From positions 1 to 36,556 of the forward strand of contig JAFCCB010000011.1 of assembly GCA_017610445.1 (NCBI GenBank): a stretch of DNA of 36,556 nucleotides. The letters are read 5' to 3'. The translations under genes were made by a program, and so were the position numbers. Positions within the stretch are counted from its first letter, which is position 1. Every line of letters starts with the position of its first letter. Positions 1 through 36,556 of the stretch are shown piece by piece. The notes beneath the pieces were generated by a model, which saw only the letters and a program-made list of their open reading frames with translations, did no database searches and was not told the origin of the DNA. This DNA comes from Candidatus Dojkabacteria bacterium. Its GTDB lineage: Archaea > Nanobdellota > Nanobdellia > Pacearchaeales > GW2011-AR1.

Positions 1-157
1 TTGTGATAATCCCAGATATTTCATTTATTTAAAAAACATTAAGATTATAAAAAAGTTACCAAAGTAACCTTTTAAGGATATATAACCCAATAAAGGTTAA
101 TAGCCAGAGTGTTAAACTCAATAAAGAAATCGGCTAAATATAGAAAGGGTTTGGGTT

Positions 158-526
158 TTAACTCCTAAAAACAATCCCATGTCCTTGATACTCAACAGAA
201 TTATCTTCTTTTACTAAATATTCTAATTCAGCTCCACCACCAGACAACGTTGCAACATCTTTGAAACTTAGTTTTGCAGAATCTGGTTGAGGTCTTTCAA
301 AATTACATATTGTAAATATTCCATACCTTTGCCCAGCAGAATACATTTCAAATAATTCTTCTAATGGTAAATCTGTTTTTATATCTTCTGGAACATAAGC
401 ACCCATGGGTCTTTTGTCTCTGTTGGCTTTCAAATCTACTAATACATTTCTAAATACTGTTTCATTTACCTTTGCAACTGGTAGATAATCTTGAACAGGT
501 ATCATTTTATATTTAGAAAGAGACAA
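158..526 (-). CDS. Hypothetical protein in a cassette-like unit; the real start is probably the internal ATG (MIPVQDYL...), since the listed start is TTG
   Basis: Intact ORF. TATA-like TTTATAAA (minus strand) lies about 20-25 nt upstream of the internal ATG, which fits a leaderless transcript. Confidence 0.6.
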   Translation of the reverse strand: MSLSKYKMIPVQDYLPVAKVNETVFRNVLVDLKANRDKRPMGAYVPEDIKTDLPLEELFEMYSAGQRYGIFTICNFERPQPDSAKLSFKDVATLSGGGAELEYLVKEDNSVEYQGHGIVFRS

Positions 527-699
527 CCTTTATAAATCCTTCGTTTTGTTACTACTTATTAATTAATAATATGACAACCCAAACCCTTGATTCTCTTAAC
601 TAAAGGGGCTTCGCCCTTGATACACCGATTTTTTTACTTTGAATTTTTCCTTCGCTTAGCTACGGAACGTTGCACTAAAATTCAATCCCTATCGGGGGA

Positions 700-790
700 G
701 TTTAACAGGAATTTAACGGTTCCGAAACCTTGCAGGCTCCACCCAAATTCCTCACTTCGTTCGGAACTTCTCTTAATCGCGATGTTATTC
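700..790. repeat. attC-like imperfect palindrome, site 1
   Basis: GTTTAACAGGAATTTAACGGTTCCGAA ... TTCGGAACTTCTCTTAATCGCGATGTTATTC; outer TAAC/GTTA plus internal complementary GTTCCGAA/TTCGGAAC. Confidence 0.55.
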
Positions 791-867
791 GCAATTCAAA
801 AAATATTTTTCTAACAGAGAATAAGGAATGATAGTCTTTCATTTTTTAAAGGATAAAGCCAAGATCA

Positions 868-1449
868 TTATTTGTGATTACTTTTCTTCCTATCTCTCCA
901 AAAAAACTTATTAACTATTTTTTTATCAATCCAAAAATGTTTATTTGCTTTGTTAATCAAATCGACAGAAGTTAAATCTTTGAAAGCATAAACATTAACT
1001 TCTTTCTTTTCTTGTTTAACATAATTTACTAATTGGGTAAAATCGCCGTCTCCAGAAATTAAAATCGCTTTGTCATATTTGTCTTTACAGGCATCTCTTA
1101 ACATATCTAAAGATAAATGAATATCATCGCCTTTTATTATATAATATTCTTTCTCATCGGCATCAACTCTCTTTTGTCTTTTGCATAAAACAACCTTGCA
1201 CTTTGGAATTTTTCTTAAACGAGCAAAAAGCCCCATTTGATTCCAATAGACATATTTGTTATAATTCTCTTTTAAGGGAGCATTGTAGTAATAAATTGTA
1301 ACTAATTTATTTTCTTTAGTAATTTCCTTAACAAACTTCTCAAAATCAAAGAAAACATCTGAATATCTTTGATTTATTGTTTTCAAACCATAATAAAAAT
1401 TTGCACCATCAATATAAACAGAAACTCTTTTCAAATTCTCTTTTTTCAT
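868..1449 (-). CDS. NYN domain (LabA/DUF88-like) putative ribonuclease
   Basis: RVSVYIDGANFYYGL ... KGDDIHLSLDMLRDACKDKYDKAILISGDGDFTQLVNYVKQ: acidic motifs and SGDGDF typical of NYN/LabA-like proteins. Confidence 0.85.
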   Translation of the reverse strand: MKKENLKRVSVYIDGANFYYGLKTINQRYSDVFFDFEKFVKEITKENKLVTIYYYNAPLKENYNKYVYWNQMGLFARLRKIPKCKVVLCKRQKRVDADEKEYYIIKGDDIHLSLDMLRDACKDKYDKAILISGDGDFTQLVNYVKQEKKEVNVYAFKDLTSVDLINKANKHFWIDKKIVNKFFWRDRKKSNHK

Positions 1450-1851
1450 TTTAAATAAAATCCGGCCTTGGCAGAGCCCAGAACCGGGGATACATAAGCG
1501 GGATGTCCGAAGACTTAAGGCACTCCCTGATACCTTAACATATTGGATTAAAGCAGTTATATAAAACTTTCGGAAGGCAGAATTTTTCCCAATCCAAAAA
1601 AGATTATTTCATCTTCTTTCTTATAAAGAAAGAAGCAAAAAAGGGCGCGCACCTCAAATTTAATGGGATGGCTCTTTGCTCGCGACCCGCTCTTTCTGAT
1701 TAATAAAAGGTTACTGAAAGAGCAAATCGCTCGACCCACCTGAACTAAGAGAGATTTTAGAAATATTAAGACGGAGAATTAGAAACTTGCTTCGTTTCAC
1801 TCCGCATCTCACCTTGCAGGCTTTCAGAAAATCAAAGATTTTTTTCAGGTC

Positions 1852-1975
1852 GCTGAACAGGGCTTAAACAGAAAATCCTTGCAGGATTTTCCCAAATTTT
1901 TTCTTTCAGAAAAAAACTCATGAGGTTATTTCATTCCGCTCAAGCCCTTAGGGTTGTTTAATGCCGATGTTAATT
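1852..1975. repeat. attC-like imperfect palindrome, site 2
   Basis: GCTGAACAGGGCTTAAACAG ... GTTTAATGCCGATGTTAATT; left arm shares AACAGGGCTTAAA with sites 3 and 5. Confidence 0.5.
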
Positions 1976-2071
1976 GCAATTTTAGGTGCTTATTTATATC
2001 CCACCCAAAGACGCGCTTTTTTAACTGAACAACACAAATCTTTTTATAGTTAAATTCATCTCTTTTTTAAA

Positions 2072-2620
2072 ATGGCAAAGAAAGTTGCAATTCCCAAAAA
2101 ATCAAAGGGTGGTGGATTAGTTGCATCCCATTGGAAACAAAACCCTGTTGTTGATTCAACAAAAGGAAAATTTACAGCAGTTTCTTTAATTCCCTATCAC
2201 CACACAACAGGTTTGATTATGCGTTCTTCTGGAAAACCAAAGCTTGTAGGTTATTGTGTGGAATCTCCTAGAGATGTTTTGGAAACTGCTTTTGAAAATT
2301 ATCATGTTACCCACTACAATGGTTATGAATTATTCAGTAGTGGAGATTTTGAATCAACAACCCCTATGCTAGGATTGGGAATTACTCCAGTCGAGCCTCC
2401 AAAGGTTTATGGAATTGAATATAATGGAAGATTAGAAAACCTTTTACAGCTCGATGAATTACTAAAAGCAAAAAGAGATGAACCAATTTCTCATCAAGAT
2501 GTCCAAAGAATCCTTGCTTATCTCAATAAAGAATCTGATATGGGATTTATGAATCCAAATAATAATCAATACAAACACGATAAGAAAGAAATTGTGGATA
2601 TAGTAAAAAGATTTGGATAA
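2072..2620 (+). CDS. Hypothetical protein in a cassette-like unit (the only plus-strand one in the 5' array)
   Basis: Intact 182-aa ORF with ATG start; AT-rich TATA-like element upstream. Confidence 0.65.
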   Translation: MAKKVAIPKKSKGGGLVASHWKQNPVVDSTKGKFTAVSLIPYHHTTGLIMRSSGKPKLVGYCVESPRDVLETAFENYHVTHYNGYELFSSGDFESTTPMLGLGITPVEPPKVYGIEYNGRLENLLQLDELLKAKRDEPISHQDVQRILAYLNKESDMGFMNPNNNQYKHDKKEIVDIVKRFG

Positions 2621-2724
2621 CGCACGTCTTTTCTCACTCTAATTTACTGCACCTAAAACTCAAAATCTCTTTGAGATTTTGCCACGCCTTGCAGGCTCTC
2701 ACTCCATTTCATTCCGCTCCCACA

Positions 2725-2866
2725 ACTTAACAGGGCTTAAAGGGTTTCGTTCGGTTGCACCTCACTACACCCAAATTCAATTTCAGCTCTGAAAAAATTC
2801 TCAGCTCTGTTTCACGAGGAGAATTTTTTCGAGGAAATTGAACTTCCCTTAAGCCCGATGTTATGT
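2725..2866. repeat. attC-like imperfect palindrome, site 3 (clearest example)
   Basis: ACTTAACAGGGCTTAAAGGG ... CCCTTAAGCCCGATGTTATGT: GGGCTTAA-(A)-GGG pairs with CCC-TTAAGCCC, leaving one bulged A and an asymmetric spacer before TAAC/GTTA. Confidence 0.65.
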
Positions 2867-2906
2867 CTAATTCAGAATTCGGGCGAAAAGATAGAAACCG
2901 AAAGAT

Positions 2907-3176
2907 TTACTCTTCTTTTGGTGTTAATACTTGATACGAATCAAAATGTTTAAGGTCATATTCTCTTGATTTGTCAAAAACTTTTGTTGGTCCTTCCCCA
3001 AATATTGTTAATCTTTTTGTAAATTGTTCATTTTTCTTAGATGGTTTTTCTGTGCATAATTCTACCCTATGTGGAGCATAATTTTTGACATATCCTACTG
3101 CAGAATACCCTTGGCTACTTTCAAGTAAAAGAATATCTCCAACACATACTCCTTCAAGTTTATCTATTAATGACAT
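2907..3176 (-). CDS. Hypothetical small protein in a cassette-like unit with its own promoter
   Basis: Minus-strand upstream: TTTATAAAATATTGATTAATACTAAAATTAAGGAGAATCAAAATG (TATA box plus SD-like AAGGAG). Confidence 0.65.
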   Translation of the reverse strand: MSLIDKLEGVCVGDILLLESSQGYSAVGYVKNYAPHRVELCTEKPSKKNEQFTKRLTIFGEGPTKVFDKSREYDLKHFDSYQVLTPKEE

Positions 3177-3329
3177 TTTGATTCTCCTTAATTTTAGTAT
3201 TAATCAATATTTTATAAATCTTTCGGTTCTTTTACCACTTTGAGGTTAATATTGATAACGCCCGAATTCTGAACTCAAAATCCTTCAGATTTTGCCCCGC
3301 TGCACTCTCCTCCTTTCAGTCGTCGGGAG

Positions 3330-3448
3330 ACATAACAGAAATTTAACGGAAAATTGCTCGGCTCGCAATTTTCCCAAATTTGATTTTCCAGCTCTGTTCA
3401 CTCCGTTCACGAGGGAAAATCAAACTTCGGTTAATCCTGATGTAAAAA
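3330..3448. repeat. attC-like palindrome, site 4 (degenerate right core)
   Basis: ACATAACAGAAATTTAACGG ... TTCGGTTAATCCTGATGTAAAA; left arm resembles site 1, right GTTA is altered to GTAA. Confidence 0.4.
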
Positions 3449-3502
3449 AATCGGTTAGATATAGAAAGGGCTGGCTCTTAAAAATTCATGAAACCGAAAG
3501 AT

Positions 3503-3814
3503 TTATTCGCTTGGTCGTTCAAGACAATATTTTCTGAAAATTTCTGCTTTGCTAATTTCTGTTTCGTTGTCTCCAGCACGATTATTTATTAATACCTCAT
3601 CAAGAGTTTTTGTATATGCACTGCAACCAGTTCTTTCAACTCTTTCTAGTCTTTGTGGAAGCTGTTGTATTCCTTGATTTCCATATTCTTGTCTATAAAA
3701 TTCCTTAAATTCATCTAAGGACATTCCATAGGTTGTAGGTGCGTCAACTACTGTAGACCACTTTAAGTAGAAATCTTTTCCTTCACCACTCATCTTGATT
3801 ATGTATTTTGGCAT
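3503..3814 (-). CDS. Hypothetical small protein in a cassette-like unit with its own promoter
   Basis: Minus-strand upstream: AAAGATTTATAAAATGGTGGGTTATACTATAATCAAGGAGATTTAAAATG, similar to the promoter of ORF 2907..3176. Confidence 0.65.
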   Translation of the reverse strand: MPKYIIKMSGEGKDFYLKWSTVVDAPTTYGMSLDEFKEFYRQEYGNQGIQQLPQRLERVERTGCSAYTKTLDEVLINNRAGDNETEISKAEIFRKYCLERPSE

Positions 3815-4019
3815 TTTAAATCTCCTTGATTATAGTATAACCCACCATTTTATAAATCTTTTGGTAATTTACTACTATTAAATTACTATCAATTATGAGC
3901 CGACCCTTTATTTTTTTAACTAATGGTGCTTCGCACTTTATACGCCGATTTTTTTACTTTGATTTTTTTGCCTTCGGCATCGTTGCGCTAAAAATCAATC
4001 CCTCCAAGTATTCCGGAGA

Positions 4020-4094
4020 AACTAACAGGGCTTAAAGGGTTCGCTCGTTGCACTTCGCTACACCTAAAACTTCTCTTAATCGCAAATGTTAGTT
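4020..4094. repeat. attC-like imperfect palindrome, site 5
   Basis: AACTAACAGGGCTTAAAGGGTTCGC ... CTTCTCTTAATCGCAAATGTTAGTT. Confidence 0.55.
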
Positions 4095-4199
4095 TCAATT
4101 GAGTTTAAGTTTTTAAGACGGGCACGCGCTTAGTCTTTCAGACAATTTGTCAAAATTTTTAGTTTTGAAATTTTATTTAGAAATAATCTTTTTATTTTT

Positions 4200-4508
4200 T
4201 TACTTTTTTGAAGCTTGAACAATAGAATTAATAGTTTTTGTTGTTTCTTCTCCGCCCATTGTATCAACAAGAGATTTTCTTTGAGGACTCAAATCTAATT
4301 CTTTTACTTGTCCCATTAATTTGTTTCCTGCTATTAATGCATCCTTTCTAGAATCATAAACTGGATCGCAGGAAATTATTGGACGACAATATTTATCTTC
4401 ATTATGAGTAATGGCATAACCATATTTTCTAGATTTATTATGTCGATAAGTATCAACAAAAGTTTCATTTCCTTGAATTTGCAATGCTGATAATAAAGAC
4501 AATCCCAT
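4200..4508 (-). CDS. Hypothetical small protein in a cassette-like unit
   Basis: Intact 102-aa ORF between repeat elements. Confidence 0.55.
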   Translation of the reverse strand: MGLSLLSALQIQGNETFVDTYRHNKSRKYGYAITHNEDKYCRPIISCDPVYDSRKDALIAGNKLMGQVKELDLSPQRKSLVDTMGGEETTKTINSIVQASKK

Positions 4509-4572
4509 AGCATAATATATTTTGATTATGTTTAAAAGGATTTGTATGATAAAAAGATTATTTCATCTTCTT

Positions 4573-4624
4573 TTTTAGAAAAAAAGAAGCAAAAAACTCT
4601 AGGCAATCCTTCCAATTTTATGGT
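4573..4624. repeat. Direct repeat copy 1 flanking the PIN/antitoxin module
   Basis: TTTTAGAAAAAAAGAAGCAAAAAA ... GGCAATC...TCCAATTTTATGGT; the same 24-mer recurs exactly at 5359-5382. Confidence 0.8.
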
Positions 4625-4639
4625 CGTCGGCTCAACCAA

Positions 4640-5044
4640 TTAAATAATTTTTATTAACTCACTTGTAGAATAAATTTTAACATTCTCTTGTCCTTTAAGT
4701 TTTTTATCATTACTCCAAATAGGACAATTTTGTTTTAATGCCAATGCAATATATTCTGTATCATCTAGATCTGGAGTTACTTCTTCTGCTTTTTTTATAA
4801 ATCCCTCAAATTCTTGTTTTTCAATAAAATTAATCCTTGCCGAAATTAGTGAAAGAAAAAGATCTAGCTCTTCTTCTGTTAAACCTGATTTTTCTACAAT
4901 TTCATCTTTATGTTCTTCAAATTCTTCTAAAAGATATTCTGGAGCAAATAGTTTAAGATCTTCTCTAAAAATCAAATCATATGTAAATCCATTTGTTAAA
5001 ACTAAAGCAGACATTAATATATTCGCATCAATAATTAATTCCAT
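4640..5044 (-). CDS. PIN-domain toxin (VapC-like); ORF track start 5083, preferred start ATG at 5044 (MELIIDANILMSALV)
   Basis: N-terminal ELIIDANILMSAL, internal LDDTEYIALALKQNCPIWSNDKKL typical of PIN domains; begins one nt after the antitoxin stop. Confidence 0.85.
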   Translation of the reverse strand: MELIIDANILMSALVLTNGFTYDLIFREDLKLFAPEYLLEEFEEHKDEIVEKSGLTEEELDLFLSLISARINFIEKQEFEGFIKKAEEVTPDLDDTEYIALALKQNCPIWSNDKKLKGQENVKIYSTSELIKII

Positions 5045-5045
5045 T

Positions 5046-5273
5046 TTAATTAGATTTTTTATATCTTTCATGTAATGATGCATTAATCTTTCTTCCTAAT
5101 TCTAATGCATCTTTTTCACTAAGTTTGGATTTTGCAGTTATTGCCTTTAGAATTCTAAGCTGAGCTACTTTGGTTTTTATTGCTTCTCTTGCAACTGCTG
5201 ACCAGTTTATCTCTCTAGAATCTTCCATGTCTTTTTTTATATCTTCTGGAACTGATAAGGTTATTGTGGGCAT
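5046..5273 (-). CDS. VapB-like antitoxin (ribbon-helix-helix-type N-terminus)
   Basis: MPTITLSVPEDIKKDMEDSREINWSAVAREAIKTKV, immediately upstream of the PIN gene. Confidence 0.75.
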   Translation of the reverse strand: MPTITLSVPEDIKKDMEDSREINWSAVAREAIKTKVAQLRILKAITAKSKLSEKDALELGRKINASLHERYKKSN

Positions 5274-5358
5274 GTTTATATCCTCCTATTTAATTATGTG
5301 TAAATATTTAATGTATTTAATATATATAAATGTTTTGCTTGAACTCCTCCCACTTCTG

Positions 5359-5410
5359 TTTTAGAAAAAAAGAAGCAAAAAAGGCAGGCAATCTCTCCAA
5401 TTTTATGGTT
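5359..5410. repeat. Direct repeat copy 2 flanking the PIN/antitoxin module
   Basis: TTTTAGAAAAAAAGAAGCAAAAAAGGCAGGCAATCTCTCCAATTTTATGGTTGG. Confidence 0.8.
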
Positions 5411-5467
5411 GGAGCTTCCACCTCCTCCCCCGCCCAAGAGAATTTTAGAACTCAAGCCTTTGCGGTC

Positions 5468-5542
5468 GGATAACAGCGATTAAAACACTCGCCCTACTCA
5501 TCCTAATTCTTTGAGAACTAGTTTTAATTGCAAACGTTAAAC
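5468..5542. repeat. attC-like imperfect palindrome, site 6, at the 3' end of the pilus operon
   Basis: GGATAACAGCGATTAAAACACTCGC ... TTTTAATTGCAAACGTTAAAC; core GTTAAAC fits GTTRRRY; 6 nt from the stop codon of ORF 5549..6436. Confidence 0.6.
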
Positions 5543-5548
5543 ATTTTT

Positions 5549-6436
5549 TCACCCTAAAAAAGCTTTTGCTCCTGTAAATATTAATACAGCCAAGGCAATT
5601 AAAACAAATGAATGTTTTAATCCTGATTTTATTTTTCCTTCAGCTAATTTTCCAATTACCAATCCTGCAAAAAATCCCTGCGTTATTAACAGCCATAAAA
5701 AAGGGCGTGTTAATTCTTCAGCTGTTGCTACTGCTCCTTTTTCTCCTATCCCCATGTTAAATCCAGGAATTCCTTCTGTTCCAGAACCAAACCCCTCCCC
5801 TAACCCAGTGGCAATAGGTAGAATTTTAAACTGCATAACTAACATTATAATAATAAATATAAAAAAGATAATATAACCCTGAACCATTAAAGTATACATT
5901 GCAGCACTTCTTTCTTTTTTCAATCTCTCAACCTGTGAAACAGATTTTGCAACTGCTTCTAAAATATCATCTATCTCTCCGCCTGCTTTCTCTGCCTCTC
6001 CAATAATTGTAACTGCTCTTGTAATTGTAATGTCATTAATATCTCTTGCAAAAGTTTCAAGAGCAGTATTAACAGGAATACCTAATGCAATCTGGTTAGC
6101 CAATTTATCAATATAGGGATTTAACTTTCCGTAATCTTTTTTCCTGACATTTAAAATACTTTTGCTGATGGGAGTTCCTGCCTTGACATTTTCAACCAGA
6201 TCCCTTGCAAATTCCAAAAACATCCTTTCTTTTTCTTTTATTGCATTTGTCTTTAAAATCAAAGAGAAAAAAAACGGCAGCAGTGCAATAATCAGGGCAA
6301 TCCCTAAAATAAAATAAAAAATATCTGTCCCTCTTAAAAAGATAAGCGACAAAATAACAGTCAGCAACCCAATAACTATCGCTATTATCTGAGGTTTATT
6401 CAGTTTTATTTTTTGAAGATATTTTTTTAGTTCCAT
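5549..6436 (-). CDS. Type II/IV secretion system F (TadC/archaeal FlaJ-like) membrane protein
   Basis: Multiple TM segments, AGTPISKSIL and GEAEKAGGEIDDILEAVAKSVSQVERLKKERSAAMY typical of T2SSF; adjacent to a second T2SSF-like protein and the ATPase. Confidence 0.8.
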   Translation of the reverse strand: MELKKYLQKIKLNKPQIIAIVIGLLTVILSLIFLRGTDIFYFILGIALIIALLPFFFSLILKTNAIKEKERMFLEFARDLVENVKAGTPISKSILNVRKKDYGKLNPYIDKLANQIALGIPVNTALETFARDINDITITRAVTIIGEAEKAGGEIDDILEAVAKSVSQVERLKKERSAAMYTLMVQGYIIFFIFIIIMLVMQFKILPIATGLGEGFGSGTEGIPGFNMGIGEKGAVATAEELTRPFLWLLITQGFFAGLVIGKLAEGKIKSGLKHSFVLIALAVLIFTGAKAFLG

Positions 6437-7801
6437 TCAAAACACCGGCTGTTTTAATTTTAAAAACATTAAGAAGATTATATTCAAAAAAACAATTGCT
6501 AATATGATAAGAAAACTTATTATTGGGGTGCTTAATCCAAAAAAATACATGCCAGTGCTTCCCATTATTACAAAAAGCATCAGCAGAATCATAGGTGCAG
6601 CAATAATAATGCTAATGTAAATATCCATAAAAGTTTCAGAAGTTTTAGTATATTTCTCTCTGTCTAATTTATAATCAAATAATAATCCTTCTGCATGTTT
6701 ATCCAAAAATTCATGCATATCCCCCCCAGAGGTTATTGTTGTAGCCAAACCATCAAACAATTCTTTTAATTTAGCAGACGGAGAAGATTTAGCAGATTTT
6801 TTCAAAGCAGTTACCAAATTATAACCCTGAAAATTCACTAGGTTCAAAAGTTTTTTAAATTCTGCCCTGGTGTATTTATATTCCTTGCTTTTAATGATAA
6901 TTTTAAAAATATTTACAGGTTCTATTCCTGAAGTTGCAATAGCAGACATATGAATAGCAACAAACGGAAGTTCCTGATTTATTTTTGAACCAAAGGTTTT
7001 TCCCTCGCTTTTAGGATAAAAATACATAATAATCCCTGCAATCAAGGGAATTACTGGGATAATCCAAAATATTTTCGCAAATCTGATTAGAAAAGAGCCT
7101 TCAACAGGGGTTAAAAAAGGAAAAGTCAAACTAACATTGTAAAACAACAAGAGTGCAAATAGAAACAAGCTGGAAATGAAAAAAATTGTTATTGTAAAAA
7201 AAATCATAGATATATAAGTTCCAACCATAAATGGAGAATTCATTTTTCTTAAATCTTTGTTCAAAGACACCAAATTCCATTTTGATAATAATTTATTTGA
7301 AAATTCTTTAAAAAAATGATTGGATATTTTTGCATAAAAATTTGGTTTGCCAAAACCCAAAACCGGTCTCTCAACAGCAAATTTAGTCTTCAGCTGATTT
7401 ATTGAAAGATTACTCTTGCTTAAATTTTTCAAAAATTTCTTTTTGTCCTTGTCATTAATAGTAACAGCGATTTTTTCCTCTTTTTTATTTGGTTTGTATT
7501 TAATCTGAATAAGATTTTTTCTCTCAGGTTCATTGATTTTTAGTTTTCCTTCTCCTTCAGCAAGCCTTTTAAAAAATTTAATATTCTCAATTAAATCAGG
7601 AAGAGAATTATTCAGAATCTTCAATTGCATAATCAAGGAATTAACTGCCTCGCTTAAAAGTTTTTTTTCTTGGGTATTAATAACAGCTTTATTATTTAAT
7701 TCAAGATTTTTGATAACTTTTAATTGGTTCTCAAAAACATATGCTTCTCTTATTATCTCTTTAATTCTTTGAATATTTTGTTTTAAAGCATTAATTGTCA
7801 T
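6437..7801 (-). CDS. Type II secretion system F-like (TadB/FlaJ-like) membrane protein with long N-terminal extension
   Basis: PFVAIHMSAIATSGIEPVNIFKIIIKSKEYKYTRAEFKKLLNLVNFQGYNLVTALKKSAKSSPSAKLKELFDGLATTITSGGDMHEFL, T2SSF signature; C-terminal TM helices. Confidence 0.8.
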   Translation of the reverse strand: MTINALKQNIQRIKEIIREAYVFENQLKVIKNLELNNKAVINTQEKKLLSEAVNSLIMQLKILNNSLPDLIENIKFFKRLAEGEGKLKINEPERKNLIQIKYKPNKKEEKIAVTINDKDKKKFLKNLSKSNLSINQLKTKFAVERPVLGFGKPNFYAKISNHFFKEFSNKLLSKWNLVSLNKDLRKMNSPFMVGTYISMIFFTITIFFISSLFLFALLLFYNVSLTFPFLTPVEGSFLIRFAKIFWIIPVIPLIAGIIMYFYPKSEGKTFGSKINQELPFVAIHMSAIATSGIEPVNIFKIIIKSKEYKYTRAEFKKLLNLVNFQGYNLVTALKKSAKSSPSAKLKELFDGLATTITSGGDMHEFLDKHAEGLLFDYKLDREKYTKTSETFMDIYISIIIAAPMILLMLFVIMGSTGMYFFGLSTPIISFLIILAIVFLNIIFLMFLKLKQPVF

Positions 7802-7986
7802 TTAAATTCCTCCTTTTTATTACTCAAAACTCCTGAAATTTTTTTCTGAAAATCAAGAATAGCTTTTTTAGAATTCTGAAACTCTTGAGCGTTATTATCT
7901 TTGTAAGATTTTTCTAATTTATTTATAGCAATTTCTATATCATCTGTTAATTGTGCAAGTAGCTGCAATTGTTCTAAATCTGCCAT
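7798..7986 (-). CDS. Small coiled-coil-like protein in pilus operon
   Basis: 62-aa ORF, start and stop overlapping neighbours (translational coupling). Confidence 0.6.
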   Translation of the reverse strand: MADLEQLQLLAQLTDDIEIAINKLEKSYKDNNAQEFQNSKKAILDFQKKISGVLSNKKEEFK

Positions 7987-8129
7987 TATCTGCCTTCCCT
8001 CTTTAATTTTTCCAATACAGCAATATCAACAAATTGTTTCGCATTAGAATATTTAATTTTCATAGATTTCTCTTTGATTAGTTTTTTCACACCTTTTAAT
8101 AAACTCTTATCAATTTTTACTACAGCCAT
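7986..8129 (-). CDS. 47-aa protein absent from the ORF track: MAVVKIDKSLLKGVKKLIKEKSMKIKYSNAKQFVDIAVLEKLKREGR; possible ribbon-helix-helix-like
   Basis: Manual reverse-strand translation; its TAA overlaps the next ATG (TAATGG) by one nt. Confidence 0.6.
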   Translation of the reverse strand: MAVVKIDKSLLKGVKKLIKEKSMKIKYSNAKQFVDIAVLEKLKREGR

Positions 8130-8190
8130 TTTATAAAGTTACTTTAAATAACCCTAAATAACTTTAAGTAACCGATGTTTAAAAATCTTG

Positions 8191-11100
8191 CTAATTTTCA
8201 AAAACAGATCCAGAACCAGATTCTTCATCAATACCAAATGCCTTTAAAACACCTTCAGGATTTTTATAATATTCATTAACGATTTTCTGGATTTGATTAA
8301 AATCATAAATCCTTCTCTTTTGCAGTTCATATAATAATTTAGCTCTTAAATAAAATTCTTTATTTAATTCTTCTGCTCCCAAACCATATTTTCTTGAAAT
8401 TTTCTCAAAAACTTTGCTGTCTTTTTTAAAATAAAAAATATTATCCCCCACATTCCAGATAAAAGGGGTATTTGTCAATGCAATTCCTTTAGTATCTACA
8501 TTTATAATTTCAACAATCTCTCTTAATCTTCTTGTTTGTTGCTTGTTAATAGTGGCATGAGTCATTATTGCAACACAATCCAAAACATTAAGAAGTGTCG
8601 GGGATAATTCTATTGGAGGAGTTTCCAATCTTTTAATAAGAGTATCCACAGAATCTGCATGCATTGTGCTGATAGAAGAATGTCCTGAAGCCATCCCCTG
8701 GAATAATACAAATGCTTCTTTGCCTCTCACCTCTCCAACAATTACATAATCTGGATTTTGTCTGAAAGAATTTTTTAGCAGACTAAATAAATCAACCTCT
8801 CCGGTTTTTCCAGCACCTAATGAAGTTCTTGAAACACTTGGTAGCCAGTTTTCACGGGGCAGATTAATCTCGCGCGTGTTATGGACGAAAATATTATCAC
8901 ACATAAATTTTTCATATTTTGGAATACTTAAATCAAAAACTTCAATGTCCCTGCATTTAATTTTTTTAATACTTTTTACTTTATCCCAATAAATATCATT
9001 ATGAGATAAATCATTATACTTAGAACCAGGAATAGCAATTTTTTGAAGGTAATTTCTACCCATGTTTTGCATATCTTGCAAATAAGGCCAGCTTAATTTA
9101 TGATGATTATCATTAATTTCTTTTAATTGATTAATTGATAATGGGATGATATCACTAAATGTATGGGAAGATTTTTTATTGTAGGCATATAGTTTTTCAT
9201 TTTTTCTGTCCTGCAAAAATCCAACTTCTTTAAATTTTTCAATATTTTCAGAACTTGAAATAGACATATTAATGCATTTATCTTTTCTATTAAAATCATT
9301 AATTCTTGAAATTATACCTAATCTTAAAAATAAGGTTTGAAAATCTTCAAGTAGAGTATAGCTTTGGGAAGCACAAGAAATCTCATTTTTTTTCATAGTT
9401 CCATCTGCACTAAAATAACCTCTAATAAAATGTTTAATTTGTTCATTAGATAGATTAAAAATAAAATCAGGGATTTTTTTAGTATTAGAATAGCCATCAA
9501 ATTTCAAAACATTTTTCATGAACTTGTAAAATATAGTGCTATGTATCCTCATAGAAACACCATTATCATTCATTATTGAATGATTTGTTTGCAAATAATC
9601 TGTAATTTTTCTAAATTTTTCTCTGCATTCTAAATCTTGATTGGATATTATCACAGAATTTTGATTATAATTGTCATAACTCCCATCCCCAATCCATAAC
9701 CCACAAAACTCTAAAAAATTTTTATCTATTCTAAATAAAACAGGAATAGAGGATTTATTTTTACTTTTGATTTTTAAATTTTTTAAGTCTTCAACAGTAA
9801 ACTCAAAGTTAATTTTCATAAAATCAGAAATTTTTATTATATTTCTTTTTTTCCACCATCTATATTTTTCTTTTTTAATATTAAAATCTTTTAATTTACA
9901 TTTCTCAAAAATCTTTTTTATTGGTTCTCCAACCAAAAAATCCTTTTCAAAACATTTTAGATAATTAATTAAATTGATTTCATTTATCCCTTCACCATTA
10001 ATAGGTAATCTTCTTGGAACTGCAATAAATGATTTTCCTTGTTTTAATTGCATTGGTTTAATCTCTGCTAATCTGCCATCACACATACTAAATAAGGAAT
10101 GATCTTCAGTAACTTTAATTTTCCTTCCAGTGGAGGTTAAAATTTCATAAATATCTTTTGAAACTTTATGTTTAATATATGAACTGGGTTTAATAAAAAT
10201 AATTTTTCCAGATTCATCAAGAGTCATAACTTCTGCATCAATTTTATTATCTACGAATTCTTTAATAGTAATATTTCTAATTTTTTTATTTTGTTTTATA
10301 ATTATCCTTGAATCTCCAGTTACACTATCTTCAATACTTACAACTCTTGCTTCAGGAGGAATAAAAAAAGCAATAGCATTAAGAAGTGTAGTTTTTCCAG
10401 AAGCAGTCCCGCCAGAAATCAGAATATTTGCTTTGTATTGAAGCAAAATCCAGAAATAAGCAAGCATTTCAGGGCTTAATGTTTTCATATTTAACAGCTG
10501 AACAGGAGTCCATGGAACTTTTGTAAATTTCCTGATTGTAAAAGTAGGTCCTCTGCTTGTAACATCTTTTGTATAAGTTGCATTAACTCTGCTCCCATCA
10601 GGAAGACTGCCGTCTAAAAGAGGTGAAGCATAAGAAATGTATTTTCCACATCTCTGTGCAAGTTTCTCAACAAAATTTGACAATTTATCCACAGATTTAA
10701 ACACTAAATTTGTTTTTATATTTCTGTAAATTCTGTGAATAATATAAATAGGAGTATTAACCCCGTTGCATTCAATATCTTCAATAAAAAAATCCCGCAT
10801 CAAAGCCTCAATCTTATTTAAACCTACAAAATCCCTGAACAAATAATAAAAAATCTTTTTGTAAGATTCCTCGCTTATTTTCAAATCCAGCTCCTCAATC
10901 AAAAGCCGCGATGTTTTATTTATATAGTCTATCATTGACTCTTTTGTTTTGTCAACCAAAATATTCACATTAATCATCTCACCCAAACTTAATTCAAGAG
11001 TATCCAGCAATGATTTTTCATTCTGATTTAAAATCGGCTCTTCAATTTCATAAATTAATTCATTTATTTTCCTGTCCCAATAAATATGAACACTAGTGTA

Positions 11101-11199
11101 AGGTGCAATAAGAACATATCTAAGATTAATCTTTGTTTTGTCTTCTATTTTCGGAAGCACAGGCATTCTTGGATTTAAATTTATTTCTATTTTATCCAT
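8191..11199 (-). CDS. Archaeal type II/IV secretion (pilus) ATPase, TadA/FlaI/GspE superfamily, interrupted by an intein
   Basis: Walker A GGTASGKTT, VVSIED|TREINLP split by intein, RQNPDYVIVGEVRGKEAFVLFQGMASGHSSISTMHAD. Confidence 0.95.
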   Translation of the reverse strand: MDKIEINLNPRMPVLPKIEDKTKINLRYVLIAPYTSVHIYWDRKINELIYEIEEPILNQNEKSLLDTLELSLGEMINVNILVDKTKESMIDYINKTSRLLIEELDLKISEESYKKIFYYLFRDFVGLNKIEALMRDFFIEDIECNGVNTPIYIIHRIYRNIKTNLVFKSVDKLSNFVEKLAQRCGKYISYASPLLDGSLPDGSRVNATYTKDVTSRGPTFTIRKFTKVPWTPVQLLNMKTLSPEMLAYFWILLQYKANILISGGTASGKTTLLNAIAFFIPPEARVVSIEDSVTGDSRIIIKQNKKIRNITIKEFVDNKIDAEVMTLDESGKIIFIKPSSYIKHKVSKDIYEILTSTGRKIKVTEDHSLFSMCDGRLAEIKPMQLKQGKSFIAVPRRLPINGEGINEINLINYLKCFEKDFLVGEPIKKIFEKCKLKDFNIKKEKYRWWKKRNIIKISDFMKINFEFTVEDLKNLKIKSKNKSSIPVLFRIDKNFLEFCGLWIGDGSYDNYNQNSVIISNQDLECREKFRKITDYLQTNHSIMNDNGVSMRIHSTIFYKFMKNVLKFDGYSNTKKIPDFIFNLSNEQIKHFIRGYFSADGTMKKNEISCASQSYTLLEDFQTLFLRLGIISRINDFNRKDKCINMSISSSENIEKFKEVGFLQDRKNEKLYAYNKKSSHTFSDIIPLSINQLKEINDNHHKLSWPYLQDMQNMGRNYLQKIAIPGSKYNDLSHNDIYWDKVKSIKKIKCRDIEVFDLSIPKYEKFMCDNIFVHNTREINLPRENWLPSVSRTSLGAGKTGEVDLFSLLKNSFRQNPDYVIVGEVRGKEAFVLFQGMASGHSSISTMHADSVDTLIKRLETPPIELSPTLLNVLDCVAIMTHATINKQQTRRLREIVEIINVDTKGIALTNTPFIWNVGDNIFYFKKDSKVFEKISRKYGLGAEELNKEFYLRAKLLYELQKRRIYDFNQIQKIVNEYYKNPEGVLKAFGIDEESGSGSVFEN
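8878..10326 (-). other. Intein with LAGLIDADG homing endonuclease domain, 483 aa, inserted between SIED and TREI of the ATPase
   Basis: N-terminus SVTGDSRI, block B-like KVTEDHSLFS, two dodecapeptides FCGLWIGDGS and FIRGYFSADGT, C-terminus CDNIFVHN followed by +1 Thr; boundaries in frame (codons 292-774). Confidence 0.93.
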
Positions 11200-11202
11200 T
11201 TT

Positions 11203-11958
11203 TCAAATCACACTAAAGTCAATCTGAGTTTTTGCATTAGCATCAGTGCTATTAACCCCCTTATTTTTAATTATTATTTTATAAGCAGTTGGAGCAGCAT
11301 TCAATGTTTTCAAGTCATCTTTTCCATCACAAGTAATATTAACATCATAATTCATTGTCAAACTTATTTTAAATTTTGAAGCCATTTTATCAGTTTTTAA
11401 AATAATATTCCCTTGTTTTTCCATTTCTACTCCTGGCTCTGATAATTCTAATTTTGTATCTTCGAGAATATATTTTATAGAATCCCCAAGACCATTAATT
11501 TCTATTTTACCTTTGGCTATTTTAAAAGGAACTACACGACATTCCCCAGTAGTAGACTGTTCAACATCTGAAATTTTGCTGTCTAATGTATTAAGAGCAG
11601 AAATTGTTTGTTCTATGATTGCCTTGTCTTTCATTTTTTCAATTTGTGGCATTGCTACACTTAATATTATTGCAATTATTGAAAGCCCAATTAGCGTGTA
11701 AATAACTGTCTCTACCCAAACCTGCGAGCGTTTTGACTTAAGTAAAAGTTTATTTAGATAAAAATCAAAGCGCGAGTTTGAGCGTTTTGAATTTAGTAAT
11801 TTTTTATTAAATAAAAATTTAGGATGCGAGTTTGAGCGTTTAGACATTGAGTTGCTTCTATTTCCATTAATAATGTCTAAATGCGAGCCTGCCTTAAATT
11901 TTTTTTTTAAATACATTTTAACAAGTTTCAACTTCTGTTGCAACATCTGAAACATCAC
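11203..11958 (-). CDS. Archaeal pilin-like protein with tandem leader-like repeats at the N-terminus
   Basis: ...LLKSKRS|QVWVETVIYTLIGLSIIAIILSVAMP class III signal-like motif; preceded by KRSNSRFDFYLNKLLLKS, KRSNSHPKFLFNKKLLNS, KAGSHLDIINGNRSNSMS. Confidence 0.75.
   Translation of the reverse strand: MMFQMLQQKLKLVKMYLKKKFKAGSHLDIINGNRSNSMSKRSNSHPKFLFNKKLLNSKRSNSRFDFYLNKLLLKSKRSQVWVETVIYTLIGLSIIAIILSVAMPQIEKMKDKAIIEQTISALNTLDSKISDVEQSTTGECRVVPFKIAKGKIEINGLGDSIKYILEDTKLELSEPGVEMEKQGNIILKTDKMASKFKISLTMNYDVNITCDGKDDLKTLNAAPTAYKIIIKNKGVNSTDANAKTQIDFSVI
11726..11895 (-). repeat. In-phase 54-nt tandem repeats at the 5' end of pilin gene 2
   Basis: Lys codons of successive KRS/KAG motifs at 11893, 11839, 11785, 11731: spacing 54, 54, 54 nt. 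Confidence 0.85.
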
Positions 11959-12568
11959 AGGTTTTCCCGCCCTTTAAAACAGGATAAACTTTGATTGAAT
12001 CTGGTTTATTAGATATAGGAATAATATATGTTCTTTCTTCATTATTTTCAGGAAAACTAAACCCCTCATTACCATACATAAAAAAATCAGAACCAAACCC
12101 CTTGCTGTTATTTATTATTTTAACACTTTTGCTTGAAGCCCCGCCCAATTCTATAACAAAACCATCAATTAAATCCTGGATATCTGCGATATGAACCTGC
12201 ACACTCATATTTTCATCACTAGGATTATAACAAGTATAACCAGAACTTATTTCAACTTTTCCAATGACATCCAGACAATTTCCAGACGAAAGCCTGTTTT
12301 TTACAAACGGAACTACAAAAGCAAAAATTAAACCTGCTGCAACTATTACAAGCAAAATTAAAAGCACAGTTGAAATTATTTGACTTTGCGAGCGTTTGCA
12401 TTTAAGCAATCTTTTATTCATAATATGAAAATGCAAACGTGAGTTTGAGCGTTTAGACATTAGTAAATTTTCATTGAATAAAATGCCTGAACGCAAGTTT
12501 GAGCGTTTAGAGTTTAACTCTATTTTATTAGATAAAAAACTATGAACGCGAGTTCCTCTTTTTACCAT
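11918..12568 (-). CDS. Archaeal pilin-like protein with tandem leader-like repeats at the N-terminus
   Basis: MNKRLLKCKRS|QSQIISTVLLILLVIVAAGLIFAFVVPFV; preceded by KRGTRVHSFLSNKIELNS and KRSNLRSGILFNENLLMS. Confidence 0.75.
   Translation of the reverse strand: MVKRGTRVHSFLSNKIELNSKRSNLRSGILFNENLLMSKRSNSRLHFHIMNKRLLKCKRSQSQIISTVLLILLVIVAAGLIFAFVVPFVKNRLSSGNCLDVIGKVEISSGYTCYNPSDENMSVQVHIADIQDLIDGFVIELGGASSKSVKIINNSKGFGSDFFMYGNEGFSFPENNEERTYIIPISNKPDSIKVYPVLKGGKTCDVSDVATEVETC
12390..12565 (-). repeat. In-phase 54/54/57-nt tandem repeats at the 5' end of pilin gene 1
   Basis: Lys codons of successive KR(S/G) motifs at 12560, 12506, 12452, 12395. Confidence 0.85.
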
Positions 12569-12750
12569 ATTCTATTAATTCAAAAGAAAAATACTTTATA
12601 AATATTCTCTTATATAACTAATTTAAAATTATATTTAGAATATGAAAGACTTAATAATTTTAATATTAACATCAACCACCCTTGTGTATTTTATGTTTTA
12701 AAAGATTATAAGATTTTGTATTAGTTTATAAAAAATATTATTTTAATAAT

Positions 12751-13596
12751 TTAAATCTTTTTCTTACTAACATAAAAATAATAAATCATAATAAAAACAA
12801 TAACACTAATTAAATTAATCCAGGTAAAAAAACTTAATTTTGTTATATCTTCACAATCAATAGATTTAGAACCCCATTTACATCCTTCACCTGCTCCTGC
12901 AATTTCCCAATGAGCATCCCAACTCACCTCTAAAACTTCATCAGTATCACAATTACCAGTAACAACAATATTTTCAACAATACATTTATCAGGATCATTA
13001 TGGAAAACCTCATCACCTTTACAAATTGATTCATTATTATATCTTGGCTGACATTTTTTTGTATCAGCAGTTTCATTCCATTCACAACGAAAATTTCTTG
13101 CAACATCCACACAAGGAGAACCACTTTCATTAAACCACCCGCCTATTTCCTGTCCTTCTTCAATACTAAAAAGTTTTTCAACACTTCTTTCTCTTACCCC
13201 TGCAGTATCATTATTGCAATCTGATTCATCTTTATAATCCCAGCAAAAATTAACATCTGTTGCAAAACAATTCCATGTTGTTATCATATCCCCTTCTGGA
13301 TCTTCATATTTCTTGTTTGTAATTCTGCACTCTGTTCCAATAGGACAGCACATAACCCCTTCTTCTGCATCAGAATTATAACAATTTGCATAAGCAGATT
13401 CTCCTATTGTAGGAAATATTGGGTTATTTGATTGACTATAATCAGTAAAAAATTCTCCACTATCATCACAAACAGGATAATCAACAATTAGAGTAAAACC
13501 TCCTTCACTTTCATCCCAGATAATTTCTGCACTAACACTAATTAAAGATATTAAAACAAATAAAAATACAACACCTGTTAATATTATTTTTTTCAT
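12751..13596 (-). CDS. Secreted Cys-rich surface protein with C-terminal TM anchor
   Basis: N-terminal signal peptide, many Cys, C-terminal FFTWINLISVIVFIMIYYFYVSKKKI; overlaps the upstream CDS by 4 nt. Confidence 0.7.
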   Translation of the reverse strand: MKKIILTGVVFLFVLISLISVSAEIIWDESEGGFTLIVDYPVCDDSGEFFTDYSQSNNPIFPTIGESAYANCYNSDAEEGVMCCPIGTECRITNKKYEDPEGDMITTWNCFATDVNFCWDYKDESDCNNDTAGVRERSVEKLFSIEEGQEIGGWFNESGSPCVDVARNFRCEWNETADTKKCQPRYNNESICKGDEVFHNDPDKCIVENIVVTGNCDTDEVLEVSWDAHWEIAGAGEGCKWGSKSIDCEDITKLSFFTWINLISVIVFIMIYYFYVSKKKI

Positions 13597-16430
13597 TCTA
13601 AATACCCAACTTTTAATTTAATTAAATGTTTCCCTGCATCAGAAAAAAACTTTGTGTTTGATGTTTTATTTTCATACTTGCTATCTTCTGTTCCATCAAA
13701 ACTCCATTTTAATATTAATGATGAATCACTTGCATTTGCTATTTTCTTGCAGCACAAATCAATAGTATCATTAATTAAACAATAACCAGTTTCACATTCA
13801 CCATCTTTTAAAGAACAGTTAGCAGCAAAACTATCACCCCCATCAAACTTAACAAATCTTCCTGTCTGAGGTTTTCCAAACTCAGGCTCACTAATAACAG
13901 CAAACACATTTATTCCTGGCTTATAAACATAAATTCCAGTATAATTAACAGCACTTTGAGCAGGAACTCTTTCCATTTCTTCTGCAGTCAATTTTATTAT
14001 TTTATAACCAGAATCAGAATATGAATGAGTTGTATTACAATCTCCAGAAGTCAGACAATTTAATAACCATCCACTATCACTCCCATCACCAAAATCCCAC
14101 AAAATCTTCAAATCATCATCTTCATCAGAACTTGATTGATTAAAACTAATCTCCCTTGTTGAACTTCCATCAATTGTATAATTAGCACCAGAAATAGGAT
14201 TAATTATTTGTGTTTGAGGGGGAGAATTATTATAACTATTTTCAGGAACGATTAAATCTTCAGATTCTGCTGTACTAACTCTAAAAATAAACTCAGGGTC
14301 TGAAATAACATCTTTTTCCCAATCTTCTTTAGTAATCTCCCATTTTGCAGCTAAATCATTTCCATAAACAAAAGTCTCATCAGCATTTATGGTTTTTATA
14401 AGATCATCTCTACTTATGTCATCACTTTCATAAATAGTAAAATCATAATTTCCATTTTCTCCAGCCATACCCTCATAAATCATCAATACAGTATCTCCAA
14501 TTTCAGCACTTGTGATTTTATCACCAGACATATTAGCCCAATAAATTTCTTCAATAGGAGCAGATTTACAGCAGATTTTCTTTTCATAAACCCCTACATT
14601 ATATCTATGCTGGACTTCTTCAGAAGTTAATGCTCTGTTATAGATTGCTACTTCGTCAATTAAGCCATTGAAAAACCTCTTTTTTATATTACCATCTTTT
14701 TCTCTGAAGGCCCCAATAAATAATGGAGAATCAACTGTTGTTGGTAAAAAATCTGCGGGTATTTCTAAAACTGGAGTTATAACTCCTGATAAAGTTTGAG
14801 AATATATTTCTAGATCTTCTGTCCTATCTACACCATTAATATAAAACTTCAATTCTCCTCCTTCGAAAGTATAAGCTATATGCATAAACTTCTGTAAATA
14901 ACTTTCATCAATAGGATATACTGCCCAATATCTAAAAGGAGCGTAATCAGTATTTTCAATAACAAATTTTATTGAATATGAAGTTTCAGAAAGTAAATCT
15001 AACTTAGAAATCTGTATCTCATAGTTTACCAAATCATTTGAGAGGTCTTCTCCTTTTATAAGTATAGACCCCGGATGCAAACTATAAATGTTTATCCATG
15101 TTCCAAGAGTAAAGGTGGTCAAATCCAGACTATTATCATCAGCAACTTCAATATAATCTTTATCATCTGGTTCAAAAAGCTCTGCTTTTCTTATTTTACC
15201 ATCATAAAACTGTGTTTCTCCACTGCAACCAGGAATAGTATATTCATCACAAGAATGCCAGGTTCCATCATTATCTCCAACAGAATCCTTAAATGTTAAG
15301 GAAGTAACGCCAGAAACATCTTCATCAAACTTCCATAAACTTATTATCCCATCAGGAAGATAATTAGGGTCTGTTAAATGTGAATTTGTATTTTGATATA
15401 AAGCAACTACTTCTTTTTCATCAACAGCACAATATTCTGGGATATTTCCATCATCACTCTCGTCGACAACACGACAGCTCAAATCACCATAACAAACACC
15501 AATATTATAATCATCAGTTTTATAAGTAGAAGCATGGGAATTATAATCTGCTGTTAGCCATAAAAAAGAATTATCCACTGTACATTCTGGATGAGGATTT
15601 GCAGGAGCTGTTCCAGTATAACAAATATCTATAGGATAATCTCCTCCAGAATAACTCCACAAAGCACCATGAGAATTTGTTGGTTGAAATAGTTTCATTA
15701 TTGTCTGATTTTCATTTGAACAAGTATTAGTTTCAGGACAAGCCCCACAATCAGCATTACATTCAGGAGCATTGTTAGTATCCCCACAAATTTCATCTAT
15801 ATCACAAGTTCCATCACCACAAGAAGAACCAAGAGCTTCTATTTCATAAACTTTTGCATCTGGAGCTCCACCAGTATTAAAACAAAGTTTTAAATATATT
15901 CCATCAACATTTTGATAATTTCCAACAATATTTCTTGTATGTCTTCCAGTAAGAGGACCATAATAAGCTATACTATTCCAAGAATCGATAGGAGTTCCAA
16001 AATAATGTACATATACTTCTTCTGCATGGCCTGAACAAGACCCTACTGTACTGTCTGCAGATCCGGAAGTATAAACATCATAACTAATACTATTTAAATT
16101 TTTTGGAGAATCTAATGTAACCTGTGAATGTAAATTAAATCTTCTCCCTGCACCTCCTGAATTCATAAAAAAACCTTCTTTAGTAGTTCCATTTTCATCA
16201 ATTACAACTGTTAAATATTGATAATTAGGAGAAGGGCAAGGCATTGAGCAAGTACTTGTAAAAGGTCCGTCATAATAACCACAACATACATCAGACCCCC
16301 CAAAAGCATCTGTCATAAACATATTATGAACACCACCATTTGCACTCGCAGCATAATTCACAGCACCACTCACCCCCCCAACCAAAAATAATATTATCAC
16401 CAACCCAAAAAATAAATTTCTAAATTTCAT
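13593..16430 (-). CDS. Large secreted surface protein with LamG/concanavalin-like and PKD-like domains (adhesin candidate)
   Basis: Signal peptide; GIISLWKFDEDVSG...DYIEVADDNSLDLTTFTLGTWINI...GLIDEVAIYNRALTSEEVQHRYN (LamG); WDFGDGSDSG...THSYSDSGYKIIKL (PKD). Confidence 0.85.
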   Translation of the reverse strand: MKFRNLFFGLVIILFLVGGVSGAVNYAASANGGVHNMFMTDAFGGSDVCCGYYDGPFTSTCSMPCPSPNYQYLTVVIDENGTTKEGFFMNSGGAGRRFNLHSQVTLDSPKNLNSISYDVYTSGSADSTVGSCSGHAEEVYVHYFGTPIDSWNSIAYYGPLTGRHTRNIVGNYQNVDGIYLKLCFNTGGAPDAKVYEIEALGSSCGDGTCDIDEICGDTNNAPECNADCGACPETNTCSNENQTIMKLFQPTNSHGALWSYSGGDYPIDICYTGTAPANPHPECTVDNSFLWLTADYNSHASTYKTDDYNIGVCYGDLSCRVVDESDDGNIPEYCAVDEKEVVALYQNTNSHLTDPNYLPDGIISLWKFDEDVSGVTSLTFKDSVGDNDGTWHSCDEYTIPGCSGETQFYDGKIRKAELFEPDDKDYIEVADDNSLDLTTFTLGTWINIYSLHPGSILIKGEDLSNDLVNYEIQISKLDLLSETSYSIKFVIENTDYAPFRYWAVYPIDESYLQKFMHIAYTFEGGELKFYINGVDRTEDLEIYSQTLSGVITPVLEIPADFLPTTVDSPLFIGAFREKDGNIKKRFFNGLIDEVAIYNRALTSEEVQHRYNVGVYEKKICCKSAPIEEIYWANMSGDKITSAEIGDTVLMIYEGMAGENGNYDFTIYESDDISRDDLIKTINADETFVYGNDLAAKWEITKEDWEKDVISDPEFIFRVSTAESEDLIVPENSYNNSPPQTQIINPISGANYTIDGSSTREISFNQSSSDEDDDLKILWDFGDGSDSGWLLNCLTSGDCNTTHSYSDSGYKIIKLTAEEMERVPAQSAVNYTGIYVYKPGINVFAVISEPEFGKPQTGRFVKFDGGDSFAANCSLKDGECETGYCLINDTIDLCCKKIANASDSSLILKWSFDGTEDSKYENKTSNTKFFSDAGKHLIKLKVGYLE

Positions 16431-16497
16431 TATACAACCCCTTGGACAACTTTATTTATCATATAATCACCTTCACAATTTTGAATATCATATTTCA

Positions 16498-16938
16498 TCA
16501 TACAATCACCCCACTTGATTCAGGGCAAGTATATTCCTTAACACCACCTGCTTTAGTTTCTCCTAATAAGATTGGAATAATTTTTGTTTCATCATTTGCA
16601 GAATAAGTCCCAGGAAGTTCAACAGAAATTCCAGGATTAACATGAGTATTGATAGTTTCTATGTCAGAACCACCAGCATAACTTGTTTTCAAATCAACAG
16701 CATGAATTGGAACATTTCCTAAATTAGTAAATCCAAAAGAATTATCAGGATTAACAAAAGTTTTTATAGAAACTTCTGAACAAACACTGTCAATTGGTTT
16801 GTCAAACTTCAACACTTTTTCTTTAATAAATCCCCTGCTCCACATTAAAATTATAACAGCCAATATAATCACAATCATAATCAGCAAAACAGTTGATACA
16901 ACAGGACTTACCCCTTTTTTTTGTTTTATTTTCCTCAT
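16498..16938 (-). CDS. Archaeal type IV pilin-like protein
   Basis: MRKIKQKKG|VSPVVSTVLLIMIVIILAVIILMW. Confidence 0.85.
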   Translation of the reverse strand: MRKIKQKKGVSPVVSTVLLIMIVIILAVIILMWSRGFIKEKVLKFDKPIDSVCSEVSIKTFVNPDNSFGFTNLGNVPIHAVDLKTSYAGGSDIETINTHVNPGISVELPGTYSANDETKIIPILLGETKAGGVKEYTCPESSGVIV

Positions 16939-17061
16939 TTTTATAATCTAAATATCTATTTAATATAAACACTTGCTCATCACTAGTTTAATATATATCT
17001 TATTAAATTACCAGTTTTTATTATTATATAAATATTTTTATCATTTAAATATCTATTGAAA

Positions 17062-17556
17062 TTACAATTCCCGTCTTATCACAACCTGCTCACACATTAT
17101 TTTATTATCTTTTTCATCTTTTATATATGGCTGAATCTGAACAACCTTAATTTCACCAAACCCTTCAATAAGAAATTTAGCATAGTCAATATCTCCTGGT
17201 TTTAATTGAGAAGCAAATTCATAATATCCTTTTACAGGAGTTATTCCAGACTTAGCAGGAATATTAGGAACAAGCAAATATATTGGCATTCTTCCAGAAA
17301 CATTATTTACAGTAACCAAAACCCCGCTGACATTAAAATATCCATTATTTTTTAAAGTAAGATTCATAACACCCTCATTAAAATTATAATCTTCCAACCT
17401 TACAGAAGTCCCGTCCTTACAGTCAATTTTTGGAGAAACATTTGCATAATCCTTCAGCCAAACATAAACTCCTGCTGACAAACCAATAGTAATTGCAATT
17501 AAAATTACATAAGACAGCATTAAACTAATTGCTTTTTTATTTTGATTTATTTTCAT
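17062..17556 (-). CDS. Archaeal pilin-like protein
   Basis: MKINQNKKA|ISLMLSYVILIAITIGLSAGVYVWLKDY. Confidence 0.75.
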   Translation of the reverse strand: MKINQNKKAISLMLSYVILIAITIGLSAGVYVWLKDYANVSPKIDCKDGTSVRLEDYNFNEGVMNLTLKNNGYFNVSGVLVTVNNVSGRMPIYLLVPNIPAKSGITPVKGYYEFASQLKPGDIDYAKFLIEGFGEIKVVQIQPYIKDEKDNKIMCEQVVIRREL

Positions 17557-17691
17557 TTTATTAATTATCTTCTTAAAATTTTACGTTTTAAAGATAAAAA
17601 ACATAACTTCCTCTTTTGTTCTTCACAACTTATATTTTTATAGATGATAGTTTTATTATTAATTATAAGTTATTAGTATTTTTAATCTTTT

Positions 17692-18231
17692 TTAATTCCT
17701 CTCAACATAAACCTCTCCTTCTTTTTCCTGTGCTAATACAAAATAAAACATTTCATTATTTCTGATTTTAAATTCAAAAGTTTGGTTTAAAAGTGTAACA
17801 TTTACATTATTTAATTCATCTGCATTAATTTTTGTTCTATTAGAGTAAAGTGTATTCATGCTCCATTCTGAAACTCCGCCCCCCAAAGTTGCGTAAACTG
17901 TTCCTGTATATTTCGGTTGATATTGAACACTATATAACTCTGTTGCATCCCCATAAACAAATACAATGCTGGTATTTCCTGTTTTTTTCAAAAAATAAGG
18001 TGCAAAATCTTCATCAGTAAAATTATTTAAAACTGCAGTTAAGTTTTCTTTTGAATAAATTCCATAATCAACAATCCTTGAACTTTCTTCTTTTAATTCT
18101 GAACTTATATCCTGAATTTTCCTCGGCTCTGATTTTACAAAAGCATAAGTTTTCACACTTGCGATTCCTGAAATAACCATCACAATAATTATTGCAGCAA
18201 CTAAATACATTTGCCCTCTTTTATTTCTCAT
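17692..18231 (-). CDS. Pilin-like protein
   Basis: MRNKRG|QMYLVAAIIIVMVISGIASV. Confidence 0.75.
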   Translation of the reverse strand: MRNKRGQMYLVAAIIIVMVISGIASVKTYAFVKSEPRKIQDISSELKEESSRIVDYGIYSKENLTAVLNNFTDEDFAPYFLKKTGNTSIVFVYGDATELYSVQYQPKYTGTVYATLGGGVSEWSMNTLYSNRTKINADELNNVNVTLLNQTFEFKIRNNEMFYFVLAQEKEGEVYVERN

Positions 18232-18704
18232 ACACTATTAAATGATTTAACATATATAAAACTTCTCAAAAATTTTTCTTTGATAGAACTTGCCTTCTTT
18301 TTAAGAAGAAAGTTTTGCAGACTCAAGGGTTTGCTCAATATCATTCAAAAAGCAACCTCAAAACATCCTCAGTTCTGCAACCCTCCAAGCATCTTAAACT
18401 AATGTTTAGGGCTGCTCCGATCAAGGTCTGACCCAATTCGCAAAAGCAAGATCAAGAAGGACAAAACCTCAACGTTTGAATTGAGACTTTTCAAATAATT
18501 TATCACTTGCCCTCTTACAGCTTGCCTAAAGCTCATTTGCAAATAGCGGTGAGCTGAACCGCCAGCCTAGTCTGCAAATATAATATATTTTTCCGCTATT
18601 TAAAACTATCACCCAAACATTTAAATACCAAAAATACGAAATAAAAGTTCACAAATTTTCTTAGAAAATATTAAAATAAATTTAAGAACAAAATAAATAT
18701 TTAA

Positions 18705-19331
18705 ATGATAATAAAAAAATTAACAACAGAATTTGAAGAAATGAAAAGATTTATAAATTTTGTAGAGAGAACTAATCGTCTGCAGAAAATAGAAGAGATT
18801 GATAGATATCATTTTAAAAAAACACCAGAGTGTATCCATATCTTAGAAAATTTTTCATCAACAGCCACAGAAAATCACGAAAAGAAAGCTAACCATTTAA
18901 AAAGATTAGATAATTCTTATAAGTCATTTAGAGAACATGCATTAAAATGTGAGAGATGTCAGCATTCACTCGACGCTATTTTTACTTTTACAGGATATGA
19001 AAACAAAATCTTATTTCCAGAGATAATTAAAAAAATATTAGAAAAAGAATGGAAACATAATTCAGATAAAAATTTGTATCTTTGCAAACTTCCTGCCCCT
19101 GGGTTTAATTATTCAGAGTTAACATATATTTCTCCATTATCTTTAACCAATGCAGTTGAAGAATTCAGAGATAAAATCAGAACTCCATTAGCCCTTCCCA
19201 AATTTTCAAAAACAAAATATAGAAAAAAGAAATCTAATAAGGGTCTTGGATTGAATTATTTTCAGGCATATTTATATCCATTAGATAATAGGTATAAAAC
19301 AAAAATTAGCATAAGAAGCAGAGAGAAATAA
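18705..19331 (+). CDS. Hypothetical protein with CxxC (ALKCERCQHSL)
   Basis: Intact 208-aa ORF; its 3' end lies within the 100-bp tandem duplication. Confidence 0.6.
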   Translation: MIIKKLTTEFEEMKRFINFVERTNRLQKIEEIDRYHFKKTPECIHILENFSSTATENHEKKANHLKRLDNSYKSFREHALKCERCQHSLDAIFTFTGYENKILFPEIIKKILEKEWKHNSDKNLYLCKLPAPGFNYSELTYISPLSLTNAVEEFRDKIRTPLALPKFSKTKYRKKKSNKGLGLNYFQAYLYPLDNRYKTKISIRSREK

Positions 19332-19502
19332 TTCTAAAATGCAGAAGTCGAGCGTATTTAAATTAGTAATTAAAATAATAATATAAAATTTGAATGCGGG
19401 AGAAATTAGCATAAGAAGCAGAGAGAAATAATTCTAAAATGCAGAAGTCGAGCGTATTTAAATTAGTAATTAAAATAATAATATAAAATTTGAATGCGGG
19501 AG
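19303..19502. repeat. Perfect 100-bp tandem duplication (19303-19402 and 19403-19502)
   Basis: Base-by-base identity of both copies; each ends in GCGGGAG, the complement of the tRNA-Leu 3' acceptor end. Confidence 0.97.
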
Positions 19503-19578
19503 GTAGGATTCGAACCTACGAAGGCACTAAGCCACAGGATCTTAAGTCCTGCCCCTTTGACCACTCGGGAACCCCCGC
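19495..19578 (-). tRNA. tRNA-Leu (anticodon UAA)
   Basis: GCGGGGG...CTCCCGC acceptor, CAGGA-CTTAAGA-TCCTG anticodon arm, long variable arm, GTAGG-TTCGAAT-CCTAC T arm. Confidence 0.95.
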
Positions 19579-19659
19579 ATAAGATTTATAATAATTCTTA
19601 ATTTAAAAAATCTTCTCTTTAAAATTTTTTAATCGAAAACTTTAAATACCTGTGAATAT

Positions 19660-19722
19660 TTTGGATATTGCCTACTTCGGTAGGTAGCAGGTTTGAACTT
19701 CGGTTTTTACCTGCTTTTTTTT
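19660..19722 (+). ncRNA. Putative short structured RNA: two UUCG-capped hairpins followed by U8
   Basis: CCTAC-TTCG-GTAGG, then GCAGGTTTGAAC-TTCG-GTTTTTACCTGC, then TTTTTTTT; TATA-like TTTAAATA at 19641. Confidence 0.55.
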
Positions 19723-19809
19723 ATGCCCAGATTATATACCGGAATATACATTTTACAGGATATATTACAATTAGAAAATTATTTAATCACCTAATCCTTA
19801 ACAATTTTA

Positions 19810-19979
19810 TGTCAAAAAAATGTGCAATCTGTTATAATAGTATTAAAGAAGAATTTGGAAAATTAAAAGGGACGATTTTGAAAATCACAGAAAATAAAAA
19901 AAACAGGTTTATTTATGTCTGTTCTGATTGCCAAAAGCAAAAAAACTGGATTGAAAAAGCAAAAATAAAATCAGCTTAA
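19810..19979 (+). CDS. Small zinc-ribbon-like protein; the track start at 19668 runs through the hairpin region and is unlikely
   Basis: MSKKCAICYNSIKEEFGKLKG...FIYVCSDCQKQ: two CxxC motifs. Confidence 0.7.
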
Positions 19980-20016
19980 TGAAATAATTTAAAAACATCA
20001 ATAAATTATCTAAAAT

Positions 20017-21660
20017 ATGTTTAAAAAAGAAATAATTTCTCTGTTATCAAAAGAGATAAATTTAAAACCAGAGCAAATTGAAAATTTGATAGAAACTCCG
20101 CCGAATCCAGAGATGGGGGATTATGCTTTTCCCTGCTTTGCACTTTCTAAAAAATTAAAAAAGTCTCCTGATAAAATTGCAGAAAAACTTTTTAAGAAAT
20201 TAAAACCAACAAAAGAAATTGAACAAATAAAACCAATAGGTCCATACTTAAATTTTTTCATCAACAAAAAAGAATTAGCAAAACAGATAATTAAAATAAA
20301 TGCTAATTTTGGAAAAACAAATTTAGGCAAAGGAAAAAAAATTGCAATTGATTTTTCAGCCCCGAATATTGGAAAGCCAATGCACATCGGGCACATTCGT
20401 TCAACAATCATCGGAGATTCTTTAATGAGAACCTATAATTTTTTAGGATATAATCCAATAGGAATTAATTATTTAGGGGATGTTGGTTTGCATATAGGAA
20501 AATTAATTGTTGCATATGAACTATGGTTAAATAAAAAAAATCTTAAAAAAAATCCAGTAAATGAACTATTAAATCTTTACGTCAAGTTTAATGCAAAAGA
20601 AAAAACAAATCCAAAATTAACAGAACAGGCAAAAGAAAAATTAAAGAAATTTGAACTCGGAGATTTAAAAACAGAAAAAATCTGGGAAAATATTAGAAAA
20701 GTCTCAGCAGAATCATTTAATAAGATTTATGAAATGCTCAATATAAATTTTCATGAAACAATAGGACAATCTCAGTTTTCAGACAAAGGAAAGCAGATTG
20801 TTATTAATGCATTAGAACAAAAGATTGCAAAAAGAGAACCAGACCAGGCAGTCTATGTTTTATTAGACGGAAAAAAGAAATTTATCTTAAGAAGCAATCA
20901 AACAGCATCTTATATTACCCAGGATTTAGGCGCAGCAGTTTCAAGATTTAAAAAATATAAATTTGACAAGATGATTTATGTTACTGATTTCAGGCAAAAA
21001 CAGCATTTTGATTCTTTATTCTCATTATTAAAAGCAATGAAATATGATTTTGCAGACAAACTTGTTCATCTTACTTTTGGGGCAGTTAAGTTTGGAAAAG
21101 AAATTATGGCAACAAGAAAAGGGCAGATAATTCTCTTGCAGGATGTTCTCAACAAAACAATTGAAAAAGCAAGAAAGGAAATTAAAAAAAGAAAAACAAA
21201 AGGGGACAAGACAAAAGTAGGCATTGGAGCAATAAAATATATTATACTGAAAAACGAACCAGCAAAAGATGTCCAGTTCTCTTGGGAACAAGCCCTGAGT
21301 TTTGAAGGAAATACAGGCCCTTACCTTCAATATTCTTATGCAAGAGCAAGCTCAATTATTAAAAAAGCTAAAAAAACCAAAGCAAAAATAAGCAATCATT
21401 TAACAAAAGAAGAAATAGCATTAATCAAAAAAATATCCTTATTCCCTGAGATCGTTGAAAGAGCAGGTAAATTAATGAATCCAAGTTTAATTGCAAATTA
21501 TTCTCATGAATTAGCTCAAACATTTAATGAATTTTATCATTCAAATAAGGTTATAGGAAATAAAAATCAAACTTTTAGATTAAAGTTAGTGCAAGCTTTT
21601 AGAACATGTTTAAAAAATTCCTTATATCTTTTAGGAATTGAAGTAATGGAAGAAATGTGA
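20017..21660 (+). CDS. argS: Arginyl-tRNA synthetase
   Basis: FSAPNIGKPMHIGHIRSTIIGDSLMRTYNFLGY...; typical ArgRS N-terminal and C-terminal domains. Confidence 0.95.
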   Translation: MFKKEIISLLSKEINLKPEQIENLIETPPNPEMGDYAFPCFALSKKLKKSPDKIAEKLFKKLKPTKEIEQIKPIGPYLNFFINKKELAKQIIKINANFGKTNLGKGKKIAIDFSAPNIGKPMHIGHIRSTIIGDSLMRTYNFLGYNPIGINYLGDVGLHIGKLIVAYELWLNKKNLKKNPVNELLNLYVKFNAKEKTNPKLTEQAKEKLKKFELGDLKTEKIWENIRKVSAESFNKIYEMLNINFHETIGQSQFSDKGKQIVINALEQKIAKREPDQAVYVLLDGKKKFILRSNQTASYITQDLGAAVSRFKKYKFDKMIYVTDFRQKQHFDSLFSLLKAMKYDFADKLVHLTFGAVKFGKEIMATRKGQIILLQDVLNKTIEKARKEIKKRKTKGDKTKVGIGAIKYIILKNEPAKDVQFSWEQALSFEGNTGPYLQYSYARASSIIKKAKKTKAKISNHLTKEEIALIKKISLFPEIVERAGKLMNPSLIANYSHELAQTFNEFYHSNKVIGNKNQTFRLKLVQAFRTCLKNSLYLLGIEVMEEM

Positions 21661-21723
21661 AAACCAAATATCTAAATAACTTAATCAATTGATTATATTA
21701 TGACAAATCTTTTTTCTTTAACT

Positions 21724-21909
21724 CTAATATTGTTTTAATATTAATATTCTTCTTCTTTGATATTTTTTAATAACTTCCTCTAAATTTTTTTCATCTTTAG
21801 TAGAATCTAATCCCATCTCAAGACTTGAAATAAAATCTAGCCAAGAACTATGATTAATCAGAGGACCAATCCTGCAAGCATTAGATTCCAGCAAAACACC
21901 ACCCCCCAT
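21724..21909 (-). CDS. Hypothetical small protein
   Basis: 61-aa ORF, no recognised domain. Confidence 0.3.
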   Translation of the reverse strand: MGGGVLLESNACRIGPLINHSSWLDFISSLEMGLDSTKDEKNLEEVIKKYQRRRILILKQY

Positions 21910-21964
21910 ATTTCATTAAATCAAAACACATTTAAATAGATTATTGGGATTTATTATATAGAAA

Positions 21965-23377
21965 ATGAAATCATACATTTACATTGAAACATATGGCTGT
22001 TCAGCCAATAAAAATAATTCAGAAATCCTAAAAGGAATTCTAACCCAATTAGGATGTAAAATAACAAATAATGAAAAAATAGCAGAAATGATTATCTTGA
22101 ACACCTGCATTGTAAAACAAAAAACAGAGAATAAGATAAAAAGAAGAATACAAGACATTTCAAAACAATTTCCAAACAAACTTCTCATAATAACAGGTTG
22201 CATGCCTGAAACAGATGCAAAACAAATCAAACAACTCAATGAAAAAACAATTCTTCTTGGAACTCACCATTTTAAAGATATCATTAATTTAATAAAAAAT
22301 TATAATAAAAATCAGCTTACCATCAGCAAACAAAATCAATATTTAAATTATCAAGAAGAAACAAAATTAAATCTCCCAAAAATCCCAAATAATAAATTAA
22401 TCAGCATTACTCAAATAAGTGAGGGTTGTTTAGGAAATTGCAGTTTCTGCAAAGTAAGATTAGCAAAAGGAAAACTTTTTTCATATCCAGAAAAACAAAT
22501 TCTCAAATCAATAGAAAATGATTTAAAACAAGGAGCAAAAGAAATTTGGATAACTTCTCAGGATTGCGCAAATTATGGGATGGATAAAAACCAATTAGAA
22601 TTAAATTCTAAAATTTCATTATCTTCTCAAAACAAGAGCAATGAAAACTCATCTTTAAAGAGTTCTATGAATAAGAGATACCAAAATAAGAATACTAATC
22701 AGAAATTACCGCAACTTTTAAATAAAATCCTAAACCTCAATCACAGATTTAAACTTCGGTTGGGAATGTCAGACCCAAACAACATTTATCCAATTCTAGA
22801 AGAACTTATTAAAATTTATAAAAATCCTAAAGTATACAAATTTCTCCATATCCCAATTCAATCAGCAAGCAATAAAATTCTAAAAGATATGAACAGACTT
22901 TACAAAATTGAACAAGCAGAAAAAATTATAAAAAAATTCAGACAAGAAATTCCAAATATCACAATTGCAACAGATATTATTGTTGGTTATCCAACTGAGA
23001 CAAAAAGTGACCATATTAAAAACATGAATTTTATTAAAAAATTTAAGCCAGATGTTTTTAATTTGAGCAAATTCTCATCGCATAAACAAACACCCGCAGG
23101 AAAATTAAAACAATTATCTCCGGAAATTATTCATAAAAGAGCAAAAGAATTAATGCAAGCCCACCGAGAAACAGCAGAACAAAATAAACAAAAGTTTCTG
23201 AATAAAGAAATTAAAGTTTTTGTTAACAAAAAACTCTCTGAAAATCTCTATGAAGCAAGAGATAATAATTATAATGTAGTGTTAATAAATAGTAAAAATA
23301 AATCTCTTTTAGGTAAGAATACAACAACAAAGATTAAAAATATTGGTGTTCATCATATACGAGCTGATTTGATTTAA
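21965..23377 (+). CDS. Radical SAM tRNA methylthiotransferase (MiaB/MtaB/CDKAL1-like)
   Basis: YIETYGCSANKNNSEIL, SEGCLGNCSFCKVRLAKGKLFSYP, DIIVGYPTET, C-terminal TRAM-like region. Confidence 0.92.
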   Translation: MKSYIYIETYGCSANKNNSEILKGILTQLGCKITNNEKIAEMIILNTCIVKQKTENKIKRRIQDISKQFPNKLLIITGCMPETDAKQIKQLNEKTILLGTHHFKDIINLIKNYNKNQLTISKQNQYLNYQEETKLNLPKIPNNKLISITQISEGCLGNCSFCKVRLAKGKLFSYPEKQILKSIENDLKQGAKEIWITSQDCANYGMDKNQLELNSKISLSSQNKSNENSSLKSSMNKRYQNKNTNQKLPQLLNKILNLNHRFKLRLGMSDPNNIYPILEELIKIYKNPKVYKFLHIPIQSASNKILKDMNRLYKIEQAEKIIKKFRQEIPNITIATDIIVGYPTETKSDHIKNMNFIKKFKPDVFNLSKFSSHKQTPAGKLKQLSPEIIHKRAKELMQAHRETAEQNKQKFLNKEIKVFVNKKLSENLYEARDNNYNVVLINSKNKSLLGKNTTTKIKNIGVHHIRADLI

Positions 23378-23430
23378 GTATGTTATAATATTATAAAAAT
23401 CAGATTAGCGAGTTGGAGAATTATTGATGA

Positions 23431-23869
23431 TTAGAGAATTGATGCTCTCTCAATCACAACATCTTCAACAGGTTTATCATTTGCATCTGTCTCAACAGAA
23501 GCAATTTTATCAACAATTTCCATTCCTTCAATAACCTCTCCAAATGTTGGATGTTTATTATCAAGAAAATTATTATCAACTAAATTTATGAAAAACTGGC
23601 TACTCCCTGTATTTGGCCCTGCATTTGCCATTGAAATTGTTCCCTTCATCTTGGATTTTTGGAATCTTAGGATCCCCCATTCCTGTTCCAGTTGGATCCC
23701 CTCCCTGAATCATAAATCCACTAATAATTCTATGAAAAATAACCCTGTCATAAATTCCATCTTTAACAAGTTTTTCAAAATTACCAGTTGTAACTGGCAT
23801 ATCATCATATAATTCAATCACAATATCCCCATAATTTGTTGTTAGTTTAACTTTTTTTACTTGTTCCAT
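23431..23869 (-). pseudogene. Cyclophilin-type peptidyl-prolyl isomerase, frameshifted
   Basis: ORF 23600..23869 encodes [66 protein letters not shown] 23431..23649, in another frame, continues [42 protein letters not shown]. Confidence 0.85.
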
Positions 23870-23989
23870 TTTATCTCATATCTTTTTATTATTTTTAGCT
23901 TTAAAGATGAGTAGCTTAATTTTATCATCTAAATAACCTTATTTTGATAGATTAATAGATAAAAGAAAAATTGATTTTTAAAACTTCCT

Positions 23990-24037
23990 AAATAACGACA
24001 TTAAAATCAATAAAGTTCGTTTAATGTCATGTTAGTT
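23990..24037. repeat. attC-like imperfect palindrome, site 7 (compact)
   Basis: AAATAACGACATTAAAATCAATAAAGTTCGTTTAATGTCATGTTAGTT: ACATTAAA/TTTAATGT stem inside TAAC/GTTA; TGTTAGTTTCAATTGAG is identical to site 5's right flank. Confidence 0.6.
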
Positions 24038-24234
24038 TCAATTGAGAATTCACCCATTTTTCAAGTTTTTAAAGATAGTAAAATCAGGATTTAGCCACCC
24101 CCCAGACCAATTTCCCAATTCGATTTTTTAATTTTAAACTTTACTAAAAATCAAATTGCTCACCCACCCAGTTTTGTGAGGGATTGTCGCGAACGAACTG
24201 ATGATATTTTATAACTATCTAGAAATAATTAAAA

Positions 24235-24621
24235 TTATTTTCTATTAATCATATACAATAAAAAACCAAAGAAGATTAAACCCATAACACATAATGCCAT
24301 TAGAGAAATTAAAGCAAAAAGCAACCAATTAGGAGTAGCAATTATCCTGATAAGAGCAAATATAGATGCAATAAGTCCAATTCCAGAAATAATATTTGCA
24401 AGAACTTTATTTCTCCCAATTAAATAATTAATCCAAATTCCAATTAACCATATAAATAGAAAGAACAAAAAAGAAGGTAAAAATATTCCAATACTAACAA
24501 TCCCTCCCCATTCTCCTCCAAAAGCAGGAATTATAAATAAAATAAAACCAATTATACTTAAAACAATTCCGATTAATGAGATAGCCTTAATAACTTTTAA
24601 CCACTGTGATTTTTCTGCCAT
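24235..24621 (-). CDS. Membrane protein, about four TM helices
   Basis: Hydrophobic segments throughout. Confidence 0.65.
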   Translation of the reverse strand: MAEKSQWLKVIKAISLIGIVLSIIGFILFIIPAFGGEWGGIVSIGIFLPSFLFFLFIWLIGIWINYLIGRNKVLANIISGIGLIASIFALIRIIATPNWLLFALISLMALCVMGLIFFGFLLYMINRK

Positions 24622-24858
24622 TGTGATTATGATGATTCTTTCTTTTTAAAACTATTTACCCACAAAAAATATCATCTCACTCCAACCTCTCTTATTTAAT
24701 AGGATGGCTACGACCTTCCCACCTGCCAAAAGCCTGATTTTAAATTATATGGTGAATTCTCAACCCTAGAATTTTTCCTTTCAGGAACATTGCACTAAAA
24801 TCCTCAAACAACAAAACTTATAAAGACTAGATTATTATTAATATTAACATGAGCCCCA

Positions 24859-25461
24859 GTGATCGAAAGGTTGCCAGATGAGTTTTTTATTATAGAAGAG
24901 GTTATAGTTTTTATTGATGCAGGATTTTTATCTAAACTTTCTAAACATTTTGGGAAAGGCAGATATCTTAAATTTGATATAATAAAATTTGCAAAGAAAT
25001 TAGCATCAAACCAAAATTTAGCATGCAAACATGTTTTCTATTACACTGCTCCGCCATTTCAAAGCTATAAACCAACTAGCGAAGAGAATAAAAGAAAAGA
25101 AAGTTATGATAAGTTCATTAAATCTATCAATAAAAATAAAGAAATAACTATAAGGGAAGGTAGATGTCAAAAGATAAAAAATACTTATCATCAAAAAGGA
25201 GTTGATACTTTAGTAACTATGGACCTTATGTCCATTCCACCCCTACACAAAAACATTAAAAAAGCAATATTAATTGCATGCGATAGCGATTTTGTTCCAA
25301 TAATCAGTCATTTAAAAGAATTAAACTTGAGAACAATCCTACATACTTATTATGATAAAAATCGAAAATCTAATTTTTCAACATCAAATGAGTTAATAAA
25401 AACTGTTTATAAATATATTTTACTAAAAGAAAAAGATTTTAAGAATATCCCTGTAAAATAA
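24859..25461 (+). CDS. NYN domain (DUF88-like) putative ribonuclease
   Basis: EVIVFIDAGFLSKLSKHFGKGRYLKFDIIKFAKKL...KGVDTLVTMDLMSIPPLHKNIKKAILIACDSDFVPIISHLKEL. Confidence 0.85.
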   Translation: MIERLPDEFFIIEEVIVFIDAGFLSKLSKHFGKGRYLKFDIIKFAKKLASNQNLACKHVFYYTAPPFQSYKPTSEENKRKESYDKFIKSINKNKEITIREGRCQKIKNTYHQKGVDTLVTMDLMSIPPLHKNIKKAILIACDSDFVPIISHLKELNLRTILHTYYDKNRKSNFSTSNELIKTVYKYILLKEKDFKNIPVK

Positions 25462-25666
25462 TTAATACAAAATCCCCAAAAAATATCTTAACACTTTAAC
25501 TTCTCTTATTTAATGGGATGGCTAACTCCTTCCAATTCCATTTTGTTATTCTATATAATTACTTCAAAATCAAATTACTTGCCCACCCACTAGGAAGAAG
25601 TGCTCCCAAAAGATATGCAGAAAAGAACAATAATCTTTAAAAACTGAGCAAAGTTATAAAATTAAG

Positions 25667-26149
25667 ATGAAAAGCAAACAGGGTAACAATAAATCTTTCA
25701 GAAGTTTAGGAAGCACTAAAGCACTTAGAAAGATTTGTTTTGATTTAATAGATAAGGGGGTTTCTAAAAATAAAATTAATGATTATTGTGAATATGCAGG
25801 AGATTTAGGTTTTCCAGGTTCAATTGGTCACAGATATGGCCAGATTGTAAAAGGAGGTATAGTGTTAGGATTTGGCGCATTAGGTGCTTATTTAGGAAGT
25901 AAGATTGATAGCCCTAGTTTTGTACCAGAGGTTGTTGGAGGACTAGCAGGACTTTGTTTTGGACTTTATGGGTTAATTGCAACAGAAGCTGGAGAAATGA
26001 ATAAACCTTTAATACAATCTTTAATTGATAATCACCCAAAAGAGTTAAGAGAGGTTTATTTAGAAAATGGATTTTCTGAGAAAGAAATTAAAGAAGTTTT
26101 TGGAAGAGATAGATATAAAGAGCAGTTTGAATTTTTTTATGGCAGATAA
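25667..26149 (+). CDS. Hypothetical protein with Gly-rich hydrophobic hairpin
   Basis: GGIVLGFGALGAYLGSKIDSPSFVPEVVGGLAGLCFGLYGLIA. Confidence 0.6.
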   Translation: MKSKQGNNKSFRSLGSTKALRKICFDLIDKGVSKNKINDYCEYAGDLGFPGSIGHRYGQIVKGGIVLGFGALGAYLGSKIDSPSFVPEVVGGLAGLCFGLYGLIATEAGEMNKPLIQSLIDNHPKELREVYLENGFSEKEIKEVFGRDRYKEQFEFFYGR

Positions 26150-26242
26150 TATAATCGCACTTCTTCTCACTAAATTCTAAGCCCACTCAAAAAGCAATTT
26201 TTACTCTGCGAAAATTAAGAATTTTCTTGTTCTATAAAAAGA

Positions 26243-26317
26243 GTTTAACAGCGATTAAAGAGTTCTATTACATTCCACCCAAATCTTTCAGACTTTTTTT
26301 ACCTGCAAACGTTAACC
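26243..26317. repeat. attC-like imperfect palindrome, site 8, abutting the helicase stop codon
   Basis: GTTTAACAGCGATTAAAGAGTTC ... CCTGCAAACGTTAACC; AACAGCGATTAAA and GCAAACGTTAA shared with site 6. Confidence 0.6.
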
Positions 26318-26319
26318 AA

Positions 26320-27822
26320 TTAATATCTTCTTTTATCTCTTTGATTATCCCTTCTTCCACCACTTCTTCGATTTTTAACATTTCTACCAGAATTATTTCT
26401 TCTTTTCAATTCTCTTCTTTCATATCCTCTCTTGCTTTCAGAACTTTGTCCAGAAGAAAAACTTCTTTCTCTTTCTCTACCTCTTGAAACTAATTGTCTA
26501 TTACCATAACTTCTACTGCTATCTTTTCTTCTATCTTCTCTTCCACCATAATTTCTAGATTTTCCTTTAGAACTAGGCTTTCTTTCATAACTTCTGTTTC
26601 CTCTTCCACCATAACTTCTTTGGTCATCTCTTCTACCACGATTATTTCCAAATCTGCTATTTCTCCTTCCATCATATCTACTATGAGCCATCCATTTTAA
26701 TTCTACTCTCTTGATATATGATGTTTCTTCAAGTTTAATTTTAAAATCAGAATAATGTTTTAAAACATTTGAAAAATTATCATAATCTCTACTTGTGATT
26801 ATATTAATAACTTTACCTTTTTCACCTGCTCTTGCGGTTCTTCCAATCCTATGAATATATTCTTTAGCTTCTTTTGGAATATCATAATTGTAAATATGAG
26901 TGACATTTTTTATATCAAGCCCTCTTGCAGCAACATCTGTGCAGACAAGAACAGGAACTCTATTTGAATGAAATATTTTCATTATCTTATTTCTTTTTTT
27001 CTGAGAGAATCCACCATGAATAGGAAGCGCATTAATCCTTATTGCCTTTAAATTATTCACAACAAAATCAACATTTCTTCTGGTATTGCAAAAAACCATT
27101 GCTAATTCAGATTTTTCAGTTTCCAATAAATGTTTTAATAAAGAAAATTTTAAATCATCATTAATATTATAATATATCTGAGATAATTTTGAAGAATCTA
27201 CATAAATTTCAGCAGAAACCTCAACAGGATTAATCATATATTTTTCTGCAATCATAACAATATCAGAAGAGATTGTAGCAGAATATAATAATGTCTGTCT
27301 TTTTTCAGGGCACTGATTAATTATTTTTTCAACATCTTCTTTAAACCCCATGTCTAACATTCTGTCTGCTTCATCTAATACAAGTGTCTTAACATACTGC
27401 AAATCAATTGTTTTTCTTGATAAATGGTCTAATAATCTTCCAGGAGTTGCAATAACAATTTCCGCGCTTTCTAATTCATTTATTTGTCTGTTTATTGACA
27501 TCCCACCATAAATAGAAATAATATTTAATTTTTTATTGCTTACAAATTTTTTTAACTCTCTTGTAATTTGTTCTGCTAACTCTCTTGTAGGAGTAAGAAT
27601 TAATCCTTGCATACCACAATCTGGTTTTGAATTATGTATAAGTCCTGTCCCAAATGCAAGTGTCTTGCCACTTCCTGTTGAAGCGCCGGCTATAACATCT
27701 TTGCCCTCAAGAACTAAAGGAATAGATTTTTCCTGAATCTCGCTTGGTTCTTTAAATCCTAACTTTTTAATCTCTTTTAGAGTGGGTTCACTAATGCCTA
27801 ATTGTCTAAATTTTTCTACCAT
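26320..27822 (-). CDS. DEAD-box RNA helicase with C-terminal RG/RR-rich tail
   Basis: ASTGSGKT, VLDEADRMLDMGF, SATIS, HRIGRTARAGEKG; tail GRRNSRFGNNRGRRDDQRSYGGRGNRSYERK... Confidence 0.95.
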   Translation of the reverse strand: MVEKFRQLGISEPTLKEIKKLGFKEPSEIQEKSIPLVLEGKDVIAGASTGSGKTLAFGTGLIHNSKPDCGMQGLILTPTRELAEQITRELKKFVSNKKLNIISIYGGMSINRQINELESAEIVIATPGRLLDHLSRKTIDLQYVKTLVLDEADRMLDMGFKEDVEKIINQCPEKRQTLLYSATISSDIVMIAEKYMINPVEVSAEIYVDSSKLSQIYYNINDDLKFSLLKHLLETEKSELAMVFCNTRRNVDFVVNNLKAIRINALPIHGGFSQKKRNKIMKIFHSNRVPVLVCTDVAARGLDIKNVTHIYNYDIPKEAKEYIHRIGRTARAGEKGKVINIITSRDYDNFSNVLKHYSDFKIKLEETSYIKRVELKWMAHSRYDGRRNSRFGNNRGRRDDQRSYGGRGNRSYERKPSSKGKSRNYGGREDRRKDSSRSYGNRQLVSRGRERERSFSSGQSSESKRGYERRELKRRNNSGRNVKNRRSGGRRDNQRDKRRY

Positions 27823-27961
27823 GTTTATACTAACATAAATAAATTGTGTTAAGAAATCGTCCTGTAATTTCTTTTGACATGATTAGTTAATTAGCTAATC
27901 TTAATTTAATTTATTTTTAGGTAATTGTTTATCAGATAAAGGGTATATAAATGCTTTGCAC

Positions 27962-28657
27962 TTAATCACAAACATTATTTATCTCATATTCTCCACCATA
28001 CTCTTGCAGAAATTTATTATTACTCTCTTTCCATTCTTTATTCTCAAAAGATAATAATCCAGAAGATAAATGAGTTGCTTTTATTGGCCAAGTTCCTAAT
28101 TTCAAATTTTTATTAAATGCATCTAAACAACTGGCAATATCATAATGATGAAATTTATAATTTTCATTAAACTTCCAATTCTTTTCAAGAACTTTTTTTA
28201 AATTAACTGCAAGAAATAAACCATCCATAACTACACACTGTTTAGGAAAATGTCCAAATAATGTTGATTGGAGTTTATTATCAGAAATATACCAAATACA
28301 TCCAGAACCGCAGGTTTTATCTGCCATTACATGCCATAGAGAAGAATTTTGTATCTTAATTTTTGAAGCCCCTGCCAAACCAACAATATCATATTTTTCA
28401 ATAGCCTCATAAAGCTGTTTTTTTAATAATTTTGGTTTATGAAAACTAACATCATCATGAACAAATAATATAATATCATAATTTTTAACCAGAGTTTTAT
28501 TTAAAAATTTATTATAAATCAAAGGCAGTCCTTGTTTATTTTTTGTAATAACCTTTAAATTATAATCTTTTTTAGAAATTTTATTTAATGATTTTACCAA
28601 AGGTAAATTTTTTAATTTAGATTTTTGGGTAGCAGAAATAATTAAAATTGGTTTCAT
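27962..28657 (-). CDS. Glycosyltransferase-like protein (StrF/GT2-like)
   Basis: YDIILFVHDDVSFHKPKLLKKQLYEAIEKYDIVGLAGASK...VVMDGLFLAVNLKKV...HHYDIASCLDAFNKNLKLGTWPIKATH. Confidence 0.7.
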   Translation of the reverse strand: MKPILIISATQKSKLKNLPLVKSLNKISKKDYNLKVITKNKQGLPLIYNKFLNKTLVKNYDIILFVHDDVSFHKPKLLKKQLYEAIEKYDIVGLAGASKIKIQNSSLWHVMADKTCGSGCIWYISDNKLQSTLFGHFPKQCVVMDGLFLAVNLKKVLEKNWKFNENYKFHHYDIASCLDAFNKNLKLGTWPIKATHLSSGLLSFENKEWKESNNKFLQEYGGEYEINNVCD

Positions 28658-28780
28658 AGAAAATAAAACTTTAGAATGTTTTTAAATTTAATTAAAATCT
28701 TTTAATTATCAATGTTTAATTAAATTACGCACACCTTTAATTTTGCAGAAGAGTTTTTAAAACTGGGGATTAGTAGTAAT

Positions 28781-29113
28781 ATGAAAAAGTGGTTGAAATA
28801 TGGATTGATTGGAGCAGGAATAGGATTTATTTTGAGTTTAATTTTAATGATACTCACTATGTATTGTGCTAGTTATTATTCTAACCCATTAGGAGTTCCA
28901 GAAGGAAGTTTTGGAGGTGCATTAGATAAATCAAATATTCTTTGTGATATCTTAAATTTTGCTACATTTTGGACTGTGAGTAATATTGTGCTCATACTTT
29001 ATATTATTATTGGATTCTTTGCAGGAGCAATAATTGGTAAAATAAAATCTAAAAAAACATTTCAACTACCCTCCACCCCCAAACCCATTAAAACCAATTT
29101 AATCAAGGGATAA
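28781..29113 (+). CDS. Small membrane protein
   Basis: Two hydrophobic segments. Confidence 0.6.
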   Translation: MKKWLKYGLIGAGIGFILSLILMILTMYCASYYSNPLGVPEGSFGGALDKSNILCDILNFATFWTVSNIVLILYIIIGFFAGAIIGKIKSKKTFQLPSTPKPIKTNLIKG

Positions 29114-29169
29114 AATATATTCATTCTTAATAGAAAGATTTATAAATCTATGTTAAATATTATTAACAT

Positions 29170-29679
29170 ATGTTAAATATTATTAACAATTTAAAACCAT
29201 TTTTTGAAGATTGTTACAGAAGAATTAATATTAGAGAATACTCTCGTTTAATGAAAATATCACCACCAACTTCTTCTAAATTATTACTAAGTTATTATAA
29301 AAAGAATCTATTGTTAATGGAAAAAGATAGAAATTATATTTATTATTATGCAAATAAAAATAGCAAGGATTTCATTGATTTATCGAGAATTTATTGGAGA
29401 ACTAAATTTTTAGATATTCTAGAATATTTAAACAAAACTTTATTATCTCCTACAATTATTTTATTTGGTTCTTTATCTAAAGCAGAAGCAAAACAGGATT
29501 CAGATATTGATTTATGTGTTACAGCTCATAAAAAAAGATTAAAACTTTCAGAATTTGAGAAAAAATTAAAAAGAAAAATACAATTATTCTTTTTTGATTC
29601 AATAAAACACATAAACAACAAAGAACTTGCTAATAATATTATTAATGGATATATATTAAATGGAAAAATAAAATTATAA
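29170..29679 (+). CDS. wHTH-MNT nucleotidyltransferase (module 1)
   Basis: N-terminal HTH-like region, then TIILFGSLSKAEAKQDSDIDLCV (GSx10DxD). Confidence 0.85.
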   Translation: MLNIINNLKPFFEDCYRRINIREYSRLMKISPPTSSKLLLSYYKKNLLLMEKDRNYIYYYANKNSKDFIDLSRIYWRTKFLDILEYLNKTLLSPTIILFGSLSKAEAKQDSDIDLCVTAHKKRLKLSEFEKKLKRKIQLFFFDSIKHINNKELANNIINGYILNGKIKL

Positions 29680-30089
29680 TGGATTTTGAAGAATGTATCA
29701 AAAAAAGAATAGCTAAAGAAATAACTAAGGATGAAGAATTAATTAAATCTTTGTTAAAAACAAGCAAAAATAAATTAGATTCTGAAGGAAAACTTGAACT
29801 TGATGAAATAACTTCTGTCTCAAAAATATCTTTACTATATGATTCACTTAGAGGACTTTTAGAATCCTTAGCCCTAAAAAATGGATTTAAAATTTATAAT
29901 CATGAATGTTATGTTTATTTTTTAAAAGAAATACTTAATAAAAATATAATCGCAGAAGAATTTGATGAATTAAGAAAGATAAGAAATAGCATTAATTATT
30001 ATGGAAAAGAAATTTTTATTAAAGAAGCAAAAGAGATTTTAAAGAGAATAACAGATTTAAGGTTGGGGATTCTGGACTTATTAAAATAA
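29679..30089 (+). CDS. HEPN-like partner (module 1)
   Basis: Overlaps the MNT stop by one nt; C-terminal FDELRKIRNSINYYGKEIFIKEAKEILKRI. Confidence 0.75.
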   Translation: MDFEECIKKRIAKEITKDEELIKSLLKTSKNKLDSEGKLELDEITSVSKISLLYDSLRGLLESLALKNGFKIYNHECYVYFLKEILNKNIIAEEFDELRKIRNSINYYGKEIFIKEAKEILKRITDLRLGILDLLK

Positions 30090-30180
30090 AATTTAGAGAA
30101 CGTTGTTTCACACTTACGCGCAACTCAAATTTTAAAATCCATTTAACATCAATTAAAATATTTACCAAGAAATTTCCCTT

Positions 30181-30984
30181 TTAAATCTTCTTAAACCCTT
30201 TCCAAGCAGCCTCAAATAACTGCTCCATTGCAACAGCAAAAAAATCTGTTGAAAGCCAAATAGCAACATCATAATTAGGATGAACTTTTTCATCATCTAA
30301 AATCATAAACAATAATTGATTGCTGTCAACAATTGCAAACCTTGCCCTGACTTCATTGCTGTTTTTAACCTCAGCAACTTTTGACAAATCTTTTGCAACC
30401 TGTTTATTTTCTGCAGTAATTTGGCTTGCAATTCTTATTACAACCCCTCTTTTCTTTGCTTTTTCAAAACTAGGCATTAAAGCTTCAAGTTTCCTGTTCA
30501 AGCCAGGAGCAGTTGTAACAATTGTAATTGTTTTTTCAGCCTCTCTAATCATCATATCTAAATGATTGTAAACATTTTGTCTTCCTCTTAAACTTCCAGA
30601 CAAATCAGAAGGTTCAACAAATTTCACCCCATTAGTAAATAGAGAATTTAATTCATTAAGGATGTCCTCTCCTTTTAATTTATCCAATCTCTTGCTTTTT
30701 TCATCTGCACCTTTTATTAGGTTTTTTTTCACTCTTTCAATAACTTCTTCAGGTTTCAAAGCAACAAATTTAATTGGCTTTCCTAATTTCATGACGATAA
30801 AACCTTTTTTCTCCAAAGTTTCAAGAATATCATAAGTCCTGCTTCTTGGGACATCAGAAATATTACTTAATTCACCAGCAGTAGAAACCCCTCGTGAAAG
30901 CAAAGCAGTCCACACTTTAACTTCATACATATTAAGGTCAAATATTTTCCTCAGTCTGCCCAAAAACTCCTCTTTAACTATCAT
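30181..30984 (-). CDS. TrmB-family transcriptional regulator
   Basis: LNMYEVKVWTALLSRGVSTAGELSNISDVPRSRTYDILETLEKKGFI plus C-terminal regulatory domain. Confidence 0.88.
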   Translation of the reverse strand: MIVKEEFLGRLRKIFDLNMYEVKVWTALLSRGVSTAGELSNISDVPRSRTYDILETLEKKGFIVMKLGKPIKFVALKPEEVIERVKKNLIKGADEKSKRLDKLKGEDILNELNSLFTNGVKFVEPSDLSGSLRGRQNVYNHLDMMIREAEKTITIVTTAPGLNRKLEALMPSFEKAKKRGVVIRIASQITAENKQVAKDLSKVAEVKNSNEVRARFAIVDSNQLLFMILDDEKVHPNYDVAIWLSTDFFAVAMEQLFEAAWKGFKKI

Positions 30985-31037
30985 GATAGAATAAGTGGGA
31001 TTTAGTATTTAAATGTTTTTGTTATTTGAAAATGGTA

Positions 31038-33827
31038 TTAAGATGATAGTTTTGTGAAAAGTATTTTTAGATGCTTGTCTTTAATCTTTTCATCTGTCTT
31101 ATATCTATAACCTTTTTCTTCAACTTTTCCAATCAAAACAGCGTCACTGTTTGTTCTTTTTTTGATTAAATCAATTTGTCCAACAATCAGTTTCTTAAAA
31201 TCATCATCAACTACAAGAGCAAGTTTAATCCGGTCATTTTTAACTAACCCAGATTTTTTACGCAAAGCCTGAACTTTCCTTGAAATCTCCCGGGCATAAC
31301 CTTCTGCTTTTAATTCAGAAGTCATTTTTGTATCAAGTTTAACATTTAATTTACCTTTTTTAATCTCCACTCCCTTAACATTTAATTGATTAGCAATTAT
31401 TTTCTGCAGTTCTTTATTAACAGAATTATCAGCAGAAATAACAGCTTTTGTTAAAGGCCATTTTAATCCAATTTTAGTTTTATCTCTTTCAGCCAAACCT
31501 TTTTCAATAATTTCAAAAGCCATATTAAATTCTTTCTCTAATTTCTCATTAATCATCTTTTTATCCACTTTAGGCCAGTCAGAAAGATGCACAGATTCTT
31601 CTTTCACAATTTTTTTCTCTCTAAGTTCCTGCCAAATTTCCTCACACAAAAAAGGAATTGCAGGAGCAAGAAGCTTAAACAGCCCAATTCTTATTTTATT
31701 TAGAGTCTCATAAACTTCTGCCTGCCTTTCTCTGATAATTTGAATATAAGTCCTTGATAAATCTACAATCAAAAAATCTTCAATTAATTGAACAACTTCA
31801 TAAAATTTAAAATCATCATAACTTTTAATCACATTTCCAATCAAATTGTTATACCTGCTCAAAATCCATTTATCTTCAACTTTCAGAACAGATTTTTTAT
31901 TCTTCAATTGATTAACAAAATTATTAACATTAGTTAAAACCCTGAATGTTTTCTGAATTTCTTTAAACTCAGATTCATTAAACGCAAAATCATCCCCTTT
32001 GGAAGTTTTTGCAAAATAATATCTTAAATAATCTCTATTGTATTTTTCGATTATCTCCTGAGGTTTTATTATATTTCCTTTGGATTTAGACATTTTCTTT
32101 TTCCCTAAATCTAAAACCATTCCATGGACAAGAATATTTTTAAACGGTTTTTTATTAAATTTTATTTCTGATAAAATCAGCTGAGAATTCCACCATCCCC
32201 TTATCTGATCTTTGCCCTCTAAATTTAAATCAGCAGGCCAGAATTTTTTAAATTCTTTTTTATTTAAAGCAGCCCAGCTTGAAACACCAGAATCAAACCA
32301 AACATCCAACACATCTTGAACTCTTTTCATTCTGCCTCCGCACTTGCATTTTAGCACAACTTCATCAATTTCAGGTTTATGAACACTTTTAATCTTCCCG
32401 CCTAATTTTTTTAATTCTGCAATACTTCCTGCAACAATTTTATTACCGCATTTTTCACAGACCCAAATTGGCAAAGGCGTCCCCCAATATCTTTTTCTTG
32501 AAACAGGCCAGTCAGAAATTCCATCCAACCATGCCTTCATTCTCAGTTTCATGTAATTAGGAATCCAGTTTGTTTTTTCATTTTCTTTTAATAATTCAGA
32601 ATGAATAGCAGAAATCTTCAGAAACCACTGCGGTTGAGAAATCATCAACAGCGGGCTCTTGCATCTCCAGCACAAAGGATAATCATGGAGATATTTTTTT
32701 TCATAAACCAGCATATTATCTTTTTTTAAATCACTAATAATTTCATCATCAACAATTCTTGCTTTTTTCCCTGCATATTTCCCAGCCTCTTTAGTTAATA
32801 TTCCATTAATATTCACAGGCGAAGGCATATCTAGTCTATATTTTTTGCCAACTTCAAAATCCTCTTTCCCATGCCCAGGAGCACAATGAACCAAACCAGT
32901 TCCCTCCTCTAAATTAACATATCTTTTAGAAAAAATAATCTTATAGGCATTTTTCAAGTTCAGATTTAGATTTTTAGAAAGAGGATTTTCATACTCCCAG
33001 CCATTCATTTGCTCCCCTTTAAATGTTTTTTTAACAGCATAATCTTTTTTTATTTCTTTCATTATTTTAGGAATAAGCTCTTTAGCCATAATCCATTTCT
33101 CTCTTCCAACTGAAATTTCCTGATAATCAAAATTAGGGTTTATCATAACCCCGGTATTTCCAGGTAAAGTCCAGGGGGTTGTTGTCCAGATTATCAAAAA
33201 AACATCTTTTTTATCCTTTAAAGGAAACTTGACAAAAATACTCATGTCCTCCTGCTTTGCATATTCAATTTCATTGTAAGCAACAGCTGTTTCACATCTC
33301 GGGCAAATATGAACAGGATATTTCCCCAAATATAACAATCCTTTTTTATCTGCAACTTTAAAACAATCCCAGATTGTCTCAACATACTCTTTATTTAAAG
33401 TAAGATAAGGATTTTTAAAATTCATCCAAACACCCAAATTCTCAAACTCATCATTCATAACCCCAATAAATCTTGTCGCAAACTCTTTGCATTTATCAAC
33501 AAATTTTTTCACGCCATATTTTTCAATGTCTTTTTTTGATTTGCTTCCGATTTCTTTTTCAATCTGAAATTCAATAGGAAGTCCATGAGTATCATAACCA
33601 GCTCTGTCAAAAACATTAAATCCCTGCAACCGATGGCTCCTCATAGCAATATCTTTTAGAATTTTATTAAGAGCAGTTCCCATGTGAATATGCCCTGTTG
33701 CATAAGGAGGCCCGTCCATCATATAAAATGGCTTCCCATTTGTATTTTTCTTAACAGATTTTTCATAAATCTTTTTAGATTTCCAAAACTGCAATATTTG
33801 TTTTTCTGTTTCTTGTGATTTATACAT
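31038..33827 (-). CDS. ileS: Isoleucyl-tRNA synthetase
   Basis: DGPPYATGHIHMGTALNKILKD, DRAGYDTHGLPIE, KMSKSKGN, IWTTTPWTLPGN. Confidence 0.97.
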   Translation of the reverse strand: MYKSQETEKQILQFWKSKKIYEKSVKKNTNGKPFYMMDGPPYATGHIHMGTALNKILKDIAMRSHRLQGFNVFDRAGYDTHGLPIEFQIEKEIGSKSKKDIEKYGVKKFVDKCKEFATRFIGVMNDEFENLGVWMNFKNPYLTLNKEYVETIWDCFKVADKKGLLYLGKYPVHICPRCETAVAYNEIEYAKQEDMSIFVKFPLKDKKDVFLIIWTTTPWTLPGNTGVMINPNFDYQEISVGREKWIMAKELIPKIMKEIKKDYAVKKTFKGEQMNGWEYENPLSKNLNLNLKNAYKIIFSKRYVNLEEGTGLVHCAPGHGKEDFEVGKKYRLDMPSPVNINGILTKEAGKYAGKKARIVDDEIISDLKKDNMLVYEKKYLHDYPLCWRCKSPLLMISQPQWFLKISAIHSELLKENEKTNWIPNYMKLRMKAWLDGISDWPVSRKRYWGTPLPIWVCEKCGNKIVAGSIAELKKLGGKIKSVHKPEIDEVVLKCKCGGRMKRVQDVLDVWFDSGVSSWAALNKKEFKKFWPADLNLEGKDQIRGWWNSQLILSEIKFNKKPFKNILVHGMVLDLGKKKMSKSKGNIIKPQEIIEKYNRDYLRYYFAKTSKGDDFAFNESEFKEIQKTFRVLTNVNNFVNQLKNKKSVLKVEDKWILSRYNNLIGNVIKSYDDFKFYEVVQLIEDFLIVDLSRTYIQIIRERQAEVYETLNKIRIGLFKLLAPAIPFLCEEIWQELREKKIVKEESVHLSDWPKVDKKMINEKLEKEFNMAFEIIEKGLAERDKTKIGLKWPLTKAVISADNSVNKELQKIIANQLNVKGVEIKKGKLNVKLDTKMTSELKAEGYAREISRKVQALRKKSGLVKNDRIKLALVVDDDFKKLIVGQIDLIKKRTNSDAVLIGKVEEKGYRYKTDEKIKDKHLKILFTKLSS
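33765..33809. repeat. 45-bp exact direct repeat, copy in ileS N-terminal coding region
   Basis: ATAAATCTTTTTAGATTTCCAAAACTGCAATATTTGTTTTTCTGT, identical to 34869-34913. Confidence 0.97.
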
Positions 33828-34275
33828 TTTTTTCCTGCAAACTTTTAATTAATTTAGGATATATCCTGTTTAGGAAATTTAAGACTTTTTCTGCATACTC
33901 TTTATCTAATATTTTTCCATAATATATTATTCCATTTCTAAAATATCTTAGCTGGTCTGCGAATTGCACCTCATTTTCAGAAAAACCTAATTCTTTCAAA
34001 TAAGAAACTTCTGCTTCATGGGCACCAACTCCAGTAGTGCCAAATCCATTTAATAACATTCTTGCTCTTATTAATTCCATAATAATATCATAAATTAGTT
34101 TAATTATACTATTAGAATTTTCATTATTTATCTCAAAATTTTTTATTAATTTTTTAAGAAATAAACGTGTTTTTTTAGCTTCTTGTATTAAAAAATTTGC
34201 TCTTGATTTATTTGGGGTTTGTGTTTTTACCTTTCCTTCCTTTAATAATTTACCAAAATTTTTTAATAGTTTCAT
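33820..34275 (-). CDS. HEPN-like partner (module 2)
   Basis: QLRYFRNGIIYYGKILDKEYAEKVLNFLNRIYPKL; overlaps MNT by 4 nt and the ileS start by 8 nt. Confidence 0.75.
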   Translation of the reverse strand: MKLLKNFGKLLKEGKVKTQTPNKSRANFLIQEAKKTRLFLKKLIKNFEINNENSNSIIKLIYDIIMELIRARMLLNGFGTTGVGAHEAEVSYLKELGFSENEVQFADQLRYFRNGIIYYGKILDKEYAEKVLNFLNRIYPKLIKSLQEKNV

Positions 34276-34820
34276 AATTCAACACCTCCCACCAAAACTA
34301 TTCCATTGTATAAATTTTCTTTAAGATTATTATGAATATTTTTAAATGAATCATAAAAATTAATTATTACTTCTTTTCCAAGGAATTTATCAAACTTCTC
34401 TATATTAATTGTTTTTCCCTTTGTTCCAATTATTGCAATATCAATATCTGAGCTTATTATGTCTTCTCCCTTTGAATAGCTTCCAAAAAGAATAATCGTG
34501 CATCCTGGGAATCCTTCAAATAAAAAGTCAGAAAGTTCGGATTCATAAATCATTTTTAAATTTTCAACCCGCTTCATTTCAATTGCTTTTTTATTGTCTC
34601 TGTTTAATTCAACAGAGGAAATATTCGCCTTTCCATGATAATTAGCAATCTTTAAAATATCTTCTTTTTTTAATTGTTTTAATGATTTTCCAACAGCGGT
34701 TGGGGATACTTTAAGTAATTTAGCTATTTCTCTTTGACTTAATGAATTTCCAGCATTAATACATAGAAGTCTGAAAATAGCATTCTGTAATCTTGTCCAT
34801 TTTAGTTTATACTTGTCCAT
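34272..34820 (-). CDS. wHTH-MNT nucleotidyltransferase (module 2)
   Basis: LSQREIAKLLKVSPTAVGKSLKQLKKE (HTH) and TIILFGSYSKGEDIISSDIDIAII. Confidence 0.88.
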   Translation of the reverse strand: MDKYKLKWTRLQNAIFRLLCINAGNSLSQREIAKLLKVSPTAVGKSLKQLKKEDILKIANYHGKANISSVELNRDNKKAIEMKRVENLKMIYESELSDFLFEGFPGCTIILFGSYSKGEDIISSDIDIAIIGTKGKTINIEKFDKFLGKEVIINFYDSFKNIHNNLKENLYNGIVLVGGVEL

Positions 34821-34846
34821 CTTAATTTATACTTGTCCATCTTAAT
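34807..34846. repeat. Two 20-bp tandem repeats spanning the MNT start codon
   Basis: TTTATACTTGTCCATCTTAA repeated at 34807 and 34827; each contains CAT (minus-strand ATG). Confidence 0.85.
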
Positions 34847-34868
34847 TTATATGTGTAAACTTTAGTTT

Positions 34869-34925
34869 ATAAATCTTTTTAGATTTCCAAAACTGCAATA
34901 TTTGTTTTTCTGTATCTTTTTCCAT
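34869..34925 (-). pseudogene. Remnant of an ileS 5' end (MEKDTEKQILQFWKSKKIY...)
   Basis: Minus-strand translation from ATG at 34925 matches the first residues of IleS (ETEKQILQFWKSKKIYEKS); DNA identity 45/45 to ileS. Confidence 0.85.
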
Positions 34926-34955
34926 TTTATTACATATTTTTTTATGTTTTTAAAT

Positions 34956-35924
34956 TTACTCAAATATAATCTTTGGAAGTTTGTAGCTTGATGTCTCTTC
35001 TAAAATCAAGAAAGTATCATAGATTTTTATTTCATCATAAAATTTTGACCTTAAATCATTAATGAAATCTCTTAATTCAGAGGAATTCTTAACTATAACC
35101 CCTATATCAAAATCATATACTCCTGACTTGGTATATTGGTAAAAAAAAGTTATTTTTTTATTTGTCCTAAAATACTCTTTAATTCTTTTTTCAATTTCTT
35201 TATTTGGTTTTGTTAGTTTTATCTGAAAACCTTGCCATTCAAATCCAAGAGCTTTGTAATTTATAGAGATAGAATAACCTAAGATTATCTTATTTTTTTC
35301 AAGTTGTTTTATCCTTTGTTTCATTGCATTTGGTGTAAGTTTTAATCCATTAGATATTTCAATATATGTTGCCCTAGGATTAGCATTTAATTTTTTTAAA
35401 ATATTTAGGTTGATTTTGTCTATCTTAAAGTTTTCTATTGCCTTATCTTCTTTTCCCATATTAATTAAAGGCTGGTCAATTATTTTATTAAAAAAATATT
35501 CAGCTTCTGAAACATCTAATACCAAATATTCCCCTATATTTTCTTTAAATTTCGTTAAAAAACTTGTAATAAAGTCATTTAGGTCTTTTTGGCCTTTTGA
35601 ATAAACATCAAAGCATAAACTCCATTTTCCAGTTAAAGGACCTACCCAATTTGCCTGAGAGTTTTCTTCTAAATAATCTAAGATTTGTTTTTCTTTTTCA
35701 TCAGTGATTTTATCAAATTGTAAAAAAACTACATTATGAAAAAATCCTAAAGCTTTGTAATTGATTTCTGTTACAAATTCATTAATAACCTTTTGTTTTA
35801 AGAGACTCTGGATTCTATAATAAACATTTTCTCTGGATAATCTTACTTTTTTACCTAATTTAGATAAAGTTATTCTTGAGTTTCTAAGTAGTTCTTTTAG
35901 TATTTTTTTGTCTATTTTATTCAT
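34956..35924 (-). CDS. Lrp/AsnC-family regulator with two HTH units
   Basis: NKIDKKILKELLRNSRITLSKLGKKVRLSRENVYYRIQSLLKQKVI and INLNILKKLNANPRATYIEISNGLKLTPNAMKQRIKQLEKNKII. Confidence 0.88.
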   Translation of the reverse strand: MNKIDKKILKELLRNSRITLSKLGKKVRLSRENVYYRIQSLLKQKVINEFVTEINYKALGFFHNVVFLQFDKITDEKEKQILDYLEENSQANWVGPLTGKWSLCFDVYSKGQKDLNDFITSFLTKFKENIGEYLVLDVSEAEYFFNKIIDQPLINMGKEDKAIENFKIDKINLNILKKLNANPRATYIEISNGLKLTPNAMKQRIKQLEKNKIILGYSISINYKALGFEWQGFQIKLTKPNKEIEKRIKEYFRTNKKITFFYQYTKSGVYDFDIGVIVKNSSELRDFINDLRSKFYDEIKIYDTFLILEETSSYKLPKIIFE

Positions 35925-36040
35925 ATTTTTACATAAATGAACTATTAGTATATAAATATTTCGTTTTCGTAAAGAATTAGTTAGAGATATTTTATATAAC
36001 TTATATTATTAATTAAATAAATACAATAGGAGAAAGAAGA

Positions 36041-36433
36041 ATGCCAATATGCGGATTTAATGAAAAAATGCTTGAAGGTCTGAGGGCTCTTACTGAAGGT
36101 TTAGTTGAGCATGGATTAGAATATCGTTGCAAAAAGAATAAAGAAACAATTGAACAAGGAATAAAAAGAGAAATTTCTGACATGACTCGGCTTCTTTCTG
36201 AAACTCATAGAATAGATGATTCTGCCAAAAGAATGCTTACAAAAGGAATTGCGAAGTATGCTCAAGGTTTTTATATGCACATGAGGAAGAGAGGGATTGA
36301 TGATTATAAGGCGGACGTTGGTAAGATTATGAATTATTTTAAATTTATGGATTCTAAGTATTACGATGAATTAGAAGGTAGACCAGAAGATATGAGAGAT
36401 TTAGCTAAATTTTTAGATAAGAAAGAGATTTAA
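36041..36433 (+). CDS. Hypothetical protein
   Basis: 130-aa ORF preceded by AGGAGA SD-like sequence. Confidence 0.6.
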   Translation: MPICGFNEKMLEGLRALTEGLVEHGLEYRCKKNKETIEQGIKREISDMTRLLSETHRIDDSAKRMLTKGIAKYAQGFYMHMRKRGIDDYKADVGKIMNYFKFMDSKYYDELEGRPEDMRDLAKFLDKKEI

Positions 36434-36556
36434 AGTCTTTTCTTATGAACAGCTAAATATCTCCTTAAAAAATATCTGACAAAATTTTCTTCATCTTTTT
36501 GAAGTGCTCTATAATAAGATTTTCTTTTTTTATACTCTATAATCAACATTGGATAG
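36430..36556 (-). CDS. Partial CDS, C-terminal part of a possible Fic/DOC-family protein, running off the window
   Basis: Manual translation YPMLIIEYKKRKSYYRALQKDEENFVRYFLRRYLAVHKKRL*; resembles Fic-family C-termini from memory. Confidence 0.5.
   Translation of the reverse strand, partial: YPMLIIEYKKRKSYYRALQKDEENFVRYFLRRYLAVHKKRL

Follow-up and report, generated by a model that had tools for sequence, protein, structure and literature searches.

A probable integron-like gene-cassette platform in DPANN archaea with recombinases that lack the IntI-specific domain in the relatives examined

The window analyzed here (36,556 nt, contig JAFCCB010000011.1 of assembly GCA_017610445.1, Pacearchaeales) opens with the first eight codons of a tyrosine recombinase gene on the minus strand, followed by an attI-like site and six candidate cassettes, each ending in a folding site on the plus strand (Table 1). 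The gene pair of cassette 6 encodes a 75-aa protein and a PIN_2 toxin-like protein (PF10130, E 1e-27); because the boundary boxes of this cassette are unpaired, a site might have been lost from its interior. A pilus-assembly (T2SSF) gene lies directly after the last site of the array. In some 20 relatives, no array was found within about 1.4 kb of the same pilus locus, so the position of the array is not conserved.

Table 1. Features of the array head and the solitary site in the window (CM R2, improved covariance model)
Feature	Coordinates	Strand	Evidence or remark
Tyrosine recombinase start, 8 codons (MKYLGLSQ)	24-1	-	gene truncated by the contig end
attI-like primary site: inverted repeat GGATATATAACC...GGTTAATAGCC, junction GTTAAACTC at 111-119	56..119	+	
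Cassette 1: ORF 158-526, minus, 122 aa, no Pfam match	112..784	+	boundary boxes pair 9/9
Cassette site S1	700..790	+	CM R2 63.2 bits, E 2.5e-9, whole genome
Cassette 2: ORF 868-1449, minus, NYN-domain nuclease-like	785..1969	+	PF01936 E 7e-25; boundary boxes unpaired
Cassette site S2, left box GAAC	1852..1975	+	CM R2 60.1 bits, E 1.1e-8
Cassette 3: ORF 2072-2620, plus, 182 aa, no Pfam match	1970..2860	+	boundary boxes match inexactly
Cassette site S3	2725..2866	+	CM R2 57.9 bits, E 3e-8
Cassette 4: ORF 2907-3176, minus, 89 aa	2861..3442	+	boxes GTTATGTCT / AGACATAAC pair 9/9
Cassette site S4, decayed right box GTAAAAA	3330..3448	+	CM R2 39.1 bits, E 2.8e-4
Cassette 5: ORF 3503-3814, minus, 103 aa	3443..4088	+	
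Cassette site S5	4020..4094	+	CM R2 42.4 bits, E 6e-5
Cassette 6: ORF 4200-4508; pair 5046-5273 + 4640-5083; all minus	4089..5536	+	boundary boxes unpaired
Cassette site S6, final site	5468..5542	+	CM R2 40.2 bits, E 1.7e-4
Solitary site of the same family (C38:26243)	26243..26317	+	CM R2 34.5 bits, E 0.003

All six sites named in the original prediction are present at the expected positions, and covariance modeling recovers each of them. The first model was trained on 18 sites, among which only S1, S5 and S6 came from the window and the others from different genomes; the untrained window sites S2 (E 2e-5), S3 (E 2e-5) and S4 (E 0.017) were recovered with it. Beyond these six, the 833-kb genome contains matches at C3:27488, C3:27007 and C38:26243, and the improved model yields nine family sites in total. 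With only nine copies genome-wide, the suggestion that such repeats might be generic terminators after most operons does not hold. The shared TAAC...GTTA layout is found in general but not at S2 and S4, whereas the predicted asymmetry of the spacers is confirmed (5-6 nt on the left, 7-8 nt on the right). The orientation, previously left undecided, is now settled, all sites reading R''-L''-L'-R' on the plus strand. The bulged A of S3, which had been likened to the extrahelical base of attC, turns out to be atypical of the family, in which the stem is continuous without a bulge.

The same element is present in 122 of the 377 sampled genomes of the phylum, in head-to-tail arrays with a single orientation (53 of 53 loci, and 19 of 20 in a second set, i.e., 72 of 73 together). 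Comparison of 122 sites reveals pronounced covariation of the stem pairs, with 241 cells changed on both sides versus 90±7 in shuffled controls and 30-52 when the partner was slid. The structure was predicted from a short-loop subset; a MAFFT alignment of all lengths gave no pairs, an artefact of the long loops. The minus (bottom) strand forms the more stable fold in 218 of 236 family sites, and 206 of the 236 close end to end, 198 of these with at least two inner hairpins. As in attC, the R and L boxes are paired and the central spacer is asymmetric, the right arm carrying an extra 2-3 nt in 101 of 103 well-paired sites. A bulge improves the pairing by at least 3 in only 3 of 165 sites, so the family lacks an extrahelical base. 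An Rfam scan of the array produced no match worth keeping.

The cassette boundaries show a further regularity. Just outside its TAAC, a site carries bases that pair with those following the GTTA of the previous site, where the cassette to which it belongs begins. This relation, which is a signature of integron cassettes, is exact over 3 nt in 33 of 62 cases, compared with 2 of 61 when the next site is used as a control (the mean of 10,000 shuffles is 6.4 and the maximum 16); a replicate gave 43 of 56 over 3 nt and 35 of 56 over 5 nt, with next-site values of 7 of 54 and 0 of 54, respectively. In a Vibrio chromosomal integron examined as a control, the two directly adjacent cassettes show the same complementarity. 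Within the window, exact pairing of all nine positions is seen at attI/S1 and S3/S4 only. The cassettes of the family follow each other head to tail with one or two genes each and boundaries in the GTT box; 149 of them have a median length of about 1.05 kb and mostly a single ORF. The ends of cassette 4 recur in a cassette from G371 (L165) that bears a different ORF; the sequences show that cassette DNA is shared between genera. Relative to the site, 131 cassette ORFs run in the same direction and 101 in the opposite one; in classic integrons, cassette genes point nearly all one way, which is not the case here.

The array was originally described as having no integrase in view, a statement that proved wrong by a few bases. 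The contig ends at base 1, inside the recombinase gene, the remainder of which is absent from the assembly, and the arrays of relatives have such a gene. The eight codons in the window align with the start of the recombinase from G079 (MKYQGLLKKLEEN), and the attI junction lies equally far from the start in both (86-87 nt). A CALIN is a cluster of attC sites without any integrase, a description that does not fit this array given the recombinase start. The attI-like region was aligned with sequences upstream of the recombinases in five loci of relatives (L110, L114, L115, L132 and L174), and its junction is complementary, over 9 nt without a mismatch, to the outer box of S1. Of the 21 loci that could be tested, 15 have the corresponding exact 9-mer complement no more than 260 nt from the start of the recombinase, compared to 0 of 408 trials with the 9-mers of other loci. 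The attI-like site is thus located beside the recombinase gene, with the first cassette joined to it.

Conversely, when the surroundings of divergent tyrosine recombinase genes were searched, 68 of the 71 sites found were upstream and on the opposite strand, and 3 were elsewhere. Among 20 loci picked by site rank alone, all 12 that hold a recombinase have it at the left end of the array, encoded on the opposite strand. Phylogenetic analysis places the great majority of the array-linked recombinases in two highly supported clades (98/95 and 98/91), apart from IntI (100/99) and from the XerA of the class; 17 of the 19 genomes with a clade-A recombinase contain sites, and a single origin of clades A and B may not hold. 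Some array-linked enzymes fall outside both clades and one gene of the XerA clade adjoins a site (L122), which blurs a strict one-enzyme rule. The catalytic R-K-H-R-H-Y set is almost always intact. The IntI-specific domain of about 40 aa, located near patch III, is absent from all 34 array-linked recombinases examined, in which the KDR-to-HxxR spacing is 57-64 aa versus 103-104 in three IntI proteins; the enzyme of the window, with its gene cut, presumably lacks the domain as well. A search with TIGR02249 (IntI) in this genome and 139 relatives yields only sub-threshold Xer-like matches. The archaeal XerA family NF040815 (NCBIfam) is the best family for 7 of 8 recombinases tested, including the XerA of this genome (its cut-off is passed by L110, L115, L112, L127, L120 and L001 and failed by L117 and L118), and the top matches of a fold search are XerA (5hxy) and IntI4 (2a3v). 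Flavobacterium genomes with weak relatives of the recombinase contain no sites. The recombinase encoded on contig C11 of the same genome was considered as the enzyme of the array and rejected: it belongs to the housekeeping XerA clade and there are no sites in the stretch around it.

Taken together, the boundary complementarity, the single orientation, the attI-like site and the recombinase at the head strongly support the original prediction of an integron-type cassette array. The region is very probably the head of a chromosomal integron-like platform consisting of a recombinase gene on the minus strand, an attI-like site and six cassettes with folding sites; the system is a genuine cassette platform and a new variety of the integron. 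The sites of this platform could also recombine as double-stranded cores, like dif modules, with the fold as a by-product of inverted boxes. XerA acts on double-stranded dif, and both the XerA-like enzyme family and the resemblance of attI to an inverted-repeat core site would suit this scheme, but the strong covariation along the whole stem, the folding-energy bias to the bottom strand, the end-to-end closure with inner hairpins and the pairing across the circular junction make it rather improbable. Still harder to sustain is the idea of a standard archaeal integron or CALIN as known from the literature, in which the attC sites would be canonical and the IntI either lost or missing from the assembly. 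Integrons, mostly CALINs, have been reported in Nanoarchaeota (PMC9668308), and they agree with the present array in layout, attI and cassette logic; against this idea stand the lack of TIGR02249 matches above the cut-off in 139 relatives, the array-head recombinases without the IntI domain, the sites without extrahelical bases and the match of the window's eight codons to the array-head family. Both ends of the palindromes carry TA and some copies adjoin core genes (e.g., the one in L059 that precedes an rpoE-like gene), which might suggest dispersed MITE- or REP-like repeats that duplicate a TA target, or simple intergenic terminators, but such repeats would be expected in either orientation, and the one-way arrays, the recombinase at one array end only, the low copy number and the boundary test, which refutes this explanation for most sites, leave it very little room. 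A structured intergenic RNA, suggested by the conserved stem and inner motifs, is the least credible of all given the negative Rfam scan, genes that point either way with respect to the site and complementarity that reaches over more than 1 kb.

Under the preferred reading, an integron-like platform, a tyrosine recombinase of the XerA type that has no IntI-specific domain would bind attI as double-stranded DNA, and a cassette site through its bottom (minus) strand, single-stranded and folded. Strand exchange at or beside G|TTA would then insert circular cassettes at attI or excise them. Rather than on extrahelical bases, the choice of strand could depend on the 2-3-nt asymmetric bulge between the R and L boxes and on the fact that the bottom strand folds better (three-way junction, G-T wobbles). 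Because their genes run in both directions, cassettes probably bring their own promoters. The copy in the window may be partly decayed, given that only cassettes 1 and 4 are exactly paired, S4 lacks GTTA and only eight codons of the recombinase are seen.

Integrons are described as unable to function without the IntI-specific domain (PMC8138268), and extrahelical bases are said to occur in every known attC site and to decide which strand is used, although the central spacer can still impose this choice without them (PMC2727003). The arrays of relatives are headed by a XerA-type enzyme that does not have this supposedly essential domain, so a second machinery for cassette capture, widespread in DPANN archaea, may have been overlooked. 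We slightly favor the view that this is a second, DPANN lineage of integrons, with XerA-type recombinases and folded single-stranded sites but neither the IntI domain nor extrahelical bases, to which many "integrase-less" archaeal arrays would belong; the XerA-type enzyme would have either acquired this role or kept it from before IntI. Such a widespread platform would show that integron logic needs neither feature, would explain the "integrase-less" arrays of DPANN archaea, and would offer both a direct experimental handle on the origin of integrons from Xer recombinases and a way for organisms of very small genome size to exchange genes. Archaeal integrons, most of them CALINs, have been published before (PMC9668308); searches of the open-licence literature found no archaeal integron described with a recombinase other than IntI.

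Among the known systems, the closest parallel is with bacterial sedentary chromosomal integrons such as the Vibrio superintegron. In both, the recombinase gene diverges from the array and lies next to attI, one-gene cassettes follow each other head to tail, the R''-L''-L'-R' sites have a GTT box, toxin-antitoxin and uncharacterized genes serve as cargo, and the cassette boundaries are complementary. Unlike in bacterial integrons, the archaeal recombinase lacks the IntI domain and belongs to other clades, the stem has no extrahelical bases and genes lie in both directions; the archaeal covariance model has no match to Vibrio sites. The archaeal integrons described by Ghaly et al. in 2022 (PMC9668308) likewise comprise cassette arrays, Nanoarchaeota and Aenigmatarchaeota included, with six IntI that have the IntI-specific domain and other arrays without an integrase; some of these arrays are probably the same as those analyzed here, which differ in being headed by another recombinase. 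Finally, the array recombinases resemble the archaeal XerA of the XerA/dif system in their best-matching family and among the first hits of the fold search, but form clades separate from the housekeeping enzyme.

The six attC-like sites of the original prediction, folding palindromes S1 to S6 that delimit cassettes 1 to 6, are all present in the window, which is the complete contig C38 of an archaeal assembly of 833 kb in total. The first covariance model was based on a seed alignment of short-loop copies of this element collected from other genomes by pattern search; a second model was rebuilt from 122 copies, and a repeated search of the source genome identifies 9 copies, namely six in the array, one further downstream in the window and two on contig C3, with uniform orientation within each contig. 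Across the phylum, the same model detects the element in 122 of 377 genomes sampled. The family consensus is TAACAGCGATTAAGAGG-(hairpin, loop often CTTGCAGG)-CCCAAATT-(hairpin)-AACTTCTCTTAATCGCGATGTTA, and its stem positions show far higher covariation than shuffled and slid controls. On the minus strand, 206 of 236 sites form an end-to-end closed stem, which in 198 of them includes at least two inner hairpins; the minus-strand fold exceeds the plus-strand fold in stability in 218 sites, the reverse being true of 16 (flank control, 122 versus 91). The two copies on C3 form a second small array (locus L131), the boundary boxes of which, GTTAAAC and GTTTAAC, pair exactly.

Were the intervening DNA to move in circular form, with cleavage at GTT, the box on the outer side of TAAC should be complementary to the beginning of the cassette to which the site belongs, i.e., to the bases following GTTA of the previous site, and not to the right flank of the site itself. 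Such pairing with the previous site, exact over 3 nt, is found in 33 of 62 neighbouring pairs, compared to 2/61 for the next site, 16/91 for the same site, and a mean of 6.4 (never above 16) when the 62 pairs are shuffled. In a replicate set of 20 loci, for which the site score was the sole selection criterion, the pairing holds in 43/56 cases over 3 nt and 35/56 over 5 nt (next-site control, 7/54 and 0/54, respectively). A Vibrio chromosomal integron, used as a control, displays the same pairing in its two directly adjacent cassettes. Entire cassettes are common to different genera (L126 and L110, 87% over 915 nt); in other cases, only the ends recur, with a different gene between them, cassette 4 of the window and a cassette in a genome of another family being one such pair.

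A tyrosine recombinase is encoded beside the array in 12 of the 20 replicate loci, in all 12 at the left end and on the opposite strand; in 6 of the 8 remaining loci, the array reaches the left contig end or stops within about 150 nt. The reverse search, which took recombinase genes from a collection covering 85,462 species as its starting point, places 68 sites upstream on the opposite strand, 1 upstream on the same strand and 2 downstream, with more sequence searched downstream than upstream; 28 of the 35 recombinase loci with sufficient upstream sequence contain at least one site. In 15 of 21 testable loci, an exact 9-nt complement of the outer box of the first site, usually adjoining an inverted repeat, lies at most 260 nt from the recombinase start (0/408 for 9-mers from other loci), resembling attI. 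In the phylogenetic tree, the array-linked enzymes, apart from a few, form two well-supported clades separate from both IntI and the XerA clade of the class. Among named organisms, clade A is carried mainly by Candidatus Pacearchaeota, and further by Aenigmatarchaeota, Nanohalarchaeota, Parvarchaeum and one Altiarchaeales record. With few exceptions, the catalytic residues are conserved; none of the 34 array-linked recombinases examined has the IntI-specific domain, and the predicted fold (mean pLDDT 84.5) best matches XerA and IntI4.

A housekeeping XerA-clade member (L122, G045:C3) adjoins a single site in the arrangement typical of the array recombinases. A third recombinase clade (L116, L121, L157) is mostly distant from arrays, with some members located beside sites. 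Contigs at loci L172-L237 often stop at or inside arrays (truncation less than 2 kb upstream affects 31 of 66 recombinase loci), and thus the assemblies of these genomes probably under-represent their cassettes.

Features of the window and of contig C3 in the source genome
Feature	Coordinates	Strand	Remark
Recombinase start	24-1	-	MKYLGLSQ; matches MKYQGLL of the G079 recombinase
attI junction	111		GTTAAACTC; exact complement of GAGTTTAAC
Outer box of first site	698-706		GAGTTTAAC
46-nt element	1597-1642		inverted repeat CTTCTTTCTTATAAAGAAAGAAG
46-nt element	4551-4596		inverted repeat CTTCTTTCTTATAAAGAAAGAAG
46-nt element	5337-5382		inverted repeat CTTCTTTCTTATAAAGAAAGAAG
Pilus ATPase-like ORF	8191-11199	-	1002 aa; apparent mid-gene intein-like insertion, by translation alone
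Site outside array	26243
Second array (L131)	C3:27007-27572		two sites

The recombinase start in the window and that of G079 are equidistant from the aligned attI region. Given this match and the attI junction, contig C38 begins within a recombinase gene, the remainder of which is missing from the assembly (about 89% complete). Exact boundary boxes are found in cassette 4 as well. Their absence from cassettes 2, 3, 5 and 6, together with the loss of GTTA in S4, shows that decay has affected parts of the array. The cassettes encode an NYN protein, a PIN_2 toxin-like protein accompanied by a small partner, and proteins without a Pfam match. Three cassette genes on the minus strand are each preceded, at a distance of about 40-150 nt, by the 46-nt element; it recurs in cassettes of other genomes (90-96% identity) and is perhaps a shared promoter or operator.

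Integrons in archaea have been published, mostly as clusters without an integrase (PMC9668308), and these probably include some arrays of the present family. No report of a non-IntI recombinase heading such archaeal arrays was found in the open-licence literature searched; hence, we regard this as a previously undescribed form of a known kind of system. Judging from sequence, the recombinase at the array head would recombine the sites, with a predicted cut position and a putative single-stranded substrate. Compared to attC sites, which are described as having extrahelical bases, an unpaired central spacer and a variable terminal structure (PMC2727003), the archaeal site has a continuous stem, and the sole remainder is a central asymmetry of 2-3 nt on the right arm. 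Similarly, the array-linked recombinases lack the insertion that has been called essential in integron integrases (PMC8138268). What is missing from the site matches what is missing from the enzyme, namely the extrahelical bases on one side and the protein segment holding such bases on the other. Furthermore, in contrast to integrons, the archaeal cassette genes are encoded in both directions.
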